Source: Sorangium aterium (GTDB lineage Bacteria; Myxococcota_A; Polyangia; Polyangiales; Polyangiaceae). From it: 64,000 nt of DNA. This document shows positions 1 to 64,000 of the stretch, one piece after another (position 1 is the first letter of the stretch; every line of letters starts with the position of its first letter). The stretch spans positions 1,612,001 through 1,676,000 of the forward strand of contig NZ_JAQNDK010000001.1 in NCBI RefSeq assembly GCF_028368935.1. Direction: 5' to 3'. The notes under the pieces are model-generated. The model did not search any database. It was given only the letters and a program-made list of their open reading frames with translations, and had not been told where the DNA came from. Position numbers and translations under genes: made by a program.

Positions 1-56
1 CGGGCGAGCGGCGTCCACGCCATCAGGCGAGCGCTGCCGTACGCCAGCGGCGCCAC
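1..56 (-). CDS. possible 5' end of a gene running off the window
   Basis: A GTG at 54-56 on the minus strand opens a frame of about 18 codons that continues past the window edge, reading roughly V-A-P-L-A-Y-G-S-A-R-L-M-A-W-T-P-L-A. It lies about 55 nt downstream of the stop of the lipoprotein gene on the same strand, so the two could be co-transcribed. There is no clear Shine-Dalgarno sequence and the fragment is too short to assign to a family. Treat it as a weak candidate. Confidence 0.25.
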   Translation of the reverse strand, partial: MAPLAYGSARLMAWTPLA

Positions 57-111
57 CCCAGATGGCCTTTGTCCTTTCAGGAGCCGCCTGAGCGCGCCTG
101 CTCAGAGCACC

Positions 112-999
112 TTAGTCCTGGCAGTCGACATGACGGCGGACGACGCCGCCCGGGACCGGCTGCGTGAACGCCCCCGAGATGATGGGCGGATTCCACTTCG
201 CCTCCTTGTACTGAAAGATCACGTCGTCCTCGGTGTTGGGCACCCGCATGCGGATCGATCGGGGGATCTCGGCCAGGCAGGCGCCGCCGCTCGGCGGGAT
301 AGGATCGTCGATCCCCTCCGGATCGACGCGCGGCGGCGCGGTGCGGATGGCCTCGTGATGGCTCAGCTCCACCTGATAGAGGTCTGTCCCGCGCTGCGCG
401 ACCCGGACCTCGCGGACGCGCAGGCGCTGCTGGCTCCACGGCGCGAGAAAGTCGCGGGGGTGCGGCTCGAGGTGGATCTCCTCCACCGCGTCGCGGGAGC
501 CCTGGATCAGCACACGGTAGAACCCGTCGCCGTCCCAGGCGATCGAGGCGCCGTGCGGCTCGTGAGCGAGCACCGGCGCCTCGCCGCGGAGCAGCGAGAC
601 GAGGGCGTGCCCGGGGATGGGCACCTGGGTGAGCCGCGCCAGGTTGCACGTGCTCGCGGGCCCATGCAGGAACTGCTTCTCCCGGACATCCAGCATCTGG
701 AACTGGGTGCCATTCGACGTGAGCGTGAAGAGCGTCGCGCCGAACGGGCTCACCACGTCGAAGCGCACCCGATCCGGATTGACCGCGAGGATGTACATGT
801 CCCCGCGGAGCCGCCCCTGGCGCGAGAAATGGTCGACCTTGGCGGTGCCCTGGACGCCGTTCACGCAGGCATAGGAGGCCTTCATCCGGTCGAGCGCCGC
901 GTCGGCGCTCGGGAACCGGGACGCGGGCGGATCCACGGAGGCACAGCCGGTCACGAGCACGGCGAGGGGCGCGGCCCACACGATCGCGCGATGGCGCAT
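112..999 (-). CDS. LolB/DUF4292-like outer-membrane lipoprotein
   Basis: A 295-residue exported protein. The N-terminus is a lipoprotein signal: basic start, hydrophobic stretch and the lipobox-like LVTGC, so Cys at about 17 would be lipidated after cleavage. The body (about 35-150) alternates strands with the phrases VNPDRVRFDVVSPFG and FTLTSNGTQF, the pattern of the LolB/LppX fold that binds acyl chains or lipoproteins. An upstream ATG six codons earlier is possible, but the ATG at 999 begins the signal peptide directly (MRHRAIV). The promoter side holds a 27-bp triple repeat. It probably acts at the periplasmic face of the outer membrane; a direct role in lipoprotein sorting is inference from the fold only. 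Confidence 0.75.
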   Translation of the reverse strand: MRHRAIVWAAPLAVLVTGCASVDPPASRFPSADAALDRMKASYACVNGVQGTAKVDHFSRQGRLRGDMYILAVNPDRVRFDVVSPFGATLFTLTSNGTQFQMLDVREKQFLHGPASTCNLARLTQVPIPGHALVSLLRGEAPVLAHEPHGASIAWDGDGFYRVLIQGSRDAVEEIHLEPHPRDFLAPWSQQRLRVREVRVAQRGTDLYQVELSHHEAIRTAPPRVDPEGIDDPIPPSGGACLAEIPRSIRMRVPNTEDDVIFQYKEAKWNPPIISGAFTQPVPGGVVRRHVDCQD

Positions 1000-1022
1000 G
1001 GGCGCGGACGCTGGCAAGGATC

Positions 1023-1103
1023 GCCGAGCCCGTCAACCGCGGAAGCGGCGCCGAGCCCGTCAACCGCGGAAGCGGCGCCGAGCCCATCCACCGCCGGAGC
1101 GGC
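1023..1103. repeat. 27-bp tandem repeat, three copies
   Basis: Three head-to-tail 27-bp units start at 1023, 1050 and 1077. The first two are identical and the third differs at a few positions. The core is GAGCCCGTCAACCGCGG. The array sits between the lipoprotein start (999) and the stop of the upstream HARE-HTH gene (1224), that is, in the leader or promoter region of the lipoprotein gene. The unit length is a multiple of three but no start codon drives translation through it. Confidence 0.85.
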
Positions 1104-1223
1104 GCGAGGGGCGTGGCCGGGGAGGAGGGGTGTCGACGGGGGGCCGAGGGCCCAGGAGACGACGACGGAAGGGCCGCGCGTCCGGCCCGGAGCGAGCCCC
1201 CGGCCGGACGCGCGCGAGCAGGA

Positions 1224-3137
1224 TCAGGACGCCCGGAGCGCCTCGAGCAGATCGACGTCGGGGATCGCGACCGGGAGGCGGGCGCGGAGCACGGCGACGT
1301 CGTTGTCCTCGCAGAGGCGAGCCACCGCGAGCCCGTCGAAGAGGGAGATGGGCGCGGTCCCCACGATCGCGGCCTCCTCGCGCGCACCGGAGAGCATCTG
1401 ACCGGCGGTCAGGATCCAGCCGGCGGTGGCGGGGCCGTAGTGGTGGAGCGAGCCGCGCAGCTCGGTGACCCGCTCGCGGCCGACCTCGCGGCCGTCCCGC
1501 CGGATGACCAGCGCGAGCTTGATCTCGTCACCCGCCGTGCGGAGCGCGCCGGAGAAGTGGCTCTCGCCGCCCGGCGCCCCGGCGCGGCGCACCGCGCGCA
1601 GCTGGCCGATGCCGATGCGCTCGAGGGCGAGGACACAGATCTCGACGAAGGCATGGCCCGGGAGCTCGGAGAGCTTGCGCACGAAGGCGCGCCGCGCGGC
1701 ATCGCGGTAACGCTCCACCGCGGCGAGCGCCTCCTGCTCCAGCCGCGCGAGGTCGCCCGGCAGCAGCCAGTCCGTCAGCGCGATCCTGCCGCCGGCGAAG
1801 CGGAAGCGAGGCCGCTGCCCGGCGGCGGTGCGGCGCGCGTTGTCGGCGCGCACGGCGGCCGCGACCTGGGACTGCACGAGCTGCACGTCGCCGGCGAGGC
1901 GGCCGCGGCGCTGCGCCGTCTCCGCGATCTGCCGGAGCGAGACCGCGCCCGCGTTTCGATCGAAGGTCGAGAGGATGCCGGCGACCGCATCGGCGAGATC
2001 ACGGCCGGCCAGGTCGTCGAGCGCGTGCCCTTCGCCGCCGGTGAGCTCGATGACCTGCGGGCCGCGGTAGACGGGCTCGGCGCCGAAGCTGTCGGGGCGG
2101 TCCGCTCGGTCGATGCGCTCGGCCCGATCGGTGCGCTCGACCCGATCGGTGCGCTCGGTCCGGTCGGTGCGCTCGGCCCGATCGGTGCGCTCGCCTCGCT
2201 CGGGGCGATCGAAGCGCTCGGTCCGGTCGGAGCGCGGCGGCTCGCGGCCGTTCTCGCGCCGCGCCTCGAACACCGGCGTCGCGACGTAGGAAGGCAGCCC
2301 GCCGGTGCTCGGGTTGGCCTCCGCGGTCCCGCGGCCGCGGCGGCGCCGGCGGCGGCGGCGGCGGCCCTCGCCCTGCTCGCCCGACGAGCCGGGCGCCGCG
2401 CGGTCCTCGCCGCCGAGGATCGGCTGATCGTCGTCGTCCTCTTCGTCGAAGAGCTCCGCGGCGCCGGCCACGGCCTCGGCCCGCATCGCCTCGTCCGGGC
2501 CCGGCGGCTCCGCGTCGTCGAGCTCGCCCTCTTCCTCGTCGACGTAGGCGCTCGCGGCGCGCGGGGACGACGGCGTCGGCGACGGCACGGGCTCGCGCGC
2601 TGCCGCGATGTCCACGCCGTTCAGCCCGGCCGCGCTCGTCGCGCCGGCCACGACGTCCTCGTCGTCCTCGTCCTCATCGTCGATCGCAGGCGCGGCCTGC
2701 GCCGCCTCGCTTGCGGCTCCGCCCTCGACCTCGACCGCTCCGCTCTCCGCCTCGAGCTCCGCGGGAGCGCCAAGTTCGCTCTCTTCCGCCGCGTCGTCGG
2801 CGCCCGCATCGAACAGGGTCGGCTGCTCCTCGTCCTTGCGCGCCTTGGCCGCCTCGGGCTTGCCGCCGCGCTTCGCCTTCTTGCCGTCGAGCCCGGACTT
2901 GATGGTCTTCTCGTCCCACTCGCGCAGCGCGAACACGCCCGGCTTCACGCGCACCAGGGGGTTGTCCGCCGTGTCCTTCTTCAACGTCGCCGCCAGGCGG
3001 GCGCCCATCGTCACCTCTGGGCTCTTTCCAACGTGGCTAAGGAGGTTCTTCTCGATCGCGATATCGGTGATCTCTTTATAGTGAAGCGGTCTACCGATGA
3101 GGCGAAGCACCTCGGCGGCTGCATCCGTGAACGTCAT
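1224..3137 (-). CDS. HARE-HTH protein with charged linker and Mrr-like nuclease domain
   Basis: A 637-residue protein in three parts. Residues 1-75 (TDAAAEVLRLIGRPLHYKEI to about GVFALREW) match the HARE-HTH/ASXL winged-helix domain known from chromatin proteins and restriction enzymes. Residues about 80-400 are low-complexity: Asp/Glu blocks, an Arg run (about 265-275) and imperfect repeats of (A/T)ERTDR at about 300-350. The last 230 residues resemble an Mrr-type restriction endonuclease fold, ending with VGRERVTELRGSLHHYG and LTAGQMLSGAREEA. The place where Mrr has the catalytic Q-x-K reads V-I-R, so cleavage activity may be lost. The start at 3137 is chosen because the domain begins there; sequence upstream is unlike protein. 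It is probably a DNA- or RNA-binding protein. No methylase is nearby, which argues against a restriction system. Confidence 0.8.
   Translation of the reverse strand: MTFTDAAAEVLRLIGRPLHYKEITDIAIEKNLLSHVGKSPEVTMGARLAATLKKDTADNPLVRVKPGVFALREWDEKTIKSGLDGKKAKRGGKPEAAKARKDEEQPTLFDAGADDAAEESELGAPAELEAESGAVEVEGGAASEAAQAAPAIDDEDEDDEDVVAGATSAAGLNGVDIAAAREPVPSPTPSSPRAASAYVDEEEGELDDAEPPGPDEAMRAEAVAGAAELFDEEDDDDQPILGGEDRAAPGSSGEQGEGRRRRRRRRRGRGTAEANPSTGGLPSYVATPVFEARRENGREPPRSDRTERFDRPERGERTDRAERTDRTERTDRVERTDRAERIDRADRPDSFGAEPVYRGPQVIELTGGEGHALDDLAGRDLADAVAGILSTFDRNAGAVSLRQIAETAQRRGRLAGDVQLVQSQVAAAVRADNARRTAAGQRPRFRFAGGRIALTDWLLPGDLARLEQEALAAVERYRDAARRAFVRKLSELPGHAFVEICVLALERIGIGQLRAVRRAGAPGGESHFSGALRTAGDEIKLALVIRRDGREVGRERVTELRGSLHHYGPATAGWILTAGQMLSGAREEAAIVGTAPISLFDGLAVARLCEDNDVAVLRARLPVAIPDVDLLEALRAS
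2086..2240. repeat. degenerate repeat coding for (A/T/V)ERTDR
   Basis: A degenerate array of about 18-bp units built on CGATCGGTGCGCTCG lies inside the HARE-HTH gene and encodes alternating acidic and basic residues of its disordered linker. The unit is in frame, so expansion or contraction would change linker length without breaking the protein. Confidence 0.75.
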
Positions 3138-4000
3138 CTTTGTTCGCCCTTCGGGCGCGCCGCCCGGCGGGCGCCCTCGTCGTCCCCATCGCGGCCGCCC
3201 CGTCCAAAGTGGCTGACGAAGCGCGCGGGATACCCCACCGCAGCCGGGAAACGCACATTCGCTCCCACTCGGCCACGACGCGCGGAACGGCGTGCTCGTA
3301 GCATGCTCGGAAACGGCGGTCAACGGGCCGCGCGATCCGGCTCAGGAGAAGCCGCTGACCGACCTCTAGGGCGCGGAACCGGGGGGCGGGCGGCGCGAGG
3401 CCCGGATCGACCGCGCGCCGCGCCGAGGGGAGCGCGCGGCGGCCGGCGACGGCAGCCTGAATGAACGCGCGGCCACGGCGCGTGGGCTCCTGGATGAGCA
3501 TCGATATGGCTCGTGAGTGGATGTCGGCCAGTCCGGAGCACGGGAGAAGGCAAAGGAAGAAGATGAGTTGATGCGTTGCTCTGTCGAGGCGTGGAGTGCG
3601 TCGATATATCCTGGAGTCCAGGAGTCGAAGTCTCTCGCTCAACTCACCGCGTCGCCGCACGACCGCGCCACCACCGCGCGACCGAGGAGCGCTATGCGAT
3701 GACGGAGGATGCGATTGGCCGCTGCGCGCCGGACCGACCGGGCATCACCGCAGTTCACCACCCGTAATCATGCGTGATCATGCGTGATCATGCGTAACCG
3801 CGCGCACCCACGCGTAACCGCGTGTAACCGCGTGTAACCGCGTGTAACCGGGCGTGGAAAGGCGCTCCAGGACGGCGCGCCGCGGTCGTCACGCGGTCGT
3901 CACGGCCGCGGCTCGCCCGGCCACGGGTGGCGCGGCGCGGCGCGGGCAACAGCGCTTTTGCGCTTTGCCATCTGCCGGACAGGAGGGCTACGCTAGGTGG
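3138..4000. other. 863-bp intergenic region with no convincing gene
   Basis: This gap separates two divergent genes, the HARE-HTH gene (minus) and a small conserved gene (plus). Part of it (about 3480-3640) is more AT-rich than the surroundings and could hold promoters. Several open frames of 60-190 codons cross it, but none has a start with a ribosome site and none looks like a known protein. A decamer repeat array lies at 3762-3858. No RNA gene was recognised. Confidence 0.6.
3762..3858. repeat. degenerate 10-bp tandem repeat array
   Basis: About nine head-to-tail decamers drift from CGTGATCATG through CGTAACCGCG to TGTAACCGCG. Within the array a block of the first type is followed by four units of the last type. 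The period equals one helical turn, so each unit would present the same face of the DNA. It ends about 140 bp before the start of the small conserved gene at 4001. Function unknown; replication slippage alone could explain it. Confidence 0.85.
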
Positions 4001-4393
4001 GTGGAGCTTTCGCGGCTGCTCGACGAGCTCACCCTGGCGGCGGACAAGGTCGGCATCGCCGTCAGGATGGAAGCGTTCGATCCGCACCTGTCGGACGCGC
4101 GCAATCCGCGGGGCGGGCTCTGCACGGTGCTCGGCCGGCGGATCATCCTGGTCGACGCCAACGCGTCGCTGCCGGATCGCATCGCGACGGTCGCGGGCGC
4201 GCTCGCGCGCGTCGACCTGGAGTCCGTGTTCCTGCCGCCGATCGTGCGCGCGACCATCGGCGCTCACGCCCGCGGCGCGCGGCCCCGGGCGGCCGCGCCG
4301 GGCGAGCCAGCGCGGCTGCCGGCGCGCCCCGCGCGGGGCGGGAAGGCCCCGAAGCTGCTCCCGCTCGCCCGCACCAAGTGGCGTGACGCCTGA
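4001..4393 (+). CDS. small conserved hypothetical protein
   Basis: A 130-residue protein that starts at a GTG with an AGGAGG-type site about 14 nt upstream. The first 90 residues look folded: an amphipathic helix (VELSRLLDELTLAADKVGI), then strands with the phrase RGGLCTVLGRRIILVDA and a helix DRIATVAGALARVDLE ending in FLPP. I recall similar short proteins with the RGG-LC-V-G-R-x-x-LVD pattern in other deltaproteobacteria, without assigned function. The C-terminal 40 residues are a basic Ala/Pro/Arg tail that may bind nucleic acid. The frame is open for 49 further codons upstream, but that part is compositionally unlike protein. It converges with alaS, 33 nt away. Confidence 0.65.
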   Translation: MELSRLLDELTLAADKVGIAVRMEAFDPHLSDARNPRGGLCTVLGRRIILVDANASLPDRIATVAGALARVDLESVFLPPIVRATIGAHARGARPRAAAPGEPARLPARPARGGKAPKLLPLARTKWRDA

Positions 4394-4426
4394 ACGACTG
4401 TCCCGGCGGGGCGCGGGCAGCGCGCG

Positions 4427-7177
4427 CTACGAGGCGAGAGTCCGCTCGACCTCGGCGTAGAGCGCCGCGATCGCCGCGTCGAGCTGCGCCACGTCGGTCC
4501 CGCCGGCCTGCGCCATGTCCGGGCGGCCGCCGCCGGAGCCGCCCACGATGCGGGCGATCGGCTTGATGAGCTCGCCGGCCTTGAGCCGCTCGGTCGCCGA
4601 CTTCGAGAGCATCACGGCGAGCTGCGCCTTGTCGCCCACGACCGCGCCGAGCAGCACCGCCGAGCGATCGCCGAGCTTGTCGCGCAGCTTCTCCGCGAGA
4701 TCGCGCAGCGCGCCGGGGTTGGTGCCGTCCGGCACCCGGCGCGCGAGCACCTTGATCCCGCCGATCTCCCGGGCGCCGTCCAGCATCGCGTCGATGCCGC
4801 CGCCGCCGCCCTGCGCGGGGCCCGCCCCCTCCAGGATCCGCCGCTCGAGCTCGGTGACCTTCTTCTCGAGCTCCCGCTCGTGCGCCACGATCTTCCCGAT
4901 CTTCTCGGCGAGATCGCCGCCCTGCGCCTTCGCGACCTGGCGCGCCCGGGCGAGCTCGGCCTCGACGCCCCGCGTGTACGCGAGCGCGTTCAGCCCCGTC
5001 GACGCGAGGATCCGCCGCACGCCCGCGGCCACGCCGCCCTCGCTCGTGATCTTGAACAGCCCGATGTCCCCCAGCGCGCACGCGTGCGTGCCGCCGCAGA
5101 GCTCCACCACCTCGGGCGTCATCGTGAGCATCCGCACCGTGTCGCCGTACTTCTCCTCGAAGATCGCCATCGCGCCCCGCCGCCGCGCCTCGTCCATCGG
5201 CAGGATCTCGGTCGTCACCTTCGCGTTCGTCAGGACCTTCTCGTTCACCAGATCCTCGATCCGCGAGATCTCCTCGCGGGTGAGGGGCCGGTTCTGCGTG
5301 AAGTCGAAGCGGAGGACGTCCGGGCCGACCCGCGAGCCCTTCTGCTGCGCGTGCTCGCCGAGCACCTTGCGCAGCGCCCAGTGCAGGACGTGCGTGGCCG
5401 AGTGGTTGCGCCGCGTCGCCGACCGCGCCGCGTGGTCCACCGCCAGGTGGACGCGCTGCCCCACGGCGATCGCCCCCTCGCTGACCACGCCCTCGTGAAC
5501 GACCAGCCCGGCGAGCGGCTTCTGCGTGTCCTTCACCTCGACGCGCGCCCCGTCCGCCGTCACCTCGCCGACGTCGCCCACCTGGCCGCCCGACTCGGCG
5601 TAGAACGGCGTCTCGCGCACGACGATCTCGACCGTCGCCCCGGCCTCCGCGCGCTCGACGAGCGCGCGGACCTTGCGCGCCCGGTCGCCTTCGCCCTGGA
5701 CCTCAACCCGGACGATCGCGACGATCTCGCTGTCGCCCTCCTCGTGCTCGTAGCCCGTGAACACCACCGGCTGCGCGAGCTTGGCGCGGGCCTCGCGGTG
5801 CGCCGGGTCCACCGCGGCGGTCGGATCGATCGGGCCGTCCGCCTCGCCGGCGCCCTTGATGATCGCCTCGGCCCCCTGGACGTCGACGCCGAAGTTCGAC
5901 TCGGCGCAGATGACCTGGGTCAGATCGAGCGGGAAGCCATAGGTGGTGTAGAGATCGGCCGCGGCGGCGGACGGGAGCGTCCGCTCGCCGGACGAGCGCA
6001 TCTCGTCGAAGCGCTCATCGAGGATCTTCATCCCGCGCTTCAGCGTGGAGCGGAAGCGGACCTCCTCGTCCTCGGTGACGCGGGCGATGAGCTCTCGCCG
6101 GTCGCGGAGCTCGGGGTACGTCTCGCCCATCCGCCGGACCACCTCGAGCGCGACCTCGTGCAGGAACGGCCGATCGATCCCGAGCCGGTGCCCGTGGCGG
6201 ATCGCGCGGCGCATCACCCGGCGGAGCACGTACTCGCGCCGCTGCCGCTCGGGCATCACCCCCTCGGCGATCAGGAACGCGGCTGTCCGTGCGTGATCCG
6301 CGATGACCCGCATCGACACGTCGTCGTCGGCGCTGCCCCCCGTGTACGGCTTGCCGCTGAGCTCGGCCGCCTTGTCGACGAGCCCGCGGAGCAGGTCCGT
6401 GTCGTAGTTCGAGGTCACGCCCTGGAGCACGCTCGCGAGCCGCTCCAGGCCCATGCCCGTGTCGATGCTCGGCGCCGGCAGCGGCACGAGCGGGCCGTCC
6501 TTCTCGACGCGCTCGTACTGCATGAACACGTTGTTCCAGATCTCGGTCCAGCCCGTGCCGTCGATGCGCGGCTCCTCGCCGAAGCGCGCGACGTCGGGCT
6601 CCTTCCCGTGGAAGAAGTGGATCTCCGAGCAGGGGCCGCACGGGCCGACGTCGCCCATCGTCCAGAAGTTGTCGGCCAGGCCGAGCCGGAGGATCCGGTC
6701 GTCGCCGAAGCCCGTGACCTTGCGCCAGATCGCCGCGGCTTCATCGTCGGCCGGGAAGCCCCCCTCGCCGTTGTAGATGGTGACCACGAGCCGCGACGGC
6801 GAGATATCGTAGACCTTCGTCAGGAGCTCCCAGGCGAAGGCGATCGCGTCTTCCTTGAAGTAGTCGCCAAAGCTGAAGTTGCCGAGCATCTCGAAGAACG
6901 TCTGGTGGCGCGCGGTGACGCCGACGTTCTCGAGATCGTTGTGCTTGCCGCTGATCCGGATGCACTTCTGGCTCGAGGTGGCGCGCTGGTACGGGCGCCT
7001 GTCCTTGCCCGTGAAGACGTCCTTGAACTGCACCATGCCCGCGTTCACGAACATCAGCGTCGGATCGTTCTGGGGCACGAGCGGCGCGCTCGGGACGATC
7101 TCGTGCCCGCGCTGGGCGAAGAACTCGAGGAATGTGCGGCGGAGCAGGTCGGAGCTGGCAGGCGTTGCGATGGACAT
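4427..7177 (-). CDS. alaS: alanine--tRNA ligase
   Basis: A 916-residue class II synthetase that charges tRNA-Ala. The catalytic core is at the N-terminus: motif 1 around RRTFLEFFAQRGHEIVPSAP, then the typical GNFSFGDYFKEDAI. The editing domain carries the zinc ligands H-x-x-x-H in HSATHVLH and Cys/His in CGGTHA. The C-terminal C-Ala domain has GGGG-rich and coiled segments ending around GGSGGGRPDMAQAGG, the usual close of the family. Length is about 40 residues above the E. coli enzyme, which is normal for the group. The ATG at 7177 is followed directly by the conserved start of the core. It is transcribed alone; the next gene on the same strand is 180 nt upstream. Confidence 0.98.
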   Translation of the reverse strand: MSIATPASSDLLRRTFLEFFAQRGHEIVPSAPLVPQNDPTLMFVNAGMVQFKDVFTGKDRRPYQRATSSQKCIRISGKHNDLENVGVTARHQTFFEMLGNFSFGDYFKEDAIAFAWELLTKVYDISPSRLVVTIYNGEGGFPADDEAAAIWRKVTGFGDDRILRLGLADNFWTMGDVGPCGPCSEIHFFHGKEPDVARFGEEPRIDGTGWTEIWNNVFMQYERVEKDGPLVPLPAPSIDTGMGLERLASVLQGVTSNYDTDLLRGLVDKAAELSGKPYTGGSADDDVSMRVIADHARTAAFLIAEGVMPERQRREYVLRRVMRRAIRHGHRLGIDRPFLHEVALEVVRRMGETYPELRDRRELIARVTEDEEVRFRSTLKRGMKILDERFDEMRSSGERTLPSAAAADLYTTYGFPLDLTQVICAESNFGVDVQGAEAIIKGAGEADGPIDPTAAVDPAHREARAKLAQPVVFTGYEHEEGDSEIVAIVRVEVQGEGDRARKVRALVERAEAGATVEIVVRETPFYAESGGQVGDVGEVTADGARVEVKDTQKPLAGLVVHEGVVSEGAIAVGQRVHLAVDHAARSATRRNHSATHVLHWALRKVLGEHAQQKGSRVGPDVLRFDFTQNRPLTREEISRIEDLVNEKVLTNAKVTTEILPMDEARRRGAMAIFEEKYGDTVRMLTMTPEVVELCGGTHACALGDIGLFKITSEGGVAAGVRRILASTGLNALAYTRGVEAELARARQVAKAQGGDLAEKIGKIVAHERELEKKVTELERRILEGAGPAQGGGGGIDAMLDGAREIGGIKVLARRVPDGTNPGALRDLAEKLRDKLGDRSAVLLGAVVGDKAQLAVMLSKSATERLKAGELIKPIARIVGGSGGGRPDMAQAGGTDVAQLDAAIAALYAEVERTLAS

Positions 7178-7356
7178 AGGAGGACGCGCGGTCTAGCACG
7201 ACCGGAGAGCGGCTTCCGCCTGCTCGACGCGCGCCCGCGACGCCCGCCGCGGAAGACGCGCGCGCCGGGCCGGTGTGCGCCGGGTCGGGTTGCGAGCCGG
7301 CTCGCGCCGGGCACGGTGGCGCGCTGGCTCACGCCGGCGAGGCCGGACCCGCCGGG

Positions 7357-8196
7357 TCAGCGGCCGGAGGCGACGACGCTGCTGCCCGAGGCGGCCTCGA
7401 GGGCGAGCGGAGCCCTCTGGAGCGCGCTCTCGATCGCGCCGGCGACGGCGTCGCTCTGCAGCTGGGCGAGCTCCCTCAGGCCCTGGGCGCGCTTCGCCTC
7501 GGCGAGCGCCTGGGCCGAGCCGGTCATCGAGCCCTTCAGCGTCTGGCTCGGCATCTCGCGGATCACGTACTCGACCTTCGCGGCGAAGCCGACCCCCTCC
7601 GCCCCATGGCGCTTGCTCAGGTGGATGACCGAGCCGTCCAGCGTGAAGGCCGGCAGCTTGCGGCTCTTGCCTTCAGCGGCCACGTCCGTGCCGTCGGCCA
7701 CGATCTCGATGTCGGCGAACTGCGCCACGCGGTTGCGCGTCTGCTGCCTCAGCTGCGATCCGAGCTTCGCGTCCTTCACGCCGGAGCGGTTCTCGAACTT
7801 GCCGAGGCTGACAAGGAAGCGCGCCTTGGACGACGAGCGCGACAGCTTCTCGATGGCGGCCTCGATCGGGCGCTTGAGGTTCGGGGCAGGCTCGAGGTTG
7901 AGCGCCGCCTTGAGCGCCGGGACCGCCGCGGGGTTGCCCATCGCGCCGAGCGCCGCCGCGGCCGACGCGCGCACCGCCGGGTGCGGGTCCCTGAGCGCCT
8001 TCTCGAGGGCAGGCCGCGCGCCGGGGCTCTTCGACCTGCTGAGCGACAGCGCCGCCGCGACACGGAGCCGGTAGTCCTTGCCGACCGCGATGTCGCGGAA
8101 AGCGGACGTGTCTGCGTCCTGGGCGACGGACAGGGCGGTCGACCCGAGCACCATCGACGCCGCCAAGAACATCGCAATGAAGAGACGACGAACCAT
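7357..8196 (-). CDS. exported HEAT-repeat protein
   Basis: A 279-residue protein with a cleavable signal peptide (MVRRLFIAMFLAAS to AQDAD) and, at about 35-120, two or three HEAT-like helical pairs: RLRVAAALSLSRS, PHPAVRASAAAALGAMG, NPAAVPALKAAL. The second half (about 130-260) is a beta-rich domain with FLVSLGKFENRSGV and VEYVIREMPSQTLKGSMTGSA, similar in style to periplasmic proteins that sum several component values, but not a family I can name. The start at 8196 has a GGAGGG site 6 nt upstream, so the 18 codons before it are not used. It is likely periplasmic and a protein-binding scaffold. Myxobacteria carry many such proteins. Confidence 0.75.
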   Translation of the reverse strand: MVRRLFIAMFLAASMVLGSTALSVAQDADTSAFRDIAVGKDYRLRVAAALSLSRSKSPGARPALEKALRDPHPAVRASAAAALGAMGNPAAVPALKAALNLEPAPNLKRPIEAAIEKLSRSSSKARFLVSLGKFENRSGVKDAKLGSQLRQQTRNRVAQFADIEIVADGTDVAAEGKSRKLPAFTLDGSVIHLSKRHGAEGVGFAAKVEYVIREMPSQTLKGSMTGSAQALAEAKRAQGLRELAQLQSDAVAGAIESALQRAPLALEAASGSSVVASGR

Positions 8197-8497
8197 CACG
8201 TCCCTCCGGAGAACGGCGGCTCGCGCCACCCGTTCTCCTCGGTGAACCACGGAAGTATCGCGACGCGCTGGCGTCCAGACAATCCTATCCTTGGCCAGGA
8301 CGGTCGCGAGATCAAGGGCTGTTTGGCCCCGGATGGCTCATGCAGGACTCATGACGAGAGCGACGACGTCGCCGTTTCGCGCCGTCTCGCGCCGTTTCGC
8401 ACGGTTTCGCGCCGTCTCGCACCGATTCGCCGCCCCGAGCGTTCATTTCCAGACACGCGGCGACGCGCGAGGCTGGCTGAGCGCCGGCGGGTCCGGC
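8197..8497. other. intergenic region holding the HEAT gene promoter
   Basis: This 300-bp gap separates two minus-strand genes. It contains a decamer array at 8371-8430. No open frame with a credible start was found and no strong terminator hairpin is visible after the stop of the upstream outer-membrane protein gene. Confidence 0.55.
8371..8430. repeat. 10-bp tandem repeat, six copies
   Basis: Six exactly phased decamers of the form (G/A)C(C/G)GT/AYTCGC run from 8371 to 8430: three GCCGTYTCGC units, ACGGTTTCGC, another GCCGTCTCGC and ACCGATTCGC. It lies about 175 bp upstream of the HEAT-repeat gene start. It is the second decamer array of this window and has a different sequence from the one at 3.8 kb. 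Confidence 0.9.
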
Positions 8498-10690
8498 TCA
8501 GAAGAGGATACCGAGATACCAGCGCACCGTCTGTGCGGTCTCGAGATCGATCTTCTGGACCGTGTCTTCACCCCTGAGCTGGCCGAGCCCGCCGAGAGGA
8601 AACAGCACGCCGTACTGCACCGCCGTGTAGAAGCCGCCCATCTTGTCGGGGTCGTCGTTGAGCGTCCCGTCCTTGGACTGGAAGTACAGCTGCGCGTTCA
8701 GCTCGATGCCGAGATCCCGGGAGTTGCCGGGAGCCTGGAGGAACTCGGAGGCGCGGCTCCAGATGGCCGCGGCGCCGAGGCCGGCGCGCTGGCCGTTCTT
8801 GTCGCGGGCGAAGTCCCAGTCGACGCCAGGGCGGAAATAATACGCCCCCTGGACCCGAGAGAGGATGTTCCTGAAGAGGATCTGGTCGACCCGGTAATCG
8901 GGGTGGAAGCGGAATGTCGAGTAGGTACGATCGGTCGAGTTCTGGGGATCCATGGCCCCGAGCTGCGTCCCCTGCGGCTTGAGGGCGGGCGCGTCGTCGT
9001 CGCCGCTCGCGTACCCGAAGCCGAAGTGGACGCGCAGCCGGCCCTCCATCTCGGTGAGCTCGGCCTGCGTGGCGAGCCCGAACTGCCGGATGCCCCAGCC
9101 TGTGTCCTTCGGCGAGAGGACGTTCGCATAATCGCTCTCGTCCTGCCCGCGCAGGTCGAGGGATCCATAGATCATCGCCGCCTCGAGCTCGAAGCGGAAC
9201 TTCTTGTAAAGGAGCTGGAGCCACACGTCGGGGATGACCATCTCCGCACCCCGATGCACGTACCCCGCCGCGACGTTGTCGGCGCTCTGGCCGAGCGACG
9301 CGGACAGCTCGGCGTTCGTGTCGCCGGCGGTGACGTCGTTCGCCAGCGTCTGCTGCCGGTAAGCGAAGTAGACGCCGCCGTTCATGACCATGTTGCCGCG
9401 GGCGAGCTCGAGCTTCTGGAGCTCGGGATTCTTGCGGCGGACGGCGACGAACACGTACTGATTGACGTCATCGGACTGGGCGAGGTCGTACGGCTGGCCC
9501 TCGAGGTCCTGGAGCGAGGCGCTCGTCGCGCCCTCGTTGGCCCAGTCCCACGCGCCGGCGAAGTAGATGTCGTATTTCTTGATGCCCGTGACGAACATCA
9601 GCCGGTCGACGGTCGACTGGTAGTCGGAGTCGTACCCATCACCGCTGTTCGCCACCATACCGAGGCCCCAGTGGTTCGGCATGCGGCCGAAGCGGAGGAG
9701 ACCGACGGGGGTCATGTACTCTCCCCAGATCCGCTTGACGGAGATCGAGTCTTTCGTCGAGTTGACGCCGGCGCTGGGCGCCCACTGGGTGCTGGAGAAG
9801 GCCCCGAGCGGCGAGTAGCCGCCCCGGCGGGCGACCTGGTAGCCGCCGCCCGCCGCCGGCTGGTTCGCGTAGCCCTCCGGGGTCGAGCCGAGCACCACGT
9901 TGTCGAGGAGATCGACCTGCGTGAGGATGCGCAGGTTGTCGCTGATGTGCAGCTCGGGGTTGAGCCGGAAACGCATGTTCGCGCCGGCCTGGGTATCGTT
10001 CTTGCATGCGTCGAACGAGCGGGTGCCGCCGCTCGTGGTCTCGCTCGGGTTGCAGAGCGAGAGCACGCTCCCCTTGTAGGAGTTGTCGGCCGGCTGCGGC
10101 CAGAGCGCGCGATTGCGCGGGTCGATGCGGCCGAGGGCGAAGCTGTTGAAGAGCTCCCAACGGAGCCGGTAGTAGCCGTGGAACTCGAACGTCGGTCGCG
10201 CGTGGGACCACCAGTCCTCGGCGTAGACCTCGCTGGGCCGGGCGCCGATCTCGGCCTGGATCGCCTGCCGCTCGGGCTGCTCGGCCGCCGCAGCGGCTGC
10301 GGGCCCCTCCGAGGCGGCCGGCGCGACCGGCTGCGGCGCGGAGGGAGCGGCCGTGTCGGCCGGCGGCAGGAGCGGCTCGCGCGCCGCCGGGGGTTCGGGC
10401 GTCTCGGCGCCGGCCGGCGCGGCGCCGGGCTGGACCGGCGCGGCGGGCTGGGCCGGCGCGGCGGGCGCTGCACCGGGCTGGGCCGGAGCGGCGGGCTGCG
10501 CAGCGGGGGCGCCCGCCTGCCCGGCGGGCGGCTGCGCTGGGGCCGCCGGCGGCTGGGCCGGCCGGCGTGCCGGCTGGGCGGACGCGGAAGACGCGCCCAG
10601 CACGAGCGCGAGCGCGAGGCCCGACCGGAGGCGACGGCGAGGGGTGCCAGGGCGGCACGACGTACCCGGAGACCGCGACGAGATGGGCAT
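8498..10690 (-). CDS. large outer-membrane beta-barrel protein with Ala/Pro/Gln-rich N-terminus
   Basis: A 730-residue exported protein. It has a signal peptide (RRRLRSGLALALVLGASSASAQ, about 18-40), then a 100-residue low-complexity part of P-A-Q-P repeats, then about 560 residues of alternating amphipathic strands such as FEFHGYYRLRWELFNSF and ILTQVDLLDNVVLGS. The protein ends in WYLGILF, with the terminal Phe usual for outer-membrane barrels. The layout resembles the myxobacterial family I remember as TIGR04551, with moderate certainty. The start at 10690 is preferred because the signal peptide follows it; the frame is open 32 codons further upstream. It is divergent from the OmpA-type lipoprotein gene, with a minisatellite between them. 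Confidence 0.8.
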   Translation of the reverse strand: MPISSRSPGTSCRPGTPRRRLRSGLALALVLGASSASAQPARRPAQPPAAPAQPPAGQAGAPAAQPAAPAQPGAAPAAPAQPAAPVQPGAAPAGAETPEPPAAREPLLPPADTAAPSAPQPVAPAASEGPAAAAAAEQPERQAIQAEIGARPSEVYAEDWWSHARPTFEFHGYYRLRWELFNSFALGRIDPRNRALWPQPADNSYKGSVLSLCNPSETTSGGTRSFDACKNDTQAGANMRFRLNPELHISDNLRILTQVDLLDNVVLGSTPEGYANQPAAGGGYQVARRGGYSPLGAFSSTQWAPSAGVNSTKDSISVKRIWGEYMTPVGLLRFGRMPNHWGLGMVANSGDGYDSDYQSTVDRLMFVTGIKKYDIYFAGAWDWANEGATSASLQDLEGQPYDLAQSDDVNQYVFVAVRRKNPELQKLELARGNMVMNGGVYFAYRQQTLANDVTAGDTNAELSASLGQSADNVAAGYVHRGAEMVIPDVWLQLLYKKFRFELEAAMIYGSLDLRGQDESDYANVLSPKDTGWGIRQFGLATQAELTEMEGRLRVHFGFGYASGDDDAPALKPQGTQLGAMDPQNSTDRTYSTFRFHPDYRVDQILFRNILSRVQGAYYFRPGVDWDFARDKNGQRAGLGAAAIWSRASEFLQAPGNSRDLGIELNAQLYFQSKDGTLNDDPDKMGGFYTAVQYGVLFPLGGLGQLRGEDTVQKIDLETAQTVRWYLGILF

Positions 10691-11565
10691 CTGCTTGGTT
10701 TCGTTCGCGCGTTTTCGCCCCGCGCGCAGGAAGAGGTTGAAGATCCGAGCTCTCGGTGGCCCGGAGGCCGGGGGCCGATGTCTCACGCCCGGCCTGTGTG
10801 GTCAAGGCACCGCTCGGCCCCGAGCCCTGGAAGCCGGTCACGGATACACACCCGGGACGCACCGAAGCAGGGGCCACCGGCCACCTCAACCTCGGTCGGC
10901 TGGCGGGGCCGCCTCAACCTCGGTCGGGGTGGCGGCCACCTCAACCTCGGTCGGCTGGCGGGGCCGCCTCAACCTCGGTCGGGGGTGGCGGCCACCTCAA
11001 CCTCGGTCGGGGTGGCGAGGCCGCCTCAACCTCGGCCACCTCAACCTCGGTCGGGGTGGCGGCCGCCTCAACCTCGGTCGGGGTCGGCCACCTCAACCTC
11101 GGTCGGGGTGGCGGGGCCGGGGCCGCCTCAACCTCGGTCGGGGTCGGCTACCTCAACCTCGGTCGGGGTGGCGGGGCCGGGGCCGCCTCAACCTCGGTCG
11201 GGGTCGGCCACCTCAACCTCGGTCGGGGTGGCGGGGCCGGGGCCGCCTCAACCTCGGTCGGGGTCGGCAACAACAAGAGCGCCCTGGGACGCCAGAAGCA
11301 CCGGCGCGTCGAGTTCATCCTCGTGCACTCGCCGAAGGAGCCGCAACGGACGCCAGCAACGCCCGCGGCCACCGCGCCATCGCCTCCGGCAGCGCCGCCG
11401 CTCTCGCCTGCGCCGCCGAAGCCCCGATCCCTCCCCACCCGCAGCGCACGGCCACGCGGACGGGCGGATCTCGCCGTCCTCCCCTCTGGATCTCTCGCCC
11501 GAGCTGAGCGACGCTCTCGCCCGCAGCATCCCGCTCCCGCCGACGGAGCCATGGAGAAAGCGCTC
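10691..11565. other. 875-bp intergenic region dominated by a minisatellite
   Basis: This region separates two divergent envelope genes. About 10882-11270 is the repeat array listed separately; the flanks have no repeat. Open frames run through the array in more than one frame because its main unit is a multiple of three, but they lack ribosome sites and their translations are pure repeats. The promoters of both genes must lie here, outside or within the array. Confidence 0.6.
10882..11270. repeat. 14-copy minisatellite with a 60-bp higher-order unit
   Basis: Fourteen copies of the core CCTCAACCTCGG, most of them extended to CCTCAACCTCGGTCGGGGT, are spaced 15 to 36 bp apart. In the last 180 bp (about 11090-11268) the array resolves into three near-identical 60-bp units, each holding two cores separated by GGCGGGGCCGGGGCC-type spacers. 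One visible difference among these is TA versus CA before one core. The younger, homogeneous end faces the OmpA lipoprotein gene and the more degenerate end faces the barrel gene. G-rich runs alternate with the cores, so four-stranded structures are possible on one strand. Confidence 0.95.
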
Positions 11566-12357
11566 ATGAACCGGACACTCATTGCACTACCCCTCGCGCT
11601 GTCGTCGCTGCTCGCCGCGGGCTGCGGCCACTCCGAGCAGGAGTGGAAGTCGCAGCTCGACAAGTACAACCAGCTCCAGAACCGGAGCCAGAAGAGGGAG
11701 GCCGAGCTCGAGAAGGAGCTCGCCGACGCGAAGCAGCGCGTCGAGGAGCTCGAGAAGAAGCTCGCGGACCAGGGCGCCGACATCTCGAAGATGAGCTCGA
11801 CGCTGGAGGACCGCGAGAAGGCGCTGGCCGAGTACAAGGCGCGCGCGAAGCAGCTCGAGGCGATCCAGGCGCGGTTCGACCTGCTCCGGAAGAAGCTCGA
11901 GGAGCTCGTCAAGCTCGGCCTGGAGGTCCAGGTCCGCAGGAACCGGATGGTCATCTCGCTGCCCGGAGACGTCCTGTTCGACTCGGGCAAGGACACGCTG
12001 AGCAAGGACGGCCAGCAGATCCTGAAGAAGATCTCGGACGTCATCCGGGGCGACAAGTCGCTCGTGGACCGCGACTACCAGGTCGCCGGGCACACCGACA
12101 GCCAGCCGTACAAGAGCGGCCCGTTCCAGGACAACTGGGGGCTGTCGCTGATGCGCGCCCGGGCCGTGCTGCTGTTCTTGATCGGCAAGGAGGGCCAGCT
12201 GCCGACGAGGCACTGGAGCGCGGCAGGGTTCGCGGACACGGACCCCATCGCGAGCAACAACACGCCGGCCGGCAAGCAGAAGAACCGCCGGTGCGACCTG
12301 ATCGTGCTCCCGGACGTCGACGAAATGCTCGACCTGACGAAGCTCGCCACGAAGTAA
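11566..12357 (+). CDS. OmpA-family lipoprotein with coiled-coil stalk
   Basis: A 263-residue lipoprotein. The signal (MNRTLIALPLALSSLLAAGC) ends in a lipobox, so Cys at about 20 anchors it in a membrane. Residues about 28-120 form a strong heptad coiled coil rich in Glu, Lys and Leu. Residues about 130-255 are an OmpA domain that binds peptidoglycan: VLFDSGKDTLSKDG, then VAGHTDSQPYK and a late NRRCDLIVLP. The start at 11566 has GGAG nine nt upstream; the in-frame ATG at 11551 contains this site and is not favoured. The protein could link outer membrane and cell wall, with the coiled coil spanning the gap. It converges on the kinase gene at 12454. Confidence 0.88.
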   Translation: MNRTLIALPLALSSLLAAGCGHSEQEWKSQLDKYNQLQNRSQKREAELEKELADAKQRVEELEKKLADQGADISKMSSTLEDREKALAEYKARAKQLEAIQARFDLLRKKLEELVKLGLEVQVRRNRMVISLPGDVLFDSGKDTLSKDGQQILKKISDVIRGDKSLVDRDYQVAGHTDSQPYKSGPFQDNWGLSLMRARAVLLFLIGKEGQLPTRHWSAAGFADTDPIASNNTPAGKQKNRRCDLIVLPDVDEMLDLTKLATK

Positions 12358-12374
12358 GCGCCCGCAAAAGACGG

Positions 12375-12418
12375 GCCCGTGACGCCGGCAGCGGCGTGCC
12401 GCTTCGTGCGCCACGGGC
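12375..12418. terminator. imperfect hairpin between convergent genes
   Basis: GCCCGTGACGC (12375-12385) pairs with GCGCCACGGGC (12408-12418) with one mismatch, and an inner GGCA/TGCC pair can extend it. It sits between the converging OmpA lipoprotein and kinase genes and could end transcription from both sides, though no T-run follows on either strand. Confidence 0.35.
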
Positions 12419-12453
12419 TCACCCGCGTCGTTCGGCGCGCTCGCGGCAGTGGC

Positions 12454-15400
12454 TCAGCCGCCAAGCCACTGCCGCGCGAGCTCGAGCGTGCAGGCGTTGT
12501 CCGGCACGTCGCGGAGGAAGCGCTCGCGCCAGGTCGGATCGCTGAGCTGCTCGGCGCGCGCGAGCAGCGCCGTCCTGGCCGACGCGATCGCGACCTCGGC
12601 CTCGGCGCGCCGCCCGCTCGCGGCGAGCGCCTCGGCGTAGGTCAAGCGGACGAGCGACTCCCCCTCTTCCAGCGTGCCAAACTCTGCCAACCGCGCGCTC
12701 GCCTCGGCGGCAGCCCGCATCGCCTCGTCGGTGCGCCCGAGCCCGAGCAGCACGCGAGCGAGGATGGAAAATGCCTGCACGCCCAGGGTCGGCGCGCTCT
12801 CGAAGAGCGCGATGGCGGCGCGCGCCTCGCGCTCGGCGGCCTCGGAATCGCCCATGGCCAGGGCGATCTTCGCCAGGTAGCAGCGAGCGAAGAGCTCCGT
12901 GCGCACCATGCCCGCCCCCTGGCTCGACGCGACCGCCTCCTCGGCGAGCGCCCGCCCTTCGGCGAGCTGACCACGGTACCCGAGGACCTGCGCGAGGTTG
13001 GCCTGCCCAGAGACCTTCAGCTCGTCCAGGTGCATCCGGTCGGCGGCCTCCAGGGCTGCCCGCAGCATCGACTGGGCCGTCTCGAAGTCGCCGAGCTCCA
13101 TGCACACGGCGCCCAGGCTCGCCCGGGCGCTGAGCGCGTTGCGATGATCGCCGGCCTGCTCGAAGGCGAGCAACGCGGCTTCCTGGCTGCCTGCACAGGA
13201 GCCCAGGTCGCCTCTGCACATCTCATAGGCCGCGCGCGCGTCGTGGAGGTGCGCGACCACCTCGAGATCCCTCGTCTCCGCGCTCGCGAGGGCGCGCTGG
13301 ACCACATCGAGCAACGCGGCGCCCTCGGCGTACCGCCCGCCCAGCGCCAGCGCGCTCGCGCCTGCGGACAGGCAGCGGAGCTTCGCGTCCTGCGCGTCCC
13401 CGGAGGCGGCCACGTCCACCGCCTCGGTCGTCACGCGAGCGACGACGTCCAGTCGACCCAGCTTCGACGTGGCCCATACGAGGGGGATGATGGCCGAGAA
13501 CCATGCGGCCGAGCCGCGCTCCACCAGGCCCAGCGCCTCGCTCCCCCGCTCCGCGGAGAGCGCGAGATCGCCGCGCCACACATGGGCTTCCGCCTGGATG
13601 TGGCGGAGCCTGCCCGCGGCGTCCCCGGCCGCGCCGCAGCCGATACCCCGCTCGGCCCGCGCGATCGCCGCGTCGAGATCGCCACCCCGGAGCGCCTCCT
13701 CCGCCGCGCGCAGGTACGCCTCCGCCGCCCGCGCCGGCGCGCCGCCGAGCTCGAAGTGCTCCGCCAACGCCATGGCGTCCGCCCCGCCGGCCCGCGCCAG
13801 CCAGTCGCCCGCAAGGCCGTGCCCGACGCGGCGATCGCGCTCGGTCAGCATGCCGTAGGCGGCCTCCCGCACCAGCGCGTGCCGGAACTCGTACTCCACC
13901 TCGCCCGCGATGCGCGCCTCGCGCCGCCGCACCAGGAGCTCGCGCCGCCCGAGCTCCGCGAGCGGCTGCGCCACCGGCGCGCCGCCCACCAGGGCCGCCA
14001 CCGCGCCTTCCCACGACGTCTCGCCGAACACGCTCGCCGCGCGCAGCACCCGCCGCTCCTCCACGCCCAGCGCCTCCAGCCGCGCCTGCACCATCGCCAG
14101 CGCCGTCTCCGGCATCCCCTCGCCGCGGCCCTCGGCCACCGCGCGGATGTGCTCCTCCAGCACGAACGCGTTGCCCTCGGCGCGCGCAAGCAGTTCGTCC
14201 ACCTGCGCAGCGCTCACGCCGTCGCCGAGCACCTGCCGCACCAGCCGCTCGCTCGCGCGCCGGGGCAGCGGCGCGAGCCGCAGCCGGAGCCCGACCCGCT
14301 GGCGCCACAGCTCTGGAAACAGCTCGTCCACCTCGGGGCGCGCGAGCGCCAGCACCAGCAGCGGGAGGTCCCTCGCGTGCTGGAGCGCCGCGTCGATCAG
14401 CCGCACCGTCGGCAGGTCGCCCCAGTGCAGATCCTCCAGCACCAGCAGCACCGGCTGCCGCTGGCACTCGGCCCGAACGAAGTCCTCGAACGCCTGGCGG
14501 ATCCGGTCGCCCATCAGCACCGGGCTCTGGCGCGCCGCCTGCAGCTGCACATCGCCCTCGTCAGGAAAGGGCGCCCCCACCAGCTCGCCGAGGAACGCCG
14601 CGACGTGCGGCCCCGTGCTCCCGAGCCCGTCGAGCCGTTCGACCCGGGCCAGCACCTTGCTCCGCCGCACCTCCAGCGACTCGCCGTCGAGCAGCCCCAT
14701 GGCGCGGCGGAGCGCCTGGGCGAGCAAGCCGAACGCCGAGCCGGCCGCCATGGGATCGGCCCTGCCGATCCAGACCTCGGCGGCCTCGCGCTGCTCCTCG
14801 ACGGCGCGGAGGAACTCCCAGGCGAGGCGCGACTTGCCCATGCCCGCCGCGCCAACGACGACCACCGCGCTCGCGGTCGGCTCGTCCACGCAATGGCGCC
14901 ACTCGGCCGCGAGCTGCGAGAGCTCGCGCTCGCGCCCCACGCACGGCGTCGGCTTCCCGAGCAGCCTCGGCACCGTGTCCGGCTCCTCCTTCCGGCCCCG
15001 CAGCCAGCACCCCTCCGGGCCCTGGACGGTCTCGAAGCGGCTCGCGAGCAGGCTCGCCGTCGCGCTGTCGAGCCGGATTCCCCCGGACGGCGGGCCGTCG
15101 CGCCCGACGATCAGCTGGGCCACGCGATCGACGAGCTCGCCGACAGGCAGCCTCCCCTCGATCTCCGCCAGCCCCGTCGCCACCGCCACGGGTGCGCCGC
15201 CGACCACCGTCCGGAGCGCGAGCGCGCAATGGGCCGCTCGCACCGCGAGGTCCGTCGGAGACTCGGCGCCCGACAGCGCGATGAGCAGCCACTTCGACTG
15301 CAGGAAATCGAGGCTCCCCCCGTGGCGCGCCGCGAGGTCCCGCAGCGCCTGGGCCTGCGCGATCCCATCGGCCTCCGCCAGCGTGGCGTCGGTCTCCTCG

Positions 15401-16350
15401 CTGCCATGGGCGGCCAGGATGACGCACATGACCCGCCGCTCCGACGTCGTGATCTCCTCGCCAGGCGCGCGCGGCGCCGCGATCGCGCCCCCTCCTGCGG
15501 CGAGCCCCTCGCCGGCGAAGGCGGCGAGCTCCGCCGCGACGGCGGCGCCGTCGCTCGGCCGGTGCGCCGCCGACTTCGCCAGCATCCGGGCCACGAGGCG
15601 CTCGAGCGGCTCGGGGATGCCGTCGCGCAGCTCCCCGAGCCGCGGCGGCTCTTCCAGCACGACCTTCACGAGGAGCGACAGCAGGTTGTCGCCCAGGAAC
15701 GGCCGGCGCCCCGTGAGGCACTCGAACAGGATGCACCCGAGCGCGAACACATCCGCGCGGGCGTCCACCGGCGCCTCGCCGCTCACCTGCTCGGGGGCCA
15801 TGTACCCGGGCGTCCCGAGGATCGCTCCGGGCGCCGTCAGGCTCCGCGTGAGCCAGAGCTCGCGCGCGATGCCGAAGTCGAGCAGCGTGGCTCGCTCCAC
15901 AGCACCGCCCACCAGCATCAGGTTGCTCGGCTTCAGGTCGCGGTGGACGATGCCCTGCTGGTGGATCGCGCCGAGCGTCGCCGCCACCTGCGCCGCCAGC
16001 GTCACGCCCTCGGCGATCGAAAGCGGTCCTTGGGCGAGCCGCTGCTCCAGGGTGACGCCGTCGAGCCATTCCATCGCCAGGTACGGCTGTCCTGCGGCGG
16101 TCGTCCCGTGCGCCACGTACCGCACGACCCCTGGCAGCCGGAGCGCGACGAGCACCTCCGCCTCCCGCGCGAACCGGCGCAGATCGCTCGCGCTCGCGCC
16201 TTGCAGCACCTTCAGCGCGACCGCCTCCCCCGACCGCCGGTCACGCGCGCGATAGACGTCCCCCATCCCGCCGCTTCCGGCGAACCGCTCGATCTCGAAC
16301 CTTTCCTCGACCACGTCCAAATCGCGCATTGCGTCTGCGATGTCGTTCAC
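12454..16350 (-). CDS. Ser/Thr kinase fused to degenerate cyclase, AAA ATPase and TPR domains
   Basis: A 1298-residue protein. A Hanks-type kinase fills about 17-280: glycine loop GSGGMGDVYRAR, Lys in ALKVL, HRDLKPSNLML, DFGIARE and GTPGYMAPEQ are all present, so it should be active. At about 310-470 there is a class III cyclase-like domain (ERRVMCVILAA) that lacks the second metal Asp (LQSK in place of the usual GD). A STAND-type AAA ATPase follows, with Walker A GAAGMGKSRLAWEFL near 497-511 and Walker B-like VLLVLEDLHWGD. The C-terminal 450 residues are TPR-like helices. The GTG at 16350 has AGAGG upstream; the ATG at 16329 aligns better with the paralogue. It starts 65 nt after the WD40 gene stop, so these may form one operon. 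Paralogue at 18151. Confidence 0.9.
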   Translation of the reverse strand: MNDIADAMRDLDVVEERFEIERFAGSGGMGDVYRARDRRSGEAVALKVLQGASASDLRRFAREAEVLVALRLPGVVRYVAHGTTAAGQPYLAMEWLDGVTLEQRLAQGPLSIAEGVTLAAQVAATLGAIHQQGIVHRDLKPSNLMLVGGAVERATLLDFGIARELWLTRSLTAPGAILGTPGYMAPEQVSGEAPVDARADVFALGCILFECLTGRRPFLGDNLLSLLVKVVLEEPPRLGELRDGIPEPLERLVARMLAKSAAHRPSDGAAVAAELAAFAGEGLAAGGGAIAAPRAPGEEITTSERRVMCVILAAHGSEETDATLAEADGIAQAQALRDLAARHGGSLDFLQSKWLLIALSGAESPTDLAVRAAHCALALRTVVGGAPVAVATGLAEIEGRLPVGELVDRVAQLIVGRDGPPSGGIRLDSATASLLASRFETVQGPEGCWLRGRKEEPDTVPRLLGKPTPCVGRERELSQLAAEWRHCVDEPTASAVVVVGAAGMGKSRLAWEFLRAVEEQREAAEVWIGRADPMAAGSAFGLLAQALRRAMGLLDGESLEVRRSKVLARVERLDGLGSTGPHVAAFLGELVGAPFPDEGDVQLQAARQSPVLMGDRIRQAFEDFVRAECQRQPVLLVLEDLHWGDLPTVRLIDAALQHARDLPLLVLALARPEVDELFPELWRQRVGLRLRLAPLPRRASERLVRQVLGDGVSAAQVDELLARAEGNAFVLEEHIRAVAEGRGEGMPETALAMVQARLEALGVEERRVLRAASVFGETSWEGAVAALVGGAPVAQPLAELGRRELLVRRREARIAGEVEYEFRHALVREAAYGMLTERDRRVGHGLAGDWLARAGGADAMALAEHFELGGAPARAAEAYLRAAEEALRGGDLDAAIARAERGIGCGAAGDAAGRLRHIQAEAHVWRGDLALSAERGSEALGLVERGSAAWFSAIIPLVWATSKLGRLDVVARVTTEAVDVAASGDAQDAKLRCLSAGASALALGGRYAEGAALLDVVQRALASAETRDLEVVAHLHDARAAYEMCRGDLGSCAGSQEAALLAFEQAGDHRNALSARASLGAVCMELGDFETAQSMLRAALEAADRMHLDELKVSGQANLAQVLGYRGQLAEGRALAEEAVASSQGAGMVRTELFARCYLAKIALAMGDSEAAEREARAAIALFESAPTLGVQAFSILARVLLGLGRTDEAMRAAAEASARLAEFGTLEEGESLVRLTYAEALAASGRRAEAEVAIASARTALLARAEQLSDPTWRERFLRDVPDNACTLELARQWLGG

Positions 16351-16414
16351 ACGGGCCTCTGGCGGCGGCCCTCCCCCGCAGGATCACGGCGCCCCGCCAG
16401 GAGCCATATGTGAT

Positions 16415-17857
16415 CTACAATACGATCATTCCGATGTGTGGTCTATCTCGACACCTGGATCGCAGAACGACCACGACGCGTTCTGGTGCCCGGGCGTCCG
16501 GAGACATTCGCGCGTCGGGGGTGGCGGCGATGGAGTGGATGGGCGCGTGCTCCTCGATGCGGAGCGGCGCTGCGGCGGCGCCGGCGTGAATCGGCCAGCG
16601 GACGAGCGCTTCATCGTCACCGCCGGCCCAGAGGTGCTCGGGCGTGAGGACCAGGGCGTGGACCTGACGTTCGAGCCCCTCGAAGCGGCGGGGCGGGGCG
16701 TCGCCGGGCTCGGCGTCGCGGAGCGCCACGGTGCCGTCGGTGCCGGCCTCGGCGAGCCAGCGGCCGTCGGGGCTGTAGGCCAGCGCCATCACGCTCTCTC
16801 GGAGCATGGTGGCCCGTGGCCAGGATGCGTTCCGGTCTTCCGCCTGGACGAGGCTCACCCGGAGCACTCGTCCCGTCATCCCGGCGACGACCACTTCAGG
16901 ACGGCCGGGGGCCACGGCGAGGGCATAGAGCGGCCGCCGCTCGGAGAGCAGCGTGGCCGGCGCCCCGCCCTCGCCGAGCGGCAGGAGCGTCAGATCCCCT
17001 GCGGCATCGGCCGACAGGACGGACATGCCGTCAGGGCTGGGGCGAAGCGCCCAGGGGAAGTTGCGCAGCTGGCCAATCCGACGAGGGGGAGCGCTGGAGA
17101 CGCCCGACATCGCGACGACGGCATGATCGAGACCCCCGGAGACCCAGCCACCATCGGGAAGCGCGGCCAGCGCGGTCACCTCGCCCGCGTGGGCGGACCA
17201 CCGGCCCGCGAGCGACCATGTGGCCGTCGACCACGCGCTGACGTTGCCGGCGCCGTCTCCGACGAGCACGGCTTGCCCCGCCGCGACGCTGCGCATCCGC
17301 CGCTGCGGGATCCCGAGCTGCCGCACGGCGAGCTGGCGATCCACGCCCGTGCAGTCCGCGACCCTGGCCAGCGCGATCGAGCCATCGTCGCCGGCCACCG
17401 CGAACCAGGTCCCGGTGGGATCGAACGCAGCGGCGGAGATGCCCGCCGATCGCTTCAGCTCACACCGCAGCGACCTGTCGGCGAGGCGGAAGACGCGGGC
17501 GCTGCCGGCGGCGTCTCCGGCGAGCAGCAGATCGCGCCGCGGGCTCAGCGCGAGCCCGTACACCCAGCGCTCCAGCGCGCCGAGGCGTTCGAGCGCGCCG
17601 CCGGGCTGGAGCAGCGTCACCTCGCCCTCGCCGCCGAGCGCGAGGAGGCCGCCAGGCAACGCCACCGCGCTCGCGGCGTCGTACCTGGCTGTCACGGCCT
17701 GTCGCCCATTCCACACCACGACACCGGCGTTCCCGCCGGCGAACGCGCGCCACCCGACGCCGGCCGCGCGGGACCAGATGACGCGCGCGGCATGCGCCGT
17801 GCGGCACGGAATCACGCGCAAAGGCACGCGCAAAGTGTCCTGATGGGAGGCTGGCAT
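16415..17857 (-). CDS. WD40-like beta-propeller protein, start uncertain
   Basis: About 480 residues, nearly all of it WD40-like blades with recurring patterns such as VYGLALSPRRDLLLAGDAAG, ISAAAFDPTGTWFAVAGDDG, VMALAYSPDGRWLAEAGTDG and VHALVLTPEHLWAGGDD. At least eight blades can be traced. No catalytic or membrane part remains. The first residues are encoded by a degenerate repeat array, and the frame stays open beyond it to 18001; I place the start at the ATG at 17857 for lack of a better one. In related bacteria such propellers are often the C-terminal half of a Ser/Thr kinase or NACHT-type protein, so this may be a truncated remnant. It lies between two paralogous kinase-ATPases on the same strand. 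Confidence 0.65.
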   Translation of the reverse strand: MPASHQDTLRVPLRVIPCRTAHAARVIWSRAAGVGWRAFAGGNAGVVVWNGRQAVTARYDAASAVALPGGLLALGGEGEVTLLQPGGALERLGALERWVYGLALSPRRDLLLAGDAAGSARVFRLADRSLRCELKRSAGISAAAFDPTGTWFAVAGDDGSIALARVADCTGVDRQLAVRQLGIPQRRMRSVAAGQAVLVGDGAGNVSAWSTATWSLAGRWSAHAGEVTALAALPDGGWVSGGLDHAVVAMSGVSSAPPRRIGQLRNFPWALRPSPDGMSVLSADAAGDLTLLPLGEGGAPATLLSERRPLYALAVAPGRPEVVVAGMTGRVLRVSLVQAEDRNASWPRATMLRESVMALAYSPDGRWLAEAGTDGTVALRDAEPGDAPPRRFEGLERQVHALVLTPEHLWAGGDDEALVRWPIHAGAAAAPLRIEEHAPIHSIAATPDARMSPDARAPERVVVVLRSRCRDRPHIGMIVL

Positions 17858-18011
17858 GTCCTGATGGGCACCGGCGTGTCCTGATGGCGGCCGCGCATGT
17901 CCTGATGGGAGGCTGGCATGTCCTGATGGCCCCGAAGATGTCCTGATGGCCCCGAGGATGTCCTGATGGCCCCCGGAGTCATCCAGACGGTCACCGCGCA
18001 TGTCCTGATGG
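17836..18011. repeat. tandem TGTCCTGATGG repeat, eight copies
   Basis: The 11-mer TGTCCTGATGG begins at 17836, 17857, 17877, 17897, 17919, 17939, 17959 and 18001, with a period of 20-22 bp and one longer gap at the end. The spacers are GC-rich and partly shared, such as GAGGCTGGCA and CCCCGA(A/G)GA. The array covers the presumed 5' end of the WD40 gene. Because the period is not a fixed multiple of three, its translation is irregular. Confidence 0.95.
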
Positions 18012-18150
18012 CCGCGTGGTCAGCACCCGGGCCCCGCGGTGCGCACCTCGCTTGGCCTCAACGTCAACCGCTGGCGCTCCGATGACGTTCGTGGTGCACC
18101 GGGACATGGCCTGTGAGCAGGGCGCATCCGTCTCGGTCAGCCCCGATCGC

Positions 18151-21100
18151 TCACCCGCCGAGCCACCGCCGCGCGAGCTCGAGCGTGCGGGCGTTGTCCG
18201 GCACGTCGCGGAGGAAGCGCTCGCGCCAGGTCGGATCGCTGAGCTTCTCGGCGCGCGCGAGCAGCGCGGCCCTGGCTGACGCGATCGCGGCGGCGGCCTC
18301 GGCGTGTCTGCCGCTCGCGGCGAGCGCCTCGGCGTAGGTCAGGCGGACGAGCGACTCGCCTTCTTCCACGGTGCCGAACTCTGCCAGCCGCGAGCTCGCC
18401 CCGGCGGCAGCCTGCATCGCTTCGTCGATTCGCCCGAGCCCGAGCAACGCGCGCGCAAGTACAGCAGTGGCCTGTACGGCGAGCGTCGGTGCGCTCTGCG
18501 TGAGCACCACCGCGGCGCGCCCGGCGCGCTCGGCGGCCTCGAAATCGCCCATGGCGAAGGCGATCTTCGCGAGGTAACAGTGCGCACATAGCTCCTGTCG
18601 CACCATGCCCGCTCGCCGGCTCGACGTGACCACAGACTCGGCGAGCCCCCGCCCGTCGGCGAGCTGACCACGAGCCGCGAGCACCTGCGCGAGGATGTTC
18701 TCGATGCCGAGCTTCAGCTCGTGCAGGTGCATCCGGTCAGCCTCCGCCAATCCTATGCGTATCAAGGGCTCCGCCCTCTCGAAATCACCGATCTCCGCGT
18801 AGATGGAACCCAAGTTTGTGCGAGCACTGCATGCATTGCGGTGGTCGCCGGCTTGCTCGAAGGCGAGCAACGCGGCCTCCAGACTGGCAGCGCCGGCGCC
18901 CAGATTACCAGTGCAGACCGCGTAGGCCGAGCGCGCGTCGTTGAGGTGCGCGACCACCTCGAGATCTCGCGCTTCCACATTCGCGAGAGCGCGCTCTACG
19001 AGATCGAGCAGCGCGGCGCCTTCGGCGTACCGTCCGGCCAGCGTCAGATTGGCCGCGCCGGCAGACAGGCAGCGGAGCTTTGCGCCCTGCACGTCGTCGC
19101 GAGCAACCACGTTCGCCGCTTCGGTCATCCAGCGGTCGACATCGTCCAGTCGACCCAGTTTGAATGCGGCCCATACCATGGGGGTAATGGCCGAGAACCA
19201 TGCGGCCGAGCCGCGCTCCACCTGGGCTAACGCCTCACTCCCCCGCTCCACGGCGAGCATGAGCTCCCCGCGCCAGACATGTGCCTCCGCCTGGACACGC
19301 CGGAGCCTGCCGGCGGTGTCCCCTGCAGCGCCGCAGCCGATACCCCGGTCGGCCCGCACGATCGCCGCACCGAGATCGCCGCCCCGGAGCGCCTCCTCGG
19401 CCGCGCGAAGGTACGCCTCCGCCGCCCGCGCCTGCGCGCCACCGATCTCGAAATGCTCGGCCAGCGACATCGCGTCCGCGCCGCCGGCGCGGTTTAGCCA
19501 GTCGCCTGCGAGGCCGTGGCCGACGCGGCGGTCGCGCTCGGTGAGCGTGCCATATGCGGCTTCCCGCACCAGCGCGTGCCGGAACCCATACTCCACCTCG
19601 CCCGCGATTCGCGCGTCGTACCGTCGCACGATGAGCTCCCGCCGCGCGAGCTCGGCAAGCCGCCGCGCAACGGGCACGCCGCCCACGAGGGCTGCAACCC
19701 CGCCGTCCCAGAACGTCTCCCCGAAGACGCTCGCCGCGCGCAGCACGCGGCGCTCCTCGATGCCCAGCGCCTCGAGCCGCGCCTGCACCATCGCAAGCGC
19801 CGTCTCGGGCATGCCCTCGCCCCGGCCCTCAGCGACCGCGCGGATCTGCTCCTCCAACACGAACGCGTTGCCCTCGGCGCGCGCCAGCAGCTCGTCCACT
19901 TGACCCTCGCCCACGCCGTCGCCGAGCACCTCGCGCACGAGCCGCTCGCTCGCGCGCCGAGGCAGCGGCGCGAGGCGGAGCCGAAGGCCCTTGCGCTCGC
20001 TCCAGAGCACCGGGAACAGCTCGTGGACCTCCGGGCGGGCGAGCGCCAGCACGAAAAAGGGCAGATCCGCAGCGTGCTGGAGCGCGGCGTCGACCAGGGT
20101 CACCGTGGGCAGGTCGCCCCAGTGCAGATCCTCCAACACGAGCAGCACCGGCCGCCGCTGGCACTCGGCCTTCACGAAATCCTCGAATGCCTCGCGGAGG
20201 CGGTCGCCCATCAACAGTGAATTCCGTCGCGCCGCGTGGAGCTGCACATCGCGCTCGTCGGGGAACGGCGCCCCGACAAGCTCGCCGAGGAACGCCGCAA
20301 CGTGGGCGCCCTTGCCCCCGAGGCTGTCGAGCTGCTCGACCCGGGCGAGCACCTTGCTCCGCCGCACCTCGAGCGGCTCGCCATCGAGGATGCCCATGGC
20401 GCGGCGGAGCGCCTGAGCGAGGAGGCCGAACGCGGAGCCGGCAGCCATGGGATCGGCCCTGCCGATCAAGACCTCGACCGCGCCGCCGGCCTCCTTGAGG
20501 GCGCGGAGGAATTCCCAGGCGAGGCGCGACTTGCCGAGGCCCGGAGCGCCCACGACGACCACGGCGCTCGCGGTGGGCTCGTCCACACAATGGCGCCACT
20601 CGGTCGAGAGCTGCGCGAGCTCGCGCTCTCGCCCGACGCACGGCGTTGGCTTACCGAGGAGCGTGGGGATCGTCTCCGGCTCCTCCTTCGGGCCCCGCAG
20701 CCAGGATCCTTCGGCCTCATGCGTTATATCGAAGCGGCTGGCGAGCAAGCCCGCCGTCGCGCTGTCGAGCCGGATGCCCGACCCCGCCGCTCGGGCATAC
20801 CGCGAGAAAAGCTGAACGACGCGATCGATCAGCACACCGACCGGCAGCCGGCCGGCGACCTCTGCCAGCCCTGTGGCGATGGCCATAGGCAAGCCGCCGA
20901 GCTCCGCCCGCAGCGCGAGCACGCAATGAGCCGCGCGCGCGGCGAGATCCGTCGGGGCCTCGGCGCCGGACAGCGCGATGAGCAGCCACTGCGACTGGAG
21001 GAGCTCGAGGCGCCCGCCGTGCCGCACCGCGATATCGCGCAGCGCCTCCAACCGCGCCGCGCCCTCGGCCTCCGAGAGCGTGGCGTCCGTCTCCGGGCTG

Positions 21101-22026
21101 CCGTCGGCCGCCAGGATGACGCACATGACCCGGCGCTCTGCCGTCGTGATCTCCACGAGCGGAGCGGGCGGCTCCGCCATCCCGCTCGCTCCGACGCGGA
21201 GCCCTGATTGCGCTGGGGTTGCGAGCTCCTCAGCGACGGCGGCGCCGTCGCGCGGCCGCTGCGCCGCCTCTTTCGCCAGCATCCGGGCCACGAGGCGCTC
21301 GAGCGGCTCGGGGACGCCGTCGCGGAGCTCCCCGAGCCGCGGCGGCTCTTCCAGGACGACCTTCATGAGGAGCGAGAGCGCGTTATCGCCAAGGAACGGT
21401 GGGCGCCCCGCGAGGCACTCGAACAGCATACAGCCGAGCGCGAATACATCCGCGCGGGCATCGACGGACGGCTCGCCGCGCGCCTGCTCGGGGGCCATGT
21501 ACCCCGGTGTGCCGAGGATCGCGCCTGGCGCCGTCAGGCTCCGCGCAAGCCGGATATCCCGAGCGATGCCGAAGTCGAGCAGCGTGGCGCGTTCGACCGC
21601 GCCGTCCACCAGCATCAGGTTGCTCGGCTTCAGATCGCGGTGGACGATCCCGAGCTTGTGGACTGCGCCGAGCGTCGCCGCCACCCGTGCTGCCAGGATC
21701 ACGCTTTCGGCAATCGAGAGCGGTCCTTGAGCGAGCCTCGCGTCCAGGGTGATGCCATCGAGCCACTCCATGGCCAGGTAGGGCCGCCCCGTGGCGGTCA
21801 TTCCGTGCGCCACATACTGCACGACCCCTGGCAGCCGGAGTGTGATGAGCGCTTCAGCCTCGCGCGAGAGCCGGCTCAGGTCGCGTATGTTCGCGCTCTG
21901 CAGCACCTTCAGCGCGACCACCTCCCCCGACCGCCGATCCCGCGCACGGTACACGTCCCCCATCCCGCCGGATCCGGCGAGCCGTTCGATCTCGAACCGA
22001 TCCCCGACGACGTCCGAAGCGCGCAT
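18151..22026 (-). CDS. Ser/Thr kinase fused to degenerate cyclase, AAA ATPase and TPR domains (paralogue)
   Basis: A 1291-residue paralogue of the protein at 12454, colinear along its whole length and roughly three-quarters identical by eye. The kinase has GSGGMGDVYRAR, ALKVL, HRDLKPSNLML, DFGIARD and GTPGYMAPEQ. The cyclase-like domain keeps the first Asp (VILAADG) but has LQSQ where the second should be. Walker A is GAPGLGKSRLAWEFL near 490. The TPR half ends in the same LELARRWLGG as its sister. The ATG at 22026 has AAGGG five nt upstream. The TPR region is the least conserved between the two copies, as expected if it selects partners or ligands. The kinase may be controlled by an oligomerising ATPase; targets unknown. 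Confidence 0.9.
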   Translation of the reverse strand: MRASDVVGDRFEIERLAGSGGMGDVYRARDRRSGEVVALKVLQSANIRDLSRLSREAEALITLRLPGVVQYVAHGMTATGRPYLAMEWLDGITLDARLAQGPLSIAESVILAARVAATLGAVHKLGIVHRDLKPSNLMLVDGAVERATLLDFGIARDIRLARSLTAPGAILGTPGYMAPEQARGEPSVDARADVFALGCMLFECLAGRPPFLGDNALSLLMKVVLEEPPRLGELRDGVPEPLERLVARMLAKEAAQRPRDGAAVAEELATPAQSGLRVGASGMAEPPAPLVEITTAERRVMCVILAADGSPETDATLSEAEGAARLEALRDIAVRHGGRLELLQSQWLLIALSGAEAPTDLAARAAHCVLALRAELGGLPMAIATGLAEVAGRLPVGVLIDRVVQLFSRYARAAGSGIRLDSATAGLLASRFDITHEAEGSWLRGPKEEPETIPTLLGKPTPCVGRERELAQLSTEWRHCVDEPTASAVVVVGAPGLGKSRLAWEFLRALKEAGGAVEVLIGRADPMAAGSAFGLLAQALRRAMGILDGEPLEVRRSKVLARVEQLDSLGGKGAHVAAFLGELVGAPFPDERDVQLHAARRNSLLMGDRLREAFEDFVKAECQRRPVLLVLEDLHWGDLPTVTLVDAALQHAADLPFFVLALARPEVHELFPVLWSERKGLRLRLAPLPRRASERLVREVLGDGVGEGQVDELLARAEGNAFVLEEQIRAVAEGRGEGMPETALAMVQARLEALGIEERRVLRAASVFGETFWDGGVAALVGGVPVARRLAELARRELIVRRYDARIAGEVEYGFRHALVREAAYGTLTERDRRVGHGLAGDWLNRAGGADAMSLAEHFEIGGAQARAAEAYLRAAEEALRGGDLGAAIVRADRGIGCGAAGDTAGRLRRVQAEAHVWRGELMLAVERGSEALAQVERGSAAWFSAITPMVWAAFKLGRLDDVDRWMTEAANVVARDDVQGAKLRCLSAGAANLTLAGRYAEGAALLDLVERALANVEARDLEVVAHLNDARSAYAVCTGNLGAGAASLEAALLAFEQAGDHRNACSARTNLGSIYAEIGDFERAEPLIRIGLAEADRMHLHELKLGIENILAQVLAARGQLADGRGLAESVVTSSRRAGMVRQELCAHCYLAKIAFAMGDFEAAERAGRAAVVLTQSAPTLAVQATAVLARALLGLGRIDEAMQAAAGASSRLAEFGTVEEGESLVRLTYAEALAASGRHAEAAAAIASARAALLARAEKLSDPTWRERFLRDVPDNARTLELARRWLGG

Positions 22027-22386
22027 CGCCCTTCTTTAGGTGCTTCGCGCGAGCCCCCCGAATGCCGACCTCTCGCGCACGACCAGCACAGCTCACCACA
22101 AACGCAGGTTGATTTCCATCATCCAAACGTTGGTTCCCCTCGACGTCCCGGGGTCCACGTGCCCTGAAATGCCGCCGCGCTCTTTCGTCCCTACAGCAAA
22201 GCCATAGGCCCTCGCGGAGGGAGCACGCCGCGCGGCGCGCGCACGGGCTGTTGTCTGAGCCCAATTGACGTCCTGTGTCCGGCGCGCTCCGCGCGACGGG
22301 CACAGGACGTCTCAGGCGAGTTCAGCCCGTGCGCGCGCCGCGCGGCGTGCTCCCTCCGCGAGGGCCGGGCGAATCAGAACCCGCGT
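22027..22386. other. 360-bp intergenic region with nested hairpin
   Basis: This gap lies between valS and the kinase-ATPase gene, both on the minus strand. The part next to valS is filled by the 160-bp nested palindrome listed separately. The remaining 180 bp, next to the kinase, are more AT-rich (for example around 22080-22140) and probably carry the kinase promoter. No gene was seen. Confidence 0.6.
22207..22366. repeat. nested inverted repeat, perfect 44-bp outer arms
   Basis: Positions 22207-22250 and 22323-22366 are exact reverse complements over 44 bp. Inside, 22267-22287 and 22291-22311 form a second inverted repeat (19 of 21 pairs) with a 3-nt loop; its arms begin GACGTCCTGTG and end CACAGGACGTC. 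The outer arms contain CTCGCGGAGGGAGCACG. Unpaired stretches of 16 and 11 nt lie between the two helices. As RNA this would fold into one long stem. It begins 20 nt after the valS stop codon. It could be a terminator, an RNA-processing site or a small palindromic mobile element. No direct target-site repeat is obvious. Confidence 0.95.
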
Positions 22387-25089
22387 CTACTCCGTGGCCG
22401 CCGCCTCCCCTGCCCCGGCCGCCGCCGGCGCCGCCGCCACCTCCAGCTCGCAGCGCACCACCTGGACCTCGCCGTCCGCGAGCTCCGCCCGCTCCACGAG
22501 CTCGTGCTTCCCCGCCCGCACCGCCGCGAGCACGTCCCCCAGCGCCGGCCCGAGCCGCGCCAGCGTCGCCGCGTTCGCCCCCAGCGCCAGATGCGTCACC
22601 ACGCGCCCCACGCTCGCGCCGAGCTCGCTCTTCCGCTTGTTGACCGCCGCCATCGCCGCAGCCGCCAGCTCCAGGAGCCCCGCGTCCGCCGGCGCCGCGA
22701 CCTCCGCGAAATCCCCCGCCGCCGGCCACTTCGCCCGGTGGATCGACCGCTGTCCCGTCTCCTCCGCGTACACCCAGGCCCAGACCTCGTCGGTGATGTA
22801 CGGAAGCACCGGCGCGAACAGCCGCAGCAGCACCGAGAGCCCGAGCCGCAGCGCAGCCACCGCCGAGCCCCGCGCCGCGTCGCCAGCGCCGCCCTCGCCG
22901 CGCGCACGCGCCTTGGCCAGCTCCAGGTACGCGTCGGTGAACCAGCGCCAGAAGAAATCCTCCGTCCGCTCGAGCGCCGCCGCGAACTCCTGTGCCTCGA
23001 ACGAGCGCGTCGCGTCCGCCACCACCGCCGACAGCTTGTGCAAGAACGCCCGGTCCAGCTCCTCGGAGACCGGATGGACCTCCGCAGACTGGCTGAGCAC
23101 GTACTTGCCCGCATTCCAGATCTTCGTCACGAGGCGCTTGCCGATCTTCAGCACCTTCTCGTCGAACGCCGTGTCCGTGCCGAGCCGCGCGCTCGCCGAC
23201 CAGTAGCGGACCGCATCCGACGAGTAGTTGTCGAGCAGGTGCATCGGCGTCACGACATTGCCCTTGCTCTTCGACATCTTCTTGCGATCGGGGTCCAGGA
23301 TCCACCCCGAGATCGCGATATGACGCCACGGCACCGACGCCTCGTGCAGCATCGCCTTCGCGATCGTGTAGAACGCCCACGTCCGGATGATGTCGTGCGC
23401 CTGCGGGCGCAGATCGGCCGGGAACAGCCGCGCGTGGCGCCCCTCGTCGAGCCCCCAGTGCGAGCTGATCTGCGGCGTGAGCGAGCTCGTGAACCACGTG
23501 TCGAACACGTCGGACTCCGCCGTGAAGCCGCCTGGCTTGTCCCGCTGAGACGCATCGTATCCGGGCGGCACGTCGACCGTCGGGTCGACCGGGAGCATCT
23601 CGCGCGTCGCGAGCAGCGGCCTACCGTGATCCGGGTTGCCCTCGGCGTCGAGCGGATACCAGACCGGGAACTGCACGCCGAAATACCGCTGGCGGCTGAT
23701 GCACCAGTCGCCCTGGAGCCCCTCGGTCCAGTTGCGGTACCTGAGGCGCATGAAATCCGGGTGCCACTCGATCTTGTCGCCGAACTCGAGGAGCTTTTCC
23801 TTCTTGTCCGCGAGCCGGACGAACCACTGCCGCGTGGGCACGAACTCGAGCGGCTGATCGCCCTTCTCGAAGAACTTCACCGCCCGCTCGATCGGCTTCG
23901 GCTCGCCCCGCAGCGCCGGGCCCGTGCCCGCCACCGCCGCGTGCTCGTCGCGGCGGAGGAGCTCGACCACGGCCGCGCGCGCCTGCTTCACCCCCTTGCC
24001 CTGGAGCGGGGCATACGCCGCGTTCGCGGCGGCCGGATCGCGGCTCTGCCAGTCGCCCTCCCCGAACGTCACCGGGAGGACACGGCCGTTCTTGCCGAGC
24101 ATCTGGCGGAGAGGGAGCTTCTGCTCCCGCCACCAGATCACGTCCGTCGCGTCGCCGAAGGTGCAGACCATCAGGATGCCCGTGCCCTTCTCGCGATCCA
24201 CGAGCGTGCTCGGGAAGATCGGCACCGGCGCGCGGAAGATCGGCGTGAGCGCCGTCTTGCCGAAGAGGTGCTGATACCGCGGATCCTCGGGGTGGGCCGT
24301 CACGCCGACGCAGGCCGCGAGCAGCTCCGGGCGCGTCGTCGCGATGACGAGCTGCTCGCCCGTGCCCTCCACCGCGAACGCGATGTCGTGGAACGCGCCG
24401 GACTGCGGGCGATCCTCGACCTCCGCCTGCGCGACCGCGGTCTGGAAATCGACGTCCCACATCGTGGGCGCGAAGACCGAGTAGAGGTGGCCCTTCTCGT
24501 GCAGATCCAGGAACGACAGCTGCGCCGTCCTGCGGCAGTGATCATCGATAGTGGCATACTCGTACTGCCAGTCGACCGAGAGGCCCACCCGGCGGAAGAG
24601 CGCCTTGAAGACCTGCTCGTCCTCGCGCGTGACCTTGTGGCAGAGCTCGATGAAGTTCGGCCGCGACACGATGCGCGGCGGCTCCTTCTTGAGCGCCTCC
24701 GGCGCCGCCTGCGGCAGCGAGAGGCCGCGCTCGTAGGGCGTGCGCACGTCCGTGCGGACGTGGAAATAGTTCTGCACGCGCCGCTCGGTGGGCAGGCCGT
24801 TGTCGTCCCAGCCCATGGGATAGAAGATGTTGAACCCGAGCATCCGGCGCTGCCGGACGATGACGTCGGTGTGCGTGTAGCTGAAGACGTGGCCGATGTG
24901 CAGCGAGCCCGAGGCGGTCGGCGGAGGCGTGTCGACCACGAAGGTCTCCTCGCGGGGGCGCGAGGGGTCATAACGGTACGTCCCGTCGGCCTCCCACGCG
25001 TCGGCCAGGCGCTGCTCGGCGACGGGCGAGTCGAAATGCTTCGGGAGCGTCGCTGGATCGATGGTGCGGAACGTCTTCTTGGTCGTCAC
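22387..25089 (-). CDS. valS: valine--tRNA ligase
   Basis: A 900-residue class Ia synthetase. It has the HIGH motif in GSLHIGHVFSYTHTD (about 60-75), the valine-editing CP1 domain in the middle, and the KMSKS loop as DRKKMSKSKGNVVTP near 605. The C-terminus has the anticodon-binding helices and a short Ala-rich tail. The phrase MGWDDNGLPTERRVQNYF is the form I know from actinobacterial and archaeal ValRS rather than the E. coli type, so an acquired allele is possible. The start is the GTG at 25089, which has AGGTGA six nt upstream; a longer frame runs 17 codons further but its translation is not conserved sequence. The upstream flavoprotein gene is 211 nt away on the same strand. Confidence 0.97.
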   Translation of the reverse strand: MTTKKTFRTIDPATLPKHFDSPVAEQRLADAWEADGTYRYDPSRPREETFVVDTPPPTASGSLHIGHVFSYTHTDVIVRQRRMLGFNIFYPMGWDDNGLPTERRVQNYFHVRTDVRTPYERGLSLPQAAPEALKKEPPRIVSRPNFIELCHKVTREDEQVFKALFRRVGLSVDWQYEYATIDDHCRRTAQLSFLDLHEKGHLYSVFAPTMWDVDFQTAVAQAEVEDRPQSGAFHDIAFAVEGTGEQLVIATTRPELLAACVGVTAHPEDPRYQHLFGKTALTPIFRAPVPIFPSTLVDREKGTGILMVCTFGDATDVIWWREQKLPLRQMLGKNGRVLPVTFGEGDWQSRDPAAANAAYAPLQGKGVKQARAAVVELLRRDEHAAVAGTGPALRGEPKPIERAVKFFEKGDQPLEFVPTRQWFVRLADKKEKLLEFGDKIEWHPDFMRLRYRNWTEGLQGDWCISRQRYFGVQFPVWYPLDAEGNPDHGRPLLATREMLPVDPTVDVPPGYDASQRDKPGGFTAESDVFDTWFTSSLTPQISSHWGLDEGRHARLFPADLRPQAHDIIRTWAFYTIAKAMLHEASVPWRHIAISGWILDPDRKKMSKSKGNVVTPMHLLDNYSSDAVRYWSASARLGTDTAFDEKVLKIGKRLVTKIWNAGKYVLSQSAEVHPVSEELDRAFLHKLSAVVADATRSFEAQEFAAALERTEDFFWRWFTDAYLELAKARARGEGGAGDAARGSAVAALRLGLSVLLRLFAPVLPYITDEVWAWVYAEETGQRSIHRAKWPAAGDFAEVAAPADAGLLELAAAAMAAVNKRKSELGASVGRVVTHLALGANAATLARLGPALGDVLAAVRAGKHELVERAELADGEVQVVRCELEVAAAPAAAGAGEAAATE

Positions 25090-25300
25090 GTGATCACCTG
25101 CAAAACTGACCCCGCAGGTACCGCCCGCGGGGGCGCGCATCCTACGTCGTACCCAGGGTAACGCTCAAGGCGCGCCGCGTCACCGGAGGGCGATCCACGC
25201 TCGCGTCCGCCCGGGATCGGCGGCTCCGTCCTGGAGAGCCCGGTGGCTCCGCCGCGGCGCTCGACCTCGACGCGCTCGACGCGCCCGCCGAGGCGGCGGC

Positions 25301-26035
25301 TCAGTCGTAGCGCTCGACGTGGACGTGCTTGCGGGGGACGCCGAGCTCGCCGCGGGCAAGCTCGCGCACGAGCGAGACCATCCGATCGAGGCCGCAGATG
25401 AAGACGTGCGGGGCCGGATCCCCGCTCACCCCGGCGAGCTCCCGGTAGAGCTCGGGCACGTGCGCCTGCACGTAGCCGCGGCGGCCCGGCCAGGACGGGC
25501 CGCCGCGCGAGAGCGTGATCTCGTAGCGGATCCGGTCCGAGCCGCGCGCGAGCGCCTCGAGCTCGTCGCGGTAGATGACGTCCTCCTCGAAGCGCGCGCC
25601 GAACAGGACCCACAGGTGCGCGGCCGCCCCGGCGCGCAGCGACGCGTGAAGCATGCTCCGGAGCGGCGTGACGCCGGTGCCGGTGGCGACGAACAGCGAG
25701 GGCGCTGGGCTCTCGGGATCGCGCGTGAAGAGCCCGTGCGGGCCGACGGCGCGGAGCGTCGCGCCGGGCTCCAGCCGGTGCAGGTACTCCGAGCCGGCCC
25801 CGCCCTCTACGCGGGTGACCGCCAGATCGAAGCGAGGCGAGCCGTCGGGCGCAGAGGCGATCGAGTAGGCGCGCTTCACCTCACCGCCCGGGAGCGGGAG
25901 GACGAGGTTGACCCATTGCCCGGCCTCGAACAGGAACGCCCTGCCGTCGCTGCGCTCGAACGAGAGCTCTCGCACGAAAGGGCTGAGAGGCCGGACGGCG
26001 ACGAGGCGGGCTTCGAACGGTTCGGCTTGGATCAT
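25301..26035 (-). CDS. ferredoxin/flavodoxin-NADP reductase-like flavoprotein
   Basis: A 244-residue FNR-superfamily oxidoreductase that should move electrons between NAD(P)H and a protein or small acceptor using bound FAD. Residues 1-100 are the FAD barrel with the hallmark RAYSIASAP (R-x-Y-S). Residues about 105-244 are the nucleotide domain with FVATGTGVTPLRSML and the late CGLDRM. There is no iron-sulfur or globin domain, so it needs a separate partner, and none is adjacent. The ATG at 26035 precedes the barrel directly; the longer frame is not protein-like. It is cytoplasmic, and was probably transcribed alone. Confidence 0.88.
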   Translation of the reverse strand: MIQAEPFEARLVAVRPLSPFVRELSFERSDGRAFLFEAGQWVNLVLPLPGGEVKRAYSIASAPDGSPRFDLAVTRVEGGAGSEYLHRLEPGATLRAVGPHGLFTRDPESPAPSLFVATGTGVTPLRSMLHASLRAGAAAHLWVLFGARFEEDVIYRDELEALARGSDRIRYEITLSRGGPSWPGRRGYVQAHVPELYRELAGVSGDPAPHVFICGLDRMVSLVRELARGELGVPRKHVHVERYD

Positions 26036-26248
26036 GATGGGGCCTCTGCGGGGCCACAGGCTGCCGGGCCGCGCGGGTGGCGAGGTCTTACCGCAGCCCT
26101 CGCCCTGGCCCAATCACGATCGGAGCCGTCATGGCGCCGCCGGACGGCGTGGAGTCGCGGAAGTCTAGGCCTTCCGGCTCCACGCCGCCGGCGCGCACGG
26201 CCGGGCCGCCGCCCGTTCGCGGCGCTCCGGCGCCGGAGCGCAGCGGAT

Positions 26249-26458
26249 CTACCGCTGCACGCCCATGCGCCGGCGCTGCGGGATGTTCAGCGCCGGCCGG
26301 GAGCGGTCCTGGTGGGGGAGCTTGCTCGGCGGGCGGGGCTCCCTGTGCGCGGGCTTCGGCGCGGGGACAGGCCCCGTCTGCGGCGGGCGCCGGTCGGGCG
26401 TCTTGGCCGAGCCGAGCTCCAGTGTGCGTTCGGGGAGATGCGCGGGTCGCTCCGTCAT
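26249..26458 (-). CDS. small Pro/Arg-rich hypothetical protein
   Basis: A 69-residue protein starting at an ATG with a strong GGAGG site seven nt upstream (TGGAGGATTCC). It is rich in Pro, Arg and Gln, has no hydrophobic segment and no cysteine, and is probably disordered. Phrases include MTERPAHLPERTLEL and NIPQRRRMGVQR. I do not recognise a family. The ribosome site and the clean stop are the main reasons to call it; the upstream open frame of another 69 codons is rejected. It could be a nucleic-acid-binding peptide or a precursor; the sequence gives no way to choose. Confidence 0.5.
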   Translation of the reverse strand: MTERPAHLPERTLELGSAKTPDRRPPQTGPVPAPKPAHREPRPPSKLPHQDRSRPALNIPQRRRMGVQR

Positions 26459-27361
26459 GGAATCCTCCATTCGATCACTCATCACCACAGCAGAAAGAGC
26501 ACCAAGGCTGAACGAACCCTTCGAAGAACCGGCTCTCATATACCCTCCATTCATCGTACGACCCCGGATTGCAGGCACACCGATGCCGCGACGGACGCTG
26601 GCCATGGACGCCGCCCAAAGGCCGCTCGACTGGCGCTCTCGCGCGATGGACGCACCTCCACGCATCGCCGGGGCAGGGCGGTCCGCATCACCACACGCCC
26701 CCTCGCAAGGCGCCTCAGCGCCTCGCCGTCAGGGGAGATGGCGAGTCGGACCGCCGCGCCACGAACCATCCGGCTCGGTGCTTCGCGCGAGCGGCCAGCG
26801 AGCGAGGGCGTGCGACCGCGAGGTCAGCGACCTTCAGCGCATCGGACTCGTTCGCATTTCGGCCACGCTCCGTCCCACGAGCACACGACCCACGCCCGCG
26901 CGGGAAGGCTGCGGGCGGCCGTCGTGGCTGCTCACGTGCGGCAGCAGAAGGGCGCCGTGTCTACCTGGGCAACAGGCGCTTCCCCTTCGGGGCCGCGTGA
27001 CGGAGCGGTGGTATCAGAGGAAAGTGTGCATGATTGACGCGGGCGACGCGTCGACAGCAACGCTAGCACCGGAGCCAGAGATCGCCCAGCACTTTCTGGT
27101 GGTGGGGTGCTTCGGCCGAAAGTGGGGTCTTTTGAACCGCCAAGACGCCACAAGACGCCAAAAAACCACAAAATCTTGGCGTCTTGTGGCGTCTTGGCGG
27201 TTCCATCATTCCGGCAGGGGGGAGGAATTCCCCCACCCCATTTTCTGTGTCTTCGGAGGAGCGCTGTCCTCGCGGAGCGCTCCTCTCCTCATTATTACAC
27301 TTCTGCTTCTCCCCCCGCTCCACGAGCGGCAGGAGCTCGCACGGGCGCCCCGAGCCACCGA
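26459..27361. other. 900-bp intergenic region with a palindromic repeat
   Basis: No credible gene was found here. The part nearest 26458 is AT-rich and carries the promoter of the small Pro/Arg-rich gene. Overlapping frames on both strands at 26550-27000 have no ribosome site and unlikely amino acid composition. A 28-bp perfect inverted repeat lies at 27134-27203, and a 10-bp inverted repeat (GAGGAGCGCT / AGCGCTCCTC, 27256-27265 and 27276-27285) lies closer to the next gene, where it might terminate its transcription. Confidence 0.55.
27134..27203. repeat. 28-bp perfect inverted repeat with internal direct repeats
   Basis: The arms 27134-27161 and 27176-27203 are exact reverse complements, separated by a 14-nt A-rich loop. 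Each arm is itself built of CCAAGACGCCA-type direct repeats. Its composition is unlike the local sequence. I have seen similar GGCGTCTTGGCGG palindromes scattered through many environmental bacterial genomes, so this is probably a member of an interspersed palindromic repeat family. It is not followed by a T-run on either strand. Confidence 0.95.
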
Positions 27362-28117
27362 TCAGAACGTCAAGCGCAGCCCCACGCCGAGGGGGACCGC
27401 TCCAGGCGACGCGCCGACGGCGCCCGGACCGACGAGGAGGCGCGCGGCGGCCGGCCCGCGCCCCTCGAGTCCTCTCCGCAGCACCCGCTTCTTGCCGATC
27501 ACGTAGAGCGGCAGGCCGACGCCAACCGCGGCCACGCCCCCGGCCGCCGTCGCCAGGGCCACCGTGTACGTGTCGCGGTGCTCCGTGGCGGCCTCGTCGT
27601 GGTTCGCGGTGATCAGCACGGCGCCGGTGACGAGGGCGGCTGCTCCGAGGCTCGCGAGGACGATCCCCGAGACCATCATGACCGTGCTGTTCCGCTCGGT
27701 CGTCCGCTCCACGAAGTCGCGGAGCTCTCTCTTCGTCGCCTCGATCTCCAGCTCGATCTGGCGCCCGTGGGCGTCTCGCATGTCCTCGTCTTCAACAAAA
27801 TCGTGGACGGCGTCCGCCTCGTGCTTGAGCGCCTTGATCCTTGCCTCGTACGCAGCGACCGTCGCCTCCCACATGGCCTGCGGCGGGAGCCCCTCCACGG
27901 CCGGCGCGGCAGGGGGCGCGGAGGGCGCGAGCTGCGGGGGCGGCGTGCGGTCCGCGCCCTCCGCCGGCGTCTGCGCGGCTGCGCTCGACGCGAGCACCGC
28001 GCCGGCAAGAGCGAGCGCCCACGCGACGAGGCGGCGGCGCACCGCCGCCACGGAAGTGGAAGACACGCGCGCCGGGGGCGCGGAGGGATGCGCGAAACGG
28101 GAATGGACTCGTCCCAT
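27362..28117 (-). CDS. membrane protein with signal peptide and coiled coil
   Basis: A 251-residue envelope protein. A signal peptide (RRRLVAWALALAGAVLASSAAAQ) follows about 20 basic residues. A Pro/Ala-rich spacer (about 50-75) leads to a helical, probably coiled-coil part (about 80-140: YEARIKALKHEADAVHDF, IELEIEATKRELRDFVE). Two transmembrane segments follow: TVMMVSGIVLASLGAAALVTG and LATAAGGVAAVGVGLPLYVIG. The C-terminus is short and Gly/Pro-rich. This layout is common in myxobacterial proteins of unknown function. The start could also be a GTG 17 codons later; the ATG at 28117 has only a weak ribosome site. It follows the QEGLA gene by 82 nt on the same strand. Confidence 0.7.
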   Translation of the reverse strand: MGRVHSRFAHPSAPPARVSSTSVAAVRRRLVAWALALAGAVLASSAAAQTPAEGADRTPPPQLAPSAPPAAPAVEGLPPQAMWEATVAAYEARIKALKHEADAVHDFVEDEDMRDAHGRQIELEIEATKRELRDFVERTTERNSTVMMVSGIVLASLGAAALVTGAVLITANHDEAATEHRDTYTVALATAAGGVAAVGVGLPLYVIGKKRVLRRGLEGRGPAAARLLVGPGAVGASPGAVPLGVGLRLTF

Positions 28118-28199
28118 CGACGAGCGGCATACCTCAACCGTGGCGCAGGGACATCCGTCGCGTCCCGCTCGCCGGCTTACGCCCGCGATCGCGGCGCGC

Positions 28200-29525
28200 T
28201 CACCCCGCCCGCGGCCGGCCGCGGCGCTTGCTCCCCTCCCCGTCCCCGACCGGCCGCGCCTCGGCGGCCACGCGGAGCAGCTCCTGGAAGTGCCCCTCCA
28301 CCGGGCCGAGGTCGATGCCATCCATGAACGAGGTGAACGCGAAATAGGGCAGCAGCGTCTGCCAGGCGCGAAGCCAGCCCGGCAGGTAGCGCGGCCGCTC
28401 CAGCACGCCGGCCGCGCGCAGGTCCGCCAGCACCGCGATGTCGTCGAGCGCGATCCGGCCGCAGACGAGCAGCTCCACCTCGTCGCGCAGGCCGCCGCGC
28501 AGGACCGCGGCCAGGAAGGCATAGACCTCGAGCAGGCCGGCCAGGTAGCAGGCGTCCTTCGTGAAGGGCGCGCCGCCCTCGACGAGCCCGCCGCGGCAGA
28601 CGCGCTGGGCGTCGAAATAGGCGTCGCGGCGGCCGGCGCCGCGCTCGCGCAGGTACCTGTAGAGATCGAGGAAGCTCGCGCCCTGCTCGGCCATGTCCAC
28701 GAGCCGCACCCGCTCGGCGAGCCGGGTGAGGCGGCCGATGGAGAGCGAGCGGCTGTACAGCTCGGCGAAGATGGCGAGCCCCTCCTGCGTGCGCGTGGTG
28801 CGCGGGCCGCCCGACCGCAGGAACGCGCACCGCGGCTGCGCCGCGCCGTTGTGCGCGGTGAGCGCGTGCGTCTCCACCTCGTGGTGCCACAGCCCCTCGG
28901 CCTCCCAGGACGCGAACGTGGCCTCCGGGCGGATGCGGACGCGGCTCATGCCGGCCACCACCTTGGCCGTGATCCGCGGGTCGAGCACGATCTCGAGGTC
29001 GAGCGGCGGCGTCCGCGCGGCGACGCGGGCGGCGAGCAGATCCCGGAGCGCGCCGGCGTCGAGCGGCTCCTCCTCGGGATCGCTGGCCTCGTCCCAGCCG
29101 TGGACGCGCAGGCGCGCCGTGAGGTGCTCGGCGAGGTCGATGTTGCGGACCTCGCCGCCGAAGAACCGCGAGCGCGCGCCGCCATAGAGCGCCCGCGACC
29201 GCTCGGCGAACTCGCGGGTCCCCGCCGCCTCGAGCAGCTCCGCGGCCTGGATCTGCGCGCGGACGTTGTCCCGCAGCCAGCCGAGCGCGGGCGCATCGCC
29301 GTCGATCGATCCGAGCAGCTCGCGCAGCTCGGCGATGCGCCGCGCGAGTCCGTCGCGATCCACGCGGTGCTCGATCTCGGGGAGGCGGTCCTCGCCGGCG
29401 GCGAAGAAGCGCTCCTCGACCTCGCGAGGCCAGGCGATGTCCTCCAGCAGCCGGAGCGCCTTGCCCTCGGAGAGGCGGGCGCCGACCCGATCGAGCTGCT
29501 CCAGCACGGCGCGGTCGATGCTCAT
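28200..29525 (-). CDS. QEGLA-motif protein (DUF1704, MATCAP-like putative metallopeptidase)
   Basis: A 441-residue protein of the family annotated as flavohaemoglobin expression-modulating QEGLA motif protein. Diagnostic motifs are TQEGLAIFAELYS (about 247-260) and HHEVETHALTAHNG (about 218-230). The second contains H-E-x-x-x-H, and the eukaryotic relatives (KIAA0895/MATCAP) are zinc carboxypeptidases that remove the C-terminal tyrosine of tubulin, so a peptidase activity is plausible here. The usual name comes from an old genetic observation and says little about chemistry. There is no signal peptide, so it is cytoplasmic. It is divergent from the kinase gene at 29687. Confidence 0.85.
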   Translation of the reverse strand: MSIDRAVLEQLDRVGARLSEGKALRLLEDIAWPREVEERFFAAGEDRLPEIEHRVDRDGLARRIAELRELLGSIDGDAPALGWLRDNVRAQIQAAELLEAAGTREFAERSRALYGGARSRFFGGEVRNIDLAEHLTARLRVHGWDEASDPEEEPLDAGALRDLLAARVAARTPPLDLEIVLDPRITAKVVAGMSRVRIRPEATFASWEAEGLWHHEVETHALTAHNGAAQPRCAFLRSGGPRTTRTQEGLAIFAELYSRSLSIGRLTRLAERVRLVDMAEQGASFLDLYRYLRERGAGRRDAYFDAQRVCRGGLVEGGAPFTKDACYLAGLLEVYAFLAAVLRGGLRDEVELLVCGRIALDDIAVLADLRAAGVLERPRYLPGWLRAWQTLLPYFAFTSFMDGIDLGPVEGHFQELLRVAAEARPVGDGEGSKRRGRPRAG

Positions 29526-29686
29526 GGCCCCATGCTCGCGCGAACCGCGGGGCGCGGAAAGCCGCCGGCGCGGGCGCTTGCGGCTCCGGCGCGGATCCGC
29601 GAGGGCGCGCGCCGGCGCTCCCCGTGGCCGCGCCGAGCATGTTGTTCAGCTCCTCGCATCCGGGATACATTGGAGCCTGAACCTCG

Positions 29687-31147
29687 ATGAATGATGATCC
29701 CCAGCTGGCACACTGTACAGCACGAATCGGAACGGTCCTCCGGGGCAAATGGCGCATCGATTCGCTCATCGGCGTCGGCGGGATGGCTGCGGTTTACGAG
29801 GCGACACACAGGATCGGCCGGCGCTGCGCGATCAAAATCCTCCATCCAGAAATCGCGGTCTCGAAGGAGCTTCGAGCCAGGTTCGAGCAAGAGGCGCTCG
29901 CGGTAAACCAGCTCGGTCACCCCGCAGCCGTCAATGTCCTCGACATCGATACGAGCGAAGATGGCTCGCCGTTCCTGGTGATGGAGTTGCTCGACGGTGA
30001 ATCGCTCGGCAAGCGCGCCCACGGCTCCGGCGGCATCGAGGAGCGCGAGCTGCTCCGCGTTGTCTCGACCGTGCTCGAGGTGCTCGAAGTCGCGCACGGG
30101 CTCGGCATCGTCCATCGAGACATCAAGCCTGACAATCTGTTTTTGACCTCTTCAGGCGGCGTCAAGGTCCTCGACTTCGGGATCGCTCGAATGCAACAGG
30201 GCGGCTCCAACGTTCATACACGCACCGGCGCGATGCTCGGGACTATACCTTACATGTCGCCCGAACAGCTCACGGGTGGCCAGATCGATGGGCGGGCCGA
30301 CGTCTTCGCCGTTGGCGCGACGATGTTTCGAATCCTAGCAAAACGCCGTGTGCACGAGGGCTCCATGGAAAGCGAGCTCCTCATCAAAATGGCGACGCAG
30401 CCTGCGCCGGCCCTGCGCACCGTTGCCCCCTCTGTCAGCCCAGAGGTTTGCGCCATCGTCGATCGCGCGCTCGCCTTCGATCCATCGCGCCGCTATCCGA
30501 CGGCCCGCGCCATGCGCGAAGACATCGAGCGGGTCTTGGGCGCCAATGCTACCCCTCACGCGCCAGCCCCGGTGTCGATCCGAGCCGACGTGTCGTCTCC
30601 CATCAGCGTCGATGGCCCGACGATGGCCGCTCCTGCTCCCGGCCAAGCGATGCAGGCACCGATGGTCGTCCCCGTGCTGCCTCAATCTGCTGCAACCAGC
30701 CCACGAACGAGCACGAGTTCGCCACTCTTGATGATTGCAGTGATTGCCTCGTTTGCTATCGCCGTTTGCCTCGCCGCTGTCTTCTTCGTTGTTCGTTCGC
30801 GAGGCTCCGACGAAGGCACTCGTGAGAGCGCGGACGACGAGACATCGCAAGAGGACAAGACGAGCGGTAGCTCTGGCACGATGGCCACGTCTTCCACTAC
30901 CAGCACGCCATCCACGCCGTCCTCGATCGCTGCGCCCCCATCGACGCGCCGGCCCGCGCCCAATAGCAAGTATCGCCTCCTCGTCAAAGATGGCAAATAT
31001 CCATTTTGCGTCACGTCAAAACTGAAACACGCCTATCCAGTACGCACGAATGACGAGGGCGTCAAAGTGTGCAGCGGCACCCCCGATGGCCCCATTCCGA
31101 TTGAGGGCCTCAAAGCCTACCACCCCTCCGAGCTTCAATGGGAATAG
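29687..31147 (+). CDS. membrane-anchored Ser/Thr protein kinase
   Basis: A 486-residue Hanks-type kinase. The N-terminal 275 residues hold the catalytic domain with GVGGMAAVYEAT, AIKIL, HRDIKPDNLFL, DFGIARM and GTIPYMSPEQL. A Pro/Ser-rich linker leads to one transmembrane helix (LLMIAVIASFAIAVCLAAVFFVV, about 347-369). A Ser/Thr-rich stretch and a 55-residue extracytoplasmic end domain (YRLLVKDGKYPFCVTSKL, with two Cys) follow. Codon third positions use clearly more A and T than the neighbouring genes, hinting at a different history. The catalytic domain is closest to the kinases at 34058 and 32854 in this cluster. The end domain may sense a ligand across the membrane. Confidence 0.9.
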   Translation: MNDDPQLAHCTARIGTVLRGKWRIDSLIGVGGMAAVYEATHRIGRRCAIKILHPEIAVSKELRARFEQEALAVNQLGHPAAVNVLDIDTSEDGSPFLVMELLDGESLGKRAHGSGGIEERELLRVVSTVLEVLEVAHGLGIVHRDIKPDNLFLTSSGGVKVLDFGIARMQQGGSNVHTRTGAMLGTIPYMSPEQLTGGQIDGRADVFAVGATMFRILAKRRVHEGSMESELLIKMATQPAPALRTVAPSVSPEVCAIVDRALAFDPSRRYPTARAMREDIERVLGANATPHAPAPVSIRADVSSPISVDGPTMAAPAPGQAMQAPMVVPVLPQSAATSPRTSTSSPLLMIAVIASFAIAVCLAAVFFVVRSRGSDEGTRESADDETSQEDKTSGSSGTMATSSTTSTPSTPSSIAAPPSTRRPAPNSKYRLLVKDGKYPFCVTSKLKHAYPVRTNDEGVKVCSGTPDGPIPIEGLKAYHPSELQWE

Positions 31148-31473
31148 CTTTGTGAGGTGCGGCGGCCTCGTCTTGCACCGTGGCGGCGTGCCGAAGAGCA
31201 CCCAGCCGCCCAACTCTTCGGTCGCTGTCCCCCGATGTCTTCATCATGCCTTCGGGGCGGGAGGTTCCGGCGATGCGGGCGGCGACCAGCGAGCTACGGT
31301 TCGATGCACTGTGGACATCCTTGTAGGCTGATGTCGGCGTACGGAACCAGATCCACGAACATCGCGGAACTGCACAGGTTTTCCGTACGGAGGGTGGATT
31401 GAGCAGGATGTCCACTCGGACGGCGGTGCGGTTCCTCCGCTCTCAGCGCCTTTGTGCGTGTACAGTCCTCGGC
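31148..31473. other. 326-bp gap between two kinase genes
   Basis: This gap separates two same-strand kinase genes. The frame of the second kinase is open to 31399, but that stretch reads as unconserved sequence. No hairpin followed by T residues and no other gene was found. Confidence 0.5.
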
Positions 31474-32718
31474 ATGCCAGGGACACTCCCACCCAAGGGG
31501 CCCTCAAGCACCGACGACGTCACGGTGCCGATGCTCGGGACACAAGGCGAGGCATCCGTCATTGAGCTCACAAGCTCGGCGCTGGTGGAAGAAATCGAGA
31601 CTGCGGCGCGGCCGTGGTCGGACGACGCACCCACGTTGGTGCGCTCAGACAACAGAGCGCCAGCGCTGATCGGGAGCTTGATCTCGGAGCGGTACCGCGT
31701 CCACGAGCTCATCGGGGAGGGCGGCATGGGAGCCGTGTACCGCGGCGAGCAGGTGCACCTCCGCAAGCAGGTCGCGATCAAAGTCCTCCAGCCGAGCGCC
31801 CGGAACCTCCCCCAGATCGTGGCGCGGTTCGAGCGCGAGGCGATCGCGGGGGCGCATATCCAGCATCCGAACGTGGTCTCCGCAAGCGACTTCGGTCAGC
31901 TCGCGGATCGGTCGCATTTTCTCGTCCTCGAGTATGTCGAGGGCACCCCGCTCCAGGACGTGATCGCCTCGGCACCGCTCCCCGCGCGGCGCGCGCTCCA
32001 CATCGCGCGGCAGATCGCGTCTGCTCTGGAGGCGGTGCACGCGAAGGGGATCGTGCACCGCGATGTGAAGCCGCAGAACATCCTTCTCGGCGCCCGTGAT
32101 CAGGTGAAGCTCATCGATTTCGGCCTCGCCAAGGTGAACGTAGAGCTCCTGTCCACGGAGAGCCGCGAGGCTGCGCGCAAAGGCCAGGACCTCACCGCTG
32201 CCGACCAGGTCCTCGGCACGCTCAGTTATCTCGCGCCGGAGGCCGTGCGCGGCATGGATGCCGTCGATGCTCGCGCAGATCTTTATGCGCTCGGAATCAT
32301 TTTGTACGAAATGCTGTCCGGGAGAAGCCCGTTCGACGCGAGCGACGGCCAATCTTCCTTCCGGAAGCGGCTCCTCGAGGATGCGCCCCCGCTCCGCCAG
32401 CGTGCTCCGGGATCAGGCATCCGCCCCGAAGTGGAGGCGCTCGTGATGCGGCTCGTCCAGCGAGACCCAATCCAGCGCTATCCGACGGCCACGAATGTGA
32501 TCGCGGCCATCGACGGGGCCATTGCGGCGATGGAAGGCGCGCCGAGGCAGCTCGAGCCGACAGTTACGATGCAGCCCGGCGCTCCGGGGCACCAGACGAG
32601 CGCGACATCGCTCGCGTCCAGGTGGAGCTCGCCGGCGATGCGGCCGTGGCTCATTGCGTCCATCGTCGTATCGCTCTTGCTCAGCGTCGCGCTCTTGATC
32701 GCCATCCTGCTCAGCTGA
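31474..32718 (+). CDS. Ser/Thr protein kinase with C-terminal membrane anchor
   Basis: A 414-residue kinase. About 70 disordered, Thr/Ser-rich residues (possible autophosphorylation sites) precede the catalytic domain at about 75-340. All key motifs are present: GEGGMGAVYRGE, AIKVLQ, HRDVKPQNILL, IDFGLAK and GTLSYLAPEAV. The last 25 residues are a tail anchor (WLIASIVVSLLLSVALLIAILLS), so there is no extracytoplasmic domain. It differs from the other three kinases of the cluster, for example DFGLAK rather than DFGIAR. The ATG at 31474 is chosen as the start; one 25 codons upstream is in frame but its translation is not conserved sequence. It converges on the next kinase gene. Confidence 0.88.
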   Translation: MPGTLPPKGPSSTDDVTVPMLGTQGEASVIELTSSALVEEIETAARPWSDDAPTLVRSDNRAPALIGSLISERYRVHELIGEGGMGAVYRGEQVHLRKQVAIKVLQPSARNLPQIVARFEREAIAGAHIQHPNVVSASDFGQLADRSHFLVLEYVEGTPLQDVIASAPLPARRALHIARQIASALEAVHAKGIVHRDVKPQNILLGARDQVKLIDFGLAKVNVELLSTESREAARKGQDLTAADQVLGTLSYLAPEAVRGMDAVDARADLYALGIILYEMLSGRSPFDASDGQSSFRKRLLEDAPPLRQRAPGSGIRPEVEALVMRLVQRDPIQRYPTATNVIAAIDGAIAAMEGAPRQLEPTVTMQPGAPGHQTSATSLASRWSSPAMRPWLIASIVVSLLLSVALLIAILLS

Positions 32719-32853
32719 CAGAGACGCCCAATGGCCACATCGAGAGAGCAGGCTCGTCGCTCGACGGCAGCTCCATGAGCCCCGTCGGTTCGGTCCCCCG
32801 CCGCTGACGCCGCGCCACGGCCGCGCAGGGCGCCCTTCGCGAGGTGAGCTCCC

Positions 32854-33816
32854 TCAGCGACGCGGAAGCGGGGCCCCCGCCGGGATCCGCCCTTCCTCGA
32901 CGGCCACGACGTAGGGCGGCAGGCGGCCCGACCGCACCGCGCGGACGTCGGCGCGCATCGTCGCCGCGTCCGGGTAACGCTCGACCTTGTCGAACGCGAG
33001 GGCACGATCCACGACGTCGCACACCTCCGAGGGCACGTCCGGCGCGCACTGCGCGAGCGACGGCGCCCGCGCCGTCGCCGCGGCGATGAGCAGGCGCGCC
33101 TCGACCACGTGGCCGTGGATCGCGCGACCGGAGAGCAGCCGAAACATCGTGGCGCCCAGGCCGAAGACGTCGGTCCGGCCGTCGATCTCGCGGACCATCC
33201 CCCTCGCCTGCTCTGGCGCCATGTACTCGCACGTGCCGAGCGCCACGCCCGTCTTCGTGGCCGTCTTCTCCGGCAGCTCCCCCATCCCGAAAGGAAGCGG
33301 ATCGAGCACGCGGGCGATCCCGAAATCGAGCACCTTCACCCGCCCATCGCTCCCGATATGCAGGTTCTCGGGCTTGAGGTCCCGATGAACGACGCCGTAC
33401 GCGTGCGCCACGACCAGCACATCGAGGACCCGCTCGGCGAGCGCCAGCACCTCGCCCACCGCGAGCGTCCCCACCCGGGCCATGCGGTCGAAGACCGTCT
33501 CGCCCTCGAGCACCTCCATCGCAAGGTAAGCGGCGCCGTCGTCCGCGACGCCCGACTCCAGCACGAGCGGCAGCCCCTCGCAGAGCGGGCCGACAGCCGC
33601 CAGGGCGCTGCCGATCGGGCCCTCGCGCAGGAAGCGCTTCCGGAGCTCCTCGATCTGGCTCAGCGACGGGTGCAGAACCTTCACCGCCGCGGCGCAGCCG
33701 TCAGCGCGCCGGCCGAGGAAGACGCTCGCCATCCCGCCGCCACCGAGCACGCGCTCCACCGTCCAGGTCCCGATCTGGGTGCCGATGCGCCGCGCCGCGA
33801 GCTCCTCGTCGTCCAT
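32854..33816 (-). CDS. soluble Ser/Thr protein kinase
   Basis: A 320-residue kinase made of almost nothing but the catalytic domain: GGGGMASVFLGR, AAVKVLH, HRDLKPENLHI, DFGIARV and GTCEYMAPEQ. It has no membrane segment and only a short tail. A Lys-Thr-rich insert (PEKTATKTGVALG) lies in the activation segment. The start at 33816 (MDDEELAARRIG) is set by similarity to the start of the neighbouring kinase (MDDQELQRRVG); ATGs at 33837 and 33888 are in frame and the first has a slightly better ribosome site. Its C-terminal lobe reads VVDRALAFDKVERYP, as in its neighbours, so these are paralogues. Confidence 0.85.
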   Translation of the reverse strand: MDDEELAARRIGTQIGTWTVERVLGGGGMASVFLGRRADGCAAAVKVLHPSLSQIEELRKRFLREGPIGSALAAVGPLCEGLPLVLESGVADDGAAYLAMEVLEGETVFDRMARVGTLAVGEVLALAERVLDVLVVAHAYGVVHRDLKPENLHIGSDGRVKVLDFGIARVLDPLPFGMGELPEKTATKTGVALGTCEYMAPEQARGMVREIDGRTDVFGLGATMFRLLSGRAIHGHVVEARLLIAAATARAPSLAQCAPDVPSEVCDVVDRALAFDKVERYPDAATMRADVRAVRSGRLPPYVVAVEEGRIPAGAPLPRR

Positions 33817-34057
33817 CGAGCGGGCGGATGGTACCATCCCGTTCACCAGGAGCGATCGCGAAAGGCCCAGCAGCGTCGAAGCGGCCATCACGATGCGCCA
33901 CGCCCATCGCCGCAAGCGTCGTTTCCGCTGGACTTTTCGCGGGCGCGGATGCCCTTGATCCCGCGCCCGGCGGACCGCCACGGCGCGGTCGAGCGCGCGT
34001 GCCGCGGCGCCCTCCTCGCGGACGCCATGACAGCAGCGCATGAGCGCGACGCGACGA

Positions 34058-35827
34058 TCAGTCGGGGCATGGGGCCCCGCAGGCCATGACGTTGCCAGGA
34101 CAGGCTTCTATCTGCCCGAGACACGTGCCGATGACGCAATCGGAGCCAGGCGTGCAGTACACCAAACATGGCGCGCTCGTCATGCAATTGACCGAGCAAT
34201 CACCTTCGCACCAGATCTTGTGCATCCCCGATCCCATGCAGTTCACCAGCGCGTCTCGGCGCGCCCCGATGTCGCAGACGGTCCCGTCCTGACAAGCAAT
34301 CTGGCACGGTTCATCGCACACGTGATCGCAGTCGTTTGTCAGCATACAGCTGGTCCGCTGCGACGCGCCGCGCCCTTCCTCGGGGCCGCGGCTCGATGGG
34401 CCAGGGAGGCGAGCTCTCGTGTCGCCCTTCTTCTCGGGGCCGGGATCCGGAGCCTTTGCCAGGAGGCGCTCCGCCGCCGGGCCACCGGGGACCTTGGCGG
34501 GCGGTGAGGCCGCCGGTCGCTGCGCGCCGGTCGCCCCCGGCGATCTCGCGTCGGGCTCGACGTTCACCGCACGGAGAACCACGGCGGCGAGCACGCCCGC
34601 GGCGAGCAGCGGGAACGCCAGCACGGCCCATCGCAGCCTCCGTCCACGTACCGTGGTCGCGGTCCACGGCGTCGCCTGGGTGAACCCCGACGCCGCCGGT
34701 GAGGGGGCACGAGCCGGAGCGACGGCCGATCCGCCGCCCGGGACGCCCTGCGCGCTCGACCTATTCGGGGCGCTGGCGATGGAGACATCGCGGATGACGC
34801 TCCCCATGTCACCTGCCGGCGGCGAGGCGGGATGCAGGCCACCGGCGCCCGAGGCGCGCACCGAGACGGCCGAGGAAGGGGCGAGCCCCTGCGGCATCCA
34901 CACCGTCGTGGCGGTGCTGAGCGGATCCGCCGCGGGGGCCCCGGCCGCGCCGAACCGCAGGGCAAAAGCGGGCGGTTGACCGGCGAGGACCGCGCGCACG
35001 TCCTGCTGCATGACCGTCGCGCTCGGGTAGCGCTCGCCTCGGTCGAACGCGAGCGCGCGATCGACGACGGCACACACCCACTGCGGGGTCTCCGGAGCGA
35101 CGCTCGCTAGCGGCGGCGCAGGCAGCGTGGCCATCTTGACGACCAGATCGGTGTCAGAGCTCGCGTCGTGGATGCGCCGCTTCGTGATCAGACGAAACAT
35201 CGTCGCTCCGACCGCGAACAGGTCGGCACGCGCGTCGATCTCGTCGCCTCTGACTTGCTCCGGTGGCATGTAGGCGACCGTGCCGAGCGTCGTTCCCGTG
35301 CGCGTCCGAACGTAGTCGGCCGCGGCCTGCCTGACGCGGGCGACGCCGAAGTCGAGCACTTTCAGGCGCCCGTCGCGGAGGCGGAACAGGTTGTCTGGCT
35401 TGATGTCGCGGTGGATGATGCCGTGCGCATGGGCCGCTGCCAGCACGTCCAGCAGCCCGTCCACCATGGCCAGCAGCTCGGCCATGTCCATCCTGCCCAG
35501 GCGCCTTCCGTACCCGGCGAGCGACTCACCATCGAGCAGCTCCATGACGAGGAACGGGCAGCCGTCCGCCGTCGTGTCGATATCGCGTATCTCCACCGCG
35601 CCGGGATGGACGAATCGATTGACGGCTTGCGCTTCCTGATCGAACCGCGCACGCAGCTCGGGCATGCGCGCGATCTCGGGGTGGAGGATCTTGATGGCAT
35701 CTCGCCGCCCGATCCTGTGCGCGCCGACGTAGACAGCGGCCATGCCGCCCGAGCCCAACAACCGCTCGATCGTCCACTTCCCGCACAACACTGTGCCAAC
35801 TCTGCGCTGCAGTTCCTGGTCGTCCAT
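34058..35827 (-). CDS. Ser/Thr protein kinase with Cys-rich C-terminal domain
   Basis: A 589-residue kinase. The catalytic domain (about 15-280) has GSGGMAAVYVGA, AIKILHP, HRDIKPDNLF, DFGVARV and GTVAYMPPEQV. A long Pro/Ala/Ser linker follows, then one transmembrane helix (WAVLAFPLLAAGVLAAVVLRA, about 401-421). The last 100 residues hold about 16 cysteines in pairs such as CDHVCDEPCQIAC and CEGDCSVNC, ending CGAPCPD, which suggests a disulfide-rich domain on the outer side. The kinase part is close to that at 29687. The Cys-rich part has no counterpart in the other kinases and may bind a ligand or metal. No strong ribosome site precedes the ATG. Confidence 0.88.
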   Translation of the reverse strand: MDDQELQRRVGTVLCGKWTIERLLGSGGMAAVYVGAHRIGRRDAIKILHPEIARMPELRARFDQEAQAVNRFVHPGAVEIRDIDTTADGCPFLVMELLDGESLAGYGRRLGRMDMAELLAMVDGLLDVLAAAHAHGIIHRDIKPDNLFRLRDGRLKVLDFGVARVRQAAADYVRTRTGTTLGTVAYMPPEQVRGDEIDARADLFAVGATMFRLITKRRIHDASSDTDLVVKMATLPAPPLASVAPETPQWVCAVVDRALAFDRGERYPSATVMQQDVRAVLAGQPPAFALRFGAAGAPAADPLSTATTVWMPQGLAPSSAVSVRASGAGGLHPASPPAGDMGSVIRDVSIASAPNRSSAQGVPGGGSAVAPARAPSPAASGFTQATPWTATTVRGRRLRWAVLAFPLLAAGVLAAVVLRAVNVEPDARSPGATGAQRPAASPPAKVPGGPAAERLLAKAPDPGPEKKGDTRARLPGPSSRGPEEGRGASQRTSCMLTNDCDHVCDEPCQIACQDGTVCDIGARRDALVNCMGSGMHKIWCEGDCSVNCMTSAPCLVYCTPGSDCVIGTCLGQIEACPGNVMACGAPCPD

Positions 35828-35921
35828 ATCCGGGTTCAGGGTTGCTAATTTGCCGAACGGAGTCCTCGCGGCGCCCCAGCACCGCCCTGACCGTCGCCCA
35901 TCCTAGCCGATTGGCCGTGGC

Positions 35922-35958
35922 GTCGTGATCGCGCGACATCGTCGTGACCGCGCGACAC
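35922..35958. repeat. 19-bp direct repeat between divergent genes
   Basis: GTCGTGATCGCGCGACATC is followed at once by a second copy with two visible changes. The pair lies in the shared upstream region of the Cys-rich kinase (minus) and the ECF sigma factor (plus). It could be an operator for either, or chance duplication. Confidence 0.6.
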
Positions 35959-36122
35959 TCGGCATGCCGTCCCGGGTGTGTCGACGACCGAGCGCAGCCG
36001 CAGGCCGGCTAGGCCGACAAAAAGCGCCCGAGTCGAGACCAGCGCCCTGCCCTCGGCGCGCATGTCGCGCGGAGGGAGCGTGACCGTGGATCCGCCCGAA
36101 AACCGATGGTACCGTCGGCGCG

Positions 36123-37073
36123 ATGTCAGGGAGCGTGGACCAGCTCGAGGAACACCGCGCGGCGCTCACAGGGCACTGCTACCGGATGCTCGGCTCCGTG
36201 GTCGACGCCGACGACGCCGTGCAGGAGACCATGGTGCGCGCCTGGCGGAGCCTCGACAAGTTCGACGGGCGATCGTCGCTGCGCACCTGGCTGTACCGCA
36301 TCGCGACGAACGTCTGCCTCGACGCGCGGGCCGATCGCGCGCGCCGGGCGCGCCCGCTCGAGGAAGGCCCTGTCGGCACCGTGGACGACGAGCTCCAGAC
36401 GCGCCCGCGCACGCACTGGCTGGAGCCCGTCCCCGACGCGCACGCCCTCCCGGCGGACATCGACGCCGCGGAGCGGGTGGTGCTCCGCCAGAGCATCCGC
36501 CTCGCGTTCGTCGCGGCGCTCCAGCACCTTCCGCCGAAGCAGCGCGCCGCGCTGCTGCTCACGGAGGTGCTCGGGTGGTCCGCCGCCGAGGTCGCCGACA
36601 GCCTCAGCACCTCGGTCGCCGCGATCAACAGCGCGCTCCAGCGCGCGCGGGCGACGCTCGCGAGCCGCGATCTCGGCGACGTGCGCGCCACGCTGCCGGA
36701 GCCAGAGGCGGCTCTGGTCGACCGCTACGTCACCGCCTTCGAGCAGTACGACGTGGACAGGCTCGCGGCGCTGCTGCACGAGGACGCGACCCTGTCGATG
36801 CCGCCTTACACCCTCTGGCTCCGCGGCCCCGACGCCATCCGCGCGTGGCTGCTGGGCCGGGGCGCGGGCTGCCGCGGCTCGCGGCTCGTGCCGACGGCCG
36901 CCTGCGGCTCGCCGGCGTTCGGCCAGTACCGCCCCGCGCCGGAGGGCGGCCACCGGGCCTGGGCGCTCATCGTGCTCGAGCTCGCGGGGGACCGCATCGC
37001 CAGCATGACGTCCTTCCTCGACACCGAGACGCTCTTCCCGCGGTTCGGCCTGCCGCTCGAGCTCCCCGCGTAG
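36123..37073 (+). CDS. ECF sigma factor with SnoaL-like C-terminus (SigX5/SigJ type)
   Basis: A 316-residue sigma-70-family protein. Region 2 is at about 8-75 with [20 protein letters not shown] and [16 protein letters not shown], and region 4 at about 125-180 with [26 protein letters not shown]. The remaining 125 residues are a SnoaL/NTF2-like domain ([21 protein letters not shown]), typical of the large ECF group in which that domain controls activity instead of an anti-sigma factor. No anti-sigma gene is adjacent. Two small genes of the VOC and SRPBCC families follow on the same strand at 166 and 35 nt and are plausible targets or partners; such gene company is common for this sigma group. 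Confidence 0.9.
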
Positions 37074-37238
37074 CCCCCGCGCCCGGCCGGATCGGGGCGG
37101 CGATCTTTTTTTCCTGTCGACCGATGAGTCCCGGCGCAGGCGGGGGTCTGTGGGGGTGAACTCCGGCACGACGGCCCCCTTGGCCGCGCTCGTGGCCGGC
37201 ATCACCCGGCGTCCATGCTCGAACAGGAGAAGAGGACC

Positions 37239-37655
37239 ATGACAACGAACAGCGCTCGCAAGATCTTCGTCAACCTGGCCGTCCGCGACCTGAAGCGGTC
37301 GATGGAGTTCTTCGCGAAGCTCGGGTTCGAGTTCAACCCGCAGTTCACGGACAGCAACGCCGCCTGCATGATCGTCAGCCAGGAAGCCTTCGTGATGCTC
37401 CTCGCGGAGCCGTTCTTCAAGGGCTTCACGAAGCGGGAGATCTGCGACACGCGCACGCACACGGAGGGGATGTTCGCGCTCTCGTGCAGCAGCCGGGCCG
37501 AGGTCGACGAGATCGTGAAGAAGGCGATCGCGGCGGGCGGGTCGCACGCCATGGATCCGCAGGATCACGGCTTCATGTACGGCTGGAGCTTCTACGACAT
37601 CGATGGTCACCACTGGGAGGTCGTCTGGATGGCCCCCGAGGCGATCCAGTCGTAG
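37239..37655 (+). CDS. VOC/glyoxalase-fold protein
   Basis: A 138-residue protein of the vicinal oxygen chelate superfamily: KIFVNLAVRDLKRSMEFFAKL begins the first beta-alpha-beta unit and FYDIDGHHWEVVWM closes the second. It resembles the lactoylglutathione lyase-like proteins often annotated as extradiol dioxygenase. The start at 37239 has GAGGACC directly upstream; an ATG eight codons earlier is not favoured. The catalytic metal ligands cannot be assigned with confidence. It is followed by the SRPBCC gene after 35 nt and probably co-transcribed with it. Confidence 0.87.
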   Translation: MTTNSARKIFVNLAVRDLKRSMEFFAKLGFEFNPQFTDSNAACMIVSQEAFVMLLAEPFFKGFTKREICDTRTHTEGMFALSCSSRAEVDEIVKKAIAAGGSHAMDPQDHGFMYGWSFYDIDGHHWEVVWMAPEAIQS

Positions 37656-37690
37656 CCGGCGCCTCGACGAAGGAGAGAAGGAGGAGAGCC

Positions 37691-38194
37691 ATGGTCGAGA
37701 GCCAAACAGCGAACAGCGATAGCTTCCAGGTCACGACGCCGTCGGCGGACGAGGTCCGCATGACGCGCCTGTTCGACGCGCCGAGGCGCCTCGTGTTCGA
37801 GGCGATGACGAGGCCCGAGCACATCAGGCGGTGGTGGGGCTGTCTGGGCGAGGGCTACTCGGTGCCCGTCTGCGAGATGGACCTGCGGCCGGGCGGCAAG
37901 TGGCGCTTCGTGAACCGCCACCCCGGGGGCGAGGCCGCCTTCCACGGCGAGAACCAGGAGATCACGCCGACGAGCCGGCTCGTGTTCACCGAGATCTTCG
38001 AGCAGTTTCCGGACACCGTCACGGTGGTGACGGCGGTCTTCACCGACGAGGGCGAAAAGACGCGGCTCACGGCCACGGTGCGTTATCCGTCGACGGAAGT
38101 GCGCGACATCGTCCTCGCGTCCGGGATGCCCAAGGGCGCGGGCATCAGCTACGACCGCCTCGAAGATCTGGTCGCGCAGCTGCAGCAGCGATGA
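37691..38194 (+). CDS. SRPBCC (AHSA1-like) protein
   Basis: A 167-residue protein with the START/AHSA1 fold: TRLFDAPRRLVFEAMTRPEH at the front, then WWG, PGGKWRFVNRHP and a closing C-terminal helix (SYDRLEDLVAQLQQR). These proteins have a hydrophobic pocket and are frequently encoded beside ECF sigma factors and VOC proteins, as here. An AGGAGG site lies six nt upstream of the ATG. Ligand and role are unknown. Confidence 0.9.
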   Translation: MVESQTANSDSFQVTTPSADEVRMTRLFDAPRRLVFEAMTRPEHIRRWWGCLGEGYSVPVCEMDLRPGGKWRFVNRHPGGEAAFHGENQEITPTSRLVFTEIFEQFPDTVTVVTAVFTDEGEKTRLTATVRYPSTEVRDIVLASGMPKGAGISYDRLEDLVAQLQQR

Positions 38195-38251
38195 GCCGAC
38201 CGGCCGGCGGTGAGCGGGCGCGGCGCCGTCGGCCTGCGCGCCCGCGCTCGC

Positions 38252-41200
38252 TCACCCGCGCCGCTCGGCGAGCACCTGCCGCAGCGTCGCGCCGCCCACG
38301 GGCTTCGTGAGGTGCAGGTCGAAGCCGGCCTGCCTCGACGTGGCCTGGTCCTCGGGTCCACCGTAGCCCGAGAACGCCACCAGGTAGAGCGCGTCGCCCC
38401 CGGGCGCGGCCCGCGCGCGGCGGGCGACCTCGTGGCCATCGATGCCCGGCAAGCCGATGTCGATGAAGGCCACCTCGGGGCGCAGGTCCAGGAGCTTCGT
38501 CACGCCGTCCAGCCCGTCCACCGCGACCGTCACCTCGTGCCCCAGCGCCTCGATGAACTCGCTCATCACCCGGCGCACGTCCTCCACGTCCTCCACGACG
38601 AGCACCCGGCGCCGCTCGGCGGCCTCCGCCAGCGGCGGGGCGGCGGGCGGCTCGGCGCCCGCCGCGAGCGGCAGCGCCGCGCCCCGGCCGAGCGGAAGGC
38701 GCACGATGAACTCGCTGCCCTGGCCCGTTCCGGCGCTCTCCGCGACGACGCTGCCGCCGTGCATCTCCACCAGCCGCCGCACCAGCGTGAGCCCGAGGCC
38801 CAGCCCGCCCGTGCTGCGGTCGATCGTCTGATCGACCTGCGTGAAGAGGTCGAACACCCGCTCGAGCATCGCCGCCGGGATGCCGCGGCCCGTGTCGCGC
38901 ACCCGCAGCACGGCCTCGAGCGCGCCGCCCGCCGCCTCCCGGGTCAGGCGCACCGAGATGGCTCCCTCCGGCGGCGTGTACTTCGCGGCGTTCGTCAGGA
39001 GGTTCGTGACCACCTGCTCGATCCGCGTGGCGTCGGCCCGCATCCCGAAGTCCCCCGGCCCGACCTCGACCGAGAGCGCGTGGCGCCGCGCCTCTACGGC
39101 CGGGCTCACCGCGGCGGCGGCGTTCCTCACCGCCGCCGCGAGATCGACGTCCTCGAGGCGCAGCTCCACCGTGCCGCGCGTGATGCGCGACACGTCGAGG
39201 AGATCGTCCACCAGGCGCACGAGGTTGCCCACCTGCCGCCGGGCGATCTCGCGGTAGCGCGCCGACCTGGGCGCCTCGCCCGCCAGATCGCCGAGCAGCG
39301 TGAGCGACAGGCTGATAGCGGCGAGCGGGTTGCGGAGCTCGTGCGCGAGCGTCGCGAGGAACTCGTCCTTGCGCTGATCCGCGAGCTTCAGCGCCTCGAC
39401 GAGCGCCTCCACGCGCCGGCGGGCGTTCACCTGGTCGGTCACCTCGAAGGCGAACACGAAGATGCCCTCGACCGCCCCGTCGCGGTCGCGCATCGGCTGG
39501 AAGACGAAGTTGAAGAAGCCCTCCTCCGTCGTGCCCTTGCCCTTGCGATCGAGCCGCACCGCGAGCTCCCTTCCCACGAAGGGCTCACCGGTGCGGGTCA
39601 CGGTGTAGAGGAGATCCGGGATGGATTGCCCCTGGAGCTCGGGCAGGGCGGCCAGGATGGGCTTGCCCACCTGCGCTCGTCCGCCGACCAGTTGCTGGTA
39701 GAGCGGATTGACCACCTCGAAGACGTGCTCCGGCCCGCGGAGGATCGCGATGGGCCCCGGGGCCTGCATGAAGAGGTCGTTCAGGTACTGGCGCTGCCCC
39801 TCGGCTTCCCTCCGTCGGCGCGCGAGCTCCACGTGGATGCGCACGCGCGCAAGGAGCTCCCTCGCGGAGAACGGCTTCACGAGGAAGTCGTCGGCGCCGG
39901 CCCCGAGGCTGTCGACGCGCACCTCCTCGCCCGCGCGCGCGGAGAGCATCATCACGGCGACGCCGCGGGTGCGCTCGTCGGCGCGCAGCGCCTTGAGCAG
40001 GCCGAAGCCGTCGAGCCGCGGCATCATCACGTCGGTGAGCACGAGGTCCGGGACGTGGGCGCGGGCGCTCTCCAGCGCGGCCTGGCCGTCGGCCACGGCC
40101 TCCACCGTCCACCGCTCGGCGAGGAGCAGCCGCTGCACGTAATCGCGCATGTCCGCGTTGTCGTCCGCGACGAGGATGTGCCCCGGCCGCTTCGGGGCCG
40201 GGCGCTCCTCCGCCGGCAGGGCATCCGGCGCCCGCTCGTCGCGCCCCCACTGCGCGGCCTCGTCGAGGAAGGGCGCCGCGCCGCGCGCCTCCGCCGCGGC
40301 CGGCGCGGGGGCGAGGTCGATGCGATCCGCGGGCAGGTGCGCCTTCCCGGCCGGGATCGCGACCGAGAAGCGGCTGCCCGCGCCGAGGCGGCTCTCCACG
40401 GCCACGCTGCCGCCGTGGAGCTTCGCGAGCTCTCGCACCAGCGCGAGGCCGATGCCGCTGCCCTCGTAGCTGCGGCCCCTGGCCCCCTCGACGCGGTAGA
40501 ACCGATCGAACACGCGCGGCAGCTCCTCCTCCGGAATGCCGGTGCCCGTGTCCTCGACCGACAGGACGATCCGCCCCCCGGCCTCCTCCAGCGTCACCCG
40601 GACGCCCCCCGAAAACGTGAACTTGAAGGCGTTCGAGATGAGGTTGAGCACGATCTTCTCCCAGAGCTCGCGGTCGACGTAGGCCGGCTCGGAGAGGGGC
40701 GGGCACTCCACCGTGAGGGCGAGGCCGGCCCGATCCATGAGCGAGCGGAACGAGCTCGCGAGCTCCGCGGTGAAGGAGCCGAGATCGGTAGGCTGGTAGC
40801 TGGCCTGGATGCGGCCCGCCTCGATGCGTGAGAAATCGAGCAGCGTGTTGACGAGCCGGAGGAGCCGGAGGCTGTTGCGGTAAATGATCGCGAGGCGGTC
40901 GCGCTGAGGCGCGGGCAAGGGGTGCTCGGCGTCCGAGAGGCCGTCCTCGACGGGCCCCAGGATCAGCGTGAGCGGCGTGCGGAACTCGTGGCTGATGTTG
41001 CTGAAGAACACCGTCTTGGCGCGGTCGAGCTCGGCGAGCGCGTCCAGCCTGCGCCGCTCCTCCTCGCTGGCCCGGGCGTTCTGGAGGGCCGCGGCGCCGT
41101 GGCCGGCCAGGAGCCGCAGGAAGCGGCGGTAGTCGTCGTCCAGCACCAGCCGGGGGCTGGCGCCCGCGACGAGGAAGCCGGCCGGGCGACCTCCGTTGCC

Positions 41201-42142
41201 GGCGCGGGGGAGCGGCAGCACCACCGCCTGGCGGGCGGCCTCCGGCCACGGCCCTCCCGGAAGGGAGCCGACGCCTGCGGGCAGCTCCGACAGATCCACC
41301 TCCACGTCCTCGCGCAACACGCGGTGAAGCGGCCACACCGCGCCGGCCGCCGCGCCGAGCTCCACCGCCGCCGGCGCCGCCGCGTGGCCCGGGTCGAGCC
41401 CGGCGGTCCCTGCGAGCCGGGCGGGCGCGGCGTCGTCGTCCACGAGATAGAGCAGGGCGAAGGGCACGTCGCGCCCGGCCTCAGCCAGGGTCTCCATCAT
41501 CACCCGACAGACGTCCTGAACGCTCCTGGCGTCAGCCGCCCTCGCCGCCAGGGCCCCGAGGATCTGCAGCCGTCGCTGTCCGAGGATGTACCCTGTGCTC
41601 TCGGAGCAAGCGACGAGGATGCCCGCGACAGCGCCACTCTCGTCCCGGATGGGGCTCTGACCGTAGCTGAAGTAGCACTCCTCCATGAAGCCGTGCCGAT
41701 CGAGGACGAGCAGGCCATCGCGGACGTAGGTGGCCCCTCCCGCGAAGACCTTCTCGATCATCGGCTCGATGATCTCCCAGATCTCCTTCCAGCACTCGCG
41801 GCCCGCCTGACCCATGGCGGCCGGGTGCTTCGTGGACCCGAGGATCGGGCGGTAGCCGTCGTTGTAAAACTGGATGAGCTCCCGACCCCACCAGAGGAAC
41901 ATGGGGTGTTCGGACGAGAGCAGGATGGACAGCGCTGTCCGCAGCGACTGGGGCCATGCCTCGACCGGGCCCAGCGCCGTCTGCGACCAGTCGATCGAGC
42001 GTATCAGCGCCCCCATCTCCCCGCCGCCAGCGAGCGCGCCGCCGGCCGGATCCGGCCCAGCCCCGGCGCCCGCTTCCCCGACGCGCCCCACGCCGGTCCG
42101 CTCCTCGACGCGGTCGCGCTGGCCGGTGCGCCGTCTCGTCAT
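38252..42142 (-). CDS. hybrid sensor kinase with two histidine kinase cores and two receivers
   Basis: A 1296-residue cytoplasmic signalling protein with no transmembrane segment. In order: PAS-like domain (about 45-185), GAF-like domain (about 195-350), first kinase core ([16 protein letters not shown], His near 381, then [10 protein letters not shown]), receiver 1 ([10 protein letters not shown] and [11 protein letters not shown], about 652-770), second PAS (about 785-910), second kinase core ([13 protein letters not shown], His near 930, and [10 protein letters not shown]), and receiver 2 ([10 protein letters not shown] and [11 protein letters not shown], from about 1177). Phosphate could pass His-Asp-His-Asp. 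The ATG at 42142 has AGGTGT upstream; a GTG eight codons earlier is possible. No dedicated response regulator is adjacent. Confidence 0.93.
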
Positions 42143-42536
42143 GGCGGACACCTGCTTTCTTACCACAGCCGAGTCCAGCCATCTTCGGCGCCGTCACGTT
42201 GGGTCCGGTCGCCCGCTCGGATCGACGACCACCTCGATGGGTACCGCGCAGATACGCCGGCCCAGCCCCATCGGGGCGACTGAATTTCCTTGACACCTCA
42301 ATCACTCCACCATCTGCGGGACACCTCCGTGGCGCCCTCGCAGAGGCTCGCGCGCGCTCTCATCATCTCCTGAAATCACGCGCGGACGCGCGGCCCTCCT
42401 GCCGCCGAATGAATATTTACAGAGCTCCGCAAAGACCACTCCGGCGCGGAGCGCTTGCTCGATCCGAACAATCGGTCTAAGCTCTCTCGCATAACTTCGG
42501 AGGCCGAAATGGCCTCCCATTGCAAGAGGAGCGTCC
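42143..42536. other. 394-bp divergent intergenic region
   Basis: Promoters of the sensor kinase (minus) and the DUF6289 gene (plus) must lie here. It is AT-richer than usual. A TTGACA is present at 42290-42295 but no good -10 box follows at 17 nt. A small hairpin (GGAGGCC / GGCCTCC, 42499-42517) lies in the leader of the DUF6289 gene. No other gene was seen. Confidence 0.5.
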
Positions 42537-42803
42537 ATGCGTCGTCTCAGCCCTGCTGCCCGCATTCGGTACTTCTTCGCTGCCCTGACGGCAGGCGCAG
42601 CGATGTTGGGCACCACTGCCCTGCTGGTCCCCTCGAGCGCGGCGGCGCCCGGGGGGAATTGCACCTTTTACAGCGACGAGAGCCACGACACGGTCGTCGG
42701 CCAGTACGGCCGCGACTGCTGCAACAACCGGATCGCGTGGGGCACCACGACGCAGCACTACGAGTGCGGCGGGTGCTTCACCTGCACACCGCCTCCTCGC
42801 TGA
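42537..42803 (+). CDS. secreted Cys-rich DUF6289 protein
   Basis: An 88-residue exported protein. A long signal peptide (AALTAGAAMLGTTALLVPSS, about 15-36) is followed by a 50-residue mature part with seven Cys in the order C, CC, C-x-x-C-x-x-C style: CTFYSD, VVGQYGRDCCNN, CGGCFTC. This matches the short family DUF6289 as I remember it, found in myxobacteria and actinobacteria, of unknown function. The paired Cys suggest disulfides or metal binding outside the cytoplasm. A GAGGAG site lies a few nt before the ATG. A hairpin with a weak T-run follows the gene. Confidence 0.85.
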   Translation: MRRLSPAARIRYFFAALTAGAAMLGTTALLVPSSAAAPGGNCTFYSDESHDTVVGQYGRDCCNNRIAWGTTTQHYECGGCFTCTPPPR

Positions 42804-42879
42804 GGGAAGCGCCGGTGAACGGCGGCCGGCTCGATGGCTATCGCCGGCCCCAGTCGTTCAGCTTGCGAGAGGAATTGAA

Positions 42880-42922
42880 CAGGGAGACGGGGGATCCGTT
42901 GGATTTTCTCCCCGTCTCCCTG
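42880..42922 (+). terminator. hairpin after the DUF6289 gene
   Basis: CAGGGAGACGGGG (42880-42892) pairs perfectly with CCCCGTCTCCCTG (42910-42922), with a 17-nt loop, and TGAATTTT follows. It is a plausible intrinsic terminator for the DUF6289 gene. A second palindrome, CCCGAA-AA-TTCGGG (42931-42944), lies just before the xylanase start and may cover its ribosome site. Confidence 0.65.
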
Positions 42923-42962
42923 TGAATTTTCCCGAAAATTCGGGGGGGATCTTCAGATCGGC

Positions 42963-44153
42963 ATGAACAAGAACCGTTCTTCTCGATGGTTGTACGGCAC
43001 AGCCAGCATCGCGCTCGGAATCGTGGCCCTCTCCGGCTGCTCTGGCCGGGTGGACCGGGGCGACGATGCGCCGGGCGGCTCGTCGAGCGCGGGCGGCCAT
43101 GGCGGCAACGCCGGCACGACGGGCGCCGGCGGAGCTGACACGGGCAGCACGAGCGCTGCTGGCTCTGGTGCGGGCGGCTCGTCGAGCGCGGGCGGCTCGG
43201 GTGACGGCGGCTCCGGAGGTTCTGGAACCACCAGCTCCGGGGTCGGCGGCTCCAGCGACGGGTCGGGCGGCTCGAGCAGCACGGGCGCCGGCAAGTTCGT
43301 CGGCAACATCACGACGGACCGCGCCGTGCGCGACGGCTTCGTCCGGTACTGGGACCAGATCACGCCCGAGGTCGAGGGCAAGTGGAGCGCCGTCGAGCCG
43401 TCCCGCGGCGAGCGAGACTGGAGCAGGCTCGACGCGATCTACAAGTACGCGCAGGACAACGACATCCCCTTCATGCAGCAATCCTTCGTGTGGGGAGCCA
43501 CGAGCCAGGGCTGGCTCGGGCGCCTCTCCGCGGAGGAGCAGCGGCAGGCCGTGATGGACTGGATGCAGGCGTTCTGTCAGCGATACCCCGAGACGAAGTA
43601 CATCGTCGTCGTGAACGAGCCGCCGCCCCACACCACGCCTTCCTTCAAGAGCGCCATCGGCGGCGACGGCGAGAGCGGAGTCGACTGGATCGTCAACTCC
43701 TTCAAGTGGGCTCGCGAGTTCTGCCCGGACGCGACCCTGATCCTCAACGACTACAACATCATCGAGTACCAGAGCGACCACGACCGCTTCGTCGCGATGC
43801 TGAGCGCGGCGCTGGAGGCGGGCGCCCCGATCGACGCCGTCGGCGCGGAGGCCCACGACGTGTACAAGAAGGACGCCGGCACCGTGAAGGGCTTCCTCGA
43901 CAGGTTCGCCGCCATGGGCCTGCCCGTGTACATCACCGAGCTCGACATCGACATCGCGGACGACGACGAGCAGCGCAGGGTGATGGAGGAGCAGTTCACG
44001 ATGCTCTACAACCACAGCGCCGTCAAAGGCATCACCCTGTACGGTTACATCGTCGGCTCCACCTGGCGGGACAGCACGGGCCTCATGCACCCGGACGGCA
44101 CGATGCGGCCGGCCATGGCCTGGCTCATGGACTTCCTCGGTCGCGGCCAGTGA
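42963..44153 (+). CDS. GH10 endo-beta-1,4-xylanase, lipoprotein-type signal
   Basis: A 396-residue secreted or surface-anchored xylanase. The signal ends in VALSGC, a lipobox, so it is probably a lipoprotein. Residues about 30-105 are a Gly/Ser/Ala linker. The GH10 barrel follows (about 110-396): ITPEVEGKWSAVEPSRG, the acid/base Glu in VVVNEP, and the nucleophile Glu in YITELDIDIADDD. The region that is HTLVWH in many family members reads QQSFVWG, so two usual subsite residues differ. The barrel is on the short side for GH10. It would cut xylan outside the cell; the hexuronate cluster at 54-60 kb could use glucuronic acid released from the same polymer. Confidence 0.9.
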   Translation: MNKNRSSRWLYGTASIALGIVALSGCSGRVDRGDDAPGGSSSAGGHGGNAGTTGAGGADTGSTSAAGSGAGGSSSAGGSGDGGSGGSGTTSSGVGGSSDGSGGSSSTGAGKFVGNITTDRAVRDGFVRYWDQITPEVEGKWSAVEPSRGERDWSRLDAIYKYAQDNDIPFMQQSFVWGATSQGWLGRLSAEEQRQAVMDWMQAFCQRYPETKYIVVVNEPPPHTTPSFKSAIGGDGESGVDWIVNSFKWAREFCPDATLILNDYNIIEYQSDHDRFVAMLSAALEAGAPIDAVGAEAHDVYKKDAGTVKGFLDRFAAMGLPVYITELDIDIADDDEQRRVMEEQFTMLYNHSAVKGITLYGYIVGSTWRDSTGLMHPDGTMRPAMAWLMDFLGRGQ

Positions 44154-44244
44154 TCCCGCCTGCGTGGTGAGCGCTCGAGATCGAGGTCTGGCTGCGCCGG
44201 AGGCGGCGATGGCGGAAGAGGCGCTGTCGGCCGGGCCGCCAGGG

Positions 44245-44610
44245 CTACGTCCGGCCGAGCCACGCGATCGCGGCGTGACGCGCCTCGAACACGCCGAAAT
44301 GCTGACCGCGGCGCTCCTCGGCCACCATCTCCCCGAACCGGCTGCTGAAATCAACGGCCCCCGGAGGGCACACCACCGCGAGCCGGATCCAGTAGTTTCT
44401 CAGCTTCTGCAGGATCTCCCCAGCCTCCCCTGAGCTGAGGTCGAAGAAGGCCGCCGTCAGGTTCGCCGGGTGGAGGAGCGCACACCGCACGCCGCCCGAA
44501 AAACAGGCCTCGATCACGCGGTCGACGTCGCGGACGCTCGCCATGAGCCCGTGGTCCGGCGACCCCTCCACGAACTGCACACCGCCCTCGTCGACCACCG
44601 CCAGATCCAT
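44245..44610 (-). CDS. DUF4180 protein
   Basis: A 121-residue protein matching DUF4180 as I remember it: an N-terminal strand and helix with VRDVDRVIEACFSGG, then LLHPANLTAAFFDLSSGEAGEILQKL and a closing FGVFEARHAAIAWLG. The fold and role are unknown; a STAS-like shape is sometimes suggested for it. GGAGGGG lies just upstream of the ATG at 44610. A longer open frame upstream lacks conserved sequence. It lies on the same strand as the DUF2935 gene, 158 nt downstream of it. Confidence 0.85.
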   Translation of the reverse strand: MDLAVVDEGGVQFVEGSPDHGLMASVRDVDRVIEACFSGGVRCALLHPANLTAAFFDLSSGEAGEILQKLRNYWIRLAVVCPPGAVDFSSRFGEMVAEERRGQHFGVFEARHAAIAWLGRT

Positions 44611-44768
44611 GGCACCCCTCCGACACCGCCTCTGCGCCGCGGGCTCGGCGGAGAGCTCCGCTCGGCCCGCGACCAGGGTAATCCCACCGAGCGGCCGCTG
44701 TACAGGCGGCAGCGCGCGGCGGCCCGGACGACGGCCGTGCTCGCCCCTGCCGCGCGGCGCCCCGGGCG

Positions 44769-45701
44769 TCACTGGGCGCGCCTGACCTCGTCGGAGAACC
44801 TCACCGCCTCGCGGAGCACGTGATCGGCGAGCGTCGGCTCGATGATGCTCTTGATCTGCCCCGTCTCGATGCCCTGTTCCGCGGCCGTCTTGAAGTCGAT
44901 GACCTCGTCGGCCATCGTCGCGAGCTGCCCGCTCTCGACCCGGAACTCGTGCGCCTGGTACAGCTGCCCGGCGCGCGCGGTCGCCTGGTCGATGAGCGCG
45001 CGCTCCTGCGGGTCGAGCAGGTGCGCGATGAACTCGAGGTGCTCCGCCATGATCGTCGTCCAGAACGCCCCGATTTCGTCGCTCTCGAGCGCGGTGTTGC
45101 CGTACGCGAGCCGATCGAGCCGGGCGACGAAGCGCTCGGCCTCCCGCGCGATGTGGTCGAAGAAGAGCGGCCAGACGAGGCTCCGGAGCGAGCCGCTCTC
45201 CTGCGCGCGCTGCATGCGGCGCTTGTACTCGATGAACCGCTGGACGCTCGGCCGCATCGAGGCGAGGAGCGAGGAGATCCCGTAATCACCATAGCCCCGG
45301 TCGCGCGCCGCGAGGAAGTGCCTGGCGAAGAGGTTCTGGTACTGCCGCGCCTCGTCCCGGGGCCCGCGGAGGTGGTCGCCGGGCATGAGCAGCGCGATGA
45401 AGAACGCATGTTCCATCATCTGGTCCGTCCAGAAGAGGACCTCCGAGACGGCGTGCGCTGCATAGCCGGCGCCCGGGGCGGGCAGGAAGACCGGCTTCCT
45501 CGAGCGCCGGTCGACGGAGATGCCGGGCGTATAGGCGACCCCTTCCGGGAGGGCGAGAGGCGCGATCGACTCGCAGACCGCGTAGCTCTTGTCGGGGAGC
45601 GCGAGGCTCGGTGTGGCGAGCAGCGAGGCACCCGCGGTGGCCATCGCGCCGCCGGCGAATCGCCGGCGTCCAAGTTTCCCTTGCGGAACACGCTTCTCCA
45701 T
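44769..45701 (-). CDS. Tat-exported DUF2935 ferritin-like protein
   Basis: A 310-residue protein with a twin-arginine signal (LGRRRFAGGAMATAGASLLA) and a mature part of two four-helix bundle halves. Conserved E/H patterns recur: HAVSEVLFWTDQMMEHAFF, FFDHIAREAERFVARL, TIMAEHLEFIAHLLD and DHVLREAVRFSDE. DUF2935 proteins from Bacillus have such bundles with bound metal, so a metal site is likely. Tat export fits a protein that folds around its cofactor before transport. GGAGGAG precedes the ATG at 45701. Its substrate is unknown. Confidence 0.82.
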   Translation of the reverse strand: MEKRVPQGKLGRRRFAGGAMATAGASLLATPSLALPDKSYAVCESIAPLALPEGVAYTPGISVDRRSRKPVFLPAPGAGYAAHAVSEVLFWTDQMMEHAFFIALLMPGDHLRGPRDEARQYQNLFARHFLAARDRGYGDYGISSLLASMRPSVQRFIEYKRRMQRAQESGSLRSLVWPLFFDHIAREAERFVARLDRLAYGNTALESDEIGAFWTTIMAEHLEFIAHLLDPQERALIDQATARAGQLYQAHEFRVESGQLATMADEVIDFKTAAEQGIETGQIKSIIEPTLADHVLREAVRFSDEVRRAQ

Positions 45702-46211
45702 CGACGCTCCTCCAGGTTGATGCATCCGTGAGAATCGGAGCGTGAGGGTGCATGTCCTGCGCCCGAGCCAAGGAGTCGACTCGCAGGGCGGTCAGCCGGC
45801 GCGCGCCTCACCGATCACGACGGCCGGTGACGCGCGGAATCACCACGCCCGAGCGCCTCGTCAGCAGAGTGGTCGCTTGGAGGCGCGCCGGACGTCACCC
45901 GCGGAATCCGCCCGTGATGGGCCGCCTCGCGGGCGGCGCCCTGCGAAGACAGAGCACATCGCCCCTCCTCTACCGACTACCTGCGACCGTGGAGCACATC
46001 GCGCCGTGGAGGACAGACGCTCGCGACGACAGACCTGCACACCCCCGCTGGCGCCTTCAACGCACCCACATTCACACACGGCCGTCCTTTGTGTCGGCTT
46101 CCAGATTTCTTCGCTATCGTCGCCCGGGATGTCGAGGACCCGCCCTCGGCTCCGACATCCCCACGAAGGCGCGCCCGATCCCGGGGCGGCAGCGAAGAAA
46201 AGGAGCCGATC
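45702..46211. other. 510-bp divergent intergenic region
   Basis: This gap lies between the DUF2935 gene (minus) and the YCII gene (plus). Frames crossing it lack starts with ribosome sites. No strong hairpin or repeat was noticed. It should contain the promoter of the YCII-sigma operon. Confidence 0.5.
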
Positions 46212-46604
46212 ATGAAGTACATCCTGATGATGAACACCCCGTGCGGGGGGCCGTACCAGGTCGCCAACTGGCAGCAGAAGGACTTCCAGGCGCACATCGC
46301 GTTCATGAAGAGCTTCCACAGGAAGCTCAGCGAGTCGGGCGAGCTCGTGGCGGCCGAGGGCCTGGCGGGGCCCGACCAGGCCAAGCTCGTGCGCGCAGGC
46401 AAGGACGGCGCGCCGATCACCGACGGGGTGTTCCCGGAGACCAAGGAGTTCCTCGCCGGGTACTGGATCGTGGACGTCGAGAGCCCCGAGCGGGCATACG
46501 AGATCGCCGCGCAGGCGTCCGCCGCGCCCGGCCCCGGCGGCGCGCCGCTCAACATGGGAATCGAGGTGCGAGAGGTGATGAGCGCGCCGCCCGTCGATCT
46601 CTAG
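46212..46604 (+). CDS. YCII-related (DGPF) protein
   Basis: A 130-residue protein of the YCII/DGPF family: KYILMMNTPCGGPYQ at the start, FMKSFHRKLSESGELVAAEGL in the middle, and AGYWIVDVESPERAYEIAA near the end. AAGGAG lies six nt upstream of the ATG. Its stop TAG shares one base with the GTG start of the sigma factor gene (TAGTG), so translation is coupled. DGPF genes are the standard companions and often the targets of ECF42 sigma factors. Confidence 0.92.
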   Translation: MKYILMMNTPCGGPYQVANWQQKDFQAHIAFMKSFHRKLSESGELVAAEGLAGPDQAKLVRAGKDGAPITDGVFPETKEFLAGYWIVDVESPERAYEIAAQASAAPGPGGAPLNMGIEVREVMSAPPVDL

Positions 46605-47866
46605 TGGCCTCTCCGTCCCAGGGCCCCACGGCCGAGCGCCTGCTGCGCGATCTCGCGCCGCAGGTGCTCGGCGCCGTCATGCGGCGATTCCGAGATTTCG
46701 GCGCCGCGGAGGACGCGGTCCAGGAGGCGCTGATCGCGGCGGCCACGCAGTGGCCGCGCGAGGGCGTGCCCGACGAGCCGCGCGCCTGGCTGATCCACGT
46801 GGCGTCGCGGCGCATCGCCGATCACGTCCGGAGCGAGGCGGCGCGCCGCCGCCGCGAGGCGATCGTGGTCAGCCTCGTGCCGCCCGAGCTGCAGATCGCC
46901 CTCGCCGCCGACAGCGACGAGGCGCCGCTCGAGGACGACACCCTCACCTTGCTGTTCATGTGCTGCCACCCCGCGCTGTCCACGCCGTCCGCGATCGCGC
47001 TGACCCTGCGCGCCGTCGGCGGCCTGACGACCCCCGAGATCGCAAGGGCGTTCCTGGTCCCGGAGGCGACCATGGCGCAGCGGATCAGCCGGGCCAAGCA
47101 GACCATCAAGGCGTCCGGCGTACCGTTCGAGCGGCCGACGCCCGAGGCGCGCGCGGAGCGCCTCGGCGCCGTCCTGCACGTGCTCTACCTGATCTTCAAC
47201 GAGGGTTACACCTCGAGCTCCGGCCCCGCGCTGCACCGCGACGATCTGTCGGGCGAGGCGATCCGCCTGACGCGCGCCGTGCACGCGCTCCTCCCGGACG
47301 ACGGCGAGGTCGCGGGCCTCCTCGCGCTCATGCTCCTGACCGACGCGCGGCGCGCGGCGCGGACCGGGCCTCTGGGCGAGCTGATCCCGCTCGCGGAGCA
47401 GGATCGAGGCCTGTGGGATCAGCGCGCGATCGCCGAGGGCGTCGCGCTCGTCACGGCGGCGCTGTCGAGGGGCTCGATCGGCGCGTACCAGGTGCAAGCC
47501 GCGATCGCGGCGGTGCACGACGAGGCGGCGCGGGCCGAGGACACGGACTGGCCGCAGATCCTGGCGCTGTACGGCGTGCTGATGCGGATGTCCGACAATC
47601 CCATGGTGGCGCTCAGCCACGCGATCGCGACCGCGATGGTGCACGGCCCTCGGGCGGGGCTCGATCTACTGAAGGCGCTCGACGCCGACGCGCGCCTCTC
47701 GGGTCATCACCGCCTCGACGCCGCCCGCGCGCACCTCCTGGAGCGGGCCGGCGATCGCGAGGCGGCGATCGCGCACTACAGGCGCGCGGCCAGCCGCACG
47801 ACGAGCGTCCCGGAGCAGAACTACCTGGCGACGCAGGCGGCCCGGCTGAGCGACGCGATGAGATAG
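46604..47866 (+). CDS. ECF42-type sigma factor with C-terminal TPR-like extension
   Basis: A 420-residue sigma factor. Region 2 at about 10-80 (FGAAEDAVQEALIAAATQWP, PRAWLIHVASRRIADHVR) and region 4 at about 115-165 (LTLRAVGGLTTPEIARAFLV) are followed by a long helical domain (about 170-420, DUF6596 type) with YLIFNEGYTSSSG and repeats ending LATQAARLSDAMR. This arrangement and the upstream DGPF gene match the ECF42 group, in which the C-terminal domain is needed for activity and no anti-sigma factor is used. The start is the GTG overlapping the DGPF stop. The AraC regulator gene follows after 12 nt. Confidence 0.93.
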   Translation: MASPSQGPTAERLLRDLAPQVLGAVMRRFRDFGAAEDAVQEALIAAATQWPREGVPDEPRAWLIHVASRRIADHVRSEAARRRREAIVVSLVPPELQIALAADSDEAPLEDDTLTLLFMCCHPALSTPSAIALTLRAVGGLTTPEIARAFLVPEATMAQRISRAKQTIKASGVPFERPTPEARAERLGAVLHVLYLIFNEGYTSSSGPALHRDDLSGEAIRLTRAVHALLPDDGEVAGLLALMLLTDARRAARTGPLGELIPLAEQDRGLWDQRAIAEGVALVTAALSRGSIGAYQVQAAIAAVHDEAARAEDTDWPQILALYGVLMRMSDNPMVALSHAIATAMVHGPRAGLDLLKALDADARLSGHHRLDAARAHLLERAGDREAAIAHYRRAASRTTSVPEQNYLATQAARLSDAMR

Positions 47867-47878
47867 ACTCGCTCGTCC

Positions 47879-48961
47879 ATGCCGTCTTCCCCGTCGCGGC
47901 CCACGGTGTCCATGGCCATCGTCGGCCGGGTGATCTCGTATGCCGCCTCTCGCGGGCTCCGCCACGGCGATCTTCTCGAGGTCGCCGGCGTCTCCGCCGA
48001 GTCGCTGACCGACGCGGACAGCCGCATACCGGTGACGTCGTTCGGCGCCCTGTGGGCGCACCTGGTACGCGCGCTCGACGATCCCGGGGCGCCCATCCGC
48101 CTCGCCGCGCGGACGCGCATGGAGGAGATGCACGTCATGGGCTTCGCGGTCATGACGAGCGCGAGCGCCCGTGAGGCGCTCGACCGTGTCGACCGCTACA
48201 TGGTGCTCCTGCAGGATACACCGCGCTGGGTGACCGATACCACGACGGACCGGGACGCTCCGTTCGCGGAGATGCACCGCGCGCCCCGCTTCACGCTGGG
48301 CGCGCGCGTCGCGACAGAGTGCAGCCTGGCGGTGTACATCCGTTGCTTCCGCCAGTGCGCTGGCGTCGAGTTCTCGCCGCTCCGGGTCTGCTTCCGCCAC
48401 GCCGCGCCGCGCGATCTCGCCGCGCACCGGGACTTCTTCCGCTGCCCTGTCGAGTTCGACGCGCCCCGCGATGGCTTTGCCTTCCCACCGTCGTTGCTGG
48501 ACCTCGTGCCTCGCGACGCGAACCCGGCCCTGAGCGCGTTCTTCCACCAGCACGCGGAGGAGCTCCGCCGCCGTCGCGTCGTTGACGCGTCGCCCATGTC
48601 CGCTCGGGCGCGTGACGTCATCGCGCACCTCCTCGCCTCGGGCGAGCCGTCGGCGACCGCCGTAGCGCGGCGGCTCGGGACGAGCGAGCGCACGCTGCGG
48701 CGGCACCTCGAGGACGAGGGGACGACGTTGCGGCAGCTCGTTGGCGAGGTGCGCCGTCAGACCGCCGAGGAGCTGCTCCGCGAGAGCGACACATCGATGT
48801 CGGAGATCGCCTTTGTGCTGGGGTTCTCGGAGGTGACGGCCTTCGCGCGGGCCTTCAAGCGCTGGTCCGGGAGGACGCCCGGCCGGTTCCGTGAGGACAC
48901 GCGCGGCGGCCGGGGGCGCCGCGCCGCCGCAGGCGTGGACCGCGCGGCGGACGGCGGCTGA
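47879..48961 (+). CDS. AraC-family regulator with N-terminal arabinose-operon-like domain
   Basis: A 360-residue transcription factor. Residues about 15-205 match the AraC-type ligand domain found in OruR/ArgR-like regulators (GLRHGDLLEVAGVSAESLTD, MGFAVMTSASAREALDRVDR). The C-terminal AraC DNA-binding domain (about 240-345) has two helix-turn-helix units: TAVARRLGTSERTLRRHLED and SMSEIAFVLGFSEVTAFARA. It begins 12 nt after the sigma factor stop and is probably part of that operon. The ligand is unknown. An ATG 11 codons in is possible, but neither start has a good ribosome site. Confidence 0.9.
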   Translation: MPSSPSRPTVSMAIVGRVISYAASRGLRHGDLLEVAGVSAESLTDADSRIPVTSFGALWAHLVRALDDPGAPIRLAARTRMEEMHVMGFAVMTSASAREALDRVDRYMVLLQDTPRWVTDTTTDRDAPFAEMHRAPRFTLGARVATECSLAVYIRCFRQCAGVEFSPLRVCFRHAAPRDLAAHRDFFRCPVEFDAPRDGFAFPPSLLDLVPRDANPALSAFFHQHAEELRRRRVVDASPMSARARDVIAHLLASGEPSATAVARRLGTSERTLRRHLEDEGTTLRQLVGEVRRQTAEELLRESDTSMSEIAFVLGFSEVTAFARAFKRWSGRTPGRFREDTRGGRGRRAAAGVDRAADGG

Positions 48962-49025
48962 CCGCTGGGGCGATGGGCCCGCCTGGCGCGGGGCCTCGGG
49001 CCGCGGCCGTCGAGCGCGCCCGGCC

Positions 49026-49325
49026 TCAGTACGATATCTCGGCGGCGGCGACCTTCTCTCTCGCCGCTTCCCACGACAGCGGGAGATCCCCCGCGCCGAC
49101 GGTCCACTGGGTCACGACGCCGTGGACGCTGACCGCGCTCGCCGCGCTCATCGCCGAGAGGTGGGCGTCCGACATCACGAACTTCCCCATCGCCTCTTCG
49201 TCCTTCCACACCGTGATGGTCCTTGCATAGCCGCACTTCGCCGACGTTCCGAGCGTGAAGCCGATCAGCCCTTCCTGCGCGGGCAGCTGGGCGAGGATGG
49301 GCCCCATCAAATCGATTCGAGACAT
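49026..49325 (-). CDS. ABM/DUF3291-like protein, module copy 1
   Basis: A 99-residue protein with the ferredoxin-like ABM pattern: PAQEGLIGFTLGTSAKCG, then RTITVWKDEEAMGKFVMSDAH, then VTQWTV. It is homologous to the C-terminal half of the lipoprotein at 61647 (about 40 % identity by eye, sharing R-T-x-x-V-W, A-M-x-x-F-V-M and H-L). It lacks the signal peptide and the first strand of that protein. The ATG at 49325 has GAGG a few nt upstream. The gene follows the membrane protein gene by 45 nt, the same order as in the second copy. Heme or small-molecule binding is possible in this superfamily but not shown here. Confidence 0.78.
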   Translation of the reverse strand: MSRIDLMGPILAQLPAQEGLIGFTLGTSAKCGYARTITVWKDEEAMGKFVMSDAHLSAMSAASAVSVHGVVTQWTVGAGDLPLSWEAAREKVAAAEISY

Positions 49326-49370
49326 GATGAACCTCATGACAGGGAAGTGAGTGATGTTGTCGGGTGCAAA

Positions 49371-49820
49371 TCAGCGATCGTCGACGCGCACGGGCGAGAC
49401 CACGCCGAAGACGAGCACGGGGAAGGTCCGCTGCAGGCGGCGAGACGTGAACTCCGTGCGCCGGCCGAAGCTCCTGACCGAGACGCGCGCGCCCACCGGC
49501 TGTCCGCTGCCGAGGGTCACGGCCCACATCGGGCTGCCGCCGTCCGGCCGCACGGCGAGGTAGGTATAGCTCCCCGCTGCGAGCCGCTCCTCGACGACGC
49601 CGACAACGGGCGCGAGGTCGCCGAGGGATCTCGATAGATCGCCGAGCGGGCTGCCGGGCGGCGCGTCTCCCGCGGCGTTCAGGTCAGCGTGCGTCCCAGG
49701 ATGCGCGGCGGAGTGGAAGCCGAGCCAGCTGCCGGCGGCCACGGGCCCGACCAGCAGGGCAGCGGCCACGAGGGCGCGGGTCCGAGGGAAGCGGGAGGTG
49801 CGGTGAGCGGCGAGCAGCAT
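49371..49820 (-). CDS. membrane-anchored NrfJ-like protein, module copy 1
   Basis: A 149-residue protein with one N-terminal transmembrane segment (ALVAAALLVGPVAAGSWLGF) and an outer domain. That domain has the pattern G-x-Y-T-Y-x-x-V ... W-A-V ... S-R-x-L-x-R-T-F (AAGSYTYLAVR, FTSRRLQRTFPVLVFG), which I recognise from the small beta-barrel domain of NrfJ-like proteins in nitrite-reduction operons. It is about 60 % identical by eye to the protein at 62315. No cytochrome gene is near. The function is unknown; the paired gene downstream suggests a two-component unit at the membrane. Confidence 0.75.
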   Translation of the reverse strand: MLLAAHRTSRFPRTRALVAAALLVGPVAAGSWLGFHSAAHPGTHADLNAAGDAPPGSPLGDLSRSLGDLAPVVGVVEERLAAGSYTYLAVRPDGGSPMWAVTLGSGQPVGARVSVRSFGRRTEFTSRRLQRTFPVLVFGVVSPVRVDDR

Positions 49821-49945
49821 GCCGGGAAGCTACGCCCCGCGGCTGGAGCCGGCCTTTGCCCGTACGGCCAAGTTGTTGGCCCGCTCGGCCACGCCTCCGG
49901 CGCCACCGACCCGACCCAGGTTGGGCGCCCCCCGGCCCAGGAGGC

Positions 49946-50012
49946 GACCTGACCCCGGTTGCGTCGGCCTGTGTGGTGACCTGACCCAGCTTGCGTCAGC
50001 TGACCCAGGGCG
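49946..50012. repeat. imperfect direct repeats of GACCTGACCC type
   Basis: Two 23-bp units with GACCTGACCC(C/A)G and TTGCGTC begin at 49946 and 49978, and related GACCCAGG pieces flank them. They lie between the module copy 1 and the hypothetical gene at 50037, both on the minus strand. Weak and degenerate. Confidence 0.55.
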
Positions 50013-50036
50013 AGTGGGTCAGACCGGGTCCGCCGT

Positions 50037-50882
50037 TCAATCCACGGGGAAATGTTCCGCTATCCAGGCCTCCCAGCCCGGCGCGACTCGGGTGGCCTCG
50101 AGGTAACGACCCAGCTGGTGGGCGTCATCGAAGGCAGACATTCCCCACAAGCGGAACGCGTCGACATAACCCATGTCGTCCTCAAAAGAATCGGCGAAGT
50201 CGGCGGGCTCCAGGCCGAGCTGCCAAGGCGCCTTGACGTAGCCGGCGCAGAGCAGTCGAGCCAGCGAAAGGAGCCCATTGCGAGGCTCGATCGGATCTGC
50301 GTCGCCGCTCGCGAGCGCTGTCGCGCACGCTCGCCACCCCTCCGGCACGGCGGGAGGCGTCCATCCGTCGCCTCTCCGCAGCTCGGCGACCTGGCGCGAC
50401 CAGAACCAGAGCTCGCGGGTGTTGTAGCGGGCCGCCTTCTCGGGCGTCTCGTACGATTCCCAGGGCCAACGCACGCCGTCCTGCTGGCCGACCCATATGG
50501 TGAAGGAGACGTCGCTCGCGATGAGCCCCTGCTCCAGGAGCGCCGAGCGACGCGAGGCCGCCGCGATAGGGTCCTCCCCGTCGCCGTCCTCCTCCTCGTC
50601 CTCTGCCCGATCATCCGTCGGGTGCAACACCTTGTGAACGGCCTCTGCCCAGGTGATCGGCGCGGGAGGGTGGCGTCGCAGGTAGGCGATGCGTGTCTCG
50701 CGGTCCGGCGCGAGCTGCTCGAGAAAGACGCCCCACATCCCCATCCAGTCTTCACCGGAGCCCATCCGCCAGCCGATCGTGTAGCGCTCGTAGTCGGGGA
50801 AGCGCTCCCACGGCGGAGCGATGTCGCCGTGCGCGTCGAGGTGCTGGCGGAGGCGGGAGCGACAACTCTCTTTCCAGTCCAT
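50037..50882 (-). CDS. hypothetical protein with acidic insert
   Basis: A 281-residue cytoplasmic protein that I do not recognise. It is rich in Trp and Tyr (for example YTIGWRMGSGEDWMGMWGVF and ELWFWSRQVAELRRG) and has a Glu/Asp run at about 92-105 (AEDEEEDGDGEDP). There is no signal peptide, membrane segment or known catalytic motif. The codon use is typical of the window, and the start at 50882 has GGAGGA upstream (AAGAGGAGGATTGTCGCC). It lies 21 nt after the coaA stop on the same strand, so it may be in the coaA operon. Confidence 0.75.
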   Translation of the reverse strand: MDWKESCRSRLRQHLDAHGDIAPPWERFPDYERYTIGWRMGSGEDWMGMWGVFLEQLAPDRETRIAYLRRHPPAPITWAEAVHKVLHPTDDRAEDEEEDGDGEDPIAAASRRSALLEQGLIASDVSFTIWVGQQDGVRWPWESYETPEKAARYNTRELWFWSRQVAELRRGDGWTPPAVPEGWRACATALASGDADPIEPRNGLLSLARLLCAGYVKAPWQLGLEPADFADSFEDDMGYVDAFRLWGMSAFDDAHQLGRYLEATRVAPGWEAWIAEHFPVD

Positions 50883-50903
50883 GGCGACAATCCTCCTCTT
50901 GGA

Positions 50904-51830
50904 TCAGAGCCGGCGGAGCTGCACGGCGCGCACCGCGTGGTCAGGCCCCTTCTCGAGCACGACGTCGGCGCGCGCGCGCGTCGGCAGGATGTTCTCGGTG
51001 AGGTTGGGGCCGTTGATCGTGCGCCAGATCTGCAACGCGAACGCGCGCGCCTCGTCGTCGTCCATCGCGGCATAGCGGTGGAAATAGGAGGTCGGGTCGC
51101 GGAACGCCGTGGCCCGCAGCGCGAGGAAGCGCTCGATGTACCATCGTTCGAGGTCGGCCTCGTCCGCGTGGACGTAGATCCCGAGGTCGAAGAAGTCGCT
51201 GACGGCGATCGCCGCGGTGCGGTCAGGGCCCTGCAGGACGTTCAGCCCCTCGAGGACCACGATGTCGGGCTGCCTCACGGTCTGCGCCTTCCCGACGACC
51301 ACGTCGTAGGTGGCGTGCGAGTACACGGGCACGTCGATCGCCTCGACGCCGGCCTCCAGGTCGGCGAGGAACTGCACGAGCCGCCGCAGATCGTAGCTCT
51401 CTGGAAAACCCTTGCGGTGCAGGCCGGCGCGCGAGGCGAGCACCGCGTTGGGGTACAGGAAGCCGTCGGTGGTCACCAGATCCACCCGCGGGTGGTCGGG
51501 CCACCGCGCGAGCAGCGCCTGCAGCACGCGCGCGGTCGTGCTCTTGCCCACCGCGACCGAACCCGCGATGCCGATCACGAAAGGCCGCCGCCCGACGGGG
51601 CGGCCGAGGAATGTGTCCTTCACGCGGCGGAGCTGCTGCGCCGCGCCGACGTGCAGGTTGAGCAGCCGGGAGAGCGGCAAGTAGATCGTCGCGACCTCGT
51701 CGAGCGAGAGCCGATCGTTGAGGCTCCGGAGGACCACGAGGTCGGCCTCGGTGAGGGGGAGCGGCGTGGCCGCGCGCAGGCCGGCCCACTGCGCGGCGGA
51801 GAAGACCTCGTAGGTCGTGACGGCATCCAT
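50904..51830 (-). CDS. coaA: type I pantothenate kinase
   Basis: A 308-residue kinase that phosphorylates pantothenate in the first step of coenzyme A synthesis. It has the P-loop [17 protein letters not shown] (about 86-100), [14 protein letters not shown], the family phrase [16 protein letters not shown], and [17 protein letters not shown] near the end. The length is normal for bacterial CoaA (about 310-320). The C-terminal LRRL is the usual close. It stands 44 nt from the outer-membrane protein gene upstream on the same strand, which is unrelated in function. Confidence 0.96.
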
Positions 51831-51874
51831 GGTCGGTCGGGAGCGATAGTACGCTCCCCGCCCGCCGTCGTCGC

Positions 51875-53335
51875 TCAGAAGAAGCTGTAGAGGGACAGCT
51901 TGATACGCTCGTTGGTCGCGGTCACGTCGTCCGCGAACGTCTGCTCCGAGTACTGGAACGAGAGGCCCGCGCGGATCGCCGGCGTGATGTCGGCGAACAG
52001 GTTCCCGTCGATGTAGCGCGACTCGTGGAAGGCCGTGCGGAGCGCGCCGTAGCCGTTCTCCTCCGTCACCCGGTCGTTCGAGCCCTGGGTGTAGTTGCCG
52101 GAGATGGAGAAGCGCCCCGAGGGCGGCAGATAGTACTGGAGCCCGACCATGAACCCCGTCCAGCCGATCGTCTTCAGCTTGTTGTTCGCGTCGTACACAG
52201 CGAGGCCGTTGTCGATGTTCGGCGTATAGGTCGCTCCCTCCTCCGGGAGCGCCGGGTGCGGCACGTTGCTCGCGACGCCGACAACGTCCGAGATGCCCGT
52301 GCCCGTGAAGAACGAGCCGGTCAACGTCAGCGCGTTGCCGGACTCTTCAAGCGACTTGGCCGGGATGATCGGGAGCAGCGCATCGACGGAGATCCCGTAG
52401 CCGTTGGCCGAGCTCGACTCGACAGGGGCCGCCGCGTGCTCGTTGACCCTGAACTTGCGGAAGATGCCCGAGACGCCGAGCGTCAGCGGGTCGTGCAGCA
52501 TCCCGCCGGCGCCGAGCGTGTGGATCCCCTTCCAGCCGTTGAAGCCGACCTTCAACCCCGCCTGCATGTCCGGCACCTCGGAGTCGCGCTGCGGCGGCTT
52601 GAGGACGGCGGCGGCGAGCTCCACGTTGGCGGCGTCCCCCTTGAAGTTGTGGCCGACGCGCAGCTGCGGCATCCGCCCGAACACCTGGTTCATCACCGGG
52701 AAGAAGGACGTCGTGGCCGGGAAGAAGTACGGCTGCCACCCGAACAGGTGATAGCCCTGTCCAATCAACAGATCGACGTAGTCCGACTCGACCTTGATGT
52801 TGGCCTGACGCAGACGGAAGGTGCCGCTGCTCACCAGCGAGGCCTCGGAGACGGTGGGCGGCTGGTTGCCGAAGAAGTCGAGCTCCAGCATGGCCGTGGC
52901 CTTGATACCGGACACCTCGGGCGCGCTCACCTTGACGCCGAACCTGGAGTTCCGCGCCGTGAAGTGCGTGCGGCCGTGCGAGCCGGCGTAGGTGTCCTCG
53001 CGCTGGATCACCGTGGCACCCACCGACTCCCCAAAGCTCTGGGTGGAGTCGTGCATGATGTCGAACTCCGCCATCCCGTAGATCGTGGCCTTCCACTTGG
53101 AGGTCACCGGAACGGGATCCTTGGAGGCCGGCTTGACGGCCTCCGCCGGCGGCGCCGTCGGAGCGGCCACGCCCGCAGGCGGCGTGGCCGGCGCCTGCGC
53201 GTCCGTCGGCTGGGCCGGCGCAGCGGCCTGCGGAGCGGCGGCGTCCGGCGCCGGCGGGGGAGTCTGGGCGTGCGCGACCGCCGCCACGAAGAAAATCGAC
53301 GCACCGACTAGGTTCGCAACCTTCGATTGATTCAT
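51875..53335 (-). CDS. outer-membrane porin-like barrel protein
   Basis: A 486-residue exported protein. A signal peptide ([15 protein letters not shown]) leads to an Ala/Pro-rich segment (about 25-70) and then a long series of amphipathic strands ([40 protein letters not shown]), ending in KLSLYSFF with a terminal Phe. No plug or TonB box is visible, so it may be a passive channel. The ATG at 53335 begins the signal peptide; an ATG eight codons earlier is possible. It lies 173 nt downstream of the KDPG aldolase gene on the same strand and could be the outer-membrane entry for the acid sugar pathway, but this is only inferred from position. Confidence 0.8.
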
Positions 53336-53508
53336 GTTCGAAGCCCCTGGGTTATCCATGGCGCCGGGAATCCCCTGCAAACGCCGCAACTATTGGTTTT
53401 AACTACGTTTTACGTCGCACCGCGCAGCGCGCGCACCACGCCCGTCTCCACCCGGGGAGCCGCTGGAATCGATAGGGTGAACGGCGGGCGCGCCTGCTGC
53501 GCGCTGCC

Positions 53509-54150
53509 TCAAGATGCGCGGCCCGCGTCGCAGAACGCGCGGGCGCGGGCGACGAGCTCGTCGCGCCGCCCGTCGCGCAGGAGCTTGAGATCCACGAGGT
53601 TGCCGCCGACGCCGACCGCCACCGCGCCCGCCGCGAAGAAGGTGCCCACGTTCTGCAGCGTCACGCCGCCCGTGGGCATGAGCGGGATATGGGGCAAAGG
53701 CGCCTTGAGCGCCTTGAGGTAGGAGGCGCCGCCGAGGGCGTCGCAGGGGAACACCTTCACGACATCTCCGCCCGCCCGGTGCGCCGCCACGACCTCGGTG
53801 GGCGTGAGCGCGCCGGGGGCGTGGACGACGTTCATCGCGACGCACGCCCTCACCGTCGCCTCGTCGAGCGCAGGGCTGACGACGAAGCGCGCCCCGGCCT
53901 CGACGCACGCCTCGGCGGTGCGCGCATCGAGGACCGTCCCCGCGCCGACCAGCGCCCGCTCGCCGTGGCGCGCGGCGACCTCGCGCACGACCTCCACCGC
54001 GCCGGGCACGGTCATCGTGATCTCGAGCACGTCGATCCCCCCCTCGAGGAGGGCCTCGACCGCCTGCAGCGCCTCGTCGGCCGAGCCGGCGCGCACCACA
54101 GGGACGATGCGGCCACGCGCGATCCACTCGAGCACAGAGCGCTTGTTCAT
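53509..54150 (-). CDS. eda: KDPG aldolase
   Basis: A 213-residue aldolase that splits 2-keto-3-deoxy-6-phosphogluconate to pyruvate and glyceraldehyde-3-phosphate. The Schiff-base Lys is in DVVKVFPCD (about 129-131), the Glu in VLEITMT, and the phosphate-binding PTGGV follows. IVPVVRAGSADEA is the typical start. The gene overlaps the KDG kinase gene by four bases (ATGA). It is the last gene of the hexuronate cluster before the porin gene. Confidence 0.95.
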   Translation of the reverse strand: MNKRSVLEWIARGRIVPVVRAGSADEALQAVEALLEGGIDVLEITMTVPGAVEVVREVAARHGERALVGAGTVLDARTAEACVEAGARFVVSPALDEATVRACVAMNVVHAPGALTPTEVVAAHRAGGDVVKVFPCDALGGASYLKALKAPLPHIPLMPTGGVTLQNVGTFFAAGAVAVGVGGNLVDLKLLRDGRRDELVARARAFCDAGRAS

Positions 54151-55244
54151 CGGTCCACCCGGGCCGTGCCCATCTTCATCGCCTTGAGCACCTCGTCGAG
54201 GGTCGCCATCGTCGTGTCGCCGGGCGTCGTCATCGCGAGCGCCCCGTGCGCCGCGCCGCAATCGACCGCCCACTGCGGCCCCTTGCCCATCAGGAAGCCG
54301 TAGATGAGCCCCGAGGCGAACGAGTCGCCGCCACCCACGCGATCGAAGATCTCCAGGTCCTTGCGCTCCGGCGCCTTGTAGAGCCGGCCGCCCTGGTACA
54401 GCACCGCGCTCCAGTCGTTGCGCGTCGCCGAGGTCGCGACACGGAGGGTCGTCGCCACCGCCTGGATGTTCGGAAATACCCCGATGACGCGCTCGATCAT
54501 GCTCTCGAACGCGCCGACGCGCAGGGTGGCGTGCCCCTCGTCGACGCCCTCGACCTCGAAGCCCAGGGCAGCCGTGAAGTCCTCCTCATTGCCCAGCATC
54601 ACATCGACGTACGGCGCGAGCGCTCGATTGACCTCCTGCGCGCGGGCCTGACCGCCGATCGACTTCCAGAGCGAAGGACGGTAGTTGAGATCGTAGGAGA
54701 CGACGACGCCGTGCCGCCTGGCCGCCTCCATCGCCTCCTTCGCCACGGAAGGCGTGGTCTCGGAGAGCGCGGCGAAGATGCCGCCGGTATGGAACCACCG
54801 CGCGCCCTGGGCGCCGAAGATCGTATCCCAGTCGATCTCGCCGGGCTTCAGCTGAGACGCGGCCGTGTGGCCACGGTCCGAGAGGCCGACCGCCCCGCGG
54901 ATGCCGAAGCCGCGCTCGGTGAAGTTCAGGCCGTTGCGCACGAGGCGCCCCACGCCGTCGTGCGTCGCCCAGCGGACGTGCGTGAGATCCACGCCGCCCT
55001 GCAGCATGAGATCTTCGAGCAGGCGGCCCACGGGGTTGTCCGCGAGGGCGGTCACGATGGCCGACCTGAGCTTGAAACAGCGGCGCAGGCCGCGGGCGAC
55101 GTTGTACTCGCCGCCTCCCTCCCAGGCGTGGAAGCTGCGGGCGGTGGAGATCCGCCCGTCGCCGGGATCGAGGCGCAGCATGACCTCGCCGAGGGAGACG
55201 AGATCCCAGCGGCAGGTGGAAGGATCACGGAGCGTGAAGGACAT
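54147..55244 (-). CDS. kdgK: 2-keto-3-deoxygluconate kinase (PfkB family)
   Basis: A 365-residue sugar kinase. The PfkB signature at the end is GGGDSFASGLIYGF, with the catalytic Asp. SLGEVMLRLDPGDG and GGGEYNVARGLRRC form the substrate side, as in known KDG kinases. It would phosphorylate 2-keto-3-deoxygluconate for the aldolase gene that overlaps it by four bases. The protein is about 40-50 residues longer than E. coli KdgK, with additions at the N-terminus and in the middle. The transporter gene upstream ends 109 nt before this gene starts. Confidence 0.92.
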   Translation of the reverse strand: MSFTLRDPSTCRWDLVSLGEVMLRLDPGDGRISTARSFHAWEGGGEYNVARGLRRCFKLRSAIVTALADNPVGRLLEDLMLQGGVDLTHVRWATHDGVGRLVRNGLNFTERGFGIRGAVGLSDRGHTAASQLKPGEIDWDTIFGAQGARWFHTGGIFAALSETTPSVAKEAMEAARRHGVVVSYDLNYRPSLWKSIGGQARAQEVNRALAPYVDVMLGNEEDFTAALGFEVEGVDEGHATLRVGAFESMIERVIGVFPNIQAVATTLRVATSATRNDWSAVLYQGGRLYKAPERKDLEIFDRVGGGDSFASGLIYGFLMGKGPQWAVDCGAAHGALAMTTPGDTTMATLDEVLKAMKMGTARVDR

Positions 55245-55353
55245 GGATCACTTGCAGGGGTGCGGGCCGCGTGGCCGGAGAGCTGGTGGACAAGCAGGGT
55301 TCAAGGGGCCGCCGCCATCGCGGAGATGCGATGAGGCGCGTCGATGCCGGTGA

Positions 55354-57018
55354 TCACCGATCGCCTCCTGGCGCGCGAGACGACTCGACCTCTGCGGCGG
55401 ACGGGCCCGTGTAGCCCTTGGCGGCAGCGCCCTTCCCCTCGACGATGGGCCGCCCATCGCGGTCGAGCTTGACGAGCTCCGCCTTGGTCCCCGCGGCCGT
55501 CGGCCAGAGGTACCAGCGCGCGTCCATCCAGCCCACGTGGGCGGCGGGGCCCTCGACCGGCGCGCCCGTCGCTTTCAGCTGGGCCTGCCGCGCCGCGCGG
55601 TACTGGTCGAGAGAGGTGTACGCAGGACGGTTGAGGGCGAACTGCAGCCCCGCGATGCTGGCGAGCATCGCCAGGCCGCCGGCGACGACCGCCACGCTCG
55701 GCACGCGCCGCTTCGGCGCGACCGGCTCGACGCGCGGCAGGATGAGGTGCAGCGCGAGCAGGCCGACGAGGTACAGCGTCCCCGCGAGCAGGAACGGCAG
55801 GGCGTACGAGCCCGTGGCCGTGAGCGCCCAGCCGACGAAGATCTGGAAGAGCGCTCCGCCGACGACGCCGAACGCGGTCATCACGCCGACCACCGTGGCC
55901 ATCGCGGGGCGCGGGAGGGCGTCCGAGACGAGCGTGTAGAGGTTGCTGCTCCAGCCCTGGTGCGCGGCCGCGGCGAGCGACAGGATCGCGACCGCGACGT
56001 AGATCGTAGGGATGCCCGCGACGCTCGGGACATCGACGAGCAGCCCGACGGACATGACGGGCACCGCGGAGAGCGCACACGCGAGCATCGCGAGCTTCCG
56101 CGCCGTGCCGACCGATCGGCCGCCCGCGATGAGCTTCGACGACAGCCAGCCCCCGCCGATCGCGCCGCCGTCGGCCACCAGGAACACGACGGGGATCGCG
56201 TAAGCCATGAAGGTCGGCTTCAGGTTGAACTCGCTGACAAGGAACTTCGGCAGCCACGTGAGGTAGAACCACCACGGGGCGTCGGTGAAGAACTTCGCCG
56301 CCGCGACCGCGTAGACAGGCCGCATCCCGAACACCTCGCCGACGCCGAGGGACCCTGTCGCCTCCTTCGCGTCCGAGCGGATGTGCGCGAGCTCCTCGGG
56401 CGATACCTTCGGGTGCTCCTCGGGCCGCCGGTAGAGGCGCGCCCAGAAGAAGATCCACACGACGCCGACGCCGCCCAGGAGGAGGAAGCAGGTCCGCCAG
56501 CCGTACGACTCCGCGATGCGCACCGCGAGGAGCGGGGCCAGGATGGCGCCTACGTTCGATCCGCAGTTGAACAGCCCGGTCGCGAGCGCCCTCTCCTTCT
56601 TGGGGAACCACTCGGCCACGGTGCGGACGGCGGCCGGGAAGTTACCGGCCTCGCCCACCCCGAGCAGGAAGCGGATCCCGGCGAAGCCGGCGAAGCTGGC
56701 GACGATGGCGTGGCCGGCCGAGGCGATGTTCCAAAGCAGGAACGTCGCGCTGAGCCCCTTGTGCGGGCCGACGCGGTCGATCCAGCGACCGACGAACACC
56801 ATGCCGAAGCCGTAGGCGAGCAGGAAGCTCACGTTGATGAGCGCGAGATCCGTCGGCCCGAGGCGCAGCTCGTTCTCGAAGAACGGGATCAGCAGGGAGA
56901 ACAGCTGCCGATCGAGGTAGTTGATCGTCGTCGCGAAGAAGAGGAGCGCGCAGATGGTCCAGCGCGTGCGGGTCATGACGCCGGCGGTCGCCGGGGCCAC
57001 GGGAGACGCTGCGGTCAT
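55354..57018 (-). CDS. MFS hexuronate transporter (ExuT-like) with a C-terminal extension
   Basis: A 554-residue major facilitator protein. The front reads WTICALLFFATTINYLDRQL, the usual opening of the ExuT/anion:cation symporter family, and the loop VGRWIDRVGPHKGLS carries the signature between helices 2 and 3. Twelve helices end near residue 430. An extra 125 residues follow, with a thirteenth hydrophobic segment (VAVVAGGLAMLASIAGLQFAL) and a soluble tail that includes YLWPTAAGTKAELVKLDRDG. ExuT proteins are normally about 430 residues, so this tail is unusual. The start overlaps the SDR stop by four bases. It likely imports glucuronate or a related acid sugar. Confidence 0.92.
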   Translation of the reverse strand: MTAASPVAPATAGVMTRTRWTICALLFFATTINYLDRQLFSLLIPFFENELRLGPTDLALINVSFLLAYGFGMVFVGRWIDRVGPHKGLSATFLLWNIASAGHAIVASFAGFAGIRFLLGVGEAGNFPAAVRTVAEWFPKKERALATGLFNCGSNVGAILAPLLAVRIAESYGWRTCFLLLGGVGVVWIFFWARLYRRPEEHPKVSPEELAHIRSDAKEATGSLGVGEVFGMRPVYAVAAAKFFTDAPWWFYLTWLPKFLVSEFNLKPTFMAYAIPVVFLVADGGAIGGGWLSSKLIAGGRSVGTARKLAMLACALSAVPVMSVGLLVDVPSVAGIPTIYVAVAILSLAAAAHQGWSSNLYTLVSDALPRPAMATVVGVMTAFGVVGGALFQIFVGWALTATGSYALPFLLAGTLYLVGLLALHLILPRVEPVAPKRRVPSVAVVAGGLAMLASIAGLQFALNRPAYTSLDQYRAARQAQLKATGAPVEGPAAHVGWMDARWYLWPTAAGTKAELVKLDRDGRPIVEGKGAAAKGYTGPSAAEVESSRAPGGDR

Positions 57019-57788
57019 TGGTTCACCCCGGAGGCGAGGAATCCACCGTCGACTGTGATGCTCGTGCCGGTGATGAAGCTCACCGCGTCAGAGCACAGAA
57101 AGAGGGCCGCGCCGACCAGCTCCTGCGTGTCGCCGAAGCGGCCGAGGGGCGTGCGAGCGAGCAGCTCCTGCCCGCGCGGTGTGCCGTTGAGGAGGGCGCG
57201 GTTGAGGTCCGTCACGAACACGCCCGGCACGAGCGCGTTCGTCCGGATACCGTGCTTCGCCCACTCGGCGCCGAGGCTCCGGGTGAGCGCCAGCACCGCC
57301 GCCTTCGACGCTCCGTAGGCCGCGACCTCGTGGAACGCGACGAAGCTCGACAGCGAGGCGATGTTGACGATGCGGCCCCGGCCGCTGTCCTTCAAAGGGC
57401 CATGGAAGGCCTGGCAGGCGCGCAGCATGCCGGTGACGTTGGTGTCGAGCAGGCTGGCCCACTCGGCCTCTCCAACATCGGCGGTGGGCTTCCGGAAGGT
57501 CCGACCGGCGCAGTTGACGAGGATGTCGACGCGGCCGAACGCCTCGAGCACGCGGTCGCGCAGGGCGTCGAGCGTCGCGCGATCGCTGACGTCGCACGCC
57601 GCCTCGATCGAGCGGACGCCCCGCTCGCGGATCTCGGCGGCGACGGCCTGCACGCGGTCCGCGCGGGTGCCCGTGGCGACGGTGTGGGCGCCCGCCTCGG
57701 CGAGGCCGAGGGCGATCGCGCGCCCGATGCCGGAGGTGCCACCGACCACGACGGCCGTGCGGCCCGAGATGTCGAAGAGGTTCGTCAT
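57015..57788 (-). CDS. SDR-family acid sugar dehydrogenase
   Basis: A 257-residue short-chain dehydrogenase. The cofactor motif is GGTSGIGRAIALGL, followed by NCAG; the active site Tyr and Lys are in YGASKAAVLALTRSLG. Sequence and context suggest a KduD- or fructuronate-reductase-like role, interconverting keto and hydroxy sugar acids. It overlaps its neighbours by ATGA on both sides. Whether NAD or NADP is used is not clear: the residues after the loop (TGTRADRVQA) favour NADP slightly. Confidence 0.88.
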   Translation of the reverse strand: MTNLFDISGRTAVVVGGTSGIGRAIALGLAEAGAHTVATGTRADRVQAVAAEIRERGVRSIEAACDVSDRATLDALRDRVLEAFGRVDILVNCAGRTFRKPTADVGEAEWASLLDTNVTGMLRACQAFHGPLKDSGRGRIVNIASLSSFVAFHEVAAYGASKAAVLALTRSLGAEWAKHGIRTNALVPGVFVTDLNRALLNGTPRGQELLARTPLGRFGDTQELVGAALFLCSDAVSFITGTSITVDGGFLASGVNQ

Positions 57789-58903
57789 GCTCCCAGCCAG
57801 TCCTTCGCGATGCCCCCGAGGAGCGCCCGCGCGTCGCGCTCGATCTGCGCGTCGGTCGGCGGGACGGGCATGGCCCCGTAGCGCCGGGTCAGCGCTGAAG
57901 CGATCGACCGCCGCGAGTGGCGCCACTTGTAGATGAGCTGATCGAGGACGCGCGCGTCGGAGTGCTGCGGCACGAAGGTCGGCCCGAGCATCTCCAGGCG
58001 CATCATCGTCGTCTCCTCGATGAGGCTCGGGTTGTTCATGAACCACCAGCAGCCGAACGGCAGGACGTTGGCGAACTTGCGCGCCACGACGCAGAGGGGG
58101 TGCGTGTTCTCGCGCGCGAGCGTCGTGACGAGGAAGCGCACGTCGGGGTTCTCCGCGGCGAGCCGCTCGAGCGGGATCAGGTCGACCGTGCTCACGCCGT
58201 CGCCGGCCACGCCGAGGCGGGGGTTCACCGCGCGCCGGACGCCGATCATCATGGCGAACGGCAGCCCGTGCTCGCGGCACGCGTCCAGCACGGCCCGGGG
58301 CGGCGCCGAGACCTCGTTGACCGAGATCGCCAGGTAGCGCGGCCTCATGCGGGCGATCCACCGCTCGAGCTCGGACGCGAGATCGCTCGCGTGGATGAGC
58401 CGATCGAGGCGCAGCGCCGTGTAAAACCGCGGATCGGGCGTGGCGCCCGACTCCCAGATCGCGCGCTCCGCCGGGTCGGTCGGATCGTTCGTCATCGCGA
58501 GCGCGCTCACGCCCGAGAGCCGCAGCACGTCCTCCACGTGATCCTCGACCCGGCGCTCGGCGAAGAAGGCGCGGGCCTCGCGCAGATCCGGCGCGGCGGG
58601 GTCGAGCCCGAACGCGGCGAGCACCGTCGCGACGCCCGCGGTGGCCTCGGACAGCGGCGATCGGCGGACGAAGAGCGACGCCCACACGAGATCGGCCTGC
58701 GCCTTCTTGTCGAGCGCGAAGAACGCCTCGGGCGTGACCTTCGGCTCGGCGCGCAGCGCCTCGGCGACGAGGTAATGGTACGTGAGGAGCTCGTCGACGC
58801 CCCAGAGGTTCAGCGCGGGGAACTGGGGCGCGAAGAGGTGGGTGTGAAGATCGATGATGGGCGCGGCGTCGACGGCCGTGGCCACGCGCTCGGCGAGGGT
58901 CAT
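57785..58903 (-). CDS. uronate isomerase-like amidohydrolase-superfamily protein
   Basis: A 372-residue protein related to glucuronate isomerase UxaC. It has the metal-binding HxH in [11 protein letters not shown] near residue 20, and the late [20 protein letters not shown] plus [14 protein letters not shown] that parallel the UxaC C-terminal region. It is about 100 residues shorter than UxaC (about 470), so it belongs to a compact or divergent subgroup. The overlap with genes on both sides (ATGA) ties it to the pathway. A true substrate could be glucuronate, galacturonate or another acid sugar. Confidence 0.82.
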
Positions 58904-60141
58904 CTCGGCACCTCGGGGATTCGGTCGTCCTTCGGATCGGCCCAGCGGTCGTTCGGCACGGTCGCGCACCAGGCCGGCCGCAGCGGGTCCTTGTCGTAGG
59001 GATAGGAGCCCAGCCGGCGGTACTCCTCGGCGTAGTGAGCGAGCTTCTCGCGATCGAGGCGGACGCCGAGGCCGGGGCCGGCGGGGACGCGGATGCGGCC
59101 GTTCCGGTACGGGAGCGGGCCTCCCTGGATCACGTCGTCGCGCAGGTGGTGATAGTGCGCGTCGGCGGCGAACGAGAGGTTCGGGATGACGGCGCCGAGG
59201 TGCAGCATCGTCGCGAGCTGCACGCCGAGCTCGCCCGAGGAGTGGACGGCGACGCCGAGGCCGAACGTCTCGCAGATCCCCGCCGCCTTCACGCACGGCC
59301 GGATGCCGCCCCAGAACGTCGTGTCGAGCAGGATGACGTCTACCGCCGTGTCGAGGACGTTCGCGGCGAGCTGCTCGAAGCCCACGACCACGGTGTTGGT
59401 CGCGAGCGGCATCCGCACCTTCTCGCGGGTGCGCCGCATCGCGTGGAGGCCGAAGACGGGGTCCTCGAGGTAGTCGTTGTTGAGATCCTCGATCGCCTGC
59501 CCGAAGCGGATGCCCTGCTCCGTCGACCAGACCGCGTTCGGATCGAAGCGGACGCGATCCCGGCCCACGGCGTCGGCGACCGCGCGGTAACACTCGAGCT
59601 CGTAGTCCGGGTGGAACACGCCGCCCTTGAGCTTGTGCGAGGTGAACCCGTGGCTCTTCTTCAGCTCCTTCGCCTGCTCGACGAGCTGCTCCGGCGTCCG
59701 CACCTCGCCTGATCCGTCGGCGTTCGGGTAGCGGAAGAAGAGGTAGGACGCGAACGGCACCTCGTCCTGCAGCTTGCCGCCGAGGAGATCGTGGACCGGC
59801 ACGCCGAAGGCCTGTCCGAGCAGGTCGAGGCACGCGAACTCCAGCGCGGCGAGGACCTGGGTGCGGTTGTTATAAAGAGAGGCCGTCGGGTTCGCGATCT
59901 TGAACCGCATCTCCTCGAGGCGGGCGGGGTCGTGGCCGACCAGGTAGCCCTTCATCGCGCGGAACACGGCCTCGGCCGACTCGCCGCCGCCGCCCATCTC
60001 GCCGAGCCCGATCAGCCCGTTGTCCGCCTCGATCTCGACGATCGTGCGCACGAAGCGGCCCCAGTGACAGCCGTTGGCGTGGCGCAGGGGCGCCTCCAGC
60101 GGCACGGTGACGGTGGTGGCGCGGATATCGACGATTTTCAT
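58900..60141 (-). CDS. glucarate dehydratase-like enolase-superfamily protein
   Basis: A 413-residue acid sugar dehydratase. It has the N-terminal capping domain ([19 protein letters not shown]), the catalytic Lys in SHKLKGGVF, metal ligands in RFDPNAVW and YLEDPVFG, and the His side in [13 protein letters not shown]. It looks most like the glucarate dehydratase group (GudD), but the cluster carries KDG kinase and KDPG aldolase, which need a KDG-forming dehydratase, so its substrate may be an aldonate such as mannonate or gluconate. It is the first gene of the operon; the start at 60141 begins the capping domain directly. A 13-bp palindrome (CTGGGGCCCCCAG) lies 15 nt upstream. Confidence 0.88.
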
Positions 60142-60716
60142 GCAGGACGGGATTCCTGGGGCCCCCAGCGGTCCGACGTGCCTCGACAAGAGGCATCCCG
60201 ACGGGCAGGGACACCTGCCTCGGCGGGCCATCGCGCGATCGTCTGCAGAGCGCAGGGAACCGATGAGCGAGGTAGCGAGTTATATATGCAGCGGCCTCGT
60301 TTGGAAGGAGATTTGCCGAACGGCCCGGATGAATTCCCGGACCGCGACAGAGTGATCACACCTCGCGGTCGAATCTGGACGGAGGCCATCGCCGCGCCGA
60401 CGACGCCGCGAGAGGGGGCTCCGGGGGGCGGCCGAGGTCGCTGCGGCGCGGCACCGTCACGCCGGAGCCGCGCCGGGGCGGGGGGTTCACCGCCGCTCGC
60501 TGTCCAGGTGCCCCCTGCGTCGTGATGTAGCGGCAGTTAGCAAGGCGAGGCACACGCGCGCGCTCGGTGGACGTTTGGTGGACGCTCAGCGGCGCGCGCG
60601 CGCCAACACGTCTGCGGGTCTCCGCCGTGATCCGCCGCATTTCTGCCCTTGCATGGCCATCCACGATGGCTGATAAAGAGAGGCGGATCGGGGTCGGGGG
60701 AGATGGGCTTGGCTGA
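60142..60716. other. 575-bp divergent intergenic region upstream of the hexuronate operon
   Basis: No gene was seen. It contains the palindrome CTGGGGCCCCCAG (60156-60168) near the operon start and an AT-rich spot with TATATA on the operon-facing strand (around 60279-60285) that could be a -10 box. The half near the PAS-STAS gene is GC-rich. No regulator gene for the operon is present in the neighbourhood. Confidence 0.5.
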
Positions 60717-61577
60717 ATGGCGTTCACGCTCCGCTGCATCGACGTCTCGGACTGGAAGACCTTCGGGCTGCTCCAGCTCGTGATCGACACCATCCCGGAT
60801 CCCATCTTCGTCAAAGATCGGCAACATCGCTGGATCGCCTGCAACCCGGGCTTCTGCGGGTTGATCGGGCAGCGCTACGAGGATCTGATCGGCCGCAGCG
60901 ACCCGGACTACTGGCCGAAGGCGCAGGCCGAGGTCTTCTGGAGCTACGACGACGTCGTCTTCAACTCGGGTGAGCCGAGCGAGAACGAGGAGAGCGCCAC
61001 GGGCTCGGACGGGGTGGCGCGCACGATCTGGACCCGCAAGTTCCCCATGAAGAACGAGCAAGGGCAGGTGGTCGGCCTCTGCGGGCTCATCACGGACATC
61101 ACCGACCTGAAGCAGCGGCACATGGAGGCCGAGCGGATCGCGGCCGAAAACCGGGAGCAGCGCGCGATCATCCAGATGCAGGCGGAGCTGCTCGATCGCG
61201 TGGCCATGCCGGTCATCCAGGTCTGGGAGGGGATCCTGCTCATCCCGCTGGTCGGCGAGATGAGCGATCGGCGCGCGTCCCAGGCGCTGGAGAGCCTGCT
61301 CGCGGCCATCGGGCAGCGGCGCGCGGAGTTCGTGATCCTCGACATCACCGGCGTGCCGGTGATCGACTCCGCCGTGGCGCGCCACCTGGTGCGCGCCGTG
61401 CAGGCGGCAGAGCTGCTCGGCTGCCGGAGCGTGATGGTGGGCATCGGCCCGGAGATCGCCAGGACGCTGGTCGGCCTGGGCATCGACTTCGGCCGGATCA
61501 CCACGCAAGGCACGCTCCAGAGCGGGCTCGCCTACGCGATGAGCCGCCTCAGCGGGCAGCGCGCGGCCGCCCGCTGA
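60717..61577 (+). CDS. PAS-STAS (RsbR-like) regulatory protein
   Basis: A 286-residue cytoplasmic protein. The N-terminal PAS domain (about 20-130) has DTIPDPIFVKDRQHRWIACN and GLCGLITDITDLKQ. A short helical linker (about 130-160) leads to a STAS domain (about 165-280) with ILDITGVPVIDSAVARHLVRA. The STAS Ser at the site where RsbR-type proteins are phosphorylated is present in IDSAVA. Such proteins form stressosome-like complexes or work with switch kinases, but no RsbS, RsbT or sigma-B gene is adjacent. The gene stands alone, divergent from the hexuronate operon. Confidence 0.9.
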   Translation: MAFTLRCIDVSDWKTFGLLQLVIDTIPDPIFVKDRQHRWIACNPGFCGLIGQRYEDLIGRSDPDYWPKAQAEVFWSYDDVVFNSGEPSENEESATGSDGVARTIWTRKFPMKNEQGQVVGLCGLITDITDLKQRHMEAERIAAENREQRAIIQMQAELLDRVAMPVIQVWEGILLIPLVGEMSDRRASQALESLLAAIGQRRAEFVILDITGVPVIDSAVARHLVRAVQAAELLGCRSVMVGIGPEIARTLVGLGIDFGRITTQGTLQSGLAYAMSRLSGQRAAAR

Positions 61578-61646
61578 GCCCGGGGGCTCGCCCCGCCGGC
61601 GCAGGCGACGCCGGCGCGCGCAGGGCGCGGCCGCCGCCGCGTCGGC

Positions 61647-62264
61647 TCAGGGCGCACGGGCGTCGAGCGCCCGGATGCGACGGGCCGACTCGGCCATCGA
61701 GATGCCATCGGTCTCGGCCGTTTCCCAGTGGGTGACCACATAGGTGGGTTCGAGCAGCTCGTCCGCGGCGTCGATCGCCGCGAGGTGGGCCGGGCCCATG
61801 ACGAACTCGTACATCGCGTCGGTCGAGGCCCACACGGCCAGCGTGCGCCCGGAGCCGCAGGAGGGCGACTGGCCCAGCTGGATGGCCAGGAGGCCGGGCT
61901 GTGACGCGAGGTCCGCCTGGATCGCCCCGAAGATCTGCCCGTATCGCTGCATCACGGCCTCGCCCCGCCGTGGAACCCCGTACGTCGTGCTGACCGTGTA
62001 CGACGACCCCTCCGGAGGCGGCCGGAGCTTCCCGGTCTCCGGATCGACGCCGGGCCCGCTCAGCGCGTCCGCCTCCAGATCGGCTTCGAGCACGCCCCCC
62101 GTGCACTCGGCGAGGGGAACGTCGGTCGTCTTCCCGTCGGAATCGGAGCTGCACCCCGACAGGATCGCGCCGAGCGCCGCGATGACGGCGGCGGCGAGCG
62201 CGCCCGAGGAGCGATCGAGCGTCGCGCTCAGCATCTTGTCGAATCCACGTGTCGTCATGGTCAT
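61647..62264 (-). CDS. ABM/DUF3291-like lipoprotein, module copy 2
   Basis: A 205-residue lipoprotein. The signal (AVIAALGAILSGC) ends in a lipobox with Cys near 38. A spacer (about 40-85) is followed by an ABM-like domain (about 88-185): STTYGVPRRGEAVMQRYGQI, then SCGSGRTLAVWASTDAMYEF and VVTHWET. It shares the second half with the 99-residue protein at 49026. GAGAGGACC precedes the ATG at 62264. It is 50 nt downstream of the NrfJ-like gene, the same arrangement as copy 1. Confidence 0.8.
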   Translation of the reverse strand: MTMTTRGFDKMLSATLDRSSGALAAAVIAALGAILSGCSSDSDGKTTDVPLAECTGGVLEADLEADALSGPGVDPETGKLRPPPEGSSYTVSTTYGVPRRGEAVMQRYGQIFGAIQADLASQPGLLAIQLGQSPSCGSGRTLAVWASTDAMYEFVMGPAHLAAIDAADELLEPTYVVTHWETAETDGISMAESARRIRALDARAP

Positions 62265-62314
62265 GGTCCTCTCTGCTCTGTCCGTCGCCGGAGGCTCTGT
62301 CCGTTATCGGGGGC

Positions 62315-62755
62315 TCAGTCAGCGCGCGAGACGATCCCGAAGACGAGCTCCGGGAACGTCCGCGCGAGGCGGCGTGAGTGGAAGTTCGCCTTGCGACCCA
62401 TGCTCCGCACCTGCACCGGTGTGCCGGGAGGCGGCGCGTCGCCGACGGTGACAGCCCATGTGAGGCTCTCGCCGCTGCGCACGGCGACATAGGTATACGG
62501 GCCGGCCGGGAGCCGCTCCTCGACGAGGCCGGCGATGGGCGCGCGGTCGGCGGCGGCGCGGGAGAGCTGGCCGAGCGGGTTGCCGGCCGCCGCGTCGAGC
62601 GGCCCGGCGGCCACAGAGGGCCTGTCGAGTCGCCACGCGAGCACGACGAAGAGCGCCGCGAAGACCGCGAGGCCGAGGAGCGGCTTCACGAGCCGGCGCC
62701 GGGCGGATCGCGGCGCGGAGCTCCGCGCGGCGAGGGCCGAGGAGACGAGCGTCAT
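62315..62755 (-). CDS. membrane-anchored NrfJ-like protein, module copy 2
   Basis: A 146-residue protein with a basic N-terminus, one transmembrane segment (LLGLAVFAALFVVLAWRL) and an outer domain with PAGPYTYVAVR, WAVTVGD and NFHSRRLARTFPELVFG. These are the hallmarks of the NrfJ-like small barrel (Y-T-Y ... F-H-S-R-x-L-x-R-T-F). It is about 60 % identical by eye to the protein at 49371, including the GNPLGQLSR approach to the domain. AAGGAG precedes the ATG. It is the first gene of the two-gene unit. Confidence 0.78.
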   Translation of the reverse strand: MTLVSSALAARSSAPRSARRRLVKPLLGLAVFAALFVVLAWRLDRPSVAAGPLDAAAGNPLGQLSRAAADRAPIAGLVEERLPAGPYTYVAVRSGESLTWAVTVGDAPPPGTPVQVRSMGRKANFHSRRLARTFPELVFGIVSRAD

Positions 62756-63010
62756 CTGTGGCTCCTTGCGATCACGCGTCAGGCCTCCCTCCGTGGGGGC
62801 GCCGCTGCGTGACCGGATGGACCTCCGTTCCCGGACGGTCCCGGAACGTTCAATCGACGCCGCTCTTTCGTCCGGGGCGGCCCGAGGAGCCGCGGCATGC
62901 GGCGTGCGGCGTGCGGCATCGACGACCCCCCAGGGGTCGCCCTCCCCCGGAGCGCCGTCGCACCCCGATGTTGCGGGTGGGCCCGTGGCTGCCTAGCCTG
63001 CGCAGCCCCG

Positions 63011-63547
63011 ATGACATCGACGTTCATTCGACCTGCCGTCGAGTCCGACCTGCCTCACCTACCCGAGATCGAGCGCTCGGCGAGCCGCGCATTCCGGGGG
63101 ACGGACCTCGACGTCGAGGCCCTGGCGAACGCGACGCCGGCGGAGGGCTGGCGCGGCGCGCTCCGGGCCGGGACGCTCTGGGTGATGGACGACGGCGCCG
63201 GCACGCCTATCGCGTTCCTGGGCGCCGAGGCGGCCGGCGAGGAGCTCCACATCCGCGAGCTCGACGTCGTCCTCGACCGCCAGGGGCAAGGGCTGGGGCG
63301 ACGCCTGCTCGCCCACGTCATCGCGTGGGCGCGGGCCGCGAGGCTGGAGGCGCTTACCCTGACCACCTTCCGGACCGTGCCCTGGAACGGGCCGTTCTAC
63401 GCCTCCATGGGCTTCCGCGAGCTGTCGCCGGCCGAGACGCCCCCGCGGCTCGCGGAGATCCTCGGGAACGAGGCGCGCATGGGCCTCGACCCGGCGCAGC
63501 GCTGCGCCATGCGGCTCGACCTCCATCGCGGTGACAGCGCTTCGTAA
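63011..63547 (+). CDS. GNAT-family N-acetyltransferase
   Basis: A 178-residue acetyltransferase. It has the acetyl-CoA binding loop R-Q-G-Q-G-L-G-R-R (LDRQGQGLGRRLLAHVIAW, about 92-110) and the later strand LTLTTFRTVPWNGPFYASMGF, which is the usual close of the fold. IRPAVESDLPHLPEIERSA begins the domain. The acceptor substrate is unknown. The ATG at 63011 is the first that gives the domain from its start. Confidence 0.9.
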   Translation: MTSTFIRPAVESDLPHLPEIERSASRAFRGTDLDVEALANATPAEGWRGALRAGTLWVMDDGAGTPIAFLGAEAAGEELHIRELDVVLDRQGQGLGRRLLAHVIAWARAARLEALTLTTFRTVPWNGPFYASMGFRELSPAETPPRLAEILGNEARMGLDPAQRCAMRLDLHRGDSAS

Positions 63548-63656
63548 CGATTCCTGTCCAACTCGGTCCACGCCGCGATCGGCCCGTTGAACGGATCGAG
63601 CGGGTCCGCGGACAGCCTTCTTGGGGTGGATCGAGCCGCATGATAGGGCTCGATCC

Positions 63657-64000
63657 ATGAGCACCGCGTGGGACTGGGTCGTTCCGATTCGACAGAAGCA
63701 CTTCGGCGAGCCGCTCGCAGGCCTCTACCCGCTCGAGCGCCTCGCCGACGGCGACGCCTACTGGGCGCTGCACAAAGCCGAGCTGCTCCGCCATTTCCCG
63801 CCCGAGGTCTTCTTCAATCTCCGGGCGCTGTCCGGCGAGGAGGGGGAGCGCGCCCGCGCCCGCCTCACGGCGTCGGAGGGAGCCCACCGCCTCGCAGACT
63901 TCTGGGCGGCGCGCGACGGCGAGGCGATCGTGGCCATGTTCTCGGGCCACCAGAAGGACGCGGAGACCTACCGCATGTGGCACTCGGCCGTTCACCCCGA
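63657..64000 (+). CDS. N-acetyltransferase-like protein, cut at the window end
   Basis: The first 114 codons of a gene that continues past the window. It starts MSTAWDWVVPIRQKHFGEPL and contains FWAARDGEAIVAMFSGHQKD and TYRMWHSAVHP. The last phrase resembles the strand just before the acetyl-CoA loop of GNAT enzymes, so this is probably a second acetyltransferase, but the motif itself is missing from the window. The assignment is tentative. Confidence 0.7.
   Translation, partial: MSTAWDWVVPIRQKHFGEPLAGLYPLERLADGDAYWALHKAELLRHFPPEVFFNLRALSGEEGERARARLTASEGAHRLADFWAARDGEAIVAMFSGHQKDAETYRMWHSAVHP

Follow-up and report, generated by a model that had tools for sequence, protein, structure and literature searches.

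Two copies of a gene pair in Sorangium aterium

The window, a 64,000-nucleotide stretch of the Sorangium aterium genome, contains two copies of a two-gene unit, in which a gene for an anchored NrfJ-like protein (gene 1) precedes a gene for an ABM/DUF3291-like protein (gene 2) (Table 1). An earlier note on this DNA had placed two open reading frames of the first copy on the minus strand, separated by 45 nt, and a second pair in the same order some 12 kb away. Both were recovered as described, the second pair spanning 61647-62755(-), about 12.9 kb from the first. The gap in copy 1 is 45 nt if gene 2 starts at the ATG at 49325 and 33 nt if it starts at the ATG at 49337; since a GAGG motif lies upstream of the former, the 99-residue product and the 45-nt gap are the preferred reading. 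The gene 1 product of copy 1 has a single hydrophobic N-terminal segment and carries the YTY and SRRLQRTF motifs. These two are the only copies of the ABM family found in the 13.47-Mb genome, and the gene 1 family has one additional, marginal match (E 0.004).

Table 1 Features of the two copies and their neighbours
Feature	Position	Strand	Description
Copy 1 gene 1	49371-49820	-	149-aa N-terminally anchored OB-fold (NrfJ-like) protein
Copy 1 gene 2	49026-49325	-	99-aa ABM/DUF3291-like protein, truncated; 103 aa if ATG at 49337
Probable ribosome-binding site GAGG	49332-49335	-	6 nt before ATG at 49325, from sequence
Copy 2 gene 1	62315-62755	-	146-aa anchored OB-fold (NrfJ-like) protein
Copy 2 gene 2	61647-62264	-	Intact 205-aa ABM/DUF3291-like lipoprotein, LSGC lipobox
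AraC-family regulator	47912-48961	+	Arabinose_bd PF12625 and HTH_18; convergent with copy 1
PAS-STAS protein	60717-61577	+	Convergent with copy 2

Between the two copies (53509-60141) lies an apparent sugar-acid catabolic operon, encoding a KDPG aldolase, a PfkB kinase, an MFS transporter, an SDR, an amidohydrolase and an enolase-family dehydratase. A link between these genes and the pair was rejected, as none of them recurred beside other pairs in our neighbour clusters. The PAS-STAS gene beside copy 2 keeps its place in G144 and So0157-2; any link to the pair would be conjectural.

Predicted folds of the two proteins

Gene 1 of neither copy matched a Pfam family. An AlphaFold model of the copy 1 protein, built from a 10-sequence alignment, showed a five-strand barrel at residues 72-143 (pLDDT 93-96), and comparison with the PDB returned OB folds, among them RPA, SSB and PriB (Z 8-9.2). 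Judging from this model, the gene 1 domain is predicted to form an OB barrel and to belong to the OB-fold superfamily, a fold so widespread that its assignment reveals no function. When the OB-fold alignment was run as a profile against PDB sequences, the only match was a marginal one to H-protein (E 0.82).

For gene 2, Pfam reported sub-threshold similarities to DUF3291 (E 3.8e-4) and ABM (E 0.028) in copy 1, and to ABM (E 0.0016) in copy 2. The scores of the window copies (15-20.6 bits) fall below the Pfam gathering cut-offs (23.1-23.5 bits), whereas a distant relative (L107) passes the ABM cut-off with 25.7 bits; sequence comparison thus argues for remote membership of the ABM/DUF3291 superfamily only. 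In structural comparison, residues 88-187 of the copy 2 AlphaFold model matched ABM structures, including 3fgv (Z 11.7, rmsd 1.6) and the cofactor-independent oxygenase SnoaB (Z 10.8), and the protein is accordingly modelled with an ABM-type alpha+beta barrel. The mean pLDDT of this model is 66, mostly because of a low-confidence signal and linker region (residues 1-50). A Trp and a His are retained in alignments of gene 2 with YqjZ and WhiE-ORFI. The modelled ABM fold alone would not establish oxygenase activity of the gene 2 product.

A lipoprotein-type N-terminus was found by pattern match in 39 of 47 ABM proteins, and the others, copy 1 excepted, show a hydrophobic N-terminal stretch on visual inspection or in the aligned reading frame. 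With the exception of copy 1, the ABM partners are therefore predicted from their sequences to be exported lipoproteins. Most family members also carry a GPG(V/Y)D-like N-terminal segment. The gene 2 family thus shares with the ABM (PF03992) and DUF3291 (PF11695) families the predicted alpha+beta barrel and the Trp and His, but differs from them in being exported as a lipoprotein, in carrying the extra GPG(V/Y)D segment and in having an OB-fold protein as partner.

The pair is conserved across Myxococcota

We examined the pairing in an order-level sample of 145 genomes and a phylum-level sample of 379 genomes, counting as strong ABM matches those with E<1e-30 in the former and E<1e-10 in the latter; the gene 1 census in the order sample used a single sequence as query. 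An NrfJ-like gene adjoined 19 of the 21 strong ABM matches in the order sample, and gene 1 adjoined 25 of 32 in the phylum sample, so that the two genes are not found apart in most relatives. Gene 1 preceded the ABM gene at 39 of the 42 paired loci; at the other three (L108, L110 and L115), which are among the 25 of the phylum sample, the order was reversed but the genes were still adjacent. Co-occurrence across the 145 genomes was equally marked (16 genomes had both genes, 2 had ABM alone, 127 had neither, and paired-type gene 1 never occurred on its own; p 2e-19), and together with the adjacency in both samples it led us to reject chance neighbourhood. The distance matrices of the two proteins were congruent over 42 pairs (Mantel r 0.79, permutation maximum 0.28), a correlation that partly reflects shared species history. 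The functional pair that the earlier note had proposed from two loci is thus borne out by adjacency in both gene orders throughout the phylum and by congruent distances, and the pair as a unit is well supported.

An ABM gene without an adjacent partner occurred in G020, G095, G165, G305 and G262, and as single copies in G333 and G416. Gene 1 was not detected anywhere in the first five of these genomes, which indicates that the ABM lipoprotein does not always require its partner. A profile search of genome contigs recovered Sorangium and Polyangium only, and, with its narrow alignment biased towards these two genera, is uninformative on other phyla. On plasmids, a search for the ABM protein found unpaired Streptomyces relatives only, and a search with a gene 1 relative found nothing.

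Copy 1 is a truncated paralogue

Copy 1 is the least typical copy of the module. Beta-1, the signal peptide and the N-terminal Cys/GPG segment are all missing from its ABM protein, whose sequence opens with helix 1. The barrel is thus incomplete, and the protein appears to be a truncated form that is probably decaying or not exported. The membrane location that the earlier note assigned to the pair therefore holds for the family, but not for the copy 1 ABM protein, which has no export signal. The two genes of copy 1 lie just 33-45 nt apart, as if the sequence between them had been cleanly deleted. An assembly error at this locus may also be the source of the truncation.

In a tree of the concatenated pair, copy 1 grouped with G132 and G139a, and copy 2 with the orthologues of every Sorangium examined; the copy 2 ABM gene has orthologues in all of these genomes. 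This separate grouping marks the two copies as old paralogues. The copies that the earlier note called independent are thus anciently diverged descendants of one module rather than separate inventions.

Judged by its sequence, copy 1 would have been inactivated recently or would be a derivative that stays in the cytoplasm. We lean slightly towards the former, a decaying duplicate in which a deletion took the signal peptide, the GPG segment and beta-1 of the ABM protein and left a remnant reading frame beside an intact OB-fold gene: the N-terminal region is kept in every other paired ABM member examined, other Sorangium second copies are full-length, and the loss was seen in this genome alone among six of the genus. 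Pulling the other way, the remaining frame retains the residues invariant in a 12-sequence alignment, has a coding-like codon GC pattern (0.59/0.51/0.87) and is preceded by a good ribosome-binding site, as a functional cytoplasmic form might be. Decay of copy 1 concerns this copy alone and is compatible with an envelope module in the family at large; copy 2 is presumably the working module in this genome.

Regulators of three unrelated kinds adjoin the pair

Neighbour clustering and Pfam searches identified three unrelated kinds of regulators beside the pair: LytS/LytTR two-component systems, LysR, and AraC with an Arabinose_bd domain. Among called genes, a regulator occupied an adjacent slot at 21 of 40 non-redundant loci. 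Of the 78 adjacent slots, 21 held a regulator, as against 14 among 357 other genes (Fisher p 6e-9); the exact p value is too favourable, since the regulator profiles were built from examples that included adjacent ones and close relatives were counted as separate loci, but the absolute contrast is still large. At the other 19 loci, including Sorangium copy 2, no adjacent regulator of these three kinds was detected. On the tree of the concatenated pair, LytTR kept mostly to a single clade, whereas LysR and AraC were interspersed, which shows that the kind of regulator has changed repeatedly through exchange. The pair of G132, the nearest relative, likewise has an AraC gene next to it. No third, non-regulator gene was convincingly conserved among the neighbour clusters.

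Since the two genes are kept together across the phylum, often beside a regulator gene, we consider them a real and apparently undescribed cell-surface module. The earlier note did not recognise the pair as a described system, and the titles and abstracts retrieved for NrfJ and DUF3291 likewise make no mention of it.

The presence of regulators could also mean that the pair serves a signalling device as its outer component, which would bind a ligand in the envelope and inform the neighbouring regulator, as the small redox or ligand sensor suggested in the earlier note might do. The LytS/LytTR loci, where kinase, regulator, gene 1 and ABM gene run in series on one strand, are arranged as such a device might be. 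We nevertheless consider a sensor accessory unlikely: LysR and AraC proteins are cytoplasmic one-component regulators that could not directly read an envelope protein, and the many loci without any of these regulators fit a target gene set better. That the adjacent regulators are of three unrelated kinds points in the same direction, to a pair that is a regulated output more than a dedicated sensor.

Cytochrome genes accompany a separate class of NrfJ-like proteins

An NrfHAIJ operon has been reported in Sulfurospirillum (PMC4585668). The putative likeness of gene 1 to the NrfJ of such operons is the motif resemblance recognised in the earlier note, and their genomic settings differ: NrfJ sits in nitrite-reduction operons, whereas the paired gene 1 class has no cytochrome or nitrite genes nearby. 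In the window, the neighbours are the AraC and PAS-STAS genes and the sugar-acid operon rather than a nitrite reductase or cytochrome operon, and open reading frames with several CxxCH motifs (multihaem) adjoined none of 17 paired loci, compared with 7 of 14 unpaired loci of about the same length that encode larger NrfJ-like proteins. Thirty-one longer loci contained just two reading frames with two CxxCH motifs each. The remark in the earlier note that no cytochrome or nitrite gene is near is thus supported, and we rejected a nitrite or cytochrome link for the paired class.

The unpaired proteins (L018-L034) form a separate, larger, cytochrome-linked class that lacks an ABM partner, and many of them have two barrels and GHP-rich linkers. 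The double-domain members in Polyangiales contain the same domain as gene 1 by profile comparison (E about 1e-11 to 1e-17), but differ from it in being larger and GHP-rich, in often lying near multihaem reading frames and in having no ABM partner. The association with nitrite operons made in the earlier note therefore suits this unpaired branch better than the pairs. Some of these proteins adjoin reading frames that carry up to 24 CxxCH motifs. A haem or cytochrome module, composed of a haem-degrading or haem-binding ABM protein and an NrfJ-type cytochrome accessory domain, would draw on the multihaem neighbours of the larger proteins and on the haem-degrading members (HmoB, LmHde) among the ABM-fold relatives in the fold list, but the scarcity of CxxCH motifs around the pairs and a non-conserved IsdG-type haem-ligand His position (located from general knowledge and inspected by eye) make it very unlikely.

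A putative signal-induced envelope module

Our main reading, to which we assign a probability of about 40%, is that the pair is a conserved two-protein, signal-induced envelope module of Myxococcota that acts on small, perhaps aromatic molecules. The OB-fold domain of gene 1 would be held at the membrane by an N-terminal helix or a lipid anchor, and gene 2 would be exported as an ABM-fold lipoprotein, a dimeric alpha+beta barrel, to the same compartment. Co-transcription of the two genes is probable, and the neighbouring LytS/LytTR, LysR or AraC regulator would control them in many lineages. The chemistry of the module we can only infer: the ABM barrel may bind or oxidise a hydrophobic small molecule that reaches the envelope and is perhaps aromatic or resembles a polyketide, and the OB-fold protein may hold the ABM protein or present its substrate. 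Somewhat more tentative is the fuller proposal of an undescribed, phylum-wide inducible system of the envelope, in which the OB-fold protein and the ABM lipoprotein would act together on aromatic or polyketide compounds at the cell surface, by oxidation or sequestration, under regulators recruited lineage by lineage.

The ABM family is known chiefly for soluble enzymes that act in antibiotic biosynthesis and in haem or quinone metabolism. An exported ABM lipoprotein with an anchored OB-fold partner and exchanged regulators suggests that ABM chemistry may also run at the myxobacterial cell surface, and intact pairs beside LysR, AraC or LytS/LytTR pose a directly testable question as to the inducer.

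A weak hint at aromatic or polyketide compounds comes from two observations. The ABM/DUF3291 proteins found on Streptomyces plasmids (L144 3956-4459 and L145 3980-4522) are encoded between P450 and DinB-family genes in biosynthetic clusters; they share the GPxVDxxTG segment and the ABM core with gene 2, but, unlike it, they are unpaired, with no signal peptide seen and no OB-fold partner among their annotated neighbours. In G127 (L049 10469-19000), a polyketide synthase gene, identified by eye from the sequence, directly follows the pair.
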